Shown: positions 1-64,000 of the stretch, piece after piece
Position numbering within the stretch: position 1 is the first letter of the stretch
Layout: the number at the start of each line of letters is the position of its first letter
Assembly (NCBI GenBank): GCA_029564595.1
Contig: JAKQPS010000044.1
Coordinates: forward strand, 112,473 to 176,472
DNA from: a bacterium
GTDB lineage: Bacteria > UBP15 > UBA6099
DNA: 64,000 bases
Direction: 5' to 3'
The notes under the pieces: generated by a model
Told to the model about the DNA's origin: nothing
Database searches by the model: none
Seen by the model: the letters and a program-made list of their open reading frames with translations, nothing else
Made by a program: the position numbers and the translations under genes

Positions 1-254
1 TTTTTCTGAGGATTGCACAATAGAAGAGAGCCGCCCCTTTTTTCTATCATGGAGGCGAGTTTGATAACAAGCCCGATCCCGGCGCTGTCGAGAAATTTCA
101 CCCTGTTGAAATCGAATATGAAATTTAGGCACATCTTGTCGAGAATCTCTTGGATGATTATCTCGAAGCTTGGGTCTTCGTGTCTGGCGAGATTGCCGCC
201 GAACCTGACAAGAATGACCGGCGGCTCGTCGACTCGTGGAAGATTTCTATCCAT
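1..254 (-). CDS. STAS-domain protein, anti-sigma-factor-antagonist type (3' end cut by window)
   Basis: The minus strand is open from an ATG at 254 to the window edge, giving about 84 residues with no stop. The reading contains FDFNRVKFLDSAGIGLVIKL, the core of a STAS domain. The Asp-Ser-Ala-Gly stretch is the site where SpoIIAA/RsbV-type antagonists are phosphorylated on Ser by an anti-sigma kinase, which releases or captures a partner regulator. The phospho-acceptor Ser is present, so a switching role is plausible. A GGAG lies about 14 bases before the ATG. It follows the small HTH gene (279-500) on the same strand after 24 bases, so the two may be co-transcribed. The partner kinase is not visible. 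The C-terminus is missing because of the window boundary, not because of a break in the gene. Confidence 0.78.
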   Translation of the reverse strand, partial: MDRNLPRVDEPPVILVRFGGNLARHEDPSFEIIIQEILDKMCLNFIFDFNRVKFLDSAGIGLVIKLASMIEKRGGSLLLCNPQK

Positions 255-278
255 GCTTTGGGCTGCCGCTCCGCGCGT

Positions 279-500
279 TTATTTTATTTCGTATTTCTGG
301 GGCGGCTTGTTTTTGTCGCGCACCCATTTTGCGATGTCCGACAATTTAAAGCGCACTAACTTCTCGTCCACCCTGACATGAGGTATGCGGCGGTACTGCA
401 CCCATTCGACAAGAGTGCGTTCGTCAACCTGTATCATCTTGCTCATCTCGGGAATGGAGTAGAGCCGCTCTTTGGGCGGTTCGTTCTTTTTGCGGGCCAT
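279..500 (-). CDS. Small excisionase/MerR-type helix-turn-helix protein
   Basis: A 73-residue protein that is almost entirely one winged-HTH domain of the excisionase-like (HTH_17/MerR-related) class. It has a basic N-terminus, then SIPEMSKMIQVDERTLVEWV (recognition helix region), then the wing RRIPHVRVDEKLVRFKLSDI ending in AKWVRDK. Proteins of this size act as DNA-bending or targeting factors, either for integrases or as small regulators. No integrase or attachment site is visible beside it, so a regulatory role with the downstream STAS gene is as likely as a phage-type role. An AGGTGAACAAGGG purine-rich stretch precedes the ATG. Confidence 0.75.
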   Translation of the reverse strand: MARKKNEPPKERLYSIPEMSKMIQVDERTLVEWVQYRRIPHVRVDEKLVRFKLSDIAKWVRDKNKPPQKYEIK

Positions 501-570
501 CCCTTGTTCACCTCGCCGCGAGTGTTTTGGCTATTCTATCACCTAACGCGCCTCAGTTCAATGTCAAACG

Positions 571-2121
571 CTACGGATTCGTTTTTTCGCCCGGCGCGCG
601 ACGGTCTTTTCTAGCGCAAATCAGAATTCCATCATGAGCGGTGATCAGGTCGTAGTCATCCCTGACAAGTTTCTGTATGAAAGCGAAGAGTGGTTTCTGC
701 GCGGCGGCGACCTCGTATTGCGGTTTGCCTTTTAACGCCGCCTCCATCCCTTCGGATAGAAGCGGGGCTTCGACGACAATCAGCTTGGGAGGATTTTCGG
801 CTACTTCGTAAATGAATTCTCTTATTCGTTCGTCCGCGTATCCTTTAATGAAGAGCGGCTTGATGGTGGCGTGTCTGGTGGGAGCGGCGCGGCCCGAAAG
901 CGCGTACACAAGCGCCGAATCGCTCCAGACCAGAACCCGCTCGTCCGGGGCCGCATTCCGCGCAACGAGTTCCGCGACGAATTTCTTGTGGAACCATTCC
1001 ATCGGGTCGCCGCCCGGACGCGTCCAGCCTGAATTGCCGTGAGAATGGGCCGGGGCAACGGCATGGAACGCGACCGCCGAGAGACTTATCAGAAAAAAAA
1101 GGAGAGACGCGCGGCGGCGAATCGGGGGCGAGGACATCCGGCTCTCATCGAAAAGGCTCCCCGCTCCCAGCATGACTGTCGCCGGAAGCAGAAGAGATAT
1201 GAACGACGACGGGGTTAAAAAGCCGGACACCGGGATTGCGGCTATCTCAAAAAACAACCATGCCGCGATGGCCTGTCTGAGATGAGCCGAACCGGGTTCA
1301 TCCGCCACGCGCTTTGCGCCGGAAAAAAACAACAGAATAAGAGGCGAAACCAGCGCCGCGATTTTTACCGCGCACGAAAAGCAGAAATCGAGTCGCGGCA
1401 GCGCCCCGGCGGCGGCAATTACATGCAGGTTCGAGCCTAGCGCCTGCGCGAACGGAGCGGCTACCCCGGACGCGAACAACGCGATGGCGAGCGCCGCAGG
1501 CGGAACGATAAAACCGGCGATAGAAGCGCCCGCCCTGCCTCGAACGGCGATAAGCCCCACAACGACCAGAGCGGCTTCGCGCCCGACGAAACAGGCAGCC
1601 GCCCCCGCCGCTAGGCCCGAAGCGAACGCGGCTCTGAAACCGTCTTTTTTCGTCCTTTTCACGAGCGACAGAAAAAACAGAGCCGAGAACAAAGCCGCCC
1701 ATGAGTGCGGCGAGTTAGGAGCGCCGAAGCTTGTCAGCGCCGCCGACGCCATAAAGAACCACAAAGCCGCCGTCCCTGCTCCTAAGGACGCCGCCCCTAT
1801 GCTTTTCAATATAAAGAACACTGCCGCGCCCGCTCCCGCCAACCACAACAACTCCATCACTGTGGAAGTTATGAATGTCGGCCCGACAAGTTGAGCGAGG
1901 GCGTTTACGATAATCGTGCCCGGAAGGCGGTCGTACCACACATCCGCGTATGGAAGCCCCCCTTGCAGAAGACGTCCGGCGGCGTACAGGCTCAAGGATG
2001 ATTCCGCATGCGCTATGTCTCCGGGGGACTCAAGTCGGAGTCCGGCTGCCACAAGCGCGCCGCAAAGGACGACTATCAGCGTCCTAGCGCCCGCGCTTAA
2101 TGTCGATTTCATTCCATCCAT
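571..2121 (-). CDS. Multi-span membrane protein, glycosyltransferase family 39-like
   Basis: About 516 residues. After a short N-terminus and a first membrane segment (LIVVLCGALVAAG) comes a luminal/periplasmic loop with GDIAHAESSLSLYAAGRLLQ and GGLPYADVWYDRLPG. This acidic loop after TM1 is typical of polyprenyl-phosphate-sugar transferases of the ArnT/PMT/GT39-83 type. Eight or more further hydrophobic segments follow (to about residue 340), then a soluble C-terminal region (VLVWSDSALVYALSGRAAP onward) resembling the periplasmic domain of such enzymes. The substrate cannot be told. An ATG at 2157 is possible, but a TATAAT on the minus strand at 2146-2151 would place transcription start downstream of it. 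I therefore prefer the ATGs at 2121 or 2112. The gene is divergent from the opp operon. Confidence 0.65.
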   Translation of the reverse strand: MDGMKSTLSAGARTLIVVLCGALVAAGLRLESPGDIAHAESSLSLYAAGRLLQGGLPYADVWYDRLPGTIIVNALAQLVGPTFITSTVMELLWLAGAGAAVFFILKSIGAASLGAGTAALWFFMASAALTSFGAPNSPHSWAALFSALFFLSLVKRTKKDGFRAAFASGLAAGAAACFVGREAALVVVGLIAVRGRAGASIAGFIVPPAALAIALFASGVAAPFAQALGSNLHVIAAAGALPRLDFCFSCAVKIAALVSPLILLFFSGAKRVADEPGSAHLRQAIAAWLFFEIAAIPVSGFLTPSSFISLLLPATVMLGAGSLFDESRMSSPPIRRRASLLFFLISLSAVAFHAVAPAHSHGNSGWTRPGGDPMEWFHKKFVAELVARNAAPDERVLVWSDSALVYALSGRAAPTRHATIKPLFIKGYADERIREFIYEVAENPPKLIVVEAPLLSEGMEAALKGKPQYEVAAAQKPLFAFIQKLVRDDYDLITAHDGILICARKDRRAPGEKTNP

Positions 2122-2177
2122 TTCCGGCACCCGCTTATATCTGACATTATATAACATTAAGTAAAACCCGAATATTG

Positions 2178-2206
2178 TTGCCCTGCCGATTGGGTTTTGA
2201 TATATT
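2178..2206 (+). promoter_or_regulatory. Candidate sigma70-type promoter of the opp operon
   Basis: TTGCCC at 2178-2183, a 17-base spacer, and TATATT at 2201-2206. This lies 46 bases before the oppA ATG at 2253. It overlaps the region from which the divergent gene 571-2121 is read. Seen in sequence; activity is inferred. Confidence 0.5.
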
Positions 2207-2252
2207 AAGTTTCAATGCAGTCTCATTAAAAAGATATCGGGAGCGTGAATAT

Positions 2253-3908
2253 ATGGTGAAGAGGAATCGCAAGGCGAACGGAATAAGAAGCGCTTCGGCG
2301 AAACTTGTGGTCGCGGCGCTAGCGATCGCGATGCTCGCCGGGTGTTCGGGCAAGCCCAAGAGCGACGACTCATCAGGCAAGCCTTTCCCAAAGCTTCAGC
2401 TTCTCTACAACATCTCGGAAAGCCACAAGCTAATTGCCGAAACCCTTCAACAGATGTGGAAAAAAGAGTTGGGCATACAGGTCGACCTAGCCAACGTCGA
2501 ATGGAAAACATATCTTAAGTCTCTCCAATCTTTAGATTATCAGATAGCCCGCGCTGGCTGGATAGGCGACTACCCCGATCCGAACACGTTCCTCGACATG
2601 TTCGTCACCGACGGAGGAAACAACCAGACGGGATGGAGCAACGCTGAATACGACAGGCTGATAAAAGAGGCGTCGATGGAGGGAGACGCCGACGAACGCA
2701 TGAAGATGTTCCACGACGCCGAAGAAATTCTGATGAAAGAAATGCCGATAATGCCGATTTATTTCTATGTGAATAAAAACCTCGTGAAGGACTTCGTCAA
2801 GGGAATGCATTTCAATATGCGCGACCTTCACATTCTCAAATATGTCTATCTTGAGAAAAATGGAAAAGTTCTGCCGCCACAGGAGCAGGTGTTCCACTTC
2901 AACCTTTCAGCCGAGCCGGAGACGCTCGACCCCGGACTGATGACTGGAAGCGTGGAGTTTACAATCTCGACGCAGATATTCGAGGGACTCGTGCAGTACG
3001 ACCCGGACACTCTTGAACCCATTCCGGGAATGGCGGAAAGCTGGGAGGTCAACGACGAGCACACCGAATTCGTTTTCCATCTGCGCCGCGACGCCAAATG
3101 GACGAACGGCGACCCGGTTACGGCGGGCGACTTCGTTTATTCATGGAAAAGAGTTCTCGAACCGGAAACGACCGCCGAATACGCGTATCAACTCTTTTAC
3201 ATCAAAAACGCGAAAAAATACTATGACAAGGAAATTTCCGATTTCTCGCAGGTGGGATTGAAGGCGGTGGATGATTTCACGCTGAAGGTGACGCTTGATT
3301 CCCCGACACACTTCTGGCTCGACCTGCTCGCTTTCCACACCCTGATGCCGGTCAACAAAAACTGCGTCGAGAAATACAATGACAAATGGACGAGGCCGGA
3401 GAACATCGTGACCAACGGGCCGTTCAAGCTGACTGAATGGAAACCCAAAAGCAAACTCGTCATGGTGAAAAACCCCGGCTATTACGACGCCGCAAAAGTC
3501 CGCCTATCGAAACTGGTCGCGTACTCCGTCGAGGACAACATCACGGCGGTGAGCATGTTCGAGGCCGGACAGTCCTACTGGGTGAACACGATTCCGTTGC
3601 CGTACTCGGAGAAATATTCAAACGACCCGCAGGCGAAGAAGACGGATTTTCTTGCGGTCTATTATTACAGGTTCAACACGACGAAAGAGCCGCTGAACGA
3701 TCCCCGCGTGCGCCGCGCGCTCAACCTTGCGATTAACAAAGATGAGTTGGTGAAGTTCGTGACGAAGTCTGGAGAGAAAACGGCGACGACGTTTGTGCCT
3801 CACATGCACATGAAGGACTACGAGCCGCCTCAAGGCGAGGACTATAATCCCGAAGAGGCGCGCCGACTCCTGCGGGAAGCGGGCTACGCTGTGAAGACCG
3901 GAAAATAA
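2253..3908 (+). CDS. oppA: Peptide/oligopeptide-binding lipoprotein (OppA family), circularly permuted
   Basis: 551-residue solute-binding protein family 5 (cluster C) member, the extracytoplasmic receptor that feeds peptides to OppBCDF. The start is the ATG at 2253 with GGGAG 9 bases upstream; upstream in-frame codons are not used. Residues 1-31 are a lipoprotein signal (LAGC lipobox, Cys31). The order of the mature blocks is abnormal. Residues 44-202 (2382-2858) carry the motifs that close ordinary OppA: LLYNISESHK, RAGWIGDYPDPNTFLDMF, NQTGWSNAEYDRLIKEA, PIMPIYFYVNKN. Residues 206-551 (2868-3905) carry the normal N-terminal part: FNLSAEPETLDPG, FEGLVQYDPDTLEPIPGMAE, FHLRRDAKW, GDFVYSWKRVL, then PLNDPRVRRALNLAINKDEL and the family's mid-protein EEARRLLREAGY. 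It then stops exactly where LLYN should follow. Nothing is missing: total length is normal. Seams lie at Gly-Lys (2376-2381, 2862-2867, 3900-3905). oppB follows after 21 bases. Confidence 0.9.
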   Translation: MVKRNRKANGIRSASAKLVVAALAIAMLAGCSGKPKSDDSSGKPFPKLQLLYNISESHKLIAETLQQMWKKELGIQVDLANVEWKTYLKSLQSLDYQIARAGWIGDYPDPNTFLDMFVTDGGNNQTGWSNAEYDRLIKEASMEGDADERMKMFHDAEEILMKEMPIMPIYFYVNKNLVKDFVKGMHFNMRDLHILKYVYLEKNGKVLPPQEQVFHFNLSAEPETLDPGLMTGSVEFTISTQIFEGLVQYDPDTLEPIPGMAESWEVNDEHTEFVFHLRRDAKWTNGDPVTAGDFVYSWKRVLEPETTAEYAYQLFYIKNAKKYYDKEISDFSQVGLKAVDDFTLKVTLDSPTHFWLDLLAFHTLMPVNKNCVEKYNDKWTRPENIVTNGPFKLTEWKPKSKLVMVKNPGYYDAAKVRLSKLVAYSVEDNITAVSMFEAGQSYWVNTIPLPYSEKYSNDPQAKKTDFLAVYYYRFNTTKEPLNDPRVRRALNLAINKDELVKFVTKSGEKTATTFVPHMHMKDYEPPQGEDYNPEEARRLLREAGYAVKTGK

Positions 3909-3929
3909 AGGAACGGATTCCGAGGACGA

Positions 3930-4847
3930 ATGCTTAGATATGTCGCCCGGCGGCTGCTGACCGCCATCCCGGTCCTCTGGATCATCGTCACCATCACTTT
4001 TTTTATGATGCGTCTGGCGCCGGGCGGGCCTTTCTCCAGAGAGCGCGTCATGCCGATCGAAGTGCAGAAAATGATTGAGGAGCGCTATCACCTCGACGAG
4101 CCTCTTGTTAAACAATACTTCAGATACATGGGCAATTTGCTCAGGGGAGACCTCGGCCCTTCGTTCAGATACAAAGACAGGTCGGTAAACGAGATACTCG
4201 CCGCAGGGCTGCCGACCACTCTGCAACTGGGGTCTCTCGCGCTGCTGTTCGCGCTATTGGTGGGCATACCCGCCGGATGTTTGGCGGCCTTCCGCCAGAA
4301 TTCCGCCGTTGACTATGCGGCGATGTCTTTTTCCATGGTCGGCGTCTCCGTGCCGAACTTCGTCGTCCTCTCCACGCTTATTTATTTCTTCGCCGTGAAG
4401 TTGAAGATTCTGACTGTCAGCGGCTGGGGACGCTGGGACCAGATGATATGCCCCGTTGTGGCTCTCGGCCTGATGTACAGCGCGTATATCGCCAGACTGT
4501 CCCGCGCGGGGATGCTCGAAGTTATCCGTCAGGACTTCATACGGACCGCGCGAGCGAAGGGACTGCCCGAGAGGCTGGTCATCATCCGGCACAGCATCAA
4601 GGCCGGACTGCTGCCTGTGGTTTCCTTCCTCGGCCCGGCGGGAGCCGCCATTCTCACCGGCTCGCTTATCATAGAGACCATCTCAGGCGTTCCCGGCATA
4701 GGCCGCGAGTTCGTCAACTCCGCGCTGAACCGGGACTACACTCTTACCATTGGCACGGTGATTCTATACAGCGGATTTCTGATTATATTCAATCTTGCGG
4801 TGGATATCGTTTACGCATTTCTGGATCCGAGAATTGTTTACGAATGA
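3930..4847 (+). CDS. oppB: Peptide ABC transporter permease OppB/DppB
   Basis: 305-residue inner-membrane permease, the usual family length. It begins MLRYVARRLLTAIPVLWIIV, the characteristic first membrane helix. A periplasmic loop follows (PGGPFSRERVMPIEV, where the binding protein docks), then a six-helix core. The cytoplasmic EAA loop, which contacts the ATPases, is visible as DFIRTARAKGLPERLVIIRH. The C-terminal helix ends in AFLDPRIVYE. GAGGACGA precedes the ATG. Second gene of the operon, after the permuted oppA; nothing is abnormal here, which shows that the rearrangement is confined to oppA. Confidence 0.95.
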   Translation: MLRYVARRLLTAIPVLWIIVTITFFMMRLAPGGPFSRERVMPIEVQKMIEERYHLDEPLVKQYFRYMGNLLRGDLGPSFRYKDRSVNEILAAGLPTTLQLGSLALLFALLVGIPAGCLAAFRQNSAVDYAAMSFSMVGVSVPNFVVLSTLIYFFAVKLKILTVSGWGRWDQMICPVVALGLMYSAYIARLSRAGMLEVIRQDFIRTARAKGLPERLVIIRHSIKAGLLPVVSFLGPAGAAILTGSLIIETISGVPGIGREFVNSALNRDYTLTIGTVILYSGFLIIFNLAVDIVYAFLDPRIVYE

Positions 4848-4887
4848 CAACTGGGCGAGGGCGACGAAGCCCCGGTCTTAAAAAGAC

Positions 4888-5805
4888 ATGACGAACGATA
4901 ATGAAAAAACCAGAGCGGCGGCGGACATCCAGCCGGTGAAAGGCACGAGCCTCTGGAAGGACGCGTGGCGTAGGCTGTTGAAAAACAGAATGGCGGTGGC
5001 GGGCGGCGCGCTGCTGATACTCATCGCCTGCGCGGCGATCCTCGCTCCTGCCCTCACCCCATACGCTTTCGACGAGATACACCTTTCCGACGGCAACCAT
5101 CCGCCATCGCGGGAATATCCTCTGGGAGCCGACCATCTCGGACGCGACCTTCTGACCAGAATCCTGTACGGCGGACGCGTTTCTCTGGCGGTGGGCATCG
5201 TCGCCACTTTCGTCAGCATCATAATCGGCGTCAGCTACGGGGCAGCCGCCGGATACCTCGGCGGCCGCGCGGACAACATAATGATGCGCTTTGTCGACAT
5301 CCTTTACGGCCTGCCTTTCATGTTTCTTGTCATCCTGATGATGGTGATATTCCACAACGCCCCGGCGGAAAAGAAACTTTACCTGCTGTTCATCGGGCTT
5401 GGCGCGGTGCAGTGGCTGACGATGAGCCGCATAACAAGAGGCCAGACTCTTTCTATAAAAACGAAAGAGTACATACTAGCCGCGCGCACTTCAGGCGCCG
5501 GCGTGTTCCGGATCATCTCCCGGCATGTCATCCCGAACCTGCTCGGCCCAGTGATTGTTTACGCGACCCTGACCGTCCCGGCGGTTATGCTCGAGGAAGC
5601 GTTCCTGAGTTTCCTCGGCCTCGGCGTTCAGGCCCCGATGGCAAGCTGGGGGTCTCTCGCTTCCGACGGTCGGCAATCGCTGGACACCTATCCATGGCAG
5701 ATGATTTTTCCGGGACTCGCTCTCGCGATAACCCTGTTCTCCCTCAACTTTCTGGGAGACGGCCTGAGAGACGCGCTCGACCCGCAGATGAAAGACCAGA
5801 AATAA
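4888..5805 (+). CDS. oppC: Peptide ABC transporter permease OppC/DppC
   Basis: 305 residues, normal for the family. The N-terminal cytoplasmic segment has SLWKDAWRRLLKNRMAVAGG, the typical OppC_N region, followed by TM1. A periplasmic stretch has HPPSREYPLGADHLGRDLL, a hallmark of OppC/DppC proteins. The core BPD_transp_1 domain has five more helices, with the EAA loop EYILAARTSGAGVFRIISRH. The end GDGLRDALDPQMKDQK is canonical. It pairs with OppB to form the translocation channel. The ribosome-binding site is weak (AAAAAGAC), and the 40-base gap after oppB suggests translational coupling is loose. Confidence 0.95.
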   Translation: MTNDNEKTRAAADIQPVKGTSLWKDAWRRLLKNRMAVAGGALLILIACAAILAPALTPYAFDEIHLSDGNHPPSREYPLGADHLGRDLLTRILYGGRVSLAVGIVATFVSIIIGVSYGAAAGYLGGRADNIMMRFVDILYGLPFMFLVILMMVIFHNAPAEKKLYLLFIGLGAVQWLTMSRITRGQTLSIKTKEYILAARTSGAGVFRIISRHVIPNLLGPVIVYATLTVPAVMLEEAFLSFLGLGVQAPMASWGSLASDGRQSLDTYPWQMIFPGLALAITLFSLNFLGDGLRDALDPQMKDQK

Positions 5806-5826
5806 CGACTCGGAAGAACAATTAAT

Positions 5827-6822
5827 ATGGCCGAACCGGTACTGTCAGTTCAAAACCTCGTCACCAGATTCCACACGGCGGACGGAGTGGTGCGCGCGGT
5901 GGACGGAGTTTCGTTCGACCTCATGCCGGGCGGCTCGCTAGGCATTGTCGGCGAAAGCGGCTGCGGAAAAAGCGTCACCCACCTCTCCTTCCTCGGACTC
6001 ATCCCCCAGCCTCCCGGGAAAATCGAGGGCGGCAAGGCGCTGTTCAAGGGCAAAAACCTGCTAGCGATGAAACCGGGAGAGTTGCGCAAAGTCCGAGGCA
6101 ACGACATCGCGGTGATTTTTCAAGACCCTATGACTTCGCTAAACCCTGTGCTGAAAATAAGCCTCCAGATGACAGAAGGCATGATGATTCACAAAGGAGC
6201 GTCGAGAGCGGAAGCGGAGGCGCGCGCGCTTGAACTGCTGCGCGCCGTCGGCATTCCTTCTCCTGAAAAAAGATTCCACGACTACCCGCACCAGTTCAGC
6301 GGAGGGATGCGGCAGCGAGTGATGATAGCTATGGCCCTGATGTGCGAGCCTGCCGCGCTCATCGCCGACGAGCCGACTACGGCGCTCGATGTGACCATTC
6401 AGGCGCAAATCCTCGAACTCATCCAGAAAATGAGAAAAGAGACTGGCGTGGCAGTCATCCTCATCACCCATGACTTGGGCGTGGTGGCTAGCGTGTGCGA
6501 GGACATTCTGGTGATGTACGCGGGGCGAGTAGTGGAAAGCGCCGCGACCGGCCCCCTCTTCGCGCGTCCTCTTCATCCTTACACCTTCAGCCTGCTCCGC
6601 TCCATCCCCCGGCTGGACGCGGAACGAAAAGAGCGCCTCTTCTCCATTCCCGGACTGCCTCCCGACCTCATTCACAACCCGCCGGGATGCAATTTCAATC
6701 CGCGTTGCCCGTTCGCGGTGAAACGCTGCTTCAGCGAAGAACCGCCCCTGACGGAGATCGAACCCGGAAGAAAAGTCGCCTGCTGGGTGGATATCGAATC
6801 GAAAAAGGAGCGCGCCACATGA
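5827..6822 (+). CDS. oppD: Peptide ABC transporter ATP-binding protein OppD/DppD
   Basis: 331 residues. Walker [11 protein letters not shown] (about residues 41-50), Q-loop [15 protein letters not shown] signature [15 protein letters not shown], Walker [14 protein letters not shown] and switch His in ILITHDLG are all present, so it should hydrolyse ATP. The C-terminal oligopeptide-transporter extension ([13 protein letters not shown], then [10 protein letters not shown]) is complete; its cysteines are typical of the subfamily, some members of which carry an Fe-S cluster. It acts with OppF as the heterodimeric cytoplasmic motor. The stop codon overlaps the next start (ATGA at 6819-6822), indicating translational coupling. 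Confidence 0.95.
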
Positions 6823-7796
6823 GTGTGTCTCCTCTGCTATCGCTCCGTGACGTCAAAGTCCACTTCCCAATCCGGACGGGCTTCATCCGACGCAGAATAA
6901 CAGGCTTCATCCGCGCTGTGAACGGCGTCTCTTTCGATATTGAAAAAGGGGAAACCCTCGGACTGGTCGGAGAAAGCGGATGCGGAAAAACCACCGCTGC
7001 CAAGGCCATCCTCGGTCTTGAAAAAACGGCGGCGGGAGAAATCACTTTCGACGGAAAGAACATCGCAGGACTACGCGGCGAAAATCTCCGCATGATTTAC
7101 AAAGACCTTCAGGTGATTTATCAGGACCCGTACGCGTCTCTGAACCCGCGCATGACAGTGCTCCAGATAGTCACCGAGCCTCTCGCTTGTTTCAATGTAA
7201 TGAACGCGCGGGAAAGGCAGGCCCGCGCCGAGGAACTTCTAGAAACCGTCGGGCTTGACCCGCGCTACATAAGGAGATATCCACACGAGTTCAGCGGCGG
7301 CCAGCGGCAGCGCATCGGCATCGCCCGCGCGCTCGCTCTCAATCCCTCGCTGATTATCTGCGACGAGCCGGTGAGCGCTCTGGACGTCTCCATCCGCGCG
7401 CAGATAATAAACCTGCTCGAAGACCTGCAAAACAAATACCACTTCAGCTATCTTTTTATTGCTCACGACCTCAGCGTAGTGCGGCACATCAGCAACCGCG
7501 TCGCCGTCATGTATCTTGGCAAAATCGTAGAAATAGCCGACTCGAAGGACATCTACGCGTCGCCCGCTCACCCGTACACGAAAGCTCTTCTCTCCGCCAT
7601 ACCGATACCCGACCCGGAAGTGGAGGCAAAGCGGCGGCGCATCATCCTTACAGGAGACGTCCCCGGGCCGGATTCAGAAATTCCCGGATGCGCGTTCGCG
7701 TCCCGCTGCCCGGTCAAGATCGACCGTTGCGAAAAGGAATCCCCCGCGCTCCGAGAAATCGCCCCCGGCCACTCGGCCTCATGCTTCCTCGCATAA
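6819..7796 (+). CDS. oppF: Peptide ABC transporter ATP-binding protein OppF/DppF
   Basis: 325 residues from the ATG at 6819, which overlaps the oppD stop as ATGA and is preceded by AAAGGAG. Longer upstream readings lie inside oppD and are rejected. N-terminal LLSLRDVKVHFPI and the insert GFIRRRITGFIRAVNGVSF are standard for OppF. Walker A GESGCGKTTAAKAILGLE, Q-loop VIYQDPYASLNPRM, signature FSGGQRQRIGIARAL, Walker B LIICDEPVSALDVS and H-loop FIAHDLSVV are intact. The C-terminal domain with RCPVKIDRCEKE closes the protein. Last gene of the oppABCDF operon. I see no clear terminator directly after it. Confidence 0.95.
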   Translation: MSVSPLLSLRDVKVHFPIRTGFIRRRITGFIRAVNGVSFDIEKGETLGLVGESGCGKTTAAKAILGLEKTAAGEITFDGKNIAGLRGENLRMIYKDLQVIYQDPYASLNPRMTVLQIVTEPLACFNVMNARERQARAEELLETVGLDPRYIRRYPHEFSGGQRQRIGIARALALNPSLIICDEPVSALDVSIRAQIINLLEDLQNKYHFSYLFIAHDLSVVRHISNRVAVMYLGKIVEIADSKDIYASPAHPYTKALLSAIPIPDPEVEAKRRRIILTGDVPGPDSEIPGCAFASRCPVKIDRCEKESPALREIAPGHSASCFLA

Positions 7797-7875
7797 ATGC
7801 TAATATCGAATTAGGGTTGAATCTTTTGATATCTTGGCGTTTCGAATCGGATATCGCCGCTTGAACTTTGCGCGG

Positions 7876-8091
7876 TCAGATGTTGAGGATTTTCTCCGCC
7901 AGCGCGCGAAGGCTTTCGGAACCGGACAACAGCGAGTCCGCCTCCTCGTCTATCTCAAGAATCTCGTCGGAAGTCAGTATCTCTTTGCACTTGTCCATTA
8001 TCTCTTCCATTTCCTCCTCGTACGGCAACGCGCTGTCGAGTATCCGGAAACAAAGATAGATGATTCTGATGTCAGCTCTCGAAATTGCCAT
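7876..8091 (-). CDS. Small acidic helical protein of unknown function
   Basis: 71 residues. Composition is strongly helical and acidic (EEEMEEIMDKCKEIL, SDEILEIDEEADSLL), with one Cys and no membrane segment. I do not recognise a family. The ATG at 8091 has a strong GGAGGGAG about 9 bases upstream, which is the main reason to call it real. It sits alone between the end of oppF (convergent) and the zinc-ribbon gene. It could be a small regulator or an antitoxin-like peptide, but no toxin partner is next to it. Confidence 0.5.
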   Translation of the reverse strand: MAISRADIRIIYLCFRILDSALPYEEEMEEIMDKCKEILTSDEILEIDEEADSLLSGSESLRALAEKILNI

Positions 8092-8277
8092 TGAACCCGC
8101 TCCCTCCGCGTCATCCGGCGCAGAAAGATTGTATCATGCCGACGAAAATATTTGAAGTCCGGCCCGCTTAAAGATTGACCCGCATTTCTAGCAATGAGGA
8201 TTAAGAAAAAAGCCGCCTATTCATATCAAGCTATTTAGAATGCTCTTGATCCTGAAGACCGCCGCCGGAGTCGGCCG

Positions 8278-8826
8278 CTAAATTTTTCCGGGACTCCACT
8301 CGAAGTTCATTCCGTCCATCGCGCCCAGACCGCCGAGGAGCCCGGTCAGCCCTCCCATGATCGTGGAAAACGCGAACAGCGCGATGCCCAAACAGAACGC
8401 GACGAGCGCCGCGATGAACAATGACCGGTTCGTGTTCGACACGTCCAGCGCCGCCTCTGTGTTTCCGGCTATCGCCAGAGCCCTAATCTTCGACGCGTTC
8501 ACCATTATCACTATTCCCAGAACAAGCGTTACTGGGAACATAAAGTTCAGAGCGCAGCAACACATGAGAGAAAAGATTGTCATAAGCGTTCCGTGCGCCA
8601 TGTAGTCGGGAATTCCCACGCTTCTGAAATCAAGCCGGCGGTATGCGCGCGAGGGAGCCGCATTTGCATAGTAACCGCCGGGAGCCGCGCCAGCTCCGGG
8701 CGCGGTCTGCCCCTCGGGCGGAACCGCCCCGCCAGTTTCCTGCGCCATTGCGGAAAGCCTCGCGCCGCACGCGTAGCAGAACCGCGACTCATCCGCGTTC
8801 ATCTTCCCGCATTCCGAGCAGTACAT
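8278..8826 (-). CDS. Zinc-ribbon protein with CD225/dispanin-like membrane domain
   Basis: 182 residues. The N-terminus MYCSECGKMNADESRFCYACG is a double-CxxC zinc ribbon (residues 3-20). A Gly/Pro/Ala-rich linker follows (about 28-60). The C-terminal half has DYMAHGTLMTIFSLMCCCAL, then FMFPVTLVLGIVIMVNASKI and AGNTEAALDVSNTNRSLFIA. The sequence of helix with cysteines, intramembrane segment, short Gly-containing loop and a second helix matches the CD225/dispanin (IFITM-like) pattern. Bacterial members are common but mostly of unknown role; membrane organisation is a guess. Good start: GGAGG 7 bases before the ATG at 8826. It is followed on the same strand by nothing for ~190 bases. Confidence 0.72.
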   Translation of the reverse strand: MYCSECGKMNADESRFCYACGARLSAMAQETGGAVPPEGQTAPGAGAAPGGYYANAAPSRAYRRLDFRSVGIPDYMAHGTLMTIFSLMCCCALNFMFPVTLVLGIVIMVNASKIRALAIAGNTEAALDVSNTNRSLFIAALVAFCLGIALFAFSTIMGGLTGLLGGLGAMDGMNFEWSPGKI

Positions 8827-8924
8827 GGAATTTCCTCCGTTCGCGGCGACGAATCGCCCTGCTTTTTATTATATCCCTTTGCGCCGCGCTGGGAAAGCTT
8901 TGCCGCGGCAGCAACCGCCGCGTT

Positions 8925-9953
8925 TCATTTCATCTTGCGCGGTTTCTTTTTCTTTGCCGCAGGAGCGGCTTGCTTTTTCGCGCCGCTCGGGATTCTTTTC
9001 GCCCTCGCGTGACTCTTTGCCATCTCCGCCGCGATTCCGGCTATCTCCTGTCTAAGACTCTCCGGCGCGAGCGCTTCGGCTCCTTCCCCCCAACTCATTA
9101 TCCAACGACGGATTTCCAGTGTGCCGGCAACTTTTGTTTTAAATATTATTGAGCCGTCTTCCAGTTTGATGATTTCCTGTTCGGGCTGCCAGCGGTGCTC
9201 TTCAATCAATGGAGCCAGCTTGGGAGAAAACAAAACCTCCACGTCCGTCTCCGCGCCCTGAAAAACCGCCCAGCTTCTTCTCACATGGTCCTCGATTGAA
9301 AACCCTTCCGGATATTCGAACTTTTCCCCGGTCGCCTCTATGTCCTTCATCCTGTTCACTCGGAATGTGCGGACTTCGCCCCTGCTATGGCATCCGCCCA
9401 ACACATACCATGAATTGCCTCTGAAGATCAGGCCGTACGGGTCAATCTTCCGACGCGTGGTCTTGCCGCTGCTGTAGGAGTAGTACGAACACTCGATGGT
9501 CGATCGCGACGCAACCGCCTCGTTCATCGCTTTGAGCGCGTGGTTAAGCTCCGAGCTGCCCTTGCCTCGAACGCTCACTTTGCCTTCGAGAGCCATAACC
9601 ATCCGCCGGGATTCTTCAGGGAGAAGTTCGAGCAGTTTTGCCGCCGCCCCGCGCGCCAGCTTCGAATACACGTCGTCCTTCTGCCCTTCGAGCATGGTTC
9701 CGCACATGACAAGCGCGAGCGCCTCGTCTATCGTGAGCCGCACGGGAGGCAGCGCGCTCATGCTCAGATACGAATAACCTTTTCCGTTGTACACAAGAGG
9801 GATATTGGCCGCGTTCAGTTCGTTCAGGTCGTCGTACAACCTTTTCTCGGATATCTCGAAATATTTGGCGAGTTTCTTCGGCCCCCAGTCAGGGTGATAT
9901 TTGATGACGGTGAGAAGCTCAAGAAGCCTTGCGAGTCTGAGGTGTTTCGCCAT
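8925..9953 (-). CDS. WYL-domain transcriptional regulator
   Basis: 342 residues. Residues 1-60 form a DeoR-type winged HTH (ARLLELLTVIKYHPDWGPKK, then EISEKRLYDDLNELNAANIP). The middle contains a WYL domain: SYYSYSSGKTTRRKIDPYGL, then GNSWYVLGGCHSRGEVRTFR and VNRMKDIEATGEKF. A WCX-like C-terminal extension (VEVLFSPKLAPLIEEH ... GTLEIRRWIMSWGEGAEAL) follows. WYL domains bind nucleic acid or nucleotide ligands and often regulate DNA-damage or defence genes. The target here is unknown and no defence genes adjoin it. The last ~20 residues are a Lys/Ala/Pro-rich basic tail, probably extra nucleic-acid contact. GGGAGGAC precedes the ATG. Confidence 0.88.
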   Translation of the reverse strand: MAKHLRLARLLELLTVIKYHPDWGPKKLAKYFEISEKRLYDDLNELNAANIPLVYNGKGYSYLSMSALPPVRLTIDEALALVMCGTMLEGQKDDVYSKLARGAAAKLLELLPEESRRMVMALEGKVSVRGKGSSELNHALKAMNEAVASRSTIECSYYSYSSGKTTRRKIDPYGLIFRGNSWYVLGGCHSRGEVRTFRVNRMKDIEATGEKFEYPEGFSIEDHVRRSWAVFQGAETDVEVLFSPKLAPLIEEHRWQPEQEIIKLEDGSIIFKTKVAGTLEIRRWIMSWGEGAEALAPESLRQEIAGIAAEMAKSHARAKRIPSGAKKQAAPAAKKKKPRKMK

Positions 9954-9985
9954 GCGTCCTCCCGCGCCGCCGCGCGCGGCGCGAA

Positions 9986-10546
9986 TCAGTATACCTCGAA
10001 CCTGAAGAATTTCGAATCGCCCTCTTCGCTCTCGTTTTCGCCGGAACCGGAAGTGAATGTTATTTTAACATGCGGCCCGGCGGCTATAGACCTTCCTCTG
10101 TCGTCACGCTCGTATGTCGCTCGGGCGTCCGCCTTGCTCGCGGCCATGTCCGCAGCCTCGGCGATAGTCACCCTCGTTATCGTGTGAATAGATATTCTTT
10201 TGTCGGCAATTTCCGGCGCGCATTCGAAGTCCACGTTCGGAGCTTTTTCGCTCCACGCTTCGAGCATGTCGCCAACCCTCGCTCCGTCTACCGACATCGG
10301 GGCCAGCATCGCGTTCAAACCGGACGGCCTCAACTGAAAAAAAGCGACCGCCATCCAAAAACCCGCAAACAGGGCCATGCGGCGGGACGCCTTGCGGCTC
10401 CCTCTGAATCTGACGTCGAAAAGAAGTCTAATCGCGAACACGACGGGAAGGAGGATGAACAACGCCAGAGCGGCGTTGCTGTACGGCATCCACGCGGCGG
10501 CTGTCCCAAGCCCCGCACCGGCGATTAACGCTATCAGAGAATCCAT
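9986..10546 (-). CDS. Membrane-anchored protein with a possible STN-like domain
   Basis: 186 residues, no family I can name with certainty. Three hydrophobic segments lie at about residues 3-20, 25-45 and 60-78. After them comes a soluble part whose pattern (VGDMLEAWSEKAPNVDFECA, then ADKRISIHTITRVTIAEAAD) resembles the small STN/secretin N-terminal fold: helix, strand with hydrophobic alternation, KRISI strand, then a helix introduced by T-x-x-E-A. The Glu/Asp-rich C-terminus ends in FFRFEVY. GAGGGGGGAA lies before the ATG. It sits between the J-domain gene and the WYL gene on the same strand with gaps of 50 and 32 bases, so it probably belongs to the same transcript. Confidence 0.6.
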   Translation of the reverse strand: MDSLIALIAGAGLGTAAAWMPYSNAALALFILLPVVFAIRLLFDVRFRGSRKASRRMALFAGFWMAVAFFQLRPSGLNAMLAPMSVDGARVGDMLEAWSEKAPNVDFECAPEIADKRISIHTITRVTIAEAADMAASKADARATYERDDRGRSIAAGPHVKITFTSGSGENESEEGDSKFFRFEVY

Positions 10547-10596
10547 CGCGGTTCCCCCCTCGCCGCCGCCGCGAAGAGCCTGCGGCTCGCCTTTCC

Positions 10597-11319
10597 CTAA
10601 AATCCCCGCAACTCTTCCAAGTTCGTTCTGGCCATCGCGCCCACTTCCCCGAACGGAGCTATCTCTAGAATCTTCCGGAACGCCTCTTCCGCTTTCCGGC
10701 TCTCCCCCAACTGCCTGTACAACATGCCCAGATTCATGTGGGCGGGCACAAAATATTCGCTCATCTCTATTATCTTCTTGTATCCGAGTTCCGCTTCCTG
10801 CAACAACCCCGTCTCGTGCTTCTTTGCGGTTTCCTCGTACATATCGAGGATCACGTTTCCGACTTCCATTTCGAAAAACCTGTCTATGCCGACATTTATG
10901 AGGAGAGTCGCGATCGGAGCGAAGATGAACCCGGCGGTGGTGAGGGCGACAGCCGTGGCGATCGGCACATCCACCAGCGTGCGCCCGTTGCTCTTGATTC
11001 TCACGCGCGTCAGGTTCGTCTGCCTCACAAGCTCTCTGAGCAAGTTCTGTATCTGCCTGCCGCTGACCTCGTAAACATCCGCCGCGTACGCGTTAAAATC
11101 GCCCGTCTGATTCCTGAAATTGCTTAGCGTCTTGTCGTAGTCGCTTCTGGATTCGGGACGCGACAGTATGTTGTACGCGCGGTTCACTTCCCGGAACGCC
11201 TTCTCGTCGCCGTTCCCGGTGTCGGGGTGTAGCTGTTTGGCAAGCCTGTAATACGCTTTTTTTATCTCGTCGGCCCCGGCCGTTTCCGGCACGCCGAGAA
11301 TTTCATAGAAGTTATCCAT
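10597..11319 (-). CDS. J-domain protein with membrane segment and TPR tail
   Basis: 240 residues. Residues 1-65 form a complete J domain: NFYEILGVPETAGADEIKKA, the catalytic HPD in LAKQLHPDTGNGDEKAF, and EVNRAYNILSRPESRSDYD. It should therefore stimulate a DnaK-type ATPase. A hydrophobic segment at about 120-145 (ATAVALTTAGFIFAPIATLL) probably anchors it. Residues ~165-235 carry tetratricopeptide-like helices (YFVPAHMNLGMLYRQLGESR). Gly/Phe-rich and zinc-finger regions of classical DnaJ are absent, so it is a class III J-protein with a local, membrane-tethered role. Same strand as the flippase upstream (43-base gap). Confidence 0.85.
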   Translation of the reverse strand: MDNFYEILGVPETAGADEIKKAYYRLAKQLHPDTGNGDEKAFREVNRAYNILSRPESRSDYDKTLSNFRNQTGDFNAYAADVYEVSGRQIQNLLRELVRQTNLTRVRIKSNGRTLVDVPIATAVALTTAGFIFAPIATLLINVGIDRFFEMEVGNVILDMYEETAKKHETGLLQEAELGYKKIIEMSEYFVPAHMNLGMLYRQLGESRKAEEAFRKILEIAPFGEVGAMARTNLEELRGF

Positions 11320-11362
11320 CTTAAATTATCCCGCAAGAGAGCGCGAGCCTTCCCTGTCTGAT

Positions 11363-13045
11363 TTAACTGGAGGATTCTTTCATCAGTTCGTCGGCGCCCG
11401 CCGGCGGGACAGCCTTTTTCCTGCGTTTTTCAAACAGCAGGATTACGATCCAGTAAGGCGCGAGCACGGCCAGCGTCGCCAAGCCTGTCGCCCACTCCCT
11501 GCCCGCCACCGGCATCACAGGGGGAAGCGCGAACAGCACGAGAGCCACCGGAATAACCGCCGCCGCCGCCGGTTCGTAAAACGCGCTCCATGGAAACTTC
11601 AGTCCGAACACTCTGACCGCCATCACGAAACACACCGCGCATCCGATCCACACCGGCCCTATGAATCCGGCCATAGGCCACAGTATGTTCCTCGTGTACG
11701 ACAGCGCCGTTATCGACACCGTCATCGCAACCACCACCGCCACTAGTATGACCGCAGGTATCTGCGGTCTCTTCAGTCCTGTAAACATGTTGATGAGCAC
11801 AAACAGAAGCGCAAGCCCGGAGCCGCCTATTACGCCGAGAACGCCTAGCGGGTGCATGACTTCGGCGGGGAACTCCTTGCCGTTCATTATCTCGATCAGC
11901 GGGCCGATGATCACTCCGAACAGAGCTATAAAGCATCCGATTATGGCCATCGACTGAGACATCGCTGAAGTGTAGTAGTGCTGCATCAGATCGCGCCTGC
12001 CCCTGTCTTCCGCTTCCGACATCGCAGGAATCACCGCCACGGCAATGCCGGTGATCAACATCGGGGCAAGCCCGTAAATGAGCGCGTTTCCGAAATGCCC
12101 GATAGCCGCTTCGCAGCTTTTCGATGCGGTTTCATAAACACAATTGCGCGCAGAACTGAAAAGCGGCCCTCTCATTCCCTCAAACGGCAGCCCGTTCATC
12201 CCGACCACGCGCACTATTATCGTCGTCAGGTTCTGAGCCAGAGTCATGCTGAAAAAAGCCACCGCCGTGATTCCGCCGAACTTTAATATCCGACCATACA
12301 ACCCGTGCGCGGACTTGAACGCGATCAGCCTCTTAACCGGAACCAGCCCGGTTTTTCCCACCACGTACAACGCCACGCCCAACGCTATGAGATGCCCTAT
12401 CCCGACTCCCGCCACCGCGCCTACGACATCCCATCTGTCCGCGCCCGGCATCGTCCTGTGCGCCGCGACTATCAGCGCCGTCGACGCCGCGAATATCCCT
12501 ATCGGATACACTATATTGCCGATTGTCATTAAATCGAGGCGCTGGAATCCGTTCAGAATTCCGTTCACCCCCCAGAACAGAGCCATGAAGGCTATCGTTA
12601 TCATGAACACGATCGTCAAAGCCGCGGCGAAAGCGCTCATAGCGCCGGTCGACGCCGCAAGCAGAGAGGCCGCCGTCGAGACCGCCACCACTCCCAACGC
12701 GACCACGAACATCAGCCGGCAGCCGTCCGTCATGAATTTCAACGATTCGTCGAATTCATTTTCATAATGCTTCGACACGAAAGTGACTATAGTCTGCGGG
12801 ATGCCTAGCGCAATCAGAGTCGCCACCGCGTACGCCGCCTGAAACAGCGGGGAAAACAGCCCCATGCCCTGTTCTCCCAGAAGCCTCGGCGTGACAGCCA
12901 TCCACATGGCCTGAAACACCCCTCCCGCCAGAAACCCGGCCATCGCCACTATCCCGCCCGCGTTGAACCGTTTCTTCTTTTCCTCGTCCGTCGTCCCCGC
13001 GCTGAACACATCTCCGCGCTTTTTCTTTTTCGCCTCTTCGGCCAT
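11363..13045 (-). CDS. Polysaccharide/lipid-linked oligosaccharide flippase (MATE/MurJ superfamily)
   Basis: 560 residues with about 14 hydrophobic segments between residues 25 and 540. The start of the membrane part, GGIVAMAGFLAGGVFQAMWM, and the internal LGIPQTIVTFVSKHYENEF and GGSGLALLFVLINMFTGLKR are typical of Wzx/MVF-like exporters, where the last resembles the polysaccharide-biosynthesis C-terminal domain. Both ends are charged and cytoplasmic (AEEAKKKKRGD; FEKRRKKAVPP). It probably flips a polyprenyl-linked glycan. No polysaccharide cluster surrounds it, so the substrate is unknown. GGGCGG before the ATG is a usable but imperfect ribosome site. The next gene downstream encodes the J-domain protein. 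Confidence 0.8.
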   Translation of the reverse strand: MAEEAKKKKRGDVFSAGTTDEEKKKRFNAGGIVAMAGFLAGGVFQAMWMAVTPRLLGEQGMGLFSPLFQAAYAVATLIALGIPQTIVTFVSKHYENEFDESLKFMTDGCRLMFVVALGVVAVSTAASLLAASTGAMSAFAAALTIVFMITIAFMALFWGVNGILNGFQRLDLMTIGNIVYPIGIFAASTALIVAAHRTMPGADRWDVVGAVAGVGIGHLIALGVALYVVGKTGLVPVKRLIAFKSAHGLYGRILKFGGITAVAFFSMTLAQNLTTIIVRVVGMNGLPFEGMRGPLFSSARNCVYETASKSCEAAIGHFGNALIYGLAPMLITGIAVAVIPAMSEAEDRGRRDLMQHYYTSAMSQSMAIIGCFIALFGVIIGPLIEIMNGKEFPAEVMHPLGVLGVIGGSGLALLFVLINMFTGLKRPQIPAVILVAVVVAMTVSITALSYTRNILWPMAGFIGPVWIGCAVCFVMAVRVFGLKFPWSAFYEPAAAAVIPVALVLFALPPVMPVAGREWATGLATLAVLAPYWIVILLFEKRRKKAVPPAGADELMKESSS

Positions 13046-13210
13046 CGGTTTACCGCCCGCGTTTAATTTGAACGTACCGCACAGGCAATAAGTCTACCAC
13101 CATACGGAGGAATAATGGAAGAGGCGCGCGCGTCCGGCTCCCTGCGCCCCGGCGTTTGCCTTTTCCGCATCCGCGATTAAAATGATTCCACAAGATTTGG
13201 AGGCGCGAAA

Positions 13211-13852
13211 ATGATTCCTGTTGTTTCTTTTGTTGGAGACTCGAACACTGGCAAAACATCTCTTGTCGAGAAGATTGTCGCGGAACTCTCATCGCGCGGA
13301 TACAAAGTGGGAACGGCAAAATTCACGCGTTGCGACTTCGATCCGGACACAGAGGGAAAGGACACTTTCAGGCACACTGCCGCCGGCGCTTACGCCACCG
13401 CGCTCGTCGCCCCCCGGAAAACCGTCCTTTTCATTCCATCCGAACCCGCCCCCTCGCTCGATGAAATCGTTTATCAGTATTTCACCCTAGCAGATATAGT
13501 AATCGTCGAAGGCGGCAAGGAGCAGGAATGCGATAAAATCTGGGTCAAAGGAGACAGCCCGGAACCAAGAGGCTTTGACGCTGAAGACATGATAGCCGTC
13601 GCCGCTCCCTCGGAATTCGAAGCAGGCGTCCCAGTCTTTGACCGCGACGACGCCAAGGGCATCTCCGACTTCATTCAGGACAGATATCTCAAAAACGTTT
13701 CGCGCAGCGAAGTGCGCGTCTGGATAGACGGAAAATTCCTTCCCGTGAAACCTTTTGTCAAGGCTTTCATCGGCCAGACCGTCAAGGGAATGCTGTCCTC
13801 GCTTAAAGGCGGAAAAAAGGGAGAGCGCATCCACATAAAAATCGGGCGTTGA
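13211..13852 (+). CDS. mobB: Molybdopterin-guanine dinucleotide biosynthesis adaptor MobB-like GTPase
   Basis: 213 residues. Begins IPVVSFVGDSNTGKTSLVEK with a P-loop (residues 8-15), then IVAELSSRGYKVGTAKFTRC, DTEGKDTFRHTAAGA and the DIVIVEGGKEQECDKI segment, the order seen in MobB. MobB binds GTP and assists MobA in attaching GMP to molybdopterin. The last ~60 residues (RSEVRVWIDGKFLPVKPFVK to the end) extend beyond the short E. coli form and match longer MobB-type proteins that carry a DUF-like C-terminus, so the exact role is less sure. TTTGGAGG lies before the ATG. The ferredoxin gene follows 143 bases later with its own promoter. Confidence 0.82.
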   Translation: MIPVVSFVGDSNTGKTSLVEKIVAELSSRGYKVGTAKFTRCDFDPDTEGKDTFRHTAAGAYATALVAPRKTVLFIPSEPAPSLDEIVYQYFTLADIVIVEGGKEQECDKIWVKGDSPEPRGFDAEDMIAVAAPSEFEAGVPVFDRDDAKGISDFIQDRYLKNVSRSEVRVWIDGKFLPVKPFVKAFIGQTVKGMLSSLKGGKKGERIHIKIGR

Positions 13853-13901
13853 GCACGCCGAACGGCAAAATCGGCGGCGAAACATTCTTGCTCTCCGGGT
13901 A

Positions 13902-14166
<265 letters not shown>

Positions 14167-14187
14167 CAACTCAGTATCGAACATACC

Positions 14188-14226
14188 GCCCGGCGGTCGC
14201 CTTAGCGCCCGCCGGGCTTGTTTTTT
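14188..14226 (+). terminator. Rho-independent terminator after the ferredoxin gene
   Basis: Perfect 9-bp stem GCCCGGCGG (14188-14196) with CCGCCGGGC (14209-14217), a 12-base loop, then TTGTTTTTT. It lies 22 bases after the ferredoxin stop. Confidence 0.9.
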
Positions 14227-14300
14227 GTCCCGCATCCCGCCACGCAAGATAGACTTTTTTTCTAAATAAATATATCATCGCCATTATAAGGGGGGCCGCC

Positions 14301-14687
14301 ATGTTCATTGACGAATTGAAAGAAATCGAAAGTCTTTACGAAGAAGGCTCCGTGCCTGAGCCGGAAGAACTTGAAGGGGAATTCTATGTCGTCGTGCCGT
14401 GGTTCCCGTGGTTCTCGCTCGAACTGCTCAAGCACAGGAAATCCGCGGACATCGCCGGAGACGGGGAAAATCTCATCCTCGATGGCATAAGCTTCGGCAA
14501 ATTCAGGCTTGAGAAAGGCTCGGACTCGCTCCTCATCGATTATGACCAGTCCGAAAACAGCGTTGTAATGCGCGGCGTGGTGGACCGGCTGCGCCGTCTG
14601 CCCGACGGCAGACTCATAGGCAAGCTGTACTACAAGCTTTTCGGCCAAGAGATTTTTTTGATGTTCTTTGAGATGCGCAAGAAGTGA
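14301..14687 (+). CDS. Conserved-looking protein of unknown function
   Basis: 128 residues; I recognise no family. The N-terminus is acidic and helical (FIDELKEIESLYEEGSVPEP). An aromatic, Pro-rich stretch EFYVVVPWFPWFSLELLKHR follows, then alternating beta-like segments (GISFGKFRLEKG, SDSLLIDYDQSENSVVMRGV) and a Gly/Lys/aromatic end. No signal peptide is seen. The fold may be a small beta-barrel or lipocalin-like sheet, which is a guess. AAGGGGGG upstream of the ATG and coding character support it. It converges with the epimerase gene, leaving 7 bases between the stops. Confidence 0.6.
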   Translation: MFIDELKEIESLYEEGSVPEPEELEGEFYVVVPWFPWFSLELLKHRKSADIAGDGENLILDGISFGKFRLEKGSDSLLIDYDQSENSVVMRGVVDRLRRLPDGRLIGKLYYKLFGQEIFLMFFEMRKK

Positions 14688-14694
14688 CGCGGCG

Positions 14695-15615
14695 TCACGG
14701 CGCGGCGGCGGACAGCGTTTCCTTGATGTTCTTCACCACGTCGAGCGGGTTTTCGCCGTCTCGCGGGAACACCTCCGCTATTATCAGAGGCCGCCGCGAC
14801 GGCGTCCTTGCGGACGCATATCCGCCCGCGTCGAGAGCCGCCAGAAATGCCGCCAATTCCTCTGCCCCTATTTCCCCTCCCTCAATTCCGAACGGAGGGT
14901 GTTTGTCCCCGTACAAAGGATGCGCGGCGTCCTTTATCACGCAGTTGCCGACATGCGCGTGTTGAAGAAACGGACGGCATCGCGATACCGCCCCCTGCGC
15001 CGTCTCTCCCATCAGCGGCAGATGGCTCAAGTCCAGTGTCAGCGAAAAATTCGGATGGTCTTTAACCACCCTCCGCGCTATCAGCGCGGCGTCCGCTGAA
15101 GACCCTATTATTCTCTTTTTATCAATTTTAGAATCGAAAAGCTCCAACGAAACGACTAGCGGCTTCTGTGGTCGGGCTTCCCGGCAGAAAGCGCATAACT
15201 CCCCGATTGAATCCACCAGAAACCTGAAAGCTTCGCCCTTCAACTCGGCGGCTACATTCGGACCGCCGCAGAACACGAGCGTCTTCGCCCCGTAATCCAT
15301 CGCGTCGTCCGCAAGCTGCTTCAAACGCGACACCGCCCTCGTTCGCTCCGCCTCGTCTCTGGAATTAATATTTAAGTTTTCCGCGAATATTTCCGGCCCG
15401 CAACCATACGCTATCTCTTTGCCGCTTTCCTCCGCCGCCCTCCTGACCTTCTTGCGGTATTCAGGCGTCTTAATCCACCCGGCCTCGACCGCGTCGAAAA
15501 ATGGGTCCGCCAAAATCCCCCTGCACCTCTCCACTCCCTCCGCGGTCTCTCCGGCCCGCGCGGGAAACGCCACCGGGTTCATCGCTATTCCCCAGTAATA
15601 CTTGTTCCCCTTCAT
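14695..15615 (-). CDS. Sugar phosphate isomerase/epimerase-like TIM barrel (AP endonuclease 2 family)
   Basis: 306 residues. The TIM-barrel pattern and likely divalent-metal ligands of the xylose isomerase-like family can be followed in order: Glu in LVVSLELFDSKIDKKR, Asp-x-x-His in FSLTLDLSHLPLMG, His in PFLQHAHVGNCVI, and Glu in RPLIIAEVFPRDGENP near the C-terminus. An early segment, KYYWGIAMNPVAFPARAG, is consistent with strand one. Such proteins isomerise or epimerise sugars or cleave related rings; substrate cannot be given. GGAGGC upstream of the ATG. The PhnD-like binding protein gene ends next to it on the same strand, 25 bases upstream, suggesting a shared transcript, perhaps uptake plus catabolism of one compound. 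Confidence 0.78.
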   Translation of the reverse strand: MKGNKYYWGIAMNPVAFPARAGETAEGVERCRGILADPFFDAVEAGWIKTPEYRKKVRRAAEESGKEIAYGCGPEIFAENLNINSRDEAERTRAVSRLKQLADDAMDYGAKTLVFCGGPNVAAELKGEAFRFLVDSIGELCAFCREARPQKPLVVSLELFDSKIDKKRIIGSSADAALIARRVVKDHPNFSLTLDLSHLPLMGETAQGAVSRCRPFLQHAHVGNCVIKDAAHPLYGDKHPPFGIEGGEIGAEELAAFLAALDAGGYASARTPSRRPLIIAEVFPRDGENPLDVVKNIKETLSAAAP

Positions 15616-15640
15616 TCAGTCAGAGCCTCCGCGCGCCCGC

Positions 15641-16594
15641 CTACTTCGCCGTCTTCGCCTTCGCGTTGTGTTCTTTCCGCTCTTTGTCCCATCCCAGCGA
15701 GTCCTTCAGCTTCTTAATCTCCAGCGTCCGCGCCAAGTCCTCTTTTTTGTATTCCACGAAATGGCCCTTCAGCGCGGTGAACATAAAGTGGAATCTCGCG
15801 AAATCCCTGTCCTTGTGCGCCCCGAGCAGAATCTTGGTCGTCTTCGACGAAAGCTCAGGCGGGAATCCCTTCTTGTATCCGAATATCCAGTTGCTCTGGT
15901 ACGTCGTGCAATATATCTGCCTATATGGAATCCCGGACGATTGAGACGCTTTATCCACCGAACCCGGAGCTCCGCCGCCAATGAGAAGCAGATGCTTCGG
16001 AACCGCGAACACCTCAAAATTTCCCGCCCTCAAAGAATCGATTAGAATCGTCATCGGGCTTGTGCCCACATATTTAACTTCCTTGTAGAATGACGCCAGC
16101 GGCTCCTTAATGCCGTTTTCATGCAGGATGAACCTTGTGCCCAGCGTGTCAGAGCCGCCCCATACCATACCTTTAGTGTCGGCCACCGTCTTCGCCGAGC
16201 TTTTAGCAGACACATACAGGCACATGTCCTCGTTCTTTTTTCCGCCCATCGTTAATATAAACGCCGGCTCGAACAAATTCGGATACTTGCTCGTCATGTC
16301 AGCGTATTCCAGAGCGTTCACATATCCCATGTCCGCCCTTCCCGCCTTCATCTCCTTCAGAGTTATCTCCGTCGCCAGTTCTCCCGGCGCATACGCCACA
16401 GTCATCGATTTCAAGTCCGCCCCGGTCTTGGTTCTAACTATCTCCACCAAGTCGATTATCATCTTGTTGACTGTGGAATCCGCAAGGCCTTGCGCCACCG
16501 GAGCGATGAACACTTTCTGCTGAGACAAAGCCGCCGCCGAAACCATAATTAAAGCCGCGACCATCGCTATCATAGTCATTCTTCGAGTTTTCAT
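15641..16594 (-). CDS. Periplasmic phosphate/phosphonate-binding-protein-like (PhnD family)
   Basis: 317 residues. A clear Sec signal (KTRRMTMIAMVAALIMVSAA, cleavage near AALSQQ) is followed by a PhnD/PF12974-like domain: KVFIAPVAQGLADSTVNKMI, TVAYAPGELATEITLKEMKA, GRADMGYVNALEYADM, KGMVWGGSDTLGTRFILHEN, and VGTSPMTILIDSLRAGNFEV. This is the substrate lobe organisation of type II periplasmic binding proteins. No cognate permease or ATPase is next to it, so it may work with a distant transporter or as a sensor. The Lys-rich tail (KERKEHNAKAKTAK) is unusual. Promoter at 16657-16685; AAGGAGG before the ATG. Confidence 0.75.
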   Translation of the reverse strand: MKTRRMTMIAMVAALIMVSAAALSQQKVFIAPVAQGLADSTVNKMIIDLVEIVRTKTGADLKSMTVAYAPGELATEITLKEMKAGRADMGYVNALEYADMTSKYPNLFEPAFILTMGGKKNEDMCLYVSAKSSAKTVADTKGMVWGGSDTLGTRFILHENGIKEPLASFYKEVKYVGTSPMTILIDSLRAGNFEVFAVPKHLLLIGGGAPGSVDKASQSSGIPYRQIYCTTYQSNWIFGYKKGFPPELSSKTTKILLGAHKDRDFARFHFMFTALKGHFVEYKKEDLARTLEIKKLKDSLGWDKERKEHNAKAKTAK

Positions 16595-16656
16595 GGCAGG
16601 AAGTCCTCCTTGTCAATTAATGCCGTCAAACCGAGTGTTCTTACAGAGGCATGTTG

Positions 16657-16685
16657 AATCTATCATCCTCGAAGCCGAGTGTCAA
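16657..16685 (-). promoter_or_regulatory. Candidate sigma70 promoter of the PhnD-like gene
   Basis: On the minus strand TTGACA (16680-16685), a 17-base spacer and TAGATT (16657-16662). The -35 box is perfect. The expected start is about 55 bases before the ATG at 16594. Confidence 0.65.
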
Positions 16686-16710
16686 CCCGCCGCCGTCCGC
16701 GCGTCGCGAT

Positions 16711-17112
16711 TTATTTATTAGCCAGATAAGTTATCCCCGGCAGAACAATGTCTCCTACGCATATCTCGATGTTCGCGCGCCGCCTCGTTTCCGGAACCTG
16801 TTCAAACTTCTCCAATTCCCGAATCTCTTCATCAGACAGCCCAAGAAGCGCCATCCCTTGAGTTGTCCCCTCAGCGTCCTCCCGTAAAAAATGAAATCTC
16901 TTTCCGTCCGCCTCGCCCCATCCCCTGCTGTGCCCTCTTGCCGTCGCCGGAACCATTGCCGCCGGACGTCCTATCCTGCCAGACAGAAACGCCGGGGCCA
17001 TCAGCGACCCACACACGAACACCCTTTCCGCGCTCTCCCTCGGATCCACAAATTCCCCTTCGGGATGAAACACCACCGCGAAGATTTCCTTAATCAGCGT
17101 TGCTTCAAACAT
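16711..17112 (-). CDS. Gamma-glutamylcyclotransferase-like (GGCT/AIG2 fold) protein
   Basis: 133 residues from the ATG at 17112, chosen because GGGAGGGG lies 6 bases upstream; an ATG at 17145 gives 11 more residues without a good site. The segment RVFVCGSLMAPAFLSGRIGR matches the substrate-loop motif (usually Y-G-S/T-L) of the GGCT-like fold, followed by VPATARGHSRGW and later a helix with SDEEIRELEKFEQVPETRR, where the family's catalytic Glu is expected. The first residue of the motif is Cys instead of the common Tyr. It may cleave gamma-glutamyl amines or dipeptides. The start is 42 bases after the YkgJ-like gene, same strand. Confidence 0.72.
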   Translation of the reverse strand: MFEATLIKEIFAVVFHPEGEFVDPRESAERVFVCGSLMAPAFLSGRIGRPAAMVPATARGHSRGWGEADGKRFHFLREDAEGTTQGMALLGLSDEEIRELEKFEQVPETRRRANIEICVGDIVLPGITYLANK

Positions 17113-17153
17113 GTCATCCCCTCCCGCGCTCAACGGCGCTCGCATCCGCGCGC

Positions 17154-17807
17154 CTACAATCTCCGCAGAATTTCTATAAGCCTGCGCTCAGTCCATTCAA
17201 GAGCCTCTGCCATCGCGTCCGCTCCGGCGTCATACGCTCCCACAAACGGAAAACCCTCCGCCGAATCAAAATCAAACAGCGTCCCGAACAATGTCTCTGA
17301 CACATTCTCTGGAACCCTGCATCGCGACAGCGGAGCCAGCATCTTCTGAAACTGAGACGCCTTTTCGTAGTCCCGAAAAACATTCTCTTCGAGCCAATCT
17401 GTCAGCGGCCTCTCCTCCGCCCTCCGCCTCCCCGGACAAAAATTCATATCCTCCGCGAACGCGAACACTTCGCCCCTTGATGCGTCATGATAATGGATCA
17501 CCGGAAAAAGGCGGCATCCGGCAGGCCGCGCGGGATGAACCGAACACAGCCGCCCGTCGAGAAAAGGGCATCCCCCTTCGCCCATGCGAATAAGGCATAA
17601 AGGATAAGCCCCGTACTCCGCCCGTTGTTCGAGAATAAGATACTCTTCTATCAGTTCGCGCGTCGGCCGCTTAAAATACGCCCTCAGTTTGAAGATGTCC
17701 ACTGTGTTAAGAAAAATTTCCAGACCGCTCGCGCAACATACCCCGCAACATTCGCACTCGAATGCCACAGAAGAATCAGGAGCCAGAAATCCCGTCGCGC
17801 CGTCCAT
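17154..17807 (-). CDS. YkgJ-family cysteine-cluster protein
   Basis: 217 residues. The N-terminal FECECCGVCCASGLEIFLNT carries the CxxCxxCC-type cluster (about residues 19-26), and later CPFLDGRLCSVHPARPAGCR adds the second Cys set, together the zinc- or Fe-S-binding core of the YkgJ/UPF0153 family. The function of the family is not established. The C-terminal part (PENVSETLFGTLFDFDSAEG onward) is less conserved. The ATG lacks an obvious ribosome site (TTTTCGT upstream). It is followed 42 bases later by the GGCT-like gene, with which it probably forms a two-gene operon. Confidence 0.82.
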   Translation of the reverse strand: MDGATGFLAPDSSVAFECECCGVCCASGLEIFLNTVDIFKLRAYFKRPTRELIEEYLILEQRAEYGAYPLCLIRMGEGGCPFLDGRLCSVHPARPAGCRLFPVIHYHDASRGEVFAFAEDMNFCPGRRRAEERPLTDWLEENVFRDYEKASQFQKMLAPLSRCRVPENVSETLFGTLFDFDSAEGFPFVGAYDAGADAMAEALEWTERRLIEILRRL

Positions 17808-17973
17808 ACGAAAATTCTAGCGCCGCCTCGCCTGCTTTATCATGTGTGAACACAAATTGACGCCGGAGCCGAATTCGCATCTTAACTAATCTCGCGCGCC
17901 GCGCCGCGCCCGATTGCCGATTAACAAGGATTCGTCGATAGAAGCCGACAAACCCCGGTTGCTATATGTGTCG

Positions 17974-20028
17974 TTATCTTGCGTCGAAAAGCGGGTCGCA
18001 GAGTTTCGTGTTTGCCGACACCGCAACAGATTTTCCGAAATTCTTTTTCAGCACCGCCAGATCTTGCATGGTAATCCGTCCGTCCATGTTGAAATCAACC
18101 GCCGGATGGTATTTTTCATCGCCTTGTTGCGCTCCAAACCGATATTTTAGCGGATTCAGATTTGCCATATGAACCACCTGCCTGCAAGTCGGGTTGCCGA
18201 TGTCGCCTCCGCCTGCGCCATTTTCGAAATCAGGCACGGACACCGAACTGGCGGTTATTTCGGTCATATCAGTCATGTCGGTCGCCTTCATAATGGTCGC
18301 AAAACACTCAGTCGACGTGGAATTCTCGTCGCATCCAACTAGGCTCCTCATGCTTTCATCCCATCCATCCGCAGGAATCCTCGCCCTCACTCCATACTTC
18401 TTTGACGATTCCACGCATCCGACACAACTCCCCACCCTCATTCTTAACGAACCGATCTCTCCGTTGTCATCCGTTATTCTTTGCAAGCTTGTCTCCGTCG
18501 ATTCCGATTCGAACAGTTCAACCACGATATCTTTAAGCGCGCGCTCCTGCTTTTTAAAACCGCGGCTTTCTCCGTATGCGAAAAGACAATTCGGCGTTCC
18601 CGCGTCGCATTCCACAACTTCGTACTTTGTAAATGAACCGTTTACAACCACCTGAATCGGGCATTCTTCCGGATGCAGAACGCAATACTCTATTTCATAA
18701 CCCATTTTTTCGTTGCTTGCCGAGGTGTCCTTGTTGTCGAACGCGTCGCGGCAGGCTATATAAACATCCCCAAGCGATTCGCTAAGGCCCTTCGCTTCGC
18801 ACCTGTGCCAGTTCGTCGACTCGGGAAGGCGGTCGCAATCGTCCGCCATTTCGTCATAACTATAATCATATAGGGACCATCTGCACCACGCTTCTTCATC
18901 CGTCTGCAAGTTGACAACCGGCGAAAGAGTCGATATCGCCGAGTTTTTAGCCGGACGCCATTGAGCTTGCTTCGGCGGTGAAGGATTGCAAAAACACTGT
19001 ATCTGCCCTGTTGAGACATGCGGACTCAAGCTAGGATAACACGACGAACTTAGGCCGACCAAATCATAGGATACCGTTGATGGAACCGGGACTCTTGCGA
19101 CAAACGGCGAACCTGCCGGGACAACTGCGGCCCCGCCTCCCTCATAAGTGGGAACAATTCTAACCGCCCTGCCCTCGCATTCCGGGTGCGGATTCCCGCT
19201 GCTCGAAACACATCCTGCGGGAACTTCGAATTCTATCCTGACCGTAGCTTCTCCGTGTCCGGTTTGTTCGCATTCGGCATCCGCAACACAAGTCGCCTCT
19301 ATCAGCGCAGGACTTGACGCGTTGCACGCTCTCTCAATATTTATTCTGGAAGACATGGCTTTGTGCTTCGCTTGAACTCCACAATCGTCAGCAAGCAAAT
19401 CGCACCAATCACTATCTAAAACCATTGCGTCACGTTCATCCGCAAAACCAAATGTGAATACGCCTTCGCCTTCCTCGTTGAATATATTCTTGAAAACAAG
19501 GGTTTGCATAAGCTGATTCGTAGGCTGCGTTGATCCTTGCAATGATCCTACGCAGATATTTATCTGCTTTTTATATGAATAATCAACAATAAAATCGTCA
19601 ATAAGATCTACAGTCATTATAGATGAAATATTGTTCCATATAACCGGATAATTCTGGCAAACCACTGTGGAAACGTCGGTGTCGCAGTTGGTTCCGGGAG
19701 GCGGCGCGCTCATGCTCGATCTGCGATCATGGCAGTTGCACCCCTCAGGCTGCCCCATCCTCGAATCGAAGTCAATCGCGGCTTGATATGCGTCCAACCT
19801 CTTTTTATCTATAGGATCCTGCTGAAACACGACATCCAACTCTATTTCAGAGTCTGCCGTATAGAAAGTCAAATCAATAATTTTAGAACCGTCTCCTGCA
19901 TCGCAGACATACGGATCGTTCAAATCATAGCTCCCGTGTTTCAGAATGCACAAATGGGCGTTAGCCGTGGTCGCAAACAACAGCGTCAACGCTGCGGCGC
20001 ACATGAAATACGCTAATCGCGTTTTCAT
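17974..20028 (-). CDS. Secreted cysteine-rich protein with dockerin-like EF-hand at the C-terminus
   Basis: 684 residues. Sec signal KTRLAYFMCAAALTLLFATT with cleavage near ANAHLC. Residues ~25-230 are a beta-rich domain (IIDLTFYTADSEIELDVVFQ, later LMQTLVFKNIFNEEGEGVFT), perhaps cohesin-like in layout, but I cannot confirm this. The middle (about 235-560) has dozens of Cys, mostly paired at short spacing, indicating disulfides outside the cytoplasm. The C-terminal ~70 residues contain HPAVDFNMDGRITMQDLAVL KKNFGK split as a Ca-binding loop D-x-N-x-D-G-x-I and helix, the pattern of one dockerin type I repeat. GGGAGG precedes the ATG and a promoter lies at 20151-20180. No cohesin partner is obvious. 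Base composition is lower in GC than neighbours. Confidence 0.7.
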   Translation of the reverse strand: MKTRLAYFMCAAALTLLFATTANAHLCILKHGSYDLNDPYVCDAGDGSKIIDLTFYTADSEIELDVVFQQDPIDKKRLDAYQAAIDFDSRMGQPEGCNCHDRRSSMSAPPPGTNCDTDVSTVVCQNYPVIWNNISSIMTVDLIDDFIVDYSYKKQINICVGSLQGSTQPTNQLMQTLVFKNIFNEEGEGVFTFGFADERDAMVLDSDWCDLLADDCGVQAKHKAMSSRINIERACNASSPALIEATCVADAECEQTGHGEATVRIEFEVPAGCVSSSGNPHPECEGRAVRIVPTYEGGGAAVVPAGSPFVARVPVPSTVSYDLVGLSSSCYPSLSPHVSTGQIQCFCNPSPPKQAQWRPAKNSAISTLSPVVNLQTDEEAWCRWSLYDYSYDEMADDCDRLPESTNWHRCEAKGLSESLGDVYIACRDAFDNKDTSASNEKMGYEIEYCVLHPEECPIQVVVNGSFTKYEVVECDAGTPNCLFAYGESRGFKKQERALKDIVVELFESESTETSLQRITDDNGEIGSLRMRVGSCVGCVESSKKYGVRARIPADGWDESMRSLVGCDENSTSTECFATIMKATDMTDMTEITASSVSVPDFENGAGGGDIGNPTCRQVVHMANLNPLKYRFGAQQGDEKYHPAVDFNMDGRITMQDLAVLKKNFGKSVAVSANTKLCDPLFDAR

Positions 20029-20150
20029 AGGGTAATCCTCCCTGCGGAACTCGCGTCAGACCTTGATCATAAGGTTGCGCTTAATGCTCCGCCTGCTTCG
20101 CGACCGCCGGCCCGGCCACATCGGAATATTTTTAGTTTACTAATATGTCT

Positions 20151-20180
20151 AGTCTATCAGGCATCTTTCCTTATTGTCAA
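20151..20180 (-). promoter_or_regulatory. Candidate promoter of the secreted Cys-rich protein gene
   Basis: Minus strand TTGACA (20175-20180), an 18-base spacer, TAGACT (20151-20156). The leader to the ATG at 20028 would be about 115 bases. Confidence 0.5.
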
Positions 20181-20693
20181 TATGCGAGACAATATTGTTT
20201 TTGCTCATCGGCTTTTTTATTTATTTCTAGCCTGTATATTTCATCAATCCGCGCAGGAATAAAAGAAAGAAATTATAACAAGGCGAATCGATAGAAAACA
20301 ATAGAGAATGCTGTTTCGTATGCGGCCGAGTTCGAGTCGATGATTCAATCGCTCCCGAATCCTTGTGAAGGATTCGGGAGCTAAAAAGCGCCTTCAAGAA
20401 TCATCTTAGATGCAAATAGAGAAGTTTCTGTAGTGAATGAAGTTCAGCAAAAGCGGTGATGAAGAGTTCTTCAGACAGGTCGCAGGGAAACCATTGAAAA
20501 AAATTGTCGCCCCGCAAAATCTTAGAATATTTCATCAAAGCCTGAGCGTTATATGAATGATTCGTTTTCAGCATTCGCTTGTCTAGTCGACGAATATAAG
20601 TTTGCCCAAATTCACCGTCGCCTCGCGCCTGCCGGAAAAGCAAATAAGTCCCTATCAAGCAATAAATAATATGAGAAAACGCCTAAACCGCTG
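20181..20693. other. AT-richer intergenic region without a convincing gene
   Basis: About 510 bases between the promoter of the secreted protein gene and the end of sepF. It is visibly richer in A+T than the flanks. It holds the inverted repeat at 20351-20381 and an 85-codon minus-strand reading (20401-20658) that starts at TTG without a ribosome site and matches no family I know. I see no tRNA-like fold. It may be a decayed gene or a small transferred piece. Confidence 0.5.
20351..20381. repeat. Perfect 14-bp inverted repeat
   Basis: GCTCCCGAATCCTT (20351-20364), loop GTG, AAGGATTCGGGAGC (20368-20381). It is a very stable hairpin, but neither strand has a T run just after it (TAAAAAG on plus, GATTGAATC on minus), so it is not a standard terminator. 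Confidence 0.85.
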
Positions 20694-20954
20694 TCACTTG
20701 TCGAAATCTACCGTCACATTCGCGGGGGCGAACAGGAACACTTGGCTGCCTATCTCGCGCGTAGTCCCGTCCAGCGCGAATGCCACTCCATTTAAATAGT
20801 GTATCGCCCAGATCCGCTCTTCCGGGGTCAACTGGCTGAAATTGACAATAGTCGGATTTCCGTCTTTCAGTTCTTCGGCGGCAATTTTAGCTTCGTCGAA
20901 ATTGCGCGGGGACATCGCGATTATTTCGTCCCTGTAAAAAGTCTGATCGGCCAT
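20694..20954 (-). CDS. sepF: Cell division protein SepF
   Basis: 86 residues from the ATG at 20954 with GGCGGGG upstream; longer readings run back into the next gene. The protein is essentially a bare SepF (DUF552) domain: SPRNFDEAKIAAEELKDGNP, TIVNFSQLTPEERIWAIHYL, NGVAFALDGTTREIGSQVFL and FAPANVTVDF. SepF polymerises into rings or arcs that bind the FtsZ tail at the septum. The N-terminal amphipathic membrane helix of longer SepF proteins is absent or reduced to the first ~12 residues. No other division gene is beside it. It starts 91 bases after the LOG-like gene. Confidence 0.9.
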   Translation of the reverse strand: MADQTFYRDEIIAMSPRNFDEAKIAAEELKDGNPTIVNFSQLTPEERIWAIHYLNGVAFALDGTTREIGSQVFLFAPANVTVDFDK

Positions 20955-21045
20955 CTGTTCATCCCCGCCTTTCGGGCGATATTTCTTATTAATATAATCC
21001 GCCGGGCGTGTGTTAAGTTGCAGGATCGGACAAAAAACCGCTTGA

Positions 21046-21531
21046 TTACAGCGCGGCCTCCGCCGCATGAAACGCCTTCTCCACCGCCTCCTGAGGGGTT
21101 TCCACCTCGACGAACAGAGCATCGTCGCACCCAATCTCCTTCAGCCGCCAGCTTTTCAAGGCCACAACCGTCCGCCCCGACTTCAGCGCAAGAGCTATCT
21201 CCGACAGCGTGCCGTATGCCCCGCCCACTGCTATCACCGCCTGCGACGTTAGAACGTTGACAAGGTTTCTGGCATGCGACATCCCAGTCGCTACAGGAAT
21301 AGAAATATAAGGGTTGGCGGTGTCAGGGCTATGCCCCGGAAGTATGCCGAGCGTCACCCCCCCGGCGAGAGCCGCGCCCTTCGCCGCCGCCTCCATTACT
21401 CCTCCCAGCCCGCCGCACACCAATATCCCGCCCCGCTCGGCTATTTCTCGCCCGACGGCTTCGGCCATTTCCAACTCATCCGGGGCGGCGTCCCCCGGCC
21501 CCATCACTCCGATTCTAACGACACGTTTCAT
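21046..21531 (-). CDS. TIGR00725/LOG-family Rossmann-fold protein
   Basis: 161 residues from the ATG at 21531 (GGGGGGCGGAAAG upstream). Core motifs of the lysine-decarboxylase-like/LOG superfamily: RIGVMGPGDAAPDELEMAEA, RGGILVCGGLGGVMEAAAKG, and SHARNLVNVLTSQAVIAVGG followed by AYGTLSEIALALKSG. The GGxGTxxE-type motif is present as GGAYGTLSE. TIGR00725 members probably bind nucleotides; the LOG relatives hydrolyse cytokinin nucleotides. True decarboxylase activity is not expected. Likely shares a transcript with sepF. Confidence 0.87.
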   Translation of the reverse strand: MKRVVRIGVMGPGDAAPDELEMAEAVGREIAERGGILVCGGLGGVMEAAAKGAALAGGVTLGILPGHSPDTANPYISIPVATGMSHARNLVNVLTSQAVIAVGGAYGTLSEIALALKSGRTVVALKSWRLKEIGCDDALFVEVETPQEAVEKAFHAAEAAL

Positions 21532-21652
21532 CTTTCCGCCCCCCGTCATACACGAGAAAACCTTCGCAGGCATATTTTACCACATATTTGTCAATATCGC
21601 GCGAGCGCCCCTTCCATAATTCGCTTATCAGCGCTAAAATAACATTTGAAAG

Positions 21653-23182
21653 ATGCCGCCGATTATGACATTCTTTGACGCCGGATACAGACAGATGCGA
21701 GAGAAGGCGCTGCGCGTCGGGGAGTCGCGCGCTCAGACTTACCGCACCGGCAACATGGCCCTCGTGCCCGAACGCTTGGTAAGATGCGTGTGGTACGACC
21801 AGAGGCTGGACGCGCCAAGACTTAAAACCGCCGACGGCAGACGCGTCCGCATCCTGTCTCAAGGCGAGTGGAACAGCGGCGCGGGGCCTGATTTTTTCGA
21901 CGGCGCTTTCATAATCGAGGGCGAGGAGCTTGCCAGAGGCGACATCGAACTGCATGTGCGCTCCGCCGACTGGCGCAGGCACGGCCACGACCGCAACCCC
22001 GCTTACTGTTCGGTCGCTCTCCATGTCGCTCTCTGGAACGACTCTCCTGACCTCTTCGTCCTCAACTCCAGAGGCGAGGCGATCCCACAGGTAATCCTCG
22101 CGGACTTTCTCGAATCGGACATCGAATCGCTTGAAAACGACATCGACATGGAGAACTATCCGTACAATTGCGACAGCAAGACGGGCTTGTGCAAAAAAGC
22201 GGTCGAGCAGAATCCGGATGGTTTCGCCAAACTGCTTGAGATGGCGGGCCGCGAACGGCTGTTTTCCAAGTCAACAAGGTTCCGCCGCGAACTGAGAAAA
22301 CGCGGCTTCGACGAAGTCCTATACATGGGCATGATGGAGGCGATGGGCTACAGGCACAACAAAGCCCCGTTCAGACGGCTGGCCGACGCCGTTCCCCTGA
22401 AAGCAATAAGGAAGGCGCTCTCCGCCTCCCCGGCGCTCGACAGGGGCCTTGTCCTTCAGTCTCTTTTCTTCGGCGCTTCAGGGTTGTTCTCGAATATAAA
22501 AGCCGAATTGTGGGACGAAGAAACACGAGCGTACTGCGCGGCGATAAACGAAGCGTGGGAGAAACACGGGCATCTCGTCCGAGGCCGTCTTGGACGCTCC
22601 GACTGGACGGTGAAAGGCGTCCGGCCGGCGAACTTCCCTCTGCGCCGCATGGCCGGAGCGGCCCGCCTCGTTGCGGAAAAACTTGACGCCGACCCCGCCG
22701 GTGCCGCTCTCGGTTTCGCGGAAAACGTTAAATCCGCGCGCGATATCAAATCTATGAAAAAACTCGCCGACGGCATATCCTCCATTTTCCGGGTGGAAGC
22801 CGACAGATACTGGTCTCAATACATGGTTCCCGGCGGCAAACGCCTCGATTCCACCCCGCCCCTCATCGGCAAACCTCTGGCGGATTCCATTGTCCTCAAC
22901 ATCATCATCCCCGCGTTGCTCTGCCGCGCTCTAGAACAGGATGACTCCATTCTGCGAGACAGGCTCATCGACTTGTACTCCGTGTTCCCCCGGCTGGAGT
23001 CCCACGGTATAGCAAAGATAATGTGCCACAGACTATGGGGGTCCGAAAAAGGAGACCGCGACATCCTGTCCGTCGAGATGCGAAGACAGGGACTCATCCA
23101 ACTGTTCTTCGATTTCTGCGACGAAAACATTCAGGACTGCGAAAAGTGTTCCATGCGGAATATGCTGGACTTCTCCGCCTGA
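21653..23182 (+). CDS. DUF2851 family protein
   Basis: 509 residues. The N-terminal third has the DUF2851 signature: LVRCVWYDQRLDAPRLKTAD, ILSQGEWNSGAGPDFFDGAF, ARGDIELHVRSADWRRHGHD and YCSVALHVALWNDSP. The N-GAGPDF, D-E/I-H, SxDWxxHxH and LHV residues suggest a metal-dependent nuclease-like core, but function is unknown. The remaining part is helical; the end has CDENIQDCEKCSMRNML, a CxxC-containing cluster that may bind zinc. There are ATGs at 21653 and 21665 and no clear ribosome site, so the start is uncertain. It is divergent from the LOG-like gene, with a 121-base spacer. Confidence 0.85.
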   Translation: MPPIMTFFDAGYRQMREKALRVGESRAQTYRTGNMALVPERLVRCVWYDQRLDAPRLKTADGRRVRILSQGEWNSGAGPDFFDGAFIIEGEELARGDIELHVRSADWRRHGHDRNPAYCSVALHVALWNDSPDLFVLNSRGEAIPQVILADFLESDIESLENDIDMENYPYNCDSKTGLCKKAVEQNPDGFAKLLEMAGRERLFSKSTRFRRELRKRGFDEVLYMGMMEAMGYRHNKAPFRRLADAVPLKAIRKALSASPALDRGLVLQSLFFGASGLFSNIKAELWDEETRAYCAAINEAWEKHGHLVRGRLGRSDWTVKGVRPANFPLRRMAGAARLVAEKLDADPAGAALGFAENVKSARDIKSMKKLADGISSIFRVEADRYWSQYMVPGGKRLDSTPPLIGKPLADSIVLNIIIPALLCRALEQDDSILRDRLIDLYSVFPRLESHGIAKIMCHRLWGSEKGDRDILSVEMRRQGLIQLFFDFCDENIQDCEKCSMRNMLDFSA

Positions 23183-23260
23183 CCGCCGCCGCGCCAAATG
23201 AGCCAAACTATTGTGCGGGAGCGCCGTCCGTTATAAAATGATGAAAATCGGAGAAAGCGG

Positions 23261-23839
23261 ATGCGTTCATCGGCATTGGCATATCTATCAATAGCGCGGC
23301 AGGTGTTGCTCGCGCCTGTGTCTTTCTTCAGAGGCATGTCCATTACCGAGGGAATAAGGCAGGCGACTTATTTCGCTCTGTTCATCTACTACTTCAGATG
23401 CGCGTTCTTTTTCATCGCAAGCTACCGTCAGGGCTATTTTTTCGACCCGCGTTTTCAGGCGATAGCCCCGGTTTCCGCCGCCGCCCTCATCGCGCTATCC
23501 CTGATCCCTTTCCTGCTTCTGCTCATTCTTTACTCTCAGTCGATTTTCCTATATCGGATAGCGAACTTTTTCGGCGGCACGGCCAACCTTGAGGCCGCGT
23601 ATAAAATTTTCGCCTTCGTTCTGTTCCTTTCTCTTTTCCAGTTCATACCCGTGATCGGAACAATAGCCCACATTTACGCCATAGTCCTTCTGATTATCGG
23701 GGTAAGAGAAGTCTTTAACGTGGACTGGATATCCTCGGCCCTTGCTCTTTTCTTTTCATTCGTGTTTACTGCCGTCCTTTACCTTCTGTTCCTGTTCCTT
23801 CCCGCATATCTGATGAAGCTTGTGTTCGTGTCGATATAG
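23261..23839 (+). CDS. Yip1-domain integral membrane protein
   Basis: 192 residues, five hydrophobic segments spread over residues ~33-190. It begins LSIARQVLLAPVSFFRGMSI, the typical 'P-x-x-F-F-R-x-M' lead of bacterial Yip1/YIF1-like proteins, then TEGIRQATYFALFIYYF. A later HIYAIVLLIIGVREVFNVDW matches the family's conserved last third. Role unknown; often found near cell-envelope genes. GGAGAAAGCGG before the ATG. It converges with the pilus cluster; the terminator at 23862-23894 lies between. Confidence 0.8.
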   Translation: MRSSALAYLSIARQVLLAPVSFFRGMSITEGIRQATYFALFIYYFRCAFFFIASYRQGYFFDPRFQAIAPVSAAALIALSLIPFLLLLILYSQSIFLYRIANFFGGTANLEAAYKIFAFVLFLSLFQFIPVIGTIAHIYAIVLLIIGVREVFNVDWISSALALFFSFVFTAVLYLLFLFLPAYLMKLVFVSI

Positions 23840-23861
23840 AATCCCAATTTCACAGACAAAG

Positions 23862-23894
23862 AAAAAAGCTCCCTTCGAGTATCGAGGGGAGCTT
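23862..23894 (-). terminator. Terminator at the end of the pilM-Q operon
   Basis: Hairpin AAGCTCCC-T-TCGA (23866-23878), loop GTA region, TCGA-G-GGGAGCTT (to 23894), 13 pairs with one G-T. On the minus strand it is followed by TTTTTTC. On the plus strand a T6 lies ~14 bases beyond, so it may also serve the Yip1 gene. Confidence 0.85.
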
Positions 23895-23936
23895 CGAAAT
23901 TACAAATCTTTTTTCTATGCGGCGTCCTAAATGATG

Positions 23937-26852
23937 CTACTCCACATTCATTATCGTCGGGGTAACGATTATCACGACTTCAGAATCCGTGATTTCTTTG
24001 TATTTGCGCCTGAAAAGCGAGCCGATTACCGGGAGTTTGGAAACTAGCGGCAGTGATACGGAGGTGAGGCTTTCGCTTGATCTGACCATTCCGCCAAGAA
24101 TTATGGGCTGGCCATCTTTGCACTTCACCTCGGTATTTATCTCCCGCGTTCCAAGTATCGGGCCTTCTATGCTCTTAATCTGGTTGGCGGCGATATCTAT
24201 TTTTAACACGATATAGTCATCTAAAAAATGAGGGATGGCGTTAAAAACGAATCCTTCATCGGCGAATTCTGTTGTTCTAGTCTGTATTGTTATTCCGTCT
24301 GCGTTGGTGGTGGTTCCGTAAACGATGTAAGGCCGCTGGTCCACAAAATTAAATGAAACCTTAGACCCTTCGGGAGCAATCATAGTCGGGTTGGCTACAA
24401 CTCGTCCGTTGACTTTCTCGACAGCGACCTGAAGCGACGTGGCGAATGAAGCGACGTGGTTCGTAAGAGTATTGTATATCATGAACATGCCGCTCATCTG
24501 ATCGAGGTCCGGAGATCCTCCGTCAATGAATGTTGTGTTGTCGCCTTCGCCGCCTCTGGTGAGCGAAAAATCCCCGTATGATTCGGCCACGTCTCCGCCT
24601 GTGACGAATTTTCCATCGGCCGCCACGTAAGCGAGTTTATATCTGTCCTTGTCCGTCTGCATAAGCTCGACAATCTGAACGTCAAGCTTCAGCTGCGGGT
24701 ACGGCTTGTCTATTCCGGCGATGATTTTTTTGATCATTTCCATTTCCTGCGGCCGGGCAAGCACCAGCACTGCGTTCTGCTGAGCATCCGGAGTGATGAC
24801 CCACTTGTGAACTTGAGAAAGATTATCTCCGCTCAAAACCTGGCCTATCCCGTCCACCGTGGGCGAGTGCGCAAAGAAGCTGCCATCCAGCACCCCTTGA
24901 TTCTCCTCTGGATCCGACTGCATCAGGTTGTCGATTATCGTCGCCGTTCTGACAGCGTACACGTATTTCAGTTTGATAGTCTCAAGCGAGTATGTGTCGA
25001 AAACGCTGGCGTCCACCGCTTTGAGAAGGTCCACAACCCTCTCCATAAACTGCTTCTGGGTGGATATCACCACTGAGTTGGTCTGGTATTCATAGGTGAA
25101 TCTCGTAATTCTGTTCATGCTGCCTGACTCGGCTTCCGAACCGAGCCCGGGCTGCCGCACGAGACTGTCGAGAAATTTGGAATTCATCAAATCAGTCGCG
25201 CTCAGATATTTTAATCTTACGACGCGCGTGATGTACTGTCTGTCCTCGACGTCAAGCCCGCCCAGAATCTGCATCAGGCGCTCGTATTCGGATTCGCTCC
25301 CGGTGTACGTTATCGAATTTGTCGGTTCGCTGAACAGCAAGTTTTTATAGTATTTCTCAAGAGGCTCGATATACGACTTGTTGTCCGAACCGAAAAGGTC
25401 TCTTACGGTGATATATTTGAGCGGTATGGTCTTGATAATCGTGGCGCGGTAAGGAACGTCGATTCCCTGAATTAGGTTGAAAAAACGATTGTAGATTTCC
25501 TCCTCGCCCACGAATACAAGCGAGTTGCTGTGGTAGTCCAGAGTTACGGTGTTTATGGCGACCTCGTTGGCGCTGTTGCCCGAATACATGGAGGGAGCTT
25601 GGCCCGCGACTGACAACCCGCCGAAATACGGATTCACCGTCATCTGCCGCAGTTCATTCGAGAAGGTCCCCGACGAGTCCAACTGTATATACTTCAACCT
25701 TATTATCTTCGTCACTTGCGACGTCTTCTTGGTGATTTCTCTAACTGGAACGTCCAGAGTGGCGATAAGCTCTCTTGCCCTGCTCAGGTCTTTCTCGATT
25801 CCTCTCATGAACAGAAGGTTGGCTGAAGCGTCGCAAGCGACATCCGGGGCTACGGACCTTACTTTTGTGACCAGATCGCAAGCGAACGAGTGCCTCGGCT
25901 GCACAACCACTAAATCCGTCGGAGTTGCGGTGTCCTTATAGACGCTTGCCGTGTCTTGCGTGATCACTCCTTTTTCAGCGGTCGATCTTGTCATAATCGC
26001 GTAGTAGTCGCCGAACTTTCTCCACGACCAGTTGTTGGAAGATGTGATGATGTCAAGCGCGTCCTCAAGGGTGATGTGCGAAAGGGTGATGGTTATTCCG
26101 GCGTTGGCTCCCGCTCCTCCTGTGGTTGTGGACTGAGCCTGAACCAAAGCTGCTTCAACGACGATGTTGGAACCTCCCGCCGCTTCTGAAAGAAGCCTTA
26201 TCGTCTGGGAGATATCCGCGTCCTGCAAAATAACCGGCCCGACGATGTAGGGCGAGGTGTCCAGCCCTTTGACTCTGGCCGGAACTACGAACTCGCCCGC
26301 CTTCCCCATCGAGGCTTTGGGATATGGTATCTGAGTTGTTCCCGTCTTCTGCTCGCCGGGTATTTTTATCTCCGGGGGCAGCGATTTGAATGTGTCCGGA
26401 AAAGGCTGGGACTGAGACTGGGGAGCGAACGAGAATGATGACGCTGTCTGCTTTGCGCCTCCGGCGTACATCTGGAATGTCTGTCCGTCTCCTGAAAGGT
26501 CGAAATCGTAATCCACGTTGGAGTTCAACCGCACCGTAACGAACGTGGATGTCTGAGAATTAACCGAAACTTCCCTTACGGACACTTTGTTGACGTTTCC
26601 TCTATTGACGTCCAAGTCCTGATAGGGAAGGCTTGAGCGCGTGTCATAGAATTGAATAAGGAGATGGGGCGGAGTTTCGTACTCCTTGACCCTGTAGCGA
26701 AGTTTTCCGGACGCCTTGAATTCCAAGACGACTTTGCCGTCCTGCTCGCGGAAATTGACTCTGTTCAGCTCGATGACGGACTGCGAGAAAGCCGTCGAAC
26801 CTGCCAATGTCGCGAGCATCGCCAAAGCGATTGTTTTCAATATGATTTTCAT
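23937..26852 (-). CDS. pilQ: Type IV pilus outer-membrane secretin PilQ
   Basis: 971 residues, longer than the usual ~700-750. Signal peptide KIILKTIALAMLATLAGSTA. Residues ~27-135 form an AMIN domain (VIELNRVNFREQDGKVVLEF), which binds peptidoglycan. Residues ~210-300 form an STN/N0-type domain (ISQTIRLLSEAAGGSNIVVE). Five N1-type repeats follow, four announced by the same I-x-L-K-Y pattern (KIIRLKYIQLD, KTIPLKYITVRD, RVVRLKYLSATD, ETIKLKYVYAV). The secretin core is at ~720-970, ending in CKDGQPIILGGMVRSSE, PVIGSLFRRKYKEITDSEVV and IIVTPTIMNVE. It forms the gated outer-membrane ring for the pilus. Last gene of pilMNOPQ, followed by a terminator. Confidence 0.95.
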   Translation of the reverse strand: MKIILKTIALAMLATLAGSTAFSQSVIELNRVNFREQDGKVVLEFKASGKLRYRVKEYETPPHLLIQFYDTRSSLPYQDLDVNRGNVNKVSVREVSVNSQTSTFVTVRLNSNVDYDFDLSGDGQTFQMYAGGAKQTASSFSFAPQSQSQPFPDTFKSLPPEIKIPGEQKTGTTQIPYPKASMGKAGEFVVPARVKGLDTSPYIVGPVILQDADISQTIRLLSEAAGGSNIVVEAALVQAQSTTTGGAGANAGITITLSHITLEDALDIITSSNNWSWRKFGDYYAIMTRSTAEKGVITQDTASVYKDTATPTDLVVVQPRHSFACDLVTKVRSVAPDVACDASANLLFMRGIEKDLSRARELIATLDVPVREITKKTSQVTKIIRLKYIQLDSSGTFSNELRQMTVNPYFGGLSVAGQAPSMYSGNSANEVAINTVTLDYHSNSLVFVGEEEIYNRFFNLIQGIDVPYRATIIKTIPLKYITVRDLFGSDNKSYIEPLEKYYKNLLFSEPTNSITYTGSESEYERLMQILGGLDVEDRQYITRVVRLKYLSATDLMNSKFLDSLVRQPGLGSEAESGSMNRITRFTYEYQTNSVVISTQKQFMERVVDLLKAVDASVFDTYSLETIKLKYVYAVRTATIIDNLMQSDPEENQGVLDGSFFAHSPTVDGIGQVLSGDNLSQVHKWVITPDAQQNAVLVLARPQEMEMIKKIIAGIDKPYPQLKLDVQIVELMQTDKDRYKLAYVAADGKFVTGGDVAESYGDFSLTRGGEGDNTTFIDGGSPDLDQMSGMFMIYNTLTNHVASFATSLQVAVEKVNGRVVANPTMIAPEGSKVSFNFVDQRPYIVYGTTTNADGITIQTRTTEFADEGFVFNAIPHFLDDYIVLKIDIAANQIKSIEGPILGTREINTEVKCKDGQPIILGGMVRSSESLTSVSLPLVSKLPVIGSLFRRKYKEITDSEVVIIVTPTIMNVE

Positions 26853-26861
26853 ATTTTCAGA

Positions 26862-27710
26862 TCAATCCTGCCTTTCGCTTGTTTGTTTCTCCTGCGCCTG
26901 AAGGTAGTCGTTGAACGTTCCGGGTCTGCTCTTTTCGCCTTCTTCCCCTTCGATCTCCGTGCCGAACTTCTGTTCCAGATATTGTTTGTAAAGGTCGTTG
27001 ATGTTCAACCCCGGCAGTTCGGGATACATCGCCTCTTCAGGAAGAGTGGCAATTCTTTGTCTGGTGAACATCGTGAGTTGAACCTGCCGGGCGTCTTTTT
27101 CAAGCAAAACTTCGTATTGAGATATTTTTTTGACAACAGCCTCGTTTTCGAGGATGTCGCCTTCGCGGACGATTTTGATGAGTTCGCCTACCTCGATCAT
27201 TGCTATCTGGCCTGTGGGGGTCATGGCGGTTCCGATGACCCTGAACTTTTCCGGGTTGCTCCGTTTCATAATGTCAATCGGGCCGCCGGTCATAGTCACC
27301 GGAACGAATGGATCCATTCTTCCCGTGTCTTTTCTGAAGTTCGGATAAATCATGTCGAAACCGGCCTGTTTGATCAGTTCCGAAGCCGCGTCGTCTTTCT
27401 GTTCTTCGTTTTTCTTACCCGGCTGCTCGCCGTCTTTTTCAGGGTCCCAGTCCAAGTCCCCGGTCTCCCTGAGCGAAGGTCTTTCATCGGTTCTTCTCGA
27501 AGCGGTCACGCCTCTGTCTCTTGAGTCCCTCGAAGCGCGCGAGGCTGGGTCTCTTTTCTGTTCGGTCTTTGCCGGCTCGTTAGGTTTTGCGGCCGGGGTT
27601 CTCGAAGAACAACCTGAGGCAATAGAAACAAGGATGATTAAGGCGATTGCGGCCAGCGCCGTCGCCGCGCGCGATCTTCCCTTCTTGTTTGCGTACCGAC
27701 TCAGTTTCAT
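26862..27710 (-). CDS. pilP: Type IV pilus assembly lipoprotein PilP-like
   Basis: 282 residues. Lipoprotein signal with lipobox IASGC (Cys34). Residues ~35-125 are a low-complexity charged linker rich in Lys, Asp, Glu, Arg and Pro, as in PilP. The C-terminal domain includes GRMDPFVPVTMTGGPIDIMK, VIGTAMTPTGQIAMIEVGEL, VREGDILENEAVVKKISQYE and VLLEKDARQVQLTM, the beta-sandwich (HR-type) features that dock to PilQ N0. It is longer at the C-terminus than E. coli-type PilP. Its start overlaps the pilO end by four bases (ATGA-type overlap at 27707-27710), so they are translationally coupled. Confidence 0.85.
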   Translation of the reverse strand: MKLSRYANKKGRSRAATALAAIALIILVSIASGCSSRTPAAKPNEPAKTEQKRDPASRASRDSRDRGVTASRRTDERPSLRETGDLDWDPEKDGEQPGKKNEEQKDDAASELIKQAGFDMIYPNFRKDTGRMDPFVPVTMTGGPIDIMKRSNPEKFRVIGTAMTPTGQIAMIEVGELIKIVREGDILENEAVVKKISQYEVLLEKDARQVQLTMFTRQRIATLPEEAMYPELPGLNINDLYKQYLEQKFGTEIEGEEGEKSRPGTFNDYLQAQEKQTSERQD

Positions 27711-28420
27711 TGATCGAACTCCGGCTGCTGCTGTTTCTGTATATAGAAGGTTAGCGGCATTTCGATTTTCAACATGACATGCTCGCCAATTTCCAATTCT
27801 CGCTCAGCTCCGCCTTCGCCGCCGCCCTCATCGAGTTTTCCGGGAGACAACGCTAATGTGTCCACAACGACAAGTTTTGGGAACGTAGTCAGTTCGTTCA
27901 TAAAGTTGTGTAGGTTCCGGAAAGTTCCCGACGCTTTGAACTCTATGTCGCTGGTGGCGTATTCCTTTTTCTCGTCGAATTTGATTTTCGCCGGGTCTTT
28001 CGCTGACGCCGCGGGCGCGGGGCGGGAGGCTCCCTCCCTTGCCACGCTGCTTTTTCCGCCTTTTCTTCCTTTGCTCGCCGGTTTGAGCGATTCGATATTC
28101 ATGTTTGTTGCGTCTGCAAGGTTCTCCACGAGCACGAGCACGCGCGGAATGAAAACGTTCTCAGGAAAGAATTTCTCGATCCTGACTATCTCGGATTTCA
28201 GGCGCGCGATCTCCTGTTTCGTCTCTTCGAGGAGCTTTTGCGTCACTTGTATCTCTCTGACTTGTTTTTGCTTTTTTGCGACGATGGTTTCCAACTCGGT
28301 GATCCGCGCCTGCCTCGGCTGGTAGTAGTAAATGAAAAACACCGCGCCGAGGGCTATCTCGACAATCAAGCCGATGATTATGAGAAGATTCTTGTTAGCC
28401 GACAGCGAACCGATTTCCAT
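27707..28420 (-). CDS. pilO: Type IV pilus inner-membrane protein PilO
   Basis: 237 residues. Short cytoplasmic N-terminus, one membrane helix (LLIIIGLIVEIALGAVFFIY, about residues 11-30), then a coiled coil (ARITELETIVAKKQKQVREI to ~75). A periplasmic ferredoxin-like domain begins PENVFIPRVLVLVENLADAT and has a conserved segment SDIEFKASGTFRNLHNFMNE. An insertion of ~30 residues rich in Lys/Ala/Ser/Gly (near 105-130) separates the two strands of this domain. PilO and PilN form the alignment complex between PilM and PilP/Q. It overlaps pilN by one base and pilP by four. Confidence 0.88.
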   Translation of the reverse strand: MEIGSLSANKNLLIIIGLIVEIALGAVFFIYYYQPRQARITELETIVAKKQKQVREIQVTQKLLEETKQEIARLKSEIVRIEKFFPENVFIPRVLVLVENLADATNMNIESLKPASKGRKGGKSSVAREGASRPAPAASAKDPAKIKFDEKKEYATSDIEFKASGTFRNLHNFMNELTTFPKLVVVDTLALSPGKLDEGGGEGGAERELEIGEHVMLKIEMPLTFYIQKQQQPEFDQ

Positions 28421-29109
28421 TATAAATCCTCGGGCGAAAGTTCGTCTTTGTTTTTCTTGTTTTTAGGATCGTCTTTTGCGCCGCGCCGCGCCGCCGTTTT
28501 TGCCGCTGCGGCTCCTTTTTTTTCTTCCTCAGGTTCAGCGTCTTTCGCGGAAAGCTTCATATCTCCCGTTATCTTGAAAGATTTCGCGAACGCTGCCACG
28601 TCGCCGGAACTTGAGCCTGACTTCTTGGCTGATGCCTGATCAAGCGCGACGGTGGTTACATAAGGTATAGAGTTGAACTGAAGCATAAAGAACCCGATTG
28701 ACGAGTAACTGAAGGTTTGGCCTTCCAAAGTGTACGAGCCGCTTCTTTCCCCTTCGAACTTCGTCAGCCACACGTCCTTGGGCATCTTGGCTCTGATTTC
28801 GTCGAAGAAATCTACCCACTGTTTCTGGTTGCTGGATATGCTATGGACGAAATCTCGTTTGCCCTGCAGATAGTCTTTTTCCGCTTTTGCCTGATCGAAC
28901 GCGTCGAGGGTTTTTTGAAAGTCCCGCAGCTTGAAATCAAGGTCTCTGATTTCGGCTTCCGCGGCGCTTATCCTGTCGCTTGTGACATACATAACGCCCA
29001 GAACGCCCGCCGCCATGACGATCGTGAGCAATATAAGAGGCCAAAGGGGCATCTTGAAGCCTTCTCCGGCATCAATCAGCACCTTGGGTTGCAGATTTAC
29101 TTTAATCAT
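28420..29109 (-). CDS. pilN: Type IV pilus inner-membrane protein PilN
   Basis: 229 residues. Starts IKVNLQPKVLIDAG, the cytoplasmic INLLP-like peptide that binds PilM (here I-K-V-N-L-Q-P). Membrane helix at ~24-44 (LILLTIVMAAGVLGVMYVTS), a coiled coil, and the periplasmic domain with MPKDVWLTKFEGERSGSYTL and GQTFSYSSIGFFMLQFN, then SFKITGDMKL. A Lys/Ala/Glu-rich cytosolic-like tail (~185-229: EEEKKGAAAAKTAARR) is longer than usual. Downstream pilO starts at the stop (28420). Part of the pilMNOPQ operon. Confidence 0.88.
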   Translation of the reverse strand: MIKVNLQPKVLIDAGEGFKMPLWPLILLTIVMAAGVLGVMYVTSDRISAAEAEIRDLDFKLRDFQKTLDAFDQAKAEKDYLQGKRDFVHSISSNQKQWVDFFDEIRAKMPKDVWLTKFEGERSGSYTLEGQTFSYSSIGFFMLQFNSIPYVTTVALDQASAKKSGSSSGDVAAFAKSFKITGDMKLSAKDAEPEEEKKGAAAAKTAARRGAKDDPKNKKNKDELSPEDL

Positions 29110-29134
29110 CCGGTCAATGCCTCTCCGCTATCCG

Positions 29135-30334
29135 CTAGCTCAGGGAACCGGCCTGAGTCGCGCTTCCGAACTCGTACGTCGGCTCGATGGTGACGTTCAG
29201 ACAATGTCTTCCGAGGAACTTCTGAGGCATCTGCCTCATCGCAAGACCGAGAGCCACTCCCATGTAAGGAGCCATCTTAGCAACCGCCTCGTCTTTCATG
29301 TCGCCAATGTAATAAATGTTTTTCAGAGGGTTCGCGTGCGACACAGGAATGCCGAGGTCCTCCTCGAAGAAAGCGGCGACGCCCCTAAGAAGCGACCCGC
29401 CGCCTGTGAGAAGTATCTTGGTGACTCCCTCTCCCCTATACTTGGAAGTGTAGTATGCCAGCGACCTTCTGATTTCAAGGGCGAGGGTTTCGATGTGGGG
29501 GCGCACCAACTCGTGCGCGTCTCTCTCCTCTTCGCTGATCTGCGCTATCTCTTCGTCGATGAAGGCGACGGCTTTTTCTCTCTTCAGCTTCTCAGCTTCC
29601 AGATATGTCAGCCCGTAGCCCGACTCTATCGCGTGTGTCAGAGTGTCGCCCCCGACCGCGAAGACGCGCGTGAACCTTAAAACGCCGTTCTTCAATATGT
29701 TCAAGCTTGTCGATGTCGCTCCCATGTCTATCAGCAGAAAGGTCTGAGTGAAGGTGTCCTGATCGTCGAACAGGGAAGACTCGACCACCGAGCGAAGCAG
29801 CACGAACGGGTCAACGTCTATCTCGACGGATTCAAGCCCGGCCACATGCGCGGCCTCTATGCGTCTTTGAATGGCTTCCCTGTGCGCGGCCACAAACAAC
29901 ACGCTGGTCTGCTTGACCTCTCCCTGTTGCACTTCTCCCAGCACTTCGTAGTCGTACTCCATCTCGTCGAGCGGAAACGGCAGGAACCTTTCCACTTCGC
30001 TTAATGCCGCGCCTCTTATTTCCTTGTCGTTCAAGTTCACTCCGGGCACGGACACCTGCCTGATCACCACCGCCCTGCCCGGCAGCGAGCAGACCACTTT
30101 CTTTTCCTTGAAATGGAAATGCTTCACTATCTGAGTGAGGGCTTCGCCTATGGCCTCGGCGTTGTTGATCACGCCGTCCGTCACCGAGCCTAGCGGAGTG
30201 GCGGCGTAGCCGACATTCACAAGTTGGACTCCCTGCGAGCTGGTTCCGGACTGAGCCAGCTTGATAAACCGGGACCCTATATCCAACCCCAGCTTCGCCT
30301 GCGGCCCTCTGGACAATAATTTATATTTGGCCAT
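29135..30334 (-). CDS. pilM: Type IV pilus assembly ATPase-fold protein PilM
   Basis: 399 residues. Actin/FtsA-fold PilM: KLGLDIGSRFIKLAQ with phosphate loop 1, SLPGRAVVIRQVSVPGVNLN, SEVERFLPFPLDEMEYDYEV (typical of PilM), VLFVAAHREAIQRRIEAAHV, FLLIDMGATSTSLNIL with phosphate loop 2, and ILLTGGGSLLRGVAAFFEED with the adenosine motif. It sits on the cytoplasmic face of the inner membrane and links the ATPases to PilN. The ATG is preceded by GGAAAGAACAG. First gene of the pilMNOPQ unit; the gap to pilN is 25 bases. The extra C-terminal residues (ATQAGSLS) are short. Confidence 0.95.
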   Translation of the reverse strand: MAKYKLLSRGPQAKLGLDIGSRFIKLAQSGTSSQGVQLVNVGYAATPLGSVTDGVINNAEAIGEALTQIVKHFHFKEKKVVCSLPGRAVVIRQVSVPGVNLNDKEIRGAALSEVERFLPFPLDEMEYDYEVLGEVQQGEVKQTSVLFVAAHREAIQRRIEAAHVAGLESVEIDVDPFVLLRSVVESSLFDDQDTFTQTFLLIDMGATSTSLNILKNGVLRFTRVFAVGGDTLTHAIESGYGLTYLEAEKLKREKAVAFIDEEIAQISEEERDAHELVRPHIETLALEIRRSLAYYTSKYRGEGVTKILLTGGGSLLRGVAAFFEEDLGIPVSHANPLKNIYYIGDMKDEAVAKMAPYMGVALGLAMRQMPQKFLGRHCLNVTIEPTYEFGSATQAGSLS

Positions 30335-30364
30335 CTGTTCTTTCCAGTTCCGATTTACGCTGTA

Positions 30365-30393
30365 TTATTATACATCTCACATTATTTTGTAAA
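30365..30393 (-). promoter_or_regulatory. Candidate promoter of the pilMNOPQ operon
   Basis: Minus strand TTTACA (30388-30393) with TAATAA (30365-30370) at 17 bases; an overlapping TATAAT (30367-30372) is at 15. The start would be ~25 bases before the pilM ATG. Either -10 is possible. Confidence 0.4.
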
Positions 30394-30521
30394 TTGGCAT
30401 CACAAGAATATATATAAATAGCGCGCGCCGCGCCGGGCTTCCATTTCCCCGCGACTGCCGCGCTTTCATATTCTCAAGCAGGATTTTATCACGATACGCC
30501 TTATTCTTCTCGCTTTTTTTG

Positions 30522-30541
30522 AAAAAACCGCGCGGCGGCTC
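30522..30541 (-). terminator. Probable terminator after the second giant PilX-like gene
   Basis: On the minus strand AGCCGC (30536-30541), loop CGC, GCGGTT (30527-30532), then a T run (TTTTTTCAAAAAAAG). The stem is short (six pairs with one G-T) but GC-rich. It is 65 bases after the stop of 30607-33855 and separates it from pilM. Confidence 0.5.
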
Positions 30542-30606
30542 CCTCCCGCAGTTAAACATGGGGGATTTTAGCGAATTTCTTTTAGCAGAAAAATATCCTT
30601 CGTGGT

Positions 30607-33600
30607 TCAGTTCGAGGGTAGGAATGGCAGGTTGCCGGGCGTAGGCACCTCCATCCAGTCCAGCGGTATGCCGCCGAGTTGTCCGAAGTACTGCCTGATA
30701 ACGGCGTCGTGCCTGACGGACGCATCCTGATCGAGCCGCGTATGTGTCGCCGGCAAAGCTCCCGCCGCGCCAGCAAACACATGGCCTCTGATATTGAATT
30801 CGCTGACTCTGCCCGCAAGCGCGTCCCCGCCCCCTCCGAGCCAGCACGACAGATCGGCTATCGGGTCGTCCATGAATTCGGGGTCTTCGAGCGGCTTGCA
30901 GGTGTTTCTATAATCATACTCGTATCCGCTGTGGTTGAGAGAGCCGCCGCGCCTGCTGAACATGGCGTTCGGATCGGCTCCCGCTCCTATCCCGCCTGAA
31001 TAGAATATGCCCATTGCCGCGCATGCCTCGTCGAGCGGCGGGCGGTCTTCCGGGTTCAAAGTGAAGGTAATCTCCGTGCAACCATCAATTAATCCCCCGA
31101 TGCCATATCTGGATATTATATCGCCCCACACGCTCAATCCGCCGCGCGCGAGCACGTACCCGACGCTTCTTTCATCGGTGTTCGGGTTGTAAGTCAGTAT
31201 GTCGGCGCGCCGGTTCGGCCCCAAATATATGTTGCCGTGCTTGAACGTCTCATAATATTGAAATGGTTTGCCTTCCTGATCTTTCAAATTGTGGAGAACG
31301 GGCGGCTGTGCGCTTCCTCCGGCGACTATCGCCCCGCCGTTCCATATCCTTATCGGGTCCATCGCCGGCACGACCTCAAGGAACGGCAGGAACTGTTTAA
31401 GCACGGTCGTAAAAATCATCGACGCGGCGTCCCATCCGGGTTCGAGCAGACGGAAATCCCCGCGCGCGTATAAGGTCCCGGGGTTCACCGCCGTCGCGTA
31501 TGTGTTCACCGTGCCGTTGATGTCCAGATATGTGGCAAAATCTATCAACTCATTGTTGGTCAGGTCCATCTCCGGCCACCACGGCATCATCCCGCTGATT
31601 ATCGGATTGAGAACCGCGAATGCCACGTCGCAGAGGTTTATCTCAATAAAAAAGATGTCCATAGTTAAAGCCCCGCCAAACGCCAATCCCAGTATCCAAC
31701 ACAACAACTGATCCAGCCTGATTATCATGTCGTATCCGCTGGACTCGTCTTTGATGATGTGTCCATCGGAGTAAATTGTTCCGCCTTCGATCCTTATCCA
31801 GTCGGCCATGAATGTGCGGCCGTTGACAAGGACTTCCCCCGTCACTAGCGCCGATCCCAAGTGCCAGTGCGGCAGCCCTAACTTCCATGAGGGCACGCAC
31901 AATTCTTCAGGATTCGGCAATCCAAACATGTCAAAAAACCACTCTAACGGACAAATCTTAGGAACCACTATGCAATATATCCCGAGCGCCCCGTCCTCTG
32001 TGCCGCAACTGTGATACGGAGACCTGAACCCGACTCCCATCACCCCGTCTATGAACACGAAGTCCCTGAACTCATGCCTGCCCATGAAGGCGAACGCGTA
32101 TCTGTTCTCGCTCTTTCCGACACAACACGACACGAAGCTGTCCAGACTGATTCCGCCCGTGACAACGCAAGCCAGACACCCTATGTCGAAGTGCGGGTCT
32201 AGCACGAACCTGACTTTATTCTTTAGCGATTTGTCTCTGTGGCCGTCCGCTGAAGCTCCCGGAATATACTCCTCCTCTTCTCCTTTTACCCAGTGGTCGG
32301 GATGTTCGTACCAATGGTCGAACAAGTCGAAAACCTGTTCCGTGCCGCTATGCCATAATTGATATGTGTTCCGGTTCACGTTATGGATGCGCCGTTTTTC
32401 CGGTTGTTGCGCGGTGCCGTCGTATGACACGTTGTATGGAGCGGGGCCGGGATCCATCGTTGATATGAACTTCGGGAAACTAGGCTCAAGACAGTCGTCC
32501 GGCAGCGAGTGGGCTGAATTGTCGCATGGGTACTGCTCTCCGGCATCGCCGCAGTCGCCCAGCGTGGAAGTCACGCTCCCGGCCGGACCGAATTTGCAGT
32601 ATCTAAGCCCTAATACGTTTGAAGCGTCGCTATAAAGAAAGTTCGCCTCGGCGTACAATTCGTCCATCCTGCTTTCCCACTTTGCCCAGTTCACCTTGGG
32701 AATATCTATTCTTACAGGCAGATGCACGTACGCTATGTCGTGAGTGAGACTTACATTAAAAATTGTCCCCGGCTGCCAGTCGCCTTCCGGGGATTCGGGG
32801 AAGCTGACGCTTATCATTTCCGGGGGATCGAATAAAGCGTTGAGAGCCGCCAGTCCGGCTAGCGGAATGCCCGCAGGGTCCGCGCCGAGAAACGCGCGGC
32901 TTTTGAATCCGTCCCACCAGCCGTTGATATGTATCGGCCCGTTGATGTCCGTCGCGTACGTGAGCGTGAGATCGACATACTTGTCGATGACTCCCGAATA
33001 CAGGGAAGGCGGGGCAAGGTCCGTTTTAACCGCGCGTCTGACGATGTTCGGCCCGGACTGTACCTCTCCCACAGAAACGATGGAAAGCCTTATCACATAC
33101 TGATTGCAAACTCCGGTTCCCTCCCGCGCCTCTTTGCACGCTATATCGTAACCGGCGTCCCCCGGCTGTATGCCCGCGAAGTCATCGTTGCACAACGTGA
33201 AGAATCCGGTGGCGTATCTCGCGCCGGAGCTTTCATTCTGGCTGGAGAGGGGCATCTTCGCCGCGCTCACGACCTCGCTCCAGTCTTTCCAGCCCATGCT
33301 TCCGTCGGCATTGGCCGGCCAGTAGAACAAAGGATCGTAGCGCGGACACTTCGTTTTATTCGATCCGTCGTTGCAATCGTAGTCCGGCCCGAAATGTATG
33401 TAGTTTGCGTACAACTGCTCGTTGTACGGCCAGCAAGGCAGTTCGGCGGTGGCGTTCGCGACCGTCGGAATGCTGTCCACAGTAGGGTTGCACACGTGCG
33501 CCCAAACGTCGCTGTGTCCCATCGAGCAATCGCTTCCGCAGTCCGAGCCGCTCTTTGCGCCGGTAAGGTCTTCTATAATCGCCCATCTTTCTTCGGTCGT

Positions 33601-33855
33601 AAGGGCGTCGTCATGGAAAAAGTATGGGAAACACATGTCCGCCGGACGCTTTGAGCGCTGAAACAGAACATCCTGAATTCCCGATTCAGCGACATACAAA
33701 GCTTGGCGCGCCAGCACATTCGCGTTGGCGCTTCTCGTCTCGTTCAAGAGCATGAGCGAAAACGACGCGCCGACAAGTCCCATGACGGCTATCGCCATAA
33801 GCGCGACGGCCACAGCCGCTCCGCGCTGTTTGTTGTCGTTCGTCTTCTCCGCCAC
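30607..33855 (-). CDS. Giant PilX-like prepilin/pilus-tip protein, copy 2
   Basis: 1082 residues. The N-terminus is a prepilin: basic leader to Gly12 (QRG), then AAVAVALMAIAVMGLVGASF and SLMLLNETRSANANV. There is no Glu at position 5, as in PilX-type minor pilins. LARQALYVAESGIQDVLFQR is the PilX N-terminal helix extension. The ~1000-residue remainder is far larger than ordinary PilX (150-300). It is Cys-rich (more than 30 Cys), with short beta-type modules such as GGTIYSDGHIIKDESSGYDM and GRTFMADWIRIE, and segments such as VLARGGLSVWGDII near the end. It starts at GTG with GGAGG upstream. Second of two tandem copies. Possible roles are tip adhesin or assembly initiator; none is shown. Confidence 0.75.
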   Translation of the reverse strand: MAEKTNDNKQRGAAVAVALMAIAVMGLVGASFSLMLLNETRSANANVLARQALYVAESGIQDVLFQRSKRPADMCFPYFFHDDALTTEERWAIIEDLTGAKSGSDCGSDCSMGHSDVWAHVCNPTVDSIPTVANATAELPCWPYNEQLYANYIHFGPDYDCNDGSNKTKCPRYDPLFYWPANADGSMGWKDWSEVVSAAKMPLSSQNESSGARYATGFFTLCNDDFAGIQPGDAGYDIACKEAREGTGVCNQYVIRLSIVSVGEVQSGPNIVRRAVKTDLAPPSLYSGVIDKYVDLTLTYATDINGPIHINGWWDGFKSRAFLGADPAGIPLAGLAALNALFDPPEMISVSFPESPEGDWQPGTIFNVSLTHDIAYVHLPVRIDIPKVNWAKWESRMDELYAEANFLYSDASNVLGLRYCKFGPAGSVTSTLGDCGDAGEQYPCDNSAHSLPDDCLEPSFPKFISTMDPGPAPYNVSYDGTAQQPEKRRIHNVNRNTYQLWHSGTEQVFDLFDHWYEHPDHWVKGEEEEYIPGASADGHRDKSLKNKVRFVLDPHFDIGCLACVVTGGISLDSFVSCCVGKSENRYAFAFMGRHEFRDFVFIDGVMGVGFRSPYHSCGTEDGALGIYCIVVPKICPLEWFFDMFGLPNPEELCVPSWKLGLPHWHLGSALVTGEVLVNGRTFMADWIRIEGGTIYSDGHIIKDESSGYDMIIRLDQLLCWILGLAFGGALTMDIFFIEINLCDVAFAVLNPIISGMMPWWPEMDLTNNELIDFATYLDINGTVNTYATAVNPGTLYARGDFRLLEPGWDAASMIFTTVLKQFLPFLEVVPAMDPIRIWNGGAIVAGGSAQPPVLHNLKDQEGKPFQYYETFKHGNIYLGPNRRADILTYNPNTDERSVGYVLARGGLSVWGDIISRYGIGGLIDGCTEITFTLNPEDRPPLDEACAAMGIFYSGGIGAGADPNAMFSRRGGSLNHSGYEYDYRNTCKPLEDPEFMDDPIADLSCWLGGGGDALAGRVSEFNIRGHVFAGAAGALPATHTRLDQDASVRHDAVIRQYFGQLGGIPLDWMEVPTPGNLPFLPSN

Positions 33856-34097
33856 GCCGCCTCCATGCCCGTTATCCCGGTCGGAAAACCCGGTCGAACT
33901 TGCCGCACAGCAACAACGCCGCGCCTCGCGTGGAAGCGCGATTCCTTTTTTCAGGCGCGCTAAAACATTCAGGCGGCGCGTCCAAGCGGCTTGTCTTCGC
34001 CGCTTTCGGAACGCTCGCGCCCGCTGTGCTCAGCGCGATATCCTGATTTGTATATTCCGGCCCGTTGTCCGCGTCAGTCGCGGGCGGGCTGCTTTAT

Positions 34098-37000
34098 TTA
34101 ATCCGTCGGCAGGAACGGCAGGTTGCCCGGCACTCCCACTTCCATCCAGTCTATGGGTATGCCGCCGAGTTGCCCGAAGTACTGCCTTACCACCGCGTCG
34201 TGTCTTACCGAGCCATCCTGATCGAGTCTCATGTGAGTGCCCGGCGAGGCTCCCACCGCGCCCGCGAACACGTGCCCGCGGATGTTGAATTCGTTGTTGC
34301 TGCCGCCGAGTATGTCGCCGATCCCGCCAAGCCAGCATCCGAGGTCTCCCAGCGGATCGTTGAGAAATTCGGGGTCTTCCAGCGGCTTGCAAGTGTTGCT
34401 GTAGTTGTACTCGAAGCCGCTGTGGCTCAAATCGCCGCCGCGCCGGCTGAACATGGCATACGGGTCCGACCCGGCGGAGATGCCGCCTGAGTAGAATATT
34501 CCGGCGGCCTGACAATCCTCGCTCAACGGCACTGAGTGCAACGAGCAACTGTCGATCAGTCCGACCATTCCATAATTGGATATAATATCGCCCCACACGC
34601 TCAACCCGCCGCGCGCCATCACATACCCGACGCTTCTTTCGTCTGTGTTCGGATTGTATGTCAAGATGTCCGCGCGCCTGTTGTTCGTCAAATAAATGTT
34701 GCCGTGTTGATAAGCTTCGTAATACTCAAACGGCGTTCCGACTTGGTCTTTGAGGTTGTGAACCACAGGCGCTCCCCGGGCGGTTCCTCCGGCGACTATC
34801 GCCCCTCCGTTCCATATCCTTATCGGGTCCATCGCCGGCACGATCTCGAGGAACGGCAGGAACTGTTTAAGCACAGTCGTGAAAATCATCGACGCGGCGT
34901 CCCATCCGGGTTCGAGCAGACAAAAATCTCCCCGCGTGTACAGCGTCCCGGGGTTCACTGCCGTCGCGTATGTGTTCACCGTGCCGTTGATGTCCAGATA
35001 TGTGGCGAAATCAATCAGTTCGTTGTTCGTCAGGTTCATCTCCGGCCACCACGGCACCAGCCCGCCTATTATCGGATTGAGTACCGCGAATATTACGTCG
35101 CAGATGTTGACCTCCAGCACGCCGGGGATGATATCTATCGTCAGCGCGCCGCCAAACGCCAATCCAAGTATCCAGCACACCAACTGATCCAGCCTGATTA
35201 TCATGTCGTATCCGCTGGACTCGTCTTTGATAATGTGTCCGTCGGAGTATATAGTTCCGCCTTCGATGCGTATCCAGTCGGCCATGAACGTGCGGCCGTT
35301 CACAAGGACTTCCCCCGTCACCATCGCCGACCCAAGATGCCAGTGCGGCAGCCCTATCTTCCAAGAGGGTATGCATGGTCCCGGCCCCGCGCCGAACGGA
35401 TCCAGCAGCCATTCCAGAGGGCATATCTCGGGAACCACTATGCAATATATCCCGAGCGCTCCGTCCTCCGTGCCGCAACTGTGATACGGAGACCTGAACC
35501 CGACTCCCATCACGCCGTCTATGAATACGAAGTCTCTGAACTCGTGCCTGCCCATGAAAGCGAACGCGTATCTGTTCTCGCTCTTGCCCACGCAGCATGC
35601 CACAAAGTTGTCCAGATTGATTCCGCCCATGATGACGCAAGCCAGACACCCTATGTCGAAGTGCGGGTCGAGCACGAATCTGACTTTGTTTTGAAGCGAT
35701 TTGTCCCTGTGGCCGTCCGCCGAAGCTCCGGGTATATGCGCCGGTTCCTCGCCCTTCACCCAGTGGTCGGGATGTTCGTCCCACTGGTCGAACAAGTCGA
35801 AAACCTGTTCCGTGCCGCTGTGCCACAATTGATATGTGTTCCGGTTCACGTTATGTATGCGCCGTCTGTTCGGCTGTTGCGCCGTGCCGTCAAACGCCAC
35901 GTTGTATGGAGACGGGCCGGGATTCATCGTGGATATGAACTTCGGGAAACTAGGCTCAAGGCAGTCGTCCGGCAGCGCATTCCCCGAGTTGTCGCAAACA
36001 TACTGCTCGCCGGCGTCTCCGCAGTCGCCCAGCGTGGAAGTCACGCTCCCGGCCGGACCGAATTTGCAGTATCTAAGCCCCATGACTTTTGAAGCGTCGC
36101 TGTACAGGTTATTCGCTTCCAAGTACAACGCGTTCATCCTGTCTTCCCATTTCGCCCAGTTAACCTGAGGTATCTCTATTCTGACAGGCAGGTGAACATA
36201 AACTATGTCGTGGGAAAGGGATATGCCTAGGATATCGCTGGGCTGCCAATCGCCGCCCGGAGGCTCCGGATAGCTGAGGCTGACCATTTCCGGCGGGTCG
36301 AGAATTGTGAAGAAAGCAGCCGGGGCCAGATCGAACGCGGCCAAGAACGAGCGGCTTTCGAAACCGTCCCACCAACCGTTGACGTGTATAGGCCCGTTGA
36401 TATCCGTCTGCCACATAAGCGTCATGTCTACGTATTTATCTACGACGCCGGAATACAGGGAAGGCGGAGCCAGGTCTGATTTCACCGCGCGCCTGACGAT
36501 ATTGGGGCCTGCCTGCACCTCGCCGACGGAAACTATGGACAGCCTTATCACGTACTGCGCGCACGGCACGGTTCCGGCAGAGTCCTGCGCTTCCTCGCAA
36601 GCCAGATCGAATCCGGTTTCCCCGGGTTGAATCCCCTCAAAATCGTCGTTGCACAGCGTGAAGAACCCGGTCGTATATCTAGCGCCTGAGCTTTGAGTCT
36701 GGTTGGCGAGCGGCATCGTCGTCGCGCTCACAACCTCGCTCCAGTCCTTCCAACCCATGCTTCCGTCGCCGTTGGCCGGCCAGTAGAACAAAGGATCGTA
36801 GTCCGGACAATCCGTATTGTCCGAGCCGTCGTTGCATTTATAATCCGGCCCGAAATGTATGTAGTTCGCGTATAACTGTTCGTTGTACGGCCAGCACGGC
36901 AGCTCCGCAGTCGCCGGGGCCGCTGACGGTATGCTGTTTATCACGGGGTTGCATGCGTGTTCCCATACGGTTCTTCCTGCTATTTCGCATTTTTCGCCGC

Positions 37001-37328
37001 AACCCGATCCGCTTTTTGCTCCTGTGAGGTCATCGATAATTTGCAATCTTTCTTCGGCGGTGAGCGCGTCATCGTGGAAGAAATACGGGAAACACATGTC
37101 CGCCGGGCGTTTCGAGCGTTGGAACAACACGTCCTGAATCCCCGACTCAGCGACATAAAGGGCCTGTTGCGCAAGAACGTTCGAGTTGGCGCTTCGCGTC
37201 TCGTTCATCAGCATCAATGAGAACGACGCCCCTACGAATCCCATAACGGCTATCGCCATAAGCGTGACCACCATCGCCACGCCGCGTTCCCGGCCCTTGC
37301 CGATTATTCCTCTAATTCGGGTTTTCAT
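34098..37328 (-). CDS. Giant PilX-like prepilin/pilus-tip protein, copy 1
   Basis: 1076 residues. Prepilin leader to Gly16 (GRERG), then VAMVVTLMAIAVMGFVGASF and SLMLMNETRSANSNVLAQQA. Same layout as the downstream copy: PilX-like helix, then about 1000 Cys-rich residues with CFPYFFHDDALTAEERL, DWSEVVSATTMPLANQ, KVRFVLDPHFDIGCLACVIM, HEFRDFVFIDGVMGVGFRSP, WIRIEGGTIYSDGHIIKDES and a C-terminal RLDQDGSVRHDAVVRQYFGQ. No known catalytic motif is seen. The upstream pilW-like gene ends 44 bases before, so the two giants probably follow the small pilins in one transcript. ATG with GGGGGGCGG upstream. The protein would be processed by PilD (38899-39678). Confidence 0.75.
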   Translation of the reverse strand: MKTRIRGIIGKGRERGVAMVVTLMAIAVMGFVGASFSLMLMNETRSANSNVLAQQALYVAESGIQDVLFQRSKRPADMCFPYFFHDDALTAEERLQIIDDLTGAKSGSGCGEKCEIAGRTVWEHACNPVINSIPSAAPATAELPCWPYNEQLYANYIHFGPDYKCNDGSDNTDCPDYDPLFYWPANGDGSMGWKDWSEVVSATTMPLANQTQSSGARYTTGFFTLCNDDFEGIQPGETGFDLACEEAQDSAGTVPCAQYVIRLSIVSVGEVQAGPNIVRRAVKSDLAPPSLYSGVVDKYVDMTLMWQTDINGPIHVNGWWDGFESRSFLAAFDLAPAAFFTILDPPEMVSLSYPEPPGGDWQPSDILGISLSHDIVYVHLPVRIEIPQVNWAKWEDRMNALYLEANNLYSDASKVMGLRYCKFGPAGSVTSTLGDCGDAGEQYVCDNSGNALPDDCLEPSFPKFISTMNPGPSPYNVAFDGTAQQPNRRRIHNVNRNTYQLWHSGTEQVFDLFDQWDEHPDHWVKGEEPAHIPGASADGHRDKSLQNKVRFVLDPHFDIGCLACVIMGGINLDNFVACCVGKSENRYAFAFMGRHEFRDFVFIDGVMGVGFRSPYHSCGTEDGALGIYCIVVPEICPLEWLLDPFGAGPGPCIPSWKIGLPHWHLGSAMVTGEVLVNGRTFMADWIRIEGGTIYSDGHIIKDESSGYDMIIRLDQLVCWILGLAFGGALTIDIIPGVLEVNICDVIFAVLNPIIGGLVPWWPEMNLTNNELIDFATYLDINGTVNTYATAVNPGTLYTRGDFCLLEPGWDAASMIFTTVLKQFLPFLEIVPAMDPIRIWNGGAIVAGGTARGAPVVHNLKDQVGTPFEYYEAYQHGNIYLTNNRRADILTYNPNTDERSVGYVMARGGLSVWGDIISNYGMVGLIDSCSLHSVPLSEDCQAAGIFYSGGISAGSDPYAMFSRRGGDLSHSGFEYNYSNTCKPLEDPEFLNDPLGDLGCWLGGIGDILGGSNNEFNIRGHVFAGAVGASPGTHMRLDQDGSVRHDAVVRQYFGQLGGIPIDWMEVGVPGNLPFLPTD

Positions 37329-37372
37329 GACCGCCCCCCGCTAAATGTTTAAGTTCTTCGCCGTCTTTTCTG

Positions 37373-38242
37373 CTAATTGGCTCTCAACGGCGGACACCAC
37401 GGAACTCCTGCGTCCCCTCTCGCGTCAGGATCGCAACAGTCTACTATCGTGTCCCTGTCCGAGTCCTTCTTCAAGGCCGATGTGTAAATGTTCCTCGGCG
37501 AAACCGCCGTCTGGTACGAATACTCCACATCATACGTCGAGGTTGTGTCCGACGCCTGCGCCGGCAGCCTCCTCGCGTACGTCACCGCTATCTTAACCAG
37601 CCAAACGCACTGTGAATCCCCTAACAGCCCGTTGGAAGTGTCGATATTCTGGTAGTTCGTGCAGTCGTAATCTCCGGAATCCGTCGCGCCGGCTCTCGGC
37701 CTGCAGTATGATATTTTCAAATCCCTTACGTCCGTGTTGGCGTCCGTCACCCTGTACATGTTCGCTTCAGTAAGGCAGGTGTGCTTGCCGCCTGCGGCGT
37801 CGTATAATCCCGAGTGCGCGCCCTTTCCGATATACCCGGTGATATAGTCCTCGCTGTTGGGGTTCGCCCCTTGAGGCGCGGTAAACTTATAGCAAACGGA
37901 GTCGAATTCCATGTCGTCGCTTCCGCCGGAAATGAACGCGTCTAGGTTCTCTCCGAATTTGGTGATGGAAATCTGATTGATTCCGGAGCCGTTGTGGATA
38001 TGCTCGGTGTGGTGCGCTCCCGCTTTGATTATATCGCTCGCCATGTCGTCGATTACACGCTCGACGTTGTTCTGCGACGACGCCTGACCCTGCCCCATCA
38101 CCATCACCGACACCGTTCTCATGGTTAACTCAACCGTGACCGCGGTGACGATCACAAGAATAACCATGACGACAAGCAGTTCGGCCAGCGTCATGCCTCT
38201 CTGATTGTTTGCCGACGCGCGTCGGCTGTTGTTTGTTTTCAT
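37373..38242 (-). CDS. PilW-like minor prepilin
   Basis: 289 residues. Class III signal ending at Gly16 (NNQRG), then MTLAELLVVMVILVIVTAVT with Glu at position 5. The hydrophobic helix continues into VELTMRTVSVMVMGQGQASS, then NNVERVIDDMASDIIKAGAH. This N-terminal amphipathic part and the length (~290) match PilW-type minor pilins. The C-terminal half has Cys pairs and ends DSDRDTIVDCCDPDARG, a Ca-binding-like D-x-D-x-D-x-I-x-D motif near residues 265-275. Together with PilV-like and PilX-like proteins it would prime the pilus tip. AAAAGGAG before the ATG; the next gene starts 44 bases on. Confidence 0.82.
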   Translation of the reverse strand: MKTNNSRRASANNQRGMTLAELLVVMVILVIVTAVTVELTMRTVSVMVMGQGQASSQNNVERVIDDMASDIIKAGAHHTEHIHNGSGINQISITKFGENLDAFISGGSDDMEFDSVCYKFTAPQGANPNSEDYITGYIGKGAHSGLYDAAGGKHTCLTEANMYRVTDANTDVRDLKISYCRPRAGATDSGDYDCTNYQNIDTSNGLLGDSQCVWLVKIAVTYARRLPAQASDTTSTYDVEYSYQTAVSPRNIYTSALKKDSDRDTIVDCCDPDARGDAGVPWCPPLRAN

Positions 38243-38267
38243 GACCAGCTCCTTTTCAGGCGCCCGT

Positions 38268-38882
38268 TCACCATGAGCAATTTTTCAGCGTTCCGGGAAT
38301 GTTTCCCTCGCCGCAGGCTTCCAGATCCGTGCAAAGCCTGTTCTGCCCGTGAAACTTCTTCGTGAAGTAATCTTCCGTCCGCGAATCCCCCATCGCCACC
38401 CCGTTGTATGTAACTTTCACCCTGTAGAAATAATAGCAGGAAGTCCAACAGATTAGCGTGACGGGGTCGCACTGAGTGGCTGAATAACAGCCCGGACATA
38501 TGGAGTAACTCATCCGCACTCTCTTGCCGTACGTATCGGCGGTGTCGGACAGGTCCCTGCATGTCTGATTTCCGGCGTTGACGAAATTGTTGAGTTGCTC
38601 AATGCCCGCTCCAGTGGCAAAATTGCCTTCGAGGGCCACGCCGGGCGACCACGCGTATACGTCGTCCGGCGGCACGGTCTCCAGATACTCCATGACCATC
38701 CTCGCGCAATTGGCCGCAGTCCTCTGCACCCTTATGTTCTGCAACTGCAGCAGCCCGGAGGAAACCAACGACGCTATCCCCACAAGAGCCGTGCCGAGGA
38801 TCGCCACCGCCATCAGCAGTTCGACAAGCGTCACGCCTTTCATGCCTTCATGTTTTCTTTTCATATTCTTATATTCAGGCAT
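38268..38882 (-). CDS. PilV-like minor prepilin
   Basis: 204 residues from the ATG at 38882 (GGAGG 7 bases upstream); the upstream ATG at 38924 lies inside pilD and is rejected. Leader to Gly16 (GMKG), then VTLVELLMAVAILGTALVGI with Glu5. The following ASLVSSGLLQLQNIRVQRTA and ANCARMVMEYLETVPPDD are typical of PilV. The C-terminus has multiple cysteines (SICPGCYSATQCDPVTLICW). It would be processed by the adjacent PilD. It is the first of the minor-pilin trio PilV-W-X. The gap to pilD is 16 bases and to the pilW-like gene 25 bases. Confidence 0.82.
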   Translation of the reverse strand: MPEYKNMKRKHEGMKGVTLVELLMAVAILGTALVGIASLVSSGLLQLQNIRVQRTAANCARMVMEYLETVPPDDVYAWSPGVALEGNFATGAGIEQLNNFVNAGNQTCRDLSDTADTYGKRVRMSYSICPGCYSATQCDPVTLICWTSCYYFYRVKVTYNGVAMGDSRTEDYFTKKFHGQNRLCTDLEACGEGNIPGTLKNCSW

Positions 38883-38898
38883 ATACGACCTCCGTCCC

Positions 38899-39678
38899 CT
38901 ATAGGGACCATATCCGGGCCACACACATCGCGTACAAGTCCAGAACCGTCTGCCCTTTTATCAGCGCGATCGCCCCGCCCGCCGCCATCATCGGCCCGAA
39001 CGGTATAGGGTCTTTCGCTCCGCGTTTTTTCATCGTCATCAGCCACACCGCCATCGCTCCGCCTATCAGGAATCCCAGAAACAGCCCCGTCGCCGCCATC
39101 CTTATTCCTAGAAACGCTCCGATCATGGCCGCCAGTTTCACATCCCCGAACCCCATCGCCTCTTCCTTAGCAAGCAGAGTTCCGATGAACCGGATTGCCC
39201 AGAAGACCGCGAACCCGCCTGCCGCCGCGATCGCCCTGTCCGGAAACGCCCCCATGACCGCCCCCAGCGCCAGCCCCGCCGCCGTCAGCGGCAGCGAGAT
39301 AACGTCCGGGATTATCCCATGGTCGAGGTCGATGAAGAAAATCGCCGTCAACCCCGACAACAGCAGTATTGAATTTACAAAGTCCAACGGGCCTGCCGCG
39401 TTCACGGCCGCCCAGTAAAACCCCGCCCCGGTCGCCGCTTCCACCACCGGATACCTCGGAGATATCTTCACCCCGCATCCGGCGCACTTGCCTCTCAATC
39501 CTATATATCCGAGAACCGGCACAAGCTCCAGAACCCCTAGCTTCTTGCCGCATTCAGGGCAGTGGGACCCCGGCCAGACGAGCGATTCGCCTATCGGCAG
39601 CCGCCTGATGACCACATTCAGAAAGCTCCCGATGGTCAGCCCCAGCGCCCCGAAGAATACAGCCGGTATCATATCCAC
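38899..39678 (-). CDS. pilD: Prepilin peptidase/N-methyltransferase PilD
   Basis: 259 residues. N-terminal methyltransferase-type domain with IGSFLNVVIRRLPIGESLVW (the conserved F-L-N-V-x-x-R-x-P), then the zinc set HCPECG and GKCAGCG, and ISPRYPVVE. Peptidase domain: FFIDLDHGIIPDVISLPLTA (catalytic Asp), and GFGDVKLAAMIGAFLGIR with the GxGD motif carrying the second catalytic Asp. Eight predicted membrane helices. It cleaves prepilin leaders after Gly and methylates the new N-terminus. It sits among its substrates (two pilins upstream; PilV/W/X downstream). Start is a GTG with an in-frame ATG two codons later. Confidence 0.94.
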   Translation of the reverse strand: MDMIPAVFFGALGLTIGSFLNVVIRRLPIGESLVWPGSHCPECGKKLGVLELVPVLGYIGLRGKCAGCGVKISPRYPVVEAATGAGFYWAAVNAAGPLDFVNSILLLSGLTAIFFIDLDHGIIPDVISLPLTAAGLALGAVMGAFPDRAIAAAGGFAVFWAIRFIGTLLAKEEAMGFGDVKLAAMIGAFLGIRMAATGLFLGFLIGGAMAVWLMTMKKRGAKDPIPFGPMMAAGGAIALIKGQTVLDLYAMCVARIWSL

Positions 39679-39716
39679 TATCTATTCCGTCCCGCTTCTC
39701 TCTCCGGCCGTCTTCT

Positions 39717-40151
39717 TCAGTAGAACGGTTCCTCGGTAAGATTCCCCGTCTCAAGGATCAGGGTCGTTCCTCCTTGCGCGCCCGCCGTCCAGTAGACGCG
39801 CGCTTCAAGACGGTACCACATTCCGTCTGATTCGTAATCTACAGCGTCGTCGCATGACTGATTCGGCATAAACTCCACCGAATCCTTCAGCGCTTCTTTC
39901 AAATCGAGAAAAGAGGCCACCCCGCCGTCGTCCGGGTATTGGTTGAAGGAAGAAACATAGTCCTCCATGCCTTTTTTCACTGCTTCGAGCGTCATTTTGC
40001 AGGCGGCTACCCTTGCCTTGTCTCTTGCCATCATGTAACTCATAATTGACGCCGCGCTCAGAATGCCGATTATCGCAAGCACAATAAGAAGCTCTATGAG
40101 CGTGAACCCGGTTTGCCGGTTTTCGCCCAATATAAAAGTTTTCTTTTTCAT
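39717..40151 (-). CDS. Type IV pilin/GspG-like prepilin
   Basis: 144 residues from the ATG at 40151. Leader to Gly15 (NRQTG), then FTLIELLIVLAIIGILSAAS with Glu5 and IMSYMMARDKARVAACKMTL. The remainder is short and contains CDDAVDYESDGMWYRLEARV, a D-region-like segment with one disulfide candidate. The size is closer to GspG or a minor pilin than to the ~170-residue PilA upstream, but the first 30 residues are fully assembly-competent. The ribosome site is weak (AAAAGAAAAC), fitting a low-abundance component. Position between pilA and pilD. Confidence 0.82.
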   Translation of the reverse strand: MKKKTFILGENRQTGFTLIELLIVLAIIGILSAASIMSYMMARDKARVAACKMTLEAVKKGMEDYVSSFNQYPDDGGVASFLDLKEALKDSVEFMPNQSCDDAVDYESDGMWYRLEARVYWTAGAQGGTTLILETGNLTEEPFY

Positions 40152-40299
40152 CGTATTGTTTTCTTTTTTCGCCGAGGTATTTGAGGATGACTGATATAAC
40201 CCGCAAACGCATAAGTCCGCCGCTTCCGCGCGCGGATTGGAACAGAATCTGTGACTCACGCAATTCATGTCTCACATGGCCACCTCGCCAACAAGTTCG

Positions 40300-40338
40300 A
40301 AAATCGGGGGGAGAGAGTTATCTCAACTCTCCCCCCGA
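40300..40338 (-). terminator. Strong terminator/attenuator downstream of pilA
   Basis: Minus strand TCGGGGGGAGAGTT (40325-40338) pairs with AACTCTCTCCCCCCGA (40304-40319) with a two-base bulge, loop GAGAT, and is followed by TTTT. It is 61 bases after the pilA stop and before the second pilin gene. It should lower read-through from the strong pilA promoter into the minor pilin and assembly genes. Confidence 0.75.
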
Positions 40339-40398
40339 ATGATTTCGTCCAGTCGGTTCGGCTTCCTAAAGCCAGAAATGTGCGCCGCCTCAACACTA

Positions 40399-40908
40399 TC
40401 ACGGCGCGCTATGCGCGCAAGTGCCGTCTGCCGTCTCGCAGTCCTGATAGTCCGAAGGCGTGTACCCGGCCGCGTCCATGCAAATGTGACACAGCGTCCT
40501 GTCCTTCGCGTGGGCGATAAGCTGGTACTCGTAGTCGCTGATCGGATCAATGATGGTTTCATAATCCGTGTCGTCAGCGCAGTTGTTCACGAGACGCACT
40601 TCCAATGCTTCGCCGCAAGTCGCATCGGCTCCTGTCGGATCGGTGCATCCGGGAATCATATAAATGGCCAGCTCATTGATGTCGCTTGCATATATCCCTT
40701 TGTCGGAGATATACATTTCCTGAGCCACTTTTAATCCGGACAGCGCCGACACGCATTTCGTGTACATCGCCTTGTCTCTGGCTTTTAGAAAGTTAGGGAT
40801 CGCAATAGAGGCCAATATACCGATAATGGCCACCACGATCATAAGTTCAATTAGGGTGAACCCCTTCTGCGCCCCTTCTTTCTTGTCCATGTGCTTTGTG
40901 AGTTTCAA
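40399..40908 (-). CDS. pilA: Major type IV pilin PilA
   Basis: 169 residues. Start is TTG at 40908, supported by a near-perfect AAGGAGGTGAGAA upstream; the next ATG (40890) would leave a shorter leader. Leader to Gly16 (GAQKG), then FTLIELMIVVAIIGILASIA, Glu5 and PNFLKARDKAMYTKCVSALS. The globular domain is unusually Cys-rich for a pilin: about eight Cys (GCTDPTGADATC, NCADD, LCHICMD, DCETADGTC). It has its own promoter (41099-41128) and a downstream terminator (40300-40338), which is the architecture expected of the most abundant pilus subunit. The other pilins and assembly genes follow. Confidence 0.88.
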   Translation of the reverse strand: MKLTKHMDKKEGAQKGFTLIELMIVVAIIGILASIAIPNFLKARDKAMYTKCVSALSGLKVAQEMYISDKGIYASDINELAIYMIPGCTDPTGADATCGEALEVRLVNNCADDTDYETIIDPISDYEYQLIAHAKDRTLCHICMDAAGYTPSDYQDCETADGTCAHSAP

Positions 40909-41308
40909 TTCTCACCTCCTTCCTTCACAGATTGTGATCGAATTTGCTTGGATTGTTTTTGTCGGTGTGAGTCTTAAAAATAATATAAAATTATGATGGG
41001 TTATTAAGACAGGTTTCCACCGATCCTCATTCCTCCAAGCAGTTTTTCTGCCGGACGAATTTTAACTAAAATTCCGCCCGTAAATGTATTGTACATCCAT
41101 TATATACCCATTTTTCTACGCCGCGCAACAATAGTTGAAAAATAAATTATTTAGTTTTTTTGACGCCGATTGCGTCTTTTTAAATCTATCCTCCTATGCG
41201 CCGACCCTGCTTTCGAATCTATTCGGCCTAGCGGCAAGGCTTTTGAGAGTCAGGCCTACACTTATTGTGAACGGCTGTTTCTCCTGCCGCGCTCGATCCT
41301 CCGCCTCG
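40909..41308 (-). promoter_or_regulatory. pilA upstream regulatory region (400 bases, no gene)
   Basis: Between pilC and pilA. Contains the candidate sigma70 promoter at 41099-41128, an AT-rich palindrome GAATTTT-AACT-AAAATTC (41057-41074), located about 18-35 bases downstream of the expected start, and hence a possible repressor site in the leader. A GACGC-CGATT-GCGTC hairpin followed by TTTTT on the plus strand (41161-41180) is also present. I see no sigma54 (GG-N10-GC) promoter, and the leader before the TTG start is about 180 bases, long enough for post-transcriptional control. Confidence 0.5.
41099..41128 (-). promoter_or_regulatory. Candidate sigma70 promoter of pilA
   Basis: Minus strand TTGCGC (41123-41128), an 18-base spacer, perfect TATAAT (41099-41104). 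The transcription start would be ~185 bases before the TTG at 40908. Confidence 0.5.
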
Positions 41309-42517
41309 TCAGATTACAGTTATCAACTGGAACATGGGCATGAACATGGCGACCACGATGAACCCGACCATGCCGCCCATGAATACCATCAGCAAAGGCT
41401 CAAGCAGGGAAGTCAACGCGGACAAAGTCGCCTCCACTTCCATGTCGTAAAATTCTGAAATCTTGTTCAACATGGCGTCCAGTTTTCCCGTTTCCTCGCC
41501 GACGGCTATCATTTGAGTGACCATCGGCGGAAAGATGCCGGACGCCTCCATAGGCACCGAGATGGATTCGCCTTCCCTGATGCTGACTCTGACACTCTCA
41601 ATGGACCTTTCGACAACCTTGTTGCCCGACGCCTTGCCTGTGACGTCCAGCGCCTGCATGACGGGCACACCGCTGCTGAGCAGGGTTCCGAGAGTTCTGC
41701 TGAACCGCGACACCGTCACTTTCTTGTTTAACAACCCGAAAACAGGCACTCTGAGCAAAAGAGTATGCCATTGGAACTTGCCCTTCGGCGTGTTCGTGTA
41801 ATACTTGAATAGAAACCCCGCGCCGACGGCGAATCCGATGAAAATATACCAGTAGTTGCGCAGAGCGTCGCTCATCTTTATGAGCATAGCCGTCATTGCG
41901 GGCATGGCGACATTCAAATTCTCAAATACCGATGTAAACGTGGGCAAAACAAAAACGAGCATAAAAATAACGATAATGATAGCAAAAATAAAGATAATTG
42001 TGGGATAAGTCATCGAGGATTTTACTTTTGAGCGCAGAGCCTGATCTTTTTCCAAAAATTCGGCGATTCGGCTGAGGGTTTCGTCGAGCACGCCGCCGAC
42101 CTCGCCCGCGTGCGTCAGGTTAATAAACAAGTCGCTGAAAGTCTGGGGATGCTGACCGAATGAATCGGCGAGCGACGCTCCGCTTTCCACTCTCAGCCTG
42201 ATGTCTCTGATAATTTCTTTTAATTTCTTGTCGTCCGCCTGTTTTTCAAGGATGTCCAGAGCGCGCACCAGAGACAGCCCGGCGTTGACCATAGTGGAGA
42301 ACTGGCGGGCGAACACGGCGAGGTTCTTGGCCTTGACCTTCTGGAACTTCGCGAGGACTTCCTTGAGGTTCATCGATTTGGACTTGAGCGAAATCGATGT
42401 GGCGATATAGTTCTTTTCCCTGAGACGGGAGCGGACGGACTGTTCGTTGTCCGCGTCCATCGTGCCGGAGACGAGTTGTCCCTTGGAGTCCCGCGCCTTG
42501 TAAACGTATTGCGCCAT
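41309..42517 (-). CDS. pilC: Type IV pilus inner-membrane platform protein PilC
   Basis: 402 residues. Begins AQYVYKARDSKGQLVSGTMD, the classic PilC/GspF opening. Two copies of the T2SSF domain: residues ~70-190 (LAVFARQFSTMVNAGLSLVR, with SDLFINLTHAGEVGGVLDE) and ~270-395 (VSRFSRTLGTLLSSGVPVMQ, with PMVTQMIAVGEETGKLDAML). Three membrane helices at about 170-190, 220-235 and 380-400. It is the platform that couples PilB and PilT motor rotation to pilin insertion. AAGGGACTC before the ATG. It follows pilT by 39 bases. Confidence 0.95.
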   Translation of the reverse strand: MAQYVYKARDSKGQLVSGTMDADNEQSVRSRLREKNYIATSISLKSKSMNLKEVLAKFQKVKAKNLAVFARQFSTMVNAGLSLVRALDILEKQADDKKLKEIIRDIRLRVESGASLADSFGQHPQTFSDLFINLTHAGEVGGVLDETLSRIAEFLEKDQALRSKVKSSMTYPTIIFIFAIIIVIFMLVFVLPTFTSVFENLNVAMPAMTAMLIKMSDALRNYWYIFIGFAVGAGFLFKYYTNTPKGKFQWHTLLLRVPVFGLLNKKVTVSRFSRTLGTLLSSGVPVMQALDVTGKASGNKVVERSIESVRVSIREGESISVPMEASGIFPPMVTQMIAVGEETGKLDAMLNKISEFYDMEVEATLSALTSLLEPLLMVFMGGMVGFIVVAMFMPMFQLITVI

Positions 42518-42556
42518 GAAGAGTCCCTTCAGAAATCAGTATGCCCGCCGCGCTCG

Positions 42557-43618
42557 TCAGCCGTGTATCAGCTTTTTGAGGTCGTCGGGATTGTGCGCCC
42601 TGTTGATGGCGTCGGCGTAAGTTATCTGGCCGCCGGTGTACAGGTCCTTTAGAGCCATGTCCATAGTCTGCATGCCCGCCGACGCGCCCGTCTGGATGGC
42701 GGCGTTTATCTGGTGGGCCTTGTTCTCGCGTATGAGGTTGCGTACGGCGGGGGTGGCGATGAGGATTTCCACCGCCGGGACGCGCCCTATGCCGCCCACG
42801 CGGGCCAGCAACTGCTGGGTCATTACCGCTTCGAGGTTCGCCGCCAGCATCGTCCGTATCTGGGTCTGCTGGTGGGGGGGAAAGACGTCGATTATTCTGT
42901 CTATCGAGCCGGCGGCTGAGTTCGTGTGCAGGGTGGCGAACACAAGGTGGCCGGTTTCCGCTATCGTCAGCGCCGCCTCCATCGTCTCGAGGTCTCTCAT
43001 TTCGCCTATGAGAATCACGTCCGGGTCCTCGCGCAGGACTGATCGGAGCGCGCGGGTGAACGACTTGGTGTCCAGTTCCAGTTCGCGCTGGTTTATCATG
43101 CTTTTCTTGTGCCGGTGCAGGTATTCTATCGGGTCTTCAATGGTGATGATGTGGGCGTCGCGGGTGGAGTTGATAAGGTCTATGCAGGCGGCGAGGGTGG
43201 TGGATTTGCCGCAACCCGTCGGTCCGGTGACCAGAATCAGACCGCGCGGTTTGAGGGTGAGAGTCTTGACCACTTTGGGAATCCGCAGGTCGTCCAGAGA
43301 GGGGACTTTCGACGGGATGGAGCGCATGACCGCCCCGACCGAGCCTCTTTGCAGGAATATGTTCACTCGGAACCTGCCCAGCCCGGATACGCCGTACGAC
43401 AGGTCAAGCTCGAAGTTCTCTTCGAAAGACTGTTTCTGCTGGTCTGTGAGCATACTGTAGATAAGCTTCTGGGACGTGGCCGGGATTATCCTCTCGATAT
43501 CCATCGGCACAAGTCTGCCGTCTATTCTCAGCACGGGAGGCAGCCCGGCTGTTATATGCACGTCCGACGCTTTCCTCTGCACCGCTTTAGTCAAAACTTC
43601 ATCTATGTCGAAATCCAT
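42557..43618 (-). CDS. pilT: Type IV pilus retraction ATPase PilT
   Basis: 353 residues from the ATG at 43618 (family length ~345-360); an upstream ATG at 43696 would add an atypical 26-residue extension. Motifs: ASDVHITAGLPPVLRIDGRL, arginine region FRVNIFLQRGSVGAVMR, Walker A GPTGCGKSTT, Asp box IITIEDPIEYLH, Walker B VILIGEMRD, His box HLVFATLHTNSAAGS, and the PilT-specific AVRNLIRENKAHQI near the C-terminus, which marks retraction ATPases rather than PilB. It powers pilus disassembly and hence twitching. No PilB gene is adjacent. It precedes pilC. Confidence 0.95.
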   Translation of the reverse strand: MDFDIDEVLTKAVQRKASDVHITAGLPPVLRIDGRLVPMDIERIIPATSQKLIYSMLTDQQKQSFEENFELDLSYGVSGLGRFRVNIFLQRGSVGAVMRSIPSKVPSLDDLRIPKVVKTLTLKPRGLILVTGPTGCGKSTTLAACIDLINSTRDAHIITIEDPIEYLHRHKKSMINQRELELDTKSFTRALRSVLREDPDVILIGEMRDLETMEAALTIAETGHLVFATLHTNSAAGSIDRIIDVFPPHQQTQIRTMLAANLEAVMTQQLLARVGGIGRVPAVEILIATPAVRNLIRENKAHQINAAIQTGASAGMQTMDMALKDLYTGGQITYADAINRAHNPDDLKKLIHG

Positions 43619-43832
43619 CGCAGCCGGTTCCCTTTCGCGCAAAAAATAAGTCAGCGCGCGGAAAGCGGACAAACCGAAGTCCGCCCCCGCTTCCATTGTA
43701 TTTTAATATAGCATCCCCCGTTGCGCGCAATAAATGTCCAAATAATTTGCCGGGGCGCGCCAGTCGCGCCGGGAAACCCGCCGTCGCGCGCCGGTTGCGC
43801 GGGTCGATGCGCCTCGCGGGCGCCCTGTTTCG

Positions 43833-43861
43833 TTGACGCTTCTTTTTTCCGCTATTAGAAT
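43833..43861 (+). promoter_or_regulatory. Candidate promoter of the UPF0182 gene
   Basis: TTGACG (43833-43838), a 17-base spacer, TAGAAT (43856-43861). The leader to the ATG is ~50 bases. Close to consensus at both boxes. Confidence 0.6.
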
Positions 43862-43918
43862 ATTATATCCTTATTATTCACGAATGGCGAATATTCGGGG
43901 TCAAACAAAACGGACAGG

Positions 43919-46693
43919 ATGGCAATAATGACAGCAAACAGACGCAACGGAATATGGATGGCGATATTCGCGATATTTTTCGCGCTTCCGGCGCTGATGA
44001 GCGCGGTCCGGCTCTATACGGATTGGCTCTGGTTCATATCCGTCGGGTACGAGTCGGTCTTCGCCACCATCATCCTGACAAGGATAAAACTCGGTCTGGC
44101 GCTCGGCGCGGCGTTTATGGCGTTCATGGCGCTGAACCTTTTCGCGGCGGACAGGTTGAGCAGGGTCGGCTATATCACGCTCGGCAACGACGCGGTCGAG
44201 CTGCCCGGAAGCGAGACGTTGGGACGCAACATCAGGATGGTGATGCTTGGAGCGGCGGGGTTCCTCGCAGTGATTCTGGCTCTCGAAGCGTCCACGCGAT
44301 GGGACCTGTTCATCCGCTACTCCAACCCGGCGGCCTTCGGCGCGGCGGACCCCGTGTTCAACCTCGACATTTCTTTCTTCGTTTTCAGCCTGCCATTTCT
44401 TAACTACATATATCAATGGTCCTTTACAACGCTGATTCTCGCGGCGGGGATGTCCGTCGGGGTGTACGCGTACAAGCGCGGGTTCGTGGTGACGAGCAAG
44501 GGAGTGCATTTCAGGAGCGCGATATTCAGCCATCTTTCGGCGCTTCTGATGATGGCGGCGCTGCTCAAGGCTTGGGGCTACAAGCTTATGGCGTTCAACC
44601 TGATGGCGACATCGCGGGGATTCGTGACCGGCCCCGGATTCGTGGACACAAGCGTCCGGATGCCGCTGCTGCACATCCTGTCCATCTTGGCGCTGGCGCT
44701 CGCAGTGGCGATGGCGGCGAATATTTTCATCAGGAGCTGGAAACCCATCGCGGCGGCGGCCATCCTGTTCATAGTGGCCTCGGCCGCCGGAGCCGCATAT
44801 CCCGAAATCATCCAGAAATTCCGCGTCGCCCCGAACGAAATCTCGATGGAGCGCCCCTTTATCGCGCGCCAGATCGAACACACCCGGACCGCCTACGACC
44901 TGAACCGGATCGAGACGATTCCTTTCGACGCGGACAGGGACATCTCCCCGCAGCAGATCGCGGACAACAACCTGACGATCAAGAACATCCGTCTGTGGGA
45001 CCCCCGGCCCCTGCTCCAGACATACAGACAGCTTCAGGAAATCCGCACCTACTACAGCTTCGCCAACGTGGACATCGACCGCTACATGGTGGACGGCGAG
45101 TACAGACAGGTGATGATCTCCGCGCGGGAACTTTCATACGAGAAACTCCCGGCGCGGATATGGATAAACGAGCATCTGACGTTCACGCACGGTTACGGTG
45201 CGGCGGTAAGCCCGGTGAACAGTTTCACTCCGGACGGCATGCCTCATTTCTTCGTCAAGGACATACCGCCCGTGTCAGTGTCCGAGACTTTGAAGATAAC
45301 CCAGCCGCGCATCTACTACGGCGAACTGGCGAACGACTACGTGTTCGTGAACACCAAGGCCGACGAGTTCGACTATCCGATGGGAGAGACGAACGTGCTG
45401 GCGGAATACGACGGAGCGGGCGGGGTGAAGCTCGATTCGACGTTCAAGAAAGCGGCGTTCGCGCTCAGGTTCTCGTCTCTCGCCGCGCTTCTCAACTCGG
45501 ATATAACGAAGGAAAGCAGGATAATGCTTTATCGCAACATCCTCGGAAGCGGCTTCAACCCCGGCCTTGTGAACCGCATTATGCCGCTGGTTCACTATGA
45601 CATGAATCCTTACGTGTTCATCGACGCGGAAGGCCGCATGAAATGGCTGATCGACGGTTACACAATCAGCAACACATTCCCGTATTCCCAGCATTTCGGA
45701 AAGGGCGAAGCCGTCCGCTACAACTACATACGCAATTCGGTCAAGGCGGTGGTGGACGCCTACGACGGGACGACGGAGTTCTACATGTTCGACGAGACGG
45801 ACCCGATAATAAAAGCGTACGCGGCGATGTTCCCCGGCCTGTTCAAGCCCGCCGCCGAGATGCCCGCGTCCGTTCGCGCGCACCTTCGCTACCCGGTGGA
45901 CTACTTCACCGTGCAGTCCCGCGTGTTCTCCTCCTACCACATGACTGACCCTCTGGTCTTCTACAACAAGGAGGACCTTTGGACGACGCCGCGCGAGATG
46001 TTCTTCCAGAACGAGCAGGAAGTGGAGCCGTATTACAACATCATGAAGTTGCCCGGAGGAGATAAAGAGGAATACGTGCTGATGCTGCCGTTCACTCCGG
46101 CGCGCAGGGACAACATATCGGCGTGGATGTGCGCGCGCAACGACGGCGACGACTACGGACGGCTCATCGTTTACACTTTCCCGAAAAAGAAACTTGTTTT
46201 CGGCCCGTTCCAAGTCGAGGCGAGGATAGATCAGGACGCGGGGATTTCGCAGCAGATATCGCTGTGGTCTCAAAGCGGCTCTCAGGTGGTGCGCGGCAAT
46301 ATGCTGGTGATACCGATAGAGAATTCTTTGCTCTACGTCGAGCCGCTTTTCCTGCAAGCGGAAAGAGGCGATATCCCGGAGCTTAAGCGCGTCATCGTCT
46401 CAAACGGAGACCGAGTGGTGATGGAAGAGACGCTTGAGAAAGCCATATCCGGGCTTGTCGGAGCCGCCGTTCCGGAGACGCCCGCGCAAGGCGCGCCGAA
46501 GCCCGCTCCGTCTTCTTCCGCGGATTCAGGCTATCTCACAATCGATCAAGCTGTGGACAAAGCTCTCGAACACATCGAGTCGGCAAAGCGCCGGATGCGC
46601 GAGCTTGACTGGAACGGGTTCGGCGGCCAAATAGACGCGGCGGAAAAAACCCTCAAAGAAATCAAATCCCGCGAAGCGAACCGCCCGGACTAG
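43919..46693 (+). CDS. UPF0182 family large integral membrane protein
   Basis: 924 residues. About seven hydrophobic segments in residues 10-290, beginning GIWMAIFAIFFALPALMSAV followed by the family hallmark RLYTDWLWFISVGYESVFAT. A large extracytoplasmic domain (about 300-870) has the conserved series ERPFIARQIEHTRTAYDLNR, RLWDPRPLLQTYRQLQEIRT, YYSFANVDIDRYMVDG, RYNYIRNSVKAVVDAYDGTT and PVDYFTVQSRVFSSYHMTDP. The C-terminus is a Pro/Ser linker and a helical tail (AVDKALEHIESAKRRMRELD). Function of UPF0182 is unknown. GGACAGG leads to the ATG at 43919; an ATG at 43928 is also possible. Monocistronic, with its own promoter. Confidence 0.9.
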   Translation: MAIMTANRRNGIWMAIFAIFFALPALMSAVRLYTDWLWFISVGYESVFATIILTRIKLGLALGAAFMAFMALNLFAADRLSRVGYITLGNDAVELPGSETLGRNIRMVMLGAAGFLAVILALEASTRWDLFIRYSNPAAFGAADPVFNLDISFFVFSLPFLNYIYQWSFTTLILAAGMSVGVYAYKRGFVVTSKGVHFRSAIFSHLSALLMMAALLKAWGYKLMAFNLMATSRGFVTGPGFVDTSVRMPLLHILSILALALAVAMAANIFIRSWKPIAAAAILFIVASAAGAAYPEIIQKFRVAPNEISMERPFIARQIEHTRTAYDLNRIETIPFDADRDISPQQIADNNLTIKNIRLWDPRPLLQTYRQLQEIRTYYSFANVDIDRYMVDGEYRQVMISARELSYEKLPARIWINEHLTFTHGYGAAVSPVNSFTPDGMPHFFVKDIPPVSVSETLKITQPRIYYGELANDYVFVNTKADEFDYPMGETNVLAEYDGAGGVKLDSTFKKAAFALRFSSLAALLNSDITKESRIMLYRNILGSGFNPGLVNRIMPLVHYDMNPYVFIDAEGRMKWLIDGYTISNTFPYSQHFGKGEAVRYNYIRNSVKAVVDAYDGTTEFYMFDETDPIIKAYAAMFPGLFKPAAEMPASVRAHLRYPVDYFTVQSRVFSSYHMTDPLVFYNKEDLWTTPREMFFQNEQEVEPYYNIMKLPGGDKEEYVLMLPFTPARRDNISAWMCARNDGDDYGRLIVYTFPKKKLVFGPFQVEARIDQDAGISQQISLWSQSGSQVVRGNMLVIPIENSLLYVEPLFLQAERGDIPELKRVIVSNGDRVVMEETLEKAISGLVGAAVPETPAQGAPKPAPSSSADSGYLTIDQAVDKALEHIESAKRRMRELDWNGFGGQIDAAEKTLKEIKSREANRPD

Positions 46694-46730
46694 GAATTCA
46701 GATATTTGACGCGTTTTCCCCGGCGGGCGC

Positions 46731-47348
46731 TCAGTGCGCCGCGTTATTCTCGTTGTCGCTGAACAGTTTCAGAAGGCGCGGTTTGAGGATATCCCATTTG
46801 ATGGGTTTGACCATATAGTCGTTGGCCCCGGCGCGGAAAGTTTCAATGATGGTGGCTTTTTCCGTGTCTGTTGATACGGCGAGTATCTTCGTTTGCGGCA
46901 TTTTTTTATGAATATGTTTGATGGCGAGCCTGCCGTCCATCTTGGGCAGATGGATGTCCATTACGACGAGTTCGGGGCTGTAAACGGAAACCGCTTCAAG
47001 ACCATCTTCGGCGGTTGGGGCCTCGCCGCAGACGAACATTCCCATTCGGTAGAGCATCTTGCTGAACATGTGCCGGAAGAAAAGGGAGTCGTCCACGACG
47101 ACGGCGCGCTTGTTGCGCAGAGGGTCGAACTCCTTGTTCATGTCGCACGTCTGGATGTAAAGCCTGTCGATGCCGCAATCCCTGAGTTTGTCTATGTGCG
47201 CGCGGGTAAGGAAAGTGTCCGCGGCGACGATAATGCCGCCGGCGGTGTTCTTGATGTCTTCGGCCACCGCCATGCCGGGAACGATGTCCTCGATCCTCGA
47301 CCTGACGGATTTCACGTAAGGTTTTTTTTCAGCGCCGTCCGCTTGCAT
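46731..47348 (-). CDS. Receiver protein with N-terminal DUF3391-like segment
   Basis: 205 residues from the ATG at 47348 (AGGAG 7 bases upstream); the TTG at 47375 is less likely. Residues ~12-80 (SRIEDIVPGMAVAEDIKNTA, GGIIVAADTFLTRAHIDKLR) look like the small domain that usually precedes HD-GYP phosphodiesterases, but no HD-GYP follows. Instead a CheY-like receiver (~88-205) begins RAVVVDDSLFFRHMFSKML and has phospho-acceptor Asp in LVVMDIHLPKMDG and Lys in NDYMVKPIKWD. The output could be by protein interaction only. Last gene of the minus-strand chemotaxis-type cluster, 39 bases after the cheX-like gene. Confidence 0.78.
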   Translation of the reverse strand: MQADGAEKKPYVKSVRSRIEDIVPGMAVAEDIKNTAGGIIVAADTFLTRAHIDKLRDCGIDRLYIQTCDMNKEFDPLRNKRAVVVDDSLFFRHMFSKMLYRMGMFVCGEAPTAEDGLEAVSVYSPELVVMDIHLPKMDGRLAIKHIHKKMPQTKILAVSTDTEKATIIETFRAGANDYMVKPIKWDILKPRLLKLFSDNENNAAH

Positions 47349-47387
47349 ATTGCCGCTCCTGTAGCTGTCTGTCAATATAATCCGCCG

Positions 47388-47873
47388 TTACTTTCCCGCC
47401 GCGCCCGCCTCGACCAGAGAGAGGTTCACCTCGATTTTCCCGTTCATAATGCTAAGCGGGATGGCGAGCGTGGGGATTTTAGCTTGATTTGAGATTTCGA
47501 TTTTTTCGCCGGTGACCACCGACGGCGGGGTGATGTCGGTGCGGTATCCGGCCTCGGCGAGGCCGATGGTGGCGCTGGCGACAATCATATTCACCAACTC
47601 TGCGAGGGCGCTCTGGGCGTATTCGTCGAGTTTGGCGATCGAGCCTTCCATGAGCATGGCGGCGGCGATGCCGCGCGCGCACGCTTCCTGTATGCATATC
47701 ACAACTTGGCCGGAGAGATGGCCGGTCACTCCGATGAATATGGCCACGCCGTCCACGCTGTAGGGGTAGCCGGGCCTCAGGAACGGACGTCCCAGCGCCG
47801 GCCTTTCCCCAGCCACTTCCTCCAGTATCGAGGATATTCCTTTTAAAAACGGATTCAGATACTCTGCTTTCAT
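47388..47873 (-). CDS. cheX: CheX-like phosphatase/chemotaxis protein (1)
   Basis: 161 residues, single CheC/CheX/FliY-type domain. Contains SVDGVAIFIGVTGHLSGQVV and the active-site helix SALAELVNMIVASATIGL with the E-x-x-N pair of CheX that coordinates CheY-P and water. Later strands SVVTGEKIEISNQAKIPTLA and LSIMNGKIEVNLSLVE complete the fold. It probably dephosphorylates one of the receivers in the cluster. ATG with AAGGGAAAGG upstream. It lies 29 bases after the FapA-receiver fusion and 39 bases before the terminal receiver gene. Confidence 0.8.
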   Translation of the reverse strand: MKAEYLNPFLKGISSILEEVAGERPALGRPFLRPGYPYSVDGVAIFIGVTGHLSGQVVICIQEACARGIAAAMLMEGSIAKLDEYAQSALAELVNMIVASATIGLAEAGYRTDITPPSVVTGEKIEISNQAKIPTLAIPLSIMNGKIEVNLSLVEAGAAGK

Positions 47874-47902
47874 CAGTCTACAGCCTTTCCCTTCAGCCGA
47901 GA

Positions 47903-49681
47903 TTATCTATCGGCGATGCGAGTTATCACTTCGAGAACTTTTTCAGGGACGAACGGCTTGAGTATGAAGTCCGAAGCTCCCGCCACAAGGCTGTCCCTCA
48001 CTTTTTCTTTCTGTCCGAGCGCCGATATCATGATGACTTTGGCTTCGGGCCTCTGTTTCTTTATCTCTTTCAGCGACGATATGCCGTCCATGTTCGGCAT
48101 GGTGATGTCCATAGTGACGACGTCCGGTTTGAGTCTTTCGAACATTGAGACCGCCTGCTGGCCGTCTTCCGCTTCGCCTGCAATTTTGAAGTTGCCGCAT
48201 TCGAGGATGTTGCGCAGTTTGCTGCGCATGAACTTGGTGTCGTCAACGATAAGAACCGTCTTCTTCTTCTCTTTTGTCCCGACATTCACAGTCTTTATCT
48301 TTCGGGTCAGTTCATCGTATGAGGACATTGCGATTCCGCCCTCGCGGTCGGACATCAGGGTGGCGAACTTCAGATGCTTGGTTATCCGCTCCCTTGAAGC
48401 TCCGATATAGACCATGCATCCGGGATGGATGGCTTCGGCGGCTTTGACGGTGGCAAACGGGTTAACCTGCATCCGGATTCTCATCGCGGCCAGCCTCTGG
48501 CTGAGGTTCGACTTTTCCGCTTCGAGAGACGCGAGCGCCTCTTTGAGCTTCGCGATAGCTTCAGGTTTGGCCGTCTTGGCCTGCGCGAGCGCCCTTTTGA
48601 CCCGCTCGGACTCTGTGAGCGCCGTCTCCAGTTTCGCCTCGACTTCCGCCATTGCTATATACACATCGAACTTGAACCCGGCTCTCAACACTGTGGTCGT
48701 TTCCGACTCGGTCCCGAGTTGCTTGGCTCTGATTTCGGAGTAAGCCATCACGTCGCCGCCGATGATTTTTCCCTCGTGCGAAGAACAAATCACCATGCCG
48801 TTGCTGCGGACGGAACTGTTGATAATCGCGCGCTCGGAGACCACGTCTTTTTCGGCCTCCACGATGGAATTCTCAATGTATTTTGCGAACACGCTGCCTT
48901 TGGCGGCAACCGCGGACTGTTTCCGCGTTATTATGCCGCCTTTGACCACGATGTCTCCCTCGGAGTAAATCTCGGCGGCTTGCACGTTGCCCCCGATGCT
49001 GATGTTGCCGCCCGCTTTGACGATGAACCCGTCCAGCACGTTGCCGCGTATCTCGAGCGCTCCTGCGAAATTTATGTTGCCCGTTTCGTAATCGACGTCG
49101 CCGTTGACGACGTACACCGGGTCCACGCTGACCGTGTTCTGCGCGACGCGCGGGGAACCGTCGATGTCCGCGACGAACTCCGTTCCGTCTCCGGACACCT
49201 TCACATTCGCGCCGGCTTTCAGGACGACATCCGAACCCCACTCTCCGGGGGTGCGGGTTCCCTTGACAGTCACGCCTTCCTCGCCTCTGGTGGGCGGGGT
49301 GCGGCGCGCGATGACTTCTCCCTTGACCACTGATTTGACCAAGTTCAATTCTCTCAAATCTATCTTTGCTTTTTCGTCTTTTGTTATGATATCGGCGTCT
49401 TTCGTCCACATGAACGCCGCCGAGGCGTCTGCTCCGTGTCCGGGAGGCGTCCCGGAAGCGGCCATGAAGTCCACCGGCTCGACCACCGCCTGCCCGACAA
49501 ATGCCTGAATGCGCTCGTTGCTCACCACGCCGTAAATAACGCCTGCCTGTTCGAGAGCGCGTTTGACGTCCGCAACGCTCGCCGGAGTCCCGCTTCCTTC
49601 CGGCGGCATTATGAAGGCTATCGCCGACATCTCGTCTCCCGAAATCTCGATCTTCACTGTTCCGTTTTTATCTACTGCCAT
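47903..49681 (-). CDS. FapA (DUF342) protein fused to a C-terminal receiver
   Basis: 592 residues. Residues ~1-95 are an N-terminal domain; ~95-460 form a FapA/DUF342 domain: GEVIARRTPPTRGEEGVTVK, beta-helix rungs GNINFAGALEIRGNVLDGFI, VKAGGNISIGGNVQAAEIYS, EGDIVVKGGIITRKQ, then a coiled coil at ~340-400 (MAEVEAKLETALTESERVKR) and VNPFATVKAAEAIHPGCMVY. Residues 474-592 are a complete receiver: IVDDTKFMRSKLRNIL, phospho-acceptor Asp525 (VTMDITMPNMDG), Ser553 and Lys575 (FILKPF). FapA proteins usually lack a receiver. In some bacteria FapA affects flagellar assembly. Here it is embedded between cheB and cheX, suggesting that it is a phosphorylation target of CheA. GGAGG upstream of the ATG. Confidence 0.85.
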   Translation of the reverse strand: MAVDKNGTVKIEISGDEMSAIAFIMPPEGSGTPASVADVKRALEQAGVIYGVVSNERIQAFVGQAVVEPVDFMAASGTPPGHGADASAAFMWTKDADIITKDEKAKIDLRELNLVKSVVKGEVIARRTPPTRGEEGVTVKGTRTPGEWGSDVVLKAGANVKVSGDGTEFVADIDGSPRVAQNTVSVDPVYVVNGDVDYETGNINFAGALEIRGNVLDGFIVKAGGNISIGGNVQAAEIYSEGDIVVKGGIITRKQSAVAAKGSVFAKYIENSIVEAEKDVVSERAIINSSVRSNGMVICSSHEGKIIGGDVMAYSEIRAKQLGTESETTTVLRAGFKFDVYIAMAEVEAKLETALTESERVKRALAQAKTAKPEAIAKLKEALASLEAEKSNLSQRLAAMRIRMQVNPFATVKAAEAIHPGCMVYIGASRERITKHLKFATLMSDREGGIAMSSYDELTRKIKTVNVGTKEKKKTVLIVDDTKFMRSKLRNILECGNFKIAGEAEDGQQAVSMFERLKPDVVTMDITMPNMDGISSLKEIKKQRPEAKVIMISALGQKEKVRDSLVAGASDFILKPFVPEKVLEVITRIADR

Positions 49682-49746
49682 TTTTCTTCCTCCAGTTAGA
49701 ACTCGTTCGTATATCGCGGAGAGCTTGACGCCCGCCGCGCTGATTG

Positions 49747-51283
<1,537 letters not shown>

Positions 51284-51677
51284 CCCACTCTCCCAGAACT
51301 CCTGATATTACTTCCCTTATCGTTTCCGGCATGAACGGTTTCTTCACGAACGCCTTCATGCCCCTCTGCCATAATTTTTCGATTTTAGTCTCGCTGCCTT
51401 CCGTTGAAACTATTATTACCGGCACGTTTTTCATCACTTCGTCATTGTGCATGGCCTCAAGCATCGCCATGCCGTCCATCACCGGCATGTTGATGTCCGC
51501 CAGCACGAGATCGATCCAGTTGGCTCCGAGAATCCCCAGCGCGTCCCGTCCGTTTTCAGCGTGAAAGATGTCGCCCACCGGCACCTGCGCCATCTGAATC
51601 GTGCGCGACACCATTTTGCGGATTATCGCCGAATCATCGACCACCAGAATGTTGTACGCCATTCCTTGCCCCCAGAC

Positions 51678-52172
51678 TCACAGTTCAAATTCCCCGGAGC
51701 CGTTCTTGATTAATACCCGGCCGGTTCCTATCTCCAATTTCATAGTGCGCCACGAATCCCCGCCTATATCTTCGGCGGCTATCAACACGCCGTTTTTCCA
51801 GAGTATTTTTTTAAGGCTGATATAGTTGCGGCGGCCTATCTGAAAAAAACCAGTCTTGTCCATCACGTTCGAGCCGCCCGCGACTTTAACCACAAGGCGC
51901 TTCTTCTCCGCCCCAAGCCTGTAAGCGCTCTTAAAAAGAGCCGGAAGACCCGTGTCCGCAAACATGCACGGGTTCTCCGCGGCCCTCTCCGGCCTGCAAT
52001 CCGACGATGGAAGCTGATAATGAAGCATCCCTCCCACGTTAGCCTTGGGATCGTATATCGTCACTCCTATACAGGAGCCGAGAGAATGCGTCACTATGAT
52101 ATCTCCCTCGTTCGCCGACACCTTCATGTCGGACACTCCCACAAGATGCTTTTGCGCGGTATTATTTTCCAT
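51678..52172 (-). CDS. cheD: Chemoreceptor glutamine deamidase CheD
   Basis: 164 residues. Cys-His-Thr catalytic set in order: Thr and Cys in DIIVTHSLGSCIGVTIYDPK, His in VGGMLHYQLPSSD. Further CheD motifs are MFADTGLPALFKSAYRLGAE and KKRLVVKVAGGSNVM, then FQIGRRNYISLKKILWKNGV. It deamidates Gln on MCPs and is regulated by binding CheC/CheX-type phosphatases, of which two are encoded nearby. It ends 15 bases before cheY starts; cheR ends at its start. Confidence 0.95.
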   Translation of the reverse strand: MENNTAQKHLVGVSDMKVSANEGDIIVTHSLGSCIGVTIYDPKANVGGMLHYQLPSSDCRPERAAENPCMFADTGLPALFKSAYRLGAEKKRLVVKVAGGSNVMDKTGFFQIGRRNYISLKKILWKNGVLIAAEDIGGDSWRTMKLEIGTGRVLIKNGSGEFEL

Positions 52173-52173
52173 C

Positions 52174-53019
52174 TCAGTCCTTCACATAGATGCTTGGCCT
52201 TACGAATTTAAAACCGTGCGATATTCCCGTCAGACTCTCGGAATGCCCCACGAAAAATACGCCTCCGGGAGCCAATATGTTGTAAAACCTCGTCACAAGC
52301 TCAGCTTGCGTTTTCTTGTCGAAATATATCATTACGTTCCTGCAGAATACCGCGTCGAACGGCCCTGTCATGGGCCACGGGTCCATTAAGTTAAGCCTTC
52401 TGAACGCTATTTTTCTCTTCAGCTCAGCCGACACTCTGTAAAACACTGTTCCGTCCTGAGCGGTTTCCTTCGCAAAGTATTTTTTCAAAACCATTTCCGG
52501 AGTTTCCTTCATCCGCTGTTTCGGAAACAACCCTTCCTTCGCCGTCTCCAGAGTCTGAGATGAAATATCCGTCGCTAAAATCCTGAAATCCGGGCATCCG
52601 CTTCCTTTGATGGCGTCGTCAAGAGTTATCGCTATCGAGTACGCCTCTTCCCCGGAAGCGCAACCCGCGCTCCATATCCGAAATCGCTTCCTTTTCTCAT
52701 CGACCAGTTTGACTTTCCCCTGTTCGAGCAGATAGTTGAAGTGATCCTTTTCCCTGAAAAAATATGTCAGGTTGGTCGTCAGGATGTCGACCATAGTCGA
52801 AAGTTCGACCCCCGTTTCATCTTTCTCTATATATTTGAGATAATCCTTATATGAATCGATGTTGAGCATTCTCAGCCGCTTGTTAAGCCGCGCCTGCACC
52901 AATTCCTTCTTTCCGACATGCAGGTTGATCCGGCAGATGGCGTAAACCATCTCGCTTATCTTCTCAAACTCGCGGTCTGGAAGACTTCTGCTTCTGAGAA
53001 TGGATGAAACGTTTTCCAT
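52174..53019 (-). CDS. cheR: MCP glutamate methyltransferase CheR
   Basis: 281 residues from the ATG at 53019; a TTG at 53052 (AGGACGC upstream) would add 11 residues and cannot be excluded. N-terminal helical domain KISEMVYAICRINLHVGKKE, NKRLRMLNIDSYKDYLKYIE, then TNLTYFFREKDHFN. SAM-binding RIWSAGCASGEEAYSIAITL, then ILATDISSQTLETAKEGLF. Family C-terminal GPFDAVFCRNVMIYFDKKTQ and GGVFFVGHSESLTGISHGFK. Methylates MCP glutamates using S-adenosylmethionine. Starts after the terminator at 53091-53133, so it may head its own transcript. Confidence 0.94.
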   Translation of the reverse strand: MENVSSILRSRSLPDREFEKISEMVYAICRINLHVGKKELVQARLNKRLRMLNIDSYKDYLKYIEKDETGVELSTMVDILTTNLTYFFREKDHFNYLLEQGKVKLVDEKRKRFRIWSAGCASGEEAYSIAITLDDAIKGSGCPDFRILATDISSQTLETAKEGLFPKQRMKETPEMVLKKYFAKETAQDGTVFYRVSAELKRKIAFRRLNLMDPWPMTGPFDAVFCRNVMIYFDKKTQAELVTRFYNILAPGGVFFVGHSESLTGISHGFKFVRPSIYVKD

Positions 53020-53090
53020 TTGTTCTGCTTTGAAGCTCGGCGCCGGCGTCAAGCGTCCTGAGCGAACCTTTCCCTAGTTTCTACTCGGTC

Positions 53091-53133
53091 AAAACAAGGA
53101 TGGAGGCGGACGCTCTCGCGCCCGTCTCCATCC
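53091..53133 (-). terminator. Terminator after the MCP gene
   Basis: Minus strand stem GGATGGAG-A-CGG (from 53133) with CCG-C-CTCCATCC (to 53098), followed by TTGTTTT. It is 15 bases after the MCP stop and 72 before the cheR ATG. It partly separates cheA-cheW-MCP from cheR-cheD-cheY-cheX-cheB. Confidence 0.7.
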
Positions 53134-53147
53134 CGCGCCGTCATATT

Positions 53148-54755
53148 CTAAAAATCCTTGAAGTCATCGTCCATAGGAATCATTGTGTCGGACTTCTTCA
53201 TGCCCACGGAAGCCTTCAGCTTATCGGAAGCCGCGGCAACAGCTCCGTTCCGCGCTTTTGCCGAAGCGGCTTTCTTTGCCTTGTCGGCTGCGGACACGAC
53301 CCGCTGCGCCGAGCCGTTCGCCGCCTGTCTGCCAGTAACCAGTTCCATCAATTCGTTAACCATATCCATCAACCCGACGGACTGCGAGTTCATTTCCTCT
53401 GCGGCCGAAGCTGATTCCTCCGCGTTGGACGCGTTAGACTGCGTCACTTTGTCCATCTGGCTGACCGCGATATTGACCTGATCGATGCCCTGCGCCTGCT
53501 CTTTGCTGGCTGCGGCGATCTCAGCCACAAGGTCGGTTACCTTCGCCGAGCCGTCGACTATCTCGACGAACGACCTTGCAAGCTCGTCGGCTATCTTGGA
53601 GCCTTCGGAAGTGTTGTTCACCGACTCCTCGATCAGGGTGGCGGTGTTGCGGGCGGCTTCGCCGGCCCTTTGAGCCAGATTGCGCACCTCTTCGGCCACG
53701 ACCGCGAATCCCTTGCCTGCCTCTCCGGCGCGCGCGGCTTCTACCGCCGCGTTCAGCGCCAGCAGATTGGTCTGAAACGCTATCTCGTCAATCGTCTTGA
53801 TTATCTTCGACGTTTGTTTGGAAGAATCACCGATTTTAGCCATCGCGGTGGTCATCCGGGAGATTTCGTCGCTGCCTCTATCCGCCGCCTTGCGCGCGTC
53901 CTTCGACAGCAAGTTGGCCTGTTCAGCGTTGTCCGCATTCTGCCGGGTCATAGACGACATCTCCTCCAGCGAAGACGATATCTCTTCGAGAGAAGACGCC
54001 TGCTCGGAAGCTCCTTCCGCCAGAGACTGGCTGGCTCCCGAAACCTGCCCGGACGCGGACGACAACTGCTCGGACGCGTCCATCAGCGACGTTGATATCC
54101 TGTTGATCGGAAGCCCGATCGATCTTGCGAGAGCAATCGCAGCAAGCAACGCCGACACTGTCACGACAAGAGACACCGCCAAAAGAACATACAGAATAGC
54201 GTTCATCTCTTTTTGCACATCGTCGATGTATATTCCGGAACCGACAATCCATCCCCAATCCCTCTGGAGCTTCACGTAGGAAATCTTCGGGTCGGGTTTC
54301 GTCTGCCCCGGTTTTGCCCACATATAATCGACCGAGCCTTCTCCGGCTTTTTTACAAATTTCCGCCATTTCCACGAACAGCTTTTTCCCGTTCGGGTCTT
54401 TGTAGTCCGAAAGATCTGAACCGACCAGATCGGCTGTGAACGGATGCATCAACATCGTCGGATGCATGTCGTTTATCCAGAAATACTGTTCACCCTCATA
54501 TCTCATGTCTCGCACCACGTTCATTGCGGCCGCCTGCGCTTCTTCTTTGGTCAAAGCTCCAGACTTCTCAAGTTGAACGTAGTGGTCAATTACCGTATGC
54601 GCCGCTTCCACAAGATGCTGTGTTTTCTCTTGCTTTCCTTGATACATCTGGGTTTGGAACTTCGGGAACATCCATGCCAGAAGGGCTATGTACAGCGCTG
54701 ACACGAACAGCCCCAGCATGATTATCCTTGTCGACAGATTAAATCTTTTCAACAT
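53148..54755 (-). CDS. Methyl-accepting chemotaxis protein with periplasmic Cache_2-type sensor
   Basis: 535 residues. TM1 at ~12-30 ([20 protein letters not shown]). Periplasmic sCache_2 domain ~35-190: [82 protein letters not shown]2 at ~188-210. HAMP ~210-260, then the signalling domain with methylation helices and the hairpin tip ([60 protein letters not shown]), all canonical. C-terminal region without a CheR-binding pentapeptide (ends DDDFKDF). sCache_2 often binds small carboxylates. Good ribosome site. Followed by a terminator at 53091-53133. Confidence 0.95.
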
Positions 54756-54846
54756 AATCAGTTTCTCCTCGTCTGATAGAATGAACCGACATTTATTTTT
54801 CGAAACTCCGAGGCCGTCCGGCCCGGAGCCGCCGTTCGCTCCAACC

Positions 54847-55347
54847 TCATTTCGTTCCTGTTTCTTTTTCGGTTTTAGAGATGATTTTTATCTCCTCCGC
54901 CGTCAGGACTCTCCTGATGTCGAGCACAATGACAATCTTGCCTTTGGCTTTGCCTATGCCCATTATAAATTCGGTGTCAACGCTGACCCCGAAAGTCGGA
55001 GTTTCTTCGATGTCCTGCTCTTGGATGTCCAGAACTTCGGAAACTTTATCCACCACGATTCCCATCAGCAAGCCGTCGAGGTCAACCACGATGATGCACG
55101 TTTCTTTCGTGTTGTCCGCGCGTTCCATGCCGAACTTTTGCCGCAGGTCTATCACGGGGATGACTTTCCCGCGCAGATTGATGACGCCTCGAACGAAATT
55201 CGGCATCCTCGGCACATTCGTGATTTCCATCAGCCCGATGATTTCCCTGACTTTCAGTATCTCAAGCCCGTACTCTTCGTCTCCAAGCGTGAACGTGAGA
55301 TACTTGTTGAGTTTCCTTCCCTGCTCTTCCGCCGCCGCTATTGCCAT
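54847..55347 (-). CDS. cheW: Chemotaxis coupling protein CheW
   Basis: 166 residues. CheW domain: [76 protein letters not shown] and [20 protein letters not shown]. All the conserved glycines and the INLRG motif are present. It couples the MCP array to CheA. AAGGAGGG 8 bases before the ATG. It lies between cheA (45 bases upstream) and the MCP gene (91 bases downstream). Confidence 0.95.
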
Positions 55348-55391
55348 TTCGCGCCCTCCTTTCGTGTTGTTTTATGTTTCATGTTTTCCTG

Positions 55392-58226
55392 TCATGAATT
55401 GTGAGCCAGTCTTATCATGCCGGTGGTGTCTAGGATTAGCGCCACCCGTCCGTCTCCCATAATCGCGCCGCCCGACACCCCGTCGAGTTCATCGAACATT
55501 CCGCCCAGCGCTTTTATCACCACCTGCTGCTGTCCTTCCAGATTGTCCACCATCAGCGCGCAGCGTTTCCCGTTGCCGCCGACAATCACCGCGAGAGCGT
55601 CCGTCGCGTCCGTCTTAGCCCCGTCCAGACCGAACAACCGATGCACCCTGAACAGAGGCATCAGATCGCCTCTCACTTTCAACATCTCTCCCCTGCCCAC
55701 CACAGTGTCTATCTGCCCGCGCTCAGGCCGCAACGACTCCACTATCGCTATCGTCGGTATGATGTATTTCTCATGCGCCACATTCACCACCATGCCGTCT
55801 ATTATCGCAAGCGTCAGAGGCAGCCGGATTATGAACTCCGATCCTTTCCCCTGTTCGGATTCGATCTCCACCCGGCCCCGCAGAGCCTCGATGCTCCTTT
55901 TCACCACGTCCATCCCGACGCCCCGGCCTGAAACCTCGGTGACCTTTTTCGCGGTCGAAAAACCCGGATGAAATATCAGACTGTAAATCTCCCTGTCCGA
56001 AAGCTCGGCGTCGGCGGAGACGATGTTCTGCGCAATCGCTTTTGAAACAATCGCGTTCTTGTCCAGCCCTTGCCCGTCGTCCTTCAGTCTGATGACGACC
56101 GTGCCGCCCTCGTGCGCCGCCGAAAGATGTATCCGGCCCTTTGCCGGTTTTCCCGCAGCTATTCTCTCCTGCGCCGACTCGATTCCGTGATCCACGGCGT
56201 TCCTGACCATGTGAACCAGCGGACTGCCGATCTCTTCGACCACGTTGCGGTCAAGCTCGGTGTCCTCTCCCGAATACGTCAGTTCAACCGACGTTCCGCA
56301 CTTGATCGAAAGGTCCCGCGTCAGACGGGTCATCTTCTGGAATGTGTTTTTGAGCGAGACCATTCTCATGCTCATCGCAAGCTCCTGCAACTCGCGGGTA
56401 ATCTTGCCGAGATGGGAGACATTCCTTGACAGGCGCGCGCTCTTCGTCTGCGTCACTTCCGGCTCCTGCGTTACCATCGCGTTGGCGATCACAAGTTCGC
56501 CCACCGCGTCGATCAGCGCGTCCAGACGGGTCGTGCTCACCTTTACCATTCCGTCAGCTTTTCCGGTTGACTTTGCTTCTTGCGCGCATGCCTCCGCTGG
56601 GGCGGCGGTCTGAGCAGGTTCATCCTCAAGCCGATCTTCTATTGCGGCTCGCTCTTCGCTGCAACTCCGCTCCGGATCCTTCAGTCTTTCTATCAATTCG
56701 CCGTATCCAGAAGGCGTTTCATATTTTGCTCCGCCCACCGCCGCGTTCACTCTCTCGACGGCGTCTTTCAGGAAGTCCACCGCCGCGAACGCCACGTCCG
56801 CCGCGCGACCCATTATGTCGATCTCCCCGCGCCTTGCTCTGTCCAGAAGGCTTTCCGCGTGGTGCGCCACTTCCTGCGTGTCTTTCAGATTCAAAAAACC
56901 GGCTATTCCTTTTATATTGTGATATCCCCTGAATATTTCATTTATCAGCGCGCTGTCGCCCGGATGCTTCTCCAGTTCGACGAGCGCCATCTCCGAAGCG
57001 TGCAGGTACTCGCGCGATTCCGTCACGAAATCCACAAGCTCAGGATTATTGGGGTCGATCTCGACGGACGGCGGATGGATCATGGAGGTCTGTTCAGCCT
57101 GTTGCGGCGCGACCGCCGCTCTCGAAGCCTTCGGCCGTTTCGCCTGCGCGCCTCGCTCCGCCAAGCCGGCCGCTATCCTGTCTGCTTTCGATTTCCATGT
57201 CTCGTCCCCAACCGCGAAAGCGCCTGACAAGATGCTATTTACACATTCGGCGGCGGCCTTCAAGCCTGCCGTCGTTTTTTCATCGATATCCTTTCCAGTC
57301 GCTTTTAACGCGGTGGTGACAGCCGCGAAAAGACGCGCGGCAGATTCCATGCCAAAGCGCCCGGCCGCTTTTTCCAATGCGCTCGCGCACGCCTCCAACC
57401 GGCCCACCGTTTCGGTTATTCCATATCCGATATCTTCTATGCTTGACTCGAAAGCATCGAGGTCGTCGGCCATTTCTTCAAGGAAACCTCCGGCTGTCGA
57501 AAGAGAGCTTGCCATCATAGCCGCATTTTCAATCGTTGTCCCGGAACAGTCCGCCGCCGCATCGTCTTCAAACTCGCCTTCCATAAGGCCCCTAAACCAT
57601 CCGGCCGAGCCGCGAAGCGCTTGCAACCCGCCTTCGAAAGGAATCTCCCCGGCTAAAGTGTCCGCCGCCAACTGGGCCGCTCCCCTTGCCACGCCCACAG
57701 CCTCGCCTGAATCCTTCACAAGCATCTCTATCTTCCAGAAAAAATCCTTTATTACTCTCAAAACATGATCGTCTTTCGCGCTCATGTCCTGAATAAGCCC
57801 TTCGAGAAGGTCCAGTTGCAACTCCAACTCTTCGGGAGATTTTGAGAGCGCGAGCCGGGCGGTTTCAGATGTCCGCGCCGGAAGCGAGAGCGCAGAAAGT
57901 TCGGAATCCGCCCGCGCGGTCGTTCCTTCGGCGCCGCCCGCGCGCTCTCTCTCAGTCGCGGCAGTCTGCAAGCGGGAAACTGCGGCGCACATCTTGATAT
58001 AAGCAACGCTGAAGTCCGTCCGCCCGGAAACTATATCTTGAGCGATTCGGGCAAGCGAGGCCGCTTCCAGCGCCATACCGCCTTGAGCCTCCGAGCGAAG
58101 CGAGATTTCATCCGCCAGTTCCCGTATCCGCTCAGCGCCCCCAAGGTCGTCCTCGTCCATCCCGGCTGCCAGCCCGGATATCTCTTCCACCATCGCCAGC
58201 GTGTCTTCCAGCAGTCCTTCTCTCAT
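55392..58226 (-). CDS. cheA: Chemotaxis histidine kinase CheA with long N-terminal helical extension
   Basis: 944 residues, about 280 longer than E. coli CheA. Residues 1-390 are predicted helical and match nothing I know (EIPFEGGLQALRGSAGWFRG among them), with no H-x-x-K-G. The Hpt domain is at ~392-495, phospho-acceptor His436 in IFRGYHNIKGIAGFLNLKDT. Dimerisation domain ~560-632 (TTRLDALIDAVGELVIANAM). ATPase ~635-805: N box VHMVRNAVDHG (676-681), G1 DDGQG (716-720), G2 GRGVGMD (767-773). Regulatory CheW-like domain ~806-944, ending ILDTTGMIRLAHNS. A linker (520-556) is Cys- and Glu-rich. No obvious P2. It heads the unit CheA-CheW-MCP. AAGGTG before the ATG. Confidence 0.94.
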   Translation of the reverse strand: MREGLLEDTLAMVEEISGLAAGMDEDDLGGAERIRELADEISLRSEAQGGMALEAASLARIAQDIVSGRTDFSVAYIKMCAAVSRLQTAATERERAGGAEGTTARADSELSALSLPARTSETARLALSKSPEELELQLDLLEGLIQDMSAKDDHVLRVIKDFFWKIEMLVKDSGEAVGVARGAAQLAADTLAGEIPFEGGLQALRGSAGWFRGLMEGEFEDDAAADCSGTTIENAAMMASSLSTAGGFLEEMADDLDAFESSIEDIGYGITETVGRLEACASALEKAAGRFGMESAARLFAAVTTALKATGKDIDEKTTAGLKAAAECVNSILSGAFAVGDETWKSKADRIAAGLAERGAQAKRPKASRAAVAPQQAEQTSMIHPPSVEIDPNNPELVDFVTESREYLHASEMALVELEKHPGDSALINEIFRGYHNIKGIAGFLNLKDTQEVAHHAESLLDRARRGEIDIMGRAADVAFAAVDFLKDAVERVNAAVGGAKYETPSGYGELIERLKDPERSCSEERAAIEDRLEDEPAQTAAPAEACAQEAKSTGKADGMVKVSTTRLDALIDAVGELVIANAMVTQEPEVTQTKSARLSRNVSHLGKITRELQELAMSMRMVSLKNTFQKMTRLTRDLSIKCGTSVELTYSGEDTELDRNVVEEIGSPLVHMVRNAVDHGIESAQERIAAGKPAKGRIHLSAAHEGGTVVIRLKDDGQGLDKNAIVSKAIAQNIVSADAELSDREIYSLIFHPGFSTAKKVTEVSGRGVGMDVVKRSIEALRGRVEIESEQGKGSEFIIRLPLTLAIIDGMVVNVAHEKYIIPTIAIVESLRPERGQIDTVVGRGEMLKVRGDLMPLFRVHRLFGLDGAKTDATDALAVIVGGNGKRCALMVDNLEGQQQVVIKALGGMFDELDGVSGGAIMGDGRVALILDTTGMIRLAHNS

Positions 58227-58286
58227 TGTTTCACCTTTGTCGCCTATCGCCCCGCAAGTTCAGGCTTTCAGGCATTTGTCGTATAG

Positions 58287-58706
58287 TCAATCAACACTGG
58301 AAACTTCGCGAACAGAAACATCAACGGCTACGCAGCAATCTCTCTTCGACAACATTCTCCGAGACATTTTCATTATTGCGTCCAGCTCAAACGGCTTAGT
58401 CATAAACCGGCAATTCGACGGTTTTTCGGTATGAAACACATCTCTTTCGGAAGGCCTTCCTGTCACCATAATAACCGGGATGTGACAAGTTAGCTCATTC
58501 TCTCTAAGATTCTTGATGAATTCCCAACCGCCCATAATCGGCATGCAGATGTCAGTAACGACGATATCCGGGCGGAAGACAAGCGCTTTTTTCATAGCCT
58601 CAAGCCCGTTTCCGGCTTCGCAGACTTCGTATCCGCCCGCATCGAAAAGACACTTGAGGAGTTCTCTCACGTCTTCTTCGTCATCAACAATCAGAGCTTT
58701 ATTCAA
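58287..58706 (-). CDS. CheY-like receiver protein
   Basis: 139 residues. KALIVDDEEDVRELLKCLFD, phospho-acceptor Asp52 in IVVTDICMPIMGGWEFI, Thr in VIMVTGRPSERD and Lys in RFMTKPFELD. No output domain. Start is TTG at 58706 with AAGGA about 11 bases upstream, which is weaker than for its neighbours. The D-V-C-C-VAVDVSVREVSSVD tail is unusual. It lies 60 bases before cheA on the same strand, so it could be a second phosphate sink or an effector of CheA. Confidence 0.82.
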   Translation of the reverse strand: MNKALIVDDEEDVRELLKCLFDAGGYEVCEAGNGLEAMKKALVFRPDIVVTDICMPIMGGWEFIKNLRENELTCHIPVIMVTGRPSERDVFHTEKPSNCRFMTKPFELDAIMKMSRRMLSKRDCCVAVDVSVREVSSVD

Positions 58707-58978
58707 AACGCGCGAATCCTTTTAAATTTCGTTCAGAAGCAACCGTCTCGCGACCTTCCACAGAATAATTAGTTCGGGGTTCTTTGATTGATGACGGACA
58801 GCAAAGCTGTCGTTCAATCGCGATTATAGCCCGTTCGCAGTCCTTTCAGTTCGATTTTCGTTGTCAAACTCGCTCTATTCTATTTGCCGGACAGAAGGCC
58901 GTATGTATGCAGAAATACAAAGTTCTGTGGATGTTTTTACAGCTTTTTGTGGCGATTTTATCTACAGAAATAGGAGCT

Positions 58979-59620
58979 TCAGATGTTTATTGCGTCAAGC
59001 CCGTGTTTGCGCGCGAACTGCATCAGTTCATAATTGTCGTCAATTTTCAACTTTTCTTTGATTCTTGATTTATATGTTGAAACCGCGCTTTCGCTGACAT
59101 CCAATTCGACGGCGATCTCTCGTATCTTCATGTGTTTCGCCATTCTCGAAAGTATCTGCAACTCTCTTTTAGACATGGATGATATCGGATTTTCAGAGGC
59201 GGCTCCGCGCTGCTGGGCGATTATCTTTTCCATGATGGTTTCAGAGACGCATATCTTTCCCTCCGCCGCTTTTCTTACAGCCATCCCAAGCTCGCCCGGA
59301 GCTGACCCTTTTAGAATGAAACCTATAGCGCCGTCTTTGAGCGCCCGCTTTGCAAATTCCTCGTTGTCATGCATTGTCAAAAACACGACGGCCGCCGCAG
59401 GACGCGCTTCTTTGACTTTCACCAGAATATCAAGACCGCTCATTCCGGGCATATCCAGATCAAGCAGCATAACGTCGAACCCGGTTTTGACAATTTTCTC
59501 CAACGCCTCCTGCCCTGACCCGGCCTCTGCGACGACTTTTATGTCGCCTTTAACCTCTAGGATTCGCCTGACCCCGTCCCTCACAATTTCATGGTCGTCG
59601 CAGAGAAAAACCCTTATCAT
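58979..59620 (-). CDS. NarL/FixJ-type response regulator
   Basis: 213 residues. Receiver: VFLCDDHEIVRDGVRRILEV, phospho-acceptor Asp54 in VMLLDLDMPGMSGLDILVKV, then VVFLTMHDNEEFAKRALKDG and GFILKGSAPGELG. LuxR-type HTH at ~145-210: SMSKRELQILSRMAKHMKIR, EIAVELDVSESAVSTYKSRI. It binds DNA when phosphorylated by the overlapping kinase gene (start overlaps the stop at 59617-59620, ATGA). GGAGAAAAAGG upstream. The target promoter is not known. The following 270 bases hold no gene. Confidence 0.92.
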   Translation of the reverse strand: MIRVFLCDDHEIVRDGVRRILEVKGDIKVVAEAGSGQEALEKIVKTGFDVMLLDLDMPGMSGLDILVKVKEARPAAAVVFLTMHDNEEFAKRALKDGAIGFILKGSAPGELGMAVRKAAEGKICVSETIMEKIIAQQRGAASENPISSMSKRELQILSRMAKHMKIREIAVELDVSESAVSTYKSRIKEKLKIDDNYELMQFARKHGLDAINI

Positions 59621-62600
59621 CCTTTTTCTCCAGCGCGCGGGGACAACGGAGCGCGCGCGATTATTTCAGTTCCTTTTCCTATGCCGCTAATTATATTCAA
59701 GCTCCCGCCGCAATTCAAAATTCTTTCCTTCATTCCGATTATGCCGAAACGCATGTCCTTTTCCTCAAAAATCGTTTCAGGTTCAAACCCCGATCCGTTG
59801 TCCGCGATTATTAAAACAAGCTCCGTCCCTTGAGTTGAAGAAGATATGCTGGCCTTCGATGCTCCCGAATGCTTGAGAGCGTTGGTGAGGGCTTCCTGCG
59901 CCACCCGATATAACGATATCTGGGTTTCATCCTCCAAGCCCTCGAAGTCGTTTTCATTTACATCTGTTTCAACTTCCATCTTGCCGATGCTGGAGACTTC
60001 TCTGGCTAGCATTTCCAGAGCCGTTTTAAGGCCGAGCTTGTCCAATTCCACCGGGCGCAACCCCTTGCATATACCTCTCAACTCGGTCGCGGCTTTTACC
60101 GCCAGAGATGATAGTTTTCGGATTTCCTCCAACTCCGCTCTTTCTTTTGCCAGAAGAAACTCTGATTCCATAGCCAACGCGGCGATGTGTCTTCCCATAA
60201 TGTCGTGCAGTTCGCGGGCGAGCCTTGCGCGTTCCTCCTCCTGCGCGGTTATCAGTTTTCGCGACAGCCCTTTCATCTTTTCTTCGTTCTCTATAAGAAG
60301 CTCCTCGGCTCTCTTTCTAGCCGATATGTCCGTCCCCACGCATAGTATTTCTATCCTCTTGTCTTTTTCATTGTAAAGCTGTTTGTTGGACCAGTTTATC
60401 CATATCCGCGAGCCGTCTTTTCTCATGTTCTCATTCTCGTTCGACTCGTAATCCAAAATATTTGTCAGTATTTCTGTTATCATTACACTCAAGTCTCTGC
60501 CCGAACTGTCCGTTTCCGGAACTATAGAGCCGACGACGTTTCTTCCTATCAATTCGCCTTTTGAATACCCGAATAACTCTTCTGCGTGCTTGTTAATAAA
60601 GATAATTTCTCCATTGATATCTAATCGCAGAATGATACTGTTCGCGCTTTCGACAAGTTCCCGATATCTGGCTTCGCTTTCGACAAGCGCAAACTCCGCG
60701 AACTTTCTCTTGGTGACGTCGTTAGAGCAGATAAGAACATTTTCAAAACCGCCGTAGCTGAGGTAATCCACAGACGAGGAAAGGCATCTGTCGTTAGGCG
60801 GTTCTCCCGGAGCGGCGGTGAACCACATCTCAATGTCGAAACTTCTGCGTCTCGTGTTGAAAGCGTCGCGGACGGCGGAAGACATCGCGCAGGAATCGCA
60901 CAACTCGCCGAAACCGCATCCCAGCGCGCTGTTCTTGTCGTTCGCGCACCTCATCGCGTCCCCGAACATCATTCCGACCATTTCGTCGTTGGAACGAGAC
61001 GCAAACCGGGTCGCCGCGTCATTGGCTTTCACCACCCGGAAAGTCCTGTCCACCAGCAGCATCGCCATCGGAGCGCTGGAGTGTATCGCTGACAGTTCGG
61101 CGAGAACCTTTTCCAGTTCGCTCTCCGCGTTCTTTCTATCAGAGATATCGGTAAAAATTCCGGCTATCTGCCCCGGCTCCGGGCTAAAAATCGTGACTCC
61201 TAAGTATTTATCCCAATATTTAGAGTAAATTTCAAAATTTTCCGGGCGTCGCGTCATCGCCGCCGTTTTGAACAATTCGATCAGATGCCTGTCAGAATCA
61301 TGTATCGCCGCGCTCGCGGTCTTTCCAATAATTTTTTCCGATTTCACCCCGGATATGCGCTCGAAAGAAGGATTTATCGAGGAGAAATGAAAATCCGCGG
61401 GCTGTCCCTCATCGTCAAAGAGAATTTCGCACACAACAAGGCCTTCCGACATCCCCTCAAACAAGGCTTGGTATTTCTTCTCCGTTTTTATGCGAACCAT
61501 TTCCGATGAAGCCCTGACCGCAAAACTCTTGAGAAGAGGAATCGTCTGTGGACGTTCAGTCATGGGCTTGTCGTCTATGACGGCAATAACTCCGATCGCT
61601 TTTCCCTGTCTATCAAATATTGGCGCGCCCCAAAAGCTTGCGTTCGTCCAGCCGTCAATTTCAGGAAACCGAGGCAGGAGACGATCCTCTGCGTCCTGCC
61701 TGATAATCGCCCGGAAGTGGAAAACATCGGCAAAAACAGTGCCCTCAATATCGAACGAAAAACTTTCTCTTAATTCGCCGTCCAGCCAAACGGCGATTGC
61801 GGTCGCTTTTCCATGATTGTCTTTCTCCACAGCCGCGATTATCGCGCCTCTTTTCATGAGCGTTAACGCGAGTTGTTTTGCGAGGAATTCGAAGATGTCG
61901 GATTTCGGGCCTGTTCCGCTCTCCGCCACCGCCCTCAGCGCCTCGTCAGCCCTCTTCTGTTCGGTGACATCTCTTATAGTCACCAACACAGTAGGTTTTC
62001 CTCTGAACTCCACCCTCGACAATGCTACCGACGCTTCAAACTCCTTTCCGTCCAACCTACAGTGAGTCCAGTCGAAATAATGGAACCCTTTTTCAATCGC
62101 TATTTCAACCATTCTGCTCGCTTTGCTGACCGACTCCGAGCCATCCCTCTGCCTTGGGGGGGAAAGGTTGACCGGGGACATGCCGAGCAGGTCGTTCTCG
62201 GAGACGGCCCCGAATATTTTCAGCGCGGACTGGTTGCAGGTTGAAAACTTCCACTCAGGCAAATCCAAAGTTAATATGGCGTCGCTGAGATTGGAGACAA
62301 GCGTCCTATATCGCGATTCGCTCTCCACCATTCGAATCTCAGCGCGTTTCCTCATAAGCACGCCCACGAAAACCATGAAGAGCCGGTCGATCGTGGCAAT
62401 GTCTTCCGCCTCATACCCGCCGGGTTTGTCTGCGAAAAAAACCGCCCTTACGCTCTGTCTTTCGTTGAGAGATGGAACGCAGACGTAGGATGAAACGCGG
62501 CGCGCAATTCCATCTTCTTCGAATTCGCCGGAGGGATCGAAAGGCTCGTTCTTCGCCACGATGTCTCTGCCGTCCCTCGCCAGCCTCACAACCTCTCCGT

Positions 62601-63876
62601 ATTCGAAGTCGTCGAGCGCGCTTCGATACAGGATCATCTCGAAGCGATCGGAACCGTCCTCGCTTAAGCCGGACACGGCTATGTCAAACCCGATCTCCGG
62701 ATTGTCCAGAACCGCGAATCCAAACTCGCTTCGGGTGAGTTTTCGCATCTCATTGACAAAGAACAACGCCAGCTTCTTAGCGTCGTCGCAGATCATAGAT
62801 TCAATGAGGAACTTGTTGATGGCGTCAAGCGAGTCCCTTTGGCCGGCCACCGACTCCTCGGCGGCCTTTCGCCGCAGAGCTTCATCGGACGCCTGTTTGT
62901 GTTTGTCCTCGAGCGCTTCAAGAGTCCGGTTAATATTCAATGAAAGCAACCCGATTTCGTCTCTCCCTTCCTGTCTGACGCGAGCCGCGAAATCGGCTTC
63001 CCGCGCTAACGCTCCGAACGATTTCGACAATCTGCGAATTCTCGCGGTTACCTGCCTTCGAATGATTTCGAGCAAAATCACGATGAGTATTATCGCGCCT
63101 ATCATGGTGTACAGCCTAAACGCGGCGAGGGATCGGCGGCCTTGAATCTTTATCGCGCTCGGCCTCACGAATTCCAAATAGAAAGCGGGATATCCGTTTA
63201 CGTCCGGAAACATCATCACGCAACGCGTCCTGTCGAAATCCAGCAACTCTGTGTGAGAAGGAAAAGACGCGGGGTCAGCGCGTCCCGCGCCAATCATCTC
63301 TCCGGGCAGATCCGGGTCGCCGGGGAAAAGAAGCCTTATCGGCAACCCCACTATGCCCGAATAAGCCCTTGCAAGAGATTCGTCCACAAATCTGGCCATG
63401 ATGAGCGTGCCGCGCATCGGGCCTTCCGCTTCGCTTGTAAGGATAGACCACGTGAAAATGAGGGCGGGCCTTCCTCCCAAAGCGACAACTCCGTTGCGTC
63501 CGCTTTTTTCGCCGGGAGCCAATATGCTCCCGCTCGCTGCCAGCGCCACAAGCTCTTCAGGAACCGGAAGCTCCTTATTCCTGTCCGTGTCGAACGCTTT
63601 GGCGTATAGAATTTTTCCTTCCGTGTCGGCAGTGGCTATCAGATTCAATCCAGAAGATATGAATGTGGCGTCCATCATGTTTTCTTCAATATAGCGAGCC
63701 GGATTGTTCTCGCCGCCCGCAAATCTATAGGTCTCATCCCATTGCGCCCAGTCTTTGAGCATTGTACGTTTTCCATCAAGCTCAAGCTTGTGCGCGTGTT
63801 CTATCCTTGCGATATCATCAATGACGGACTGTCGTTCGAGAGCGTCGAATTTCCTTATTAAACCCGGATTCGCCAA
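59617..63876 (-). CDS. Multi-domain sensor histidine kinase (NarX-like HisKA_3), N-terminus probably truncated
   Basis: 1419 residues from a TTG at 63876. CHASE4 domain ~5-240 (KFDALERQSVIDDIARIEHA, DWAQWDETYRFAGG). TM ~255-273, HAMP ~274-325, GAF ~348-512, PAS ~520-640, GAF ~650-800, PAS ~800-917, PAS ~925-1060 with Cys977, 987, 993, 996, PAS ~1065-1190. Kinase: His1224 in RARLARELHDIMGRH; N box 1328-1338 (Asn1332), G1 DNGSG (1359-1363), G2 FGIIGMKER. CHASE4 kinases normally start with a membrane helix just before this point. Here the in-frame upstream codons give SIFLLANPGL and then lack ATG until a stop, so the first TM is missing. Overlaps the response regulator gene by four bases. Confidence 0.85.
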   Translation of the reverse strand: MANPGLIRKFDALERQSVIDDIARIEHAHKLELDGKRTMLKDWAQWDETYRFAGGENNPARYIEENMMDATFISSGLNLIATADTEGKILYAKAFDTDRNKELPVPEELVALAASGSILAPGEKSGRNGVVALGGRPALIFTWSILTSEAEGPMRGTLIMARFVDESLARAYSGIVGLPIRLLFPGDPDLPGEMIGAGRADPASFPSHTELLDFDRTRCVMMFPDVNGYPAFYLEFVRPSAIKIQGRRSLAAFRLYTMIGAIILIVILLEIIRRQVTARIRRLSKSFGALAREADFAARVRQEGRDEIGLLSLNINRTLEALEDKHKQASDEALRRKAAEESVAGQRDSLDAINKFLIESMICDDAKKLALFFVNEMRKLTRSEFGFAVLDNPEIGFDIAVSGLSEDGSDRFEMILYRSALDDFEYGEVVRLARDGRDIVAKNEPFDPSGEFEEDGIARRVSSYVCVPSLNERQSVRAVFFADKPGGYEAEDIATIDRLFMVFVGVLMRKRAEIRMVESESRYRTLVSNLSDAILTLDLPEWKFSTCNQSALKIFGAVSENDLLGMSPVNLSPPRQRDGSESVSKASRMVEIAIEKGFHYFDWTHCRLDGKEFEASVALSRVEFRGKPTVLVTIRDVTEQKRADEALRAVAESGTGPKSDIFEFLAKQLALTLMKRGAIIAAVEKDNHGKATAIAVWLDGELRESFSFDIEGTVFADVFHFRAIIRQDAEDRLLPRFPEIDGWTNASFWGAPIFDRQGKAIGVIAVIDDKPMTERPQTIPLLKSFAVRASSEMVRIKTEKKYQALFEGMSEGLVVCEILFDDEGQPADFHFSSINPSFERISGVKSEKIIGKTASAAIHDSDRHLIELFKTAAMTRRPENFEIYSKYWDKYLGVTIFSPEPGQIAGIFTDISDRKNAESELEKVLAELSAIHSSAPMAMLLVDRTFRVVKANDAATRFASRSNDEMVGMMFGDAMRCANDKNSALGCGFGELCDSCAMSSAVRDAFNTRRRSFDIEMWFTAAPGEPPNDRCLSSSVDYLSYGGFENVLICSNDVTKRKFAEFALVESEARYRELVESANSIILRLDINGEIIFINKHAEELFGYSKGELIGRNVVGSIVPETDSSGRDLSVMITEILTNILDYESNENENMRKDGSRIWINWSNKQLYNEKDKRIEILCVGTDISARKRAEELLIENEEKMKGLSRKLITAQEEERARLARELHDIMGRHIAALAMESEFLLAKERAELEEIRKLSSLAVKAATELRGICKGLRPVELDKLGLKTALEMLAREVSSIGKMEVETDVNENDFEGLEDETQISLYRVAQEALTNALKHSGASKASISSSTQGTELVLIIADNGSGFEPETIFEEKDMRFGIIGMKERILNCGGSLNIISGIGKGTEIIARAPLSPRAGEKG

Positions 63877-63970
63877 TAGAAAAATAGAAAAGGCATCTAG
63901 ATGTTCCAGAAAGACCGATAGAATTTGAGTTGTTCAGAAACAAGAACTATCGGAACGGAGGAACAAAAAG

Positions 63971-64000
63971 ATGCCCAGTAAAAAGTATGTCAAAAGCGAA
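63971..64000 (+). CDS. 5' end of a plus-strand gene, possibly an insertion-sequence transposase
   Basis: ATG at 63971 preceded by GGAGG at 9 bases, then ten codons MPSKKYVKSE to the window edge. The start resembles that of some IS630-type transposases (M-P-S-K-K-Y), but ten residues cannot establish it. A bulged inverted repeat (GTTCC 63903-63907 and CCGATAG 63915-63921 against CTATCGG 63947-63953 and GGAAC 63952-63956) lies just upstream. The gene points away from the truncated kinase, consistent with an element having inserted into the kinase start. Confidence 0.45.
   Translation, partial: MPSKKYVKSE

Follow-up and report, generated by a model that had tools for sequence, protein, structure and literature searches.

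Evidence for an ancient, natural circular permutant of the peptide-binding lipoprotein OppA in a candidate bacterial phylum

What is encoded by a single open reading frame that carries both parts of an OppA-type binding protein in reversed order? The frame in question (positions 2253–3908) lies in a 64,000-nucleotide stretch of DNA, hereafter the window, which forms the final 64 kb of a 176-kb contig from a genome that is 97% complete; the gene is ∼60 kb away from the nearer contig end. It specifies an OppA-type lipoprotein (SBP_bac_5, cluster C) of 551 residues with a LAGC lipobox at Cys31, and on translation both the frame and its lipoprotein signal are as the original prediction had described them. 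That prediction, made from the sequence alone, held that the C-terminal block of OppA precedes the N-terminal block, and offered two readings: a functional natural permutant within an opp operon, or a rearranged allele. We place a probability of about 0.92 on the protein being a natural, ancient circular permutant of OppA that is the apparent sole OppABCDF binding protein in its candidate phylum. The features of the locus are collected in Table 1.

Table 1. The permuted oppA gene, its parts and the neighbouring genes in the window
Feature	Positions	Strand	Basis
Multi-pass membrane protein, 528 aa, divergent from oppA	571–2157	-	No Pfam family at E 0.001
Signal peptide, residues 1–30, ending at lipobox LAG/C	2253–2342	+	Translation
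Lipidation Cys31 and short linker (CSGKPKSDDSSGKP) into predicted domain III	2343–2384	+	Translation
Block 1, native C-terminal part, residues 45–202 (∼Salmonella OppA 358–517)	2385–2858	+	phmmer
Junction linker NGKVLPPQEQ, ∼10 residues	2859–2888	+	Translation, comparison across genera
Block 2, native N-terminal two thirds, residues 213–545 (∼Salmonella OppA 14–354)	2889–3887	+	phmmer, Pfam, structural match
New C-terminal tail AVKTGK and stop, cut within native AGYP-GGKGFP loop	3888–3908	+	Normal-order relatives
oppB permease, directly downstream	3930–4847	+	NCBIfam OppB E 1.1e-113
oppC permease	4888–5805	+	NCBIfam OppC E 7.3e-96; Pfam OppC_N
oppD ATPase	5827–6822	+	NCBIfam OppD E 1.1e-117
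oppF ATPase	6813–7796	+	NCBIfam OppF E 2.1e-118

Comparison of the protein with the OppA sequences of the PDB by phmmer gave exactly two diagonals, in reversed order: residues 212–546 align with Salmonella OppA 13–354, and residues 48–186 with 361–499 (whole-sequence E 2.5e-96). These are the two offset diagonals that a dot plot had been expected to reveal, and they confirm that the C-terminal block comes first. The top PDB match is B. subtilis OppA (8are, E 3.5e-101), while Pfam PF00496 (SBP_bac_5) matches at 309.6 bits, split into two stretches, so that homology to the family extends over both parts. Relative to the solved OppA proteins of Salmonella (1b05/1ola) and B. subtilis (8are), both blocks are homologous over their whole length, and total length, ligand residues, lipoprotein or periplasmic targeting and OppBCDF partners are alike; the difference is that the permutant chain starts at Salmonella residue ∼358 and ends at ∼354, its native termini being fused. 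The block boundaries originally proposed are off by a few residues at most. Relatives of normal order have an uncut loop, AGYP-(G/D/N)GKGFP, where one part passes into the other; the protein in the window is opened inside that loop, such that block 1 starts GKPFPKLQLLYN and the chain finishes LREAGYAVKTGK. The native C-terminus (..LKYVYLEK) is joined to the native N-terminus (VFHFNL..) by the junction linker, whose length is conserved across three genera, and the new C-terminal tail is also present in three genera. Of the native chain, only some residues of the loop that is cut (AGYP..GGKG) lack a counterpart, and downstream of the gene, where 21 bp separate the stop codon from oppB, there is no second copy of either block, in agreement with the claim that no block had been lost or duplicated. 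Thus the gene is an OppA with a circularly permuted block order.

An obvious concern is that contig mis-joins, by faulty assembly or binning, have swapped the parts of a normal oppA, given that every genome considered here is a metagenome- or draft-level assembly. The phylum sample comprised seven genomes of UBP15 / ADurb.Bin236, from the window genome (G000) to G006. A permuted OppA is found in six of the seven, with the block order reversed in all six, and a normal-order OppA in none of the seven. Three congeners (G001–G003) match the whole protein colinearly in one open frame at 96–98% identity; further colinear matches (G004 and G005), each at 63%, come from another genus of the same family and from a genus in a different family of the order. 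The search of related genomes called for at the outset therefore found the same order in three genera and two families of the phylum. Three of these assemblies are public records (UBA6099, USCA_metabat.19_sub and ADurb.Bin236). The divergent members each have their own lipobox signal (kept yet diverged: AAGC in G004, LAGC in G005), a Cys-to-block-1 linker of similar length (∼11–16 residues) and different sequence, a GKPFPEL start and a LREAG(Y/F)AV tail. Since the permuted order recurs in independent assemblies that derive from different sources, and in two more genera with 63% identity, each time in a single open frame that carries a signal peptide of its own and is cut at the same place, the elements are cyclically shifted in nature rather than by assembly error; cross-genus conservation in practice refutes the artefact, to which we assign next to no chance. 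In the genomes of the genus, G000–G003, there is one other member of the protein family only, and it is very distant (24%). Neither OppA nor OppB was found in G006, which belongs to a third family of the order and is 78% complete, a lack that may be true absence or may reflect genome incompleteness.

In a wider screen, 386 genomes from ∼250 families were searched with a profile built from the junction region, and end-to-end matches come from the six phylum members alone. Another 102 genomes match at E 1e-20 or better, with the halves apart in the matches listed, and the outgroup OppAs examined in full are all of normal order. Matches in G193, G150 and G123 that start before the junction are read as profile extension: G193 has a C-block match downstream as well, in normal order, and the tandem pair of genes in G123 is of normal order on full reading. 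A second genome screen returned mostly the same genomes again, and scans of viral contigs yielded no match.

A genuine rearrangement could still be a non-functional allele or a decaying pseudogene. The whole-gene dN/dS is 0.03–0.10 within the genus, low in both blocks, and the permutants are under strong purifying selection. No stops or frameshifts occur in the six genomes, the gene has been retained across a divergence at which dS between genera is mostly near or beyond saturation, and it is the sole OppA of its operon. Against this evidence we consider decay very improbable, and the suggestion of a recent rearranged allele also fails, given the order shared at 63% identity and the signature of purifying selection. 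The synonymous divergence of the two blocks differs strongly by strain pair (positions 2385–2858 versus 2889–3887: 0.44 versus 0.125 for G000–G002, 0.28 versus 0.51 for G000–G001), which suggests that recombination may have occurred inside oppA within the genus.

The other reading, a functional natural permutant in an opp operon, is favoured by its presence in three genera and two families, by purifying selection and by an adjacent oppB in all carriers. In the window the permuted gene is followed by oppBCDF; oppB adjoins oppA in every phylum genome that has oppA, and no other OppB homologue turned up in these genomes, bar one weak 26% match in G004. In G003 the oppB frame (L061) is 294 residues long, against 312 in sister genomes, ∼18 residues being lost in-frame, possibly as an effect of assembly. 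Residues H58, W84, R100, W103 and D106 align with Salmonella OppA H371, W397, R413, W416 and D419 and are conserved, and substitutions are found at the sites equivalent to Y485 (to F) and R404 (to L); we take all seven Salmonella residues to be ligand-related. The pair R413/D419 presumably corresponds to the charged pair R383/D436 of DppA. The latter makes the salt bridges with the peptide and, subsequently, with the scoop of DppB (PMC12136057). We infer that the permutant binds peptide in the interlobe cleft through the usual domain III residues, and it would deliver that peptide to OppBC as normal OppA does. Most likely, its mode of action is that of an ordinary OppA, with the anchor attached to the opposite lobe. 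There is a second possibility, namely that the permuted protein has moved from peptide import to a different ligand or to a role such as sensing. Ligands of the SBP_bac_5 family are diverse, and the scores of the permutant against the NCBIfam OppA models fall below the equivalog cutoffs; however, the adjacent oppB, with oppCDF too in the window, the placement of the protein in an OppA subfamily, and the conservation of R100 and D106, both predicted ligand contacts, make such a change of role unlikely.

Can a chain in this order adopt the OppA fold? Two AlphaFold2 runs, on alignments of 14 rows, gave models with pTM 0.65 and 0.67 and mean pLDDT 73 and 72. Junction residues 201–210 are predicted well (mean pLDDT 88 and 93), while parts of block 1 fall below 50 with these 14 rows, so that its packing is of moderate confidence. 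In the predicted model, block 2 and the junction superpose on residues 1–358 of OppA 1ola over 348 residues (Z 31.8). Foldseek and VIA-align aligned block 2 only, as expected of aligners that preserve order and for which block 1 is beyond reach. The structural prediction and superposition proposed with the original claim cover block 2 and the junction, with block 1 predicted at moderate confidence and outside any order-preserving alignment. The native termini of OppA both lie in domain I; since they are together there and a short linker bridges them, and given the sequence homology of the protein to OppA, the chain would be expected to fold into the normal two-lobed cluster C structure, a statement that for the complete fold stays conditional because block 1 is the less well predicted part and the one that order-preserving aligners cannot probe. 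We take Salmonella OppA domain III to span residues ∼271–486, following the published domain limits. By these limits the new termini sit in the AGYP/GGKGFP loop in predicted domain III, and the lipid anchor, at the new N-terminus, would hang from the domain III lobe and not from domain I.

Sequences were re-ordered and a maximum-likelihood tree built from them, with the blocks also run separately. The permutants group as a single clade in the concatenated tree (100/100), with block 1 alone (97) and with block 2 alone (100), and both blocks nest in the same OppA subfamily, where they are 42–65% identical to their nearest normal-order relatives. Permutant monophyly and the shared subfamily together indicate a single permutation event that predates the split between the two families of the phylum. 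It most likely arose by tandem duplication, in-frame fusion and trimming. By this route, oppA would have duplicated in tandem and the copies fused in frame; a signal peptide would have come to join the first copy's C-block; and truncation of the second copy would have left a single signal peptide and each block once. The duplication route is supported by tandem oppA genes of normal order in same-family relatives and related genomes, including the pairs in G123 and G274. A Verrucomicrobia MAG (L037) carries three normal-order oppA paralogues head to tail. G123, G274 and G354 were considered as fused tandem intermediates and rejected, as their genes are of normal order; the OppA of G354 (L066, contig C18) is ∼700 residues long, and an insertion of ∼135 residues separates its YSWRR region from the VGVSALDD region. 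No fused intermediate was found among the related genomes examined, nor any convincing match to remnants of lost copies in the 150 bp downstream of oppA in G005 or in the short gaps at that place elsewhere, which is why the duplication route is put forward conditionally. We also rejected short repeats at the three seams (GGAAAA / GGCAAG in the window) as evidence of mechanism, since their GK is already present in the native loop GGKGFP and the third seam varies from genus to genus.

A different history would make the gene a chimera of blocks from different oppA paralogues, or the product of two split genes fused in reverse order. The trees of blocks 1 and 2 do not share a resolved sister group, and this, like the missing fused intermediate, speaks for such a history. 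On the other hand, both blocks belong to the same OppA subfamily, the permutants are one clade in each, and none of the relatives examined showed oppA halves as genes of their own. We regard such an origin as possible, though less probable than duplication; the product is a permuted OppA in either case. Duplication, fusion and the gain of a new start and stop is also the route proposed for the permutations of saposin/swaposin and of DNA methyltransferases (PMC3320104), the differences being that no intermediate has been seen for OppA and that its signal peptide had to stay at the new N-terminus.

The idea that permuted binding proteins are usually engineered needs a qualifier, because a natural one, the closest precedent for the present case, is known in another cluster: TpMglB-2 (Tp0684), a glucose-binding lipoprotein of cluster B from Treponema pallidum whose chain is circularly permuted and which is assigned to 'cluster Bc' (PMC4990184). 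It resembles the OppA permutant in being a lineage-wide natural permutation of a tethered ABC solute-binding lipoprotein that adjoins transporter genes. It differs in that ∼70–100 residues were moved, and the permuted part, at 13% identity, may originate from another gene (PMC4990184), whereas both blocks of the OppA permutant are plainly homologous; moreover, TpMglB-2 is a sugar-binding protein of cluster B (Type I), while the OppA permutant matches the cluster C family. TpMglB-2 was the only natural permuted ABC binding protein in the literature searched, and we found no report of a natural cluster C or OppA permutant, subscription journals lying mostly outside that search.

Tethering has been discussed as a possible reason for the permutation of TpMglB-2 (PMC4990184). 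Several normal-order relatives of the OppA permutant have lipobox-like motifs close upstream of their first block, so tethering alone is an insufficient explanation here and we set it aside as the cause. It could be that the permutation is adaptive, the shift of the anchor from domain I to domain III altering how the cleft is presented to OppBC and being selected in the phylum, though we consider this rather doubtful. If true, it would be, with TpMglB-2, the second independent re-anchoring of a tethered binding protein by circular permutation, and the setting of that selection would be a phylum in which the permutant serves the sole Opp importer.

Natural circular permutations that are fixed in a lineage and retain two recognisable halves are uncommon, and this one provides a rare natural counterpart to a trick mostly known from engineered proteins, as well as a natural template for permuted peptide biosensors. 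Because the OppA system is well studied, dozens of solved structures with the normal order provide a reference for testing the effects of the moved chain ends and anchor. For annotation, the lesson is that profile matches in two swapped stretches can be true biology. For the lineage itself, which is little known, the finding is of a phylum-shared permutation in one of the best-studied import systems.
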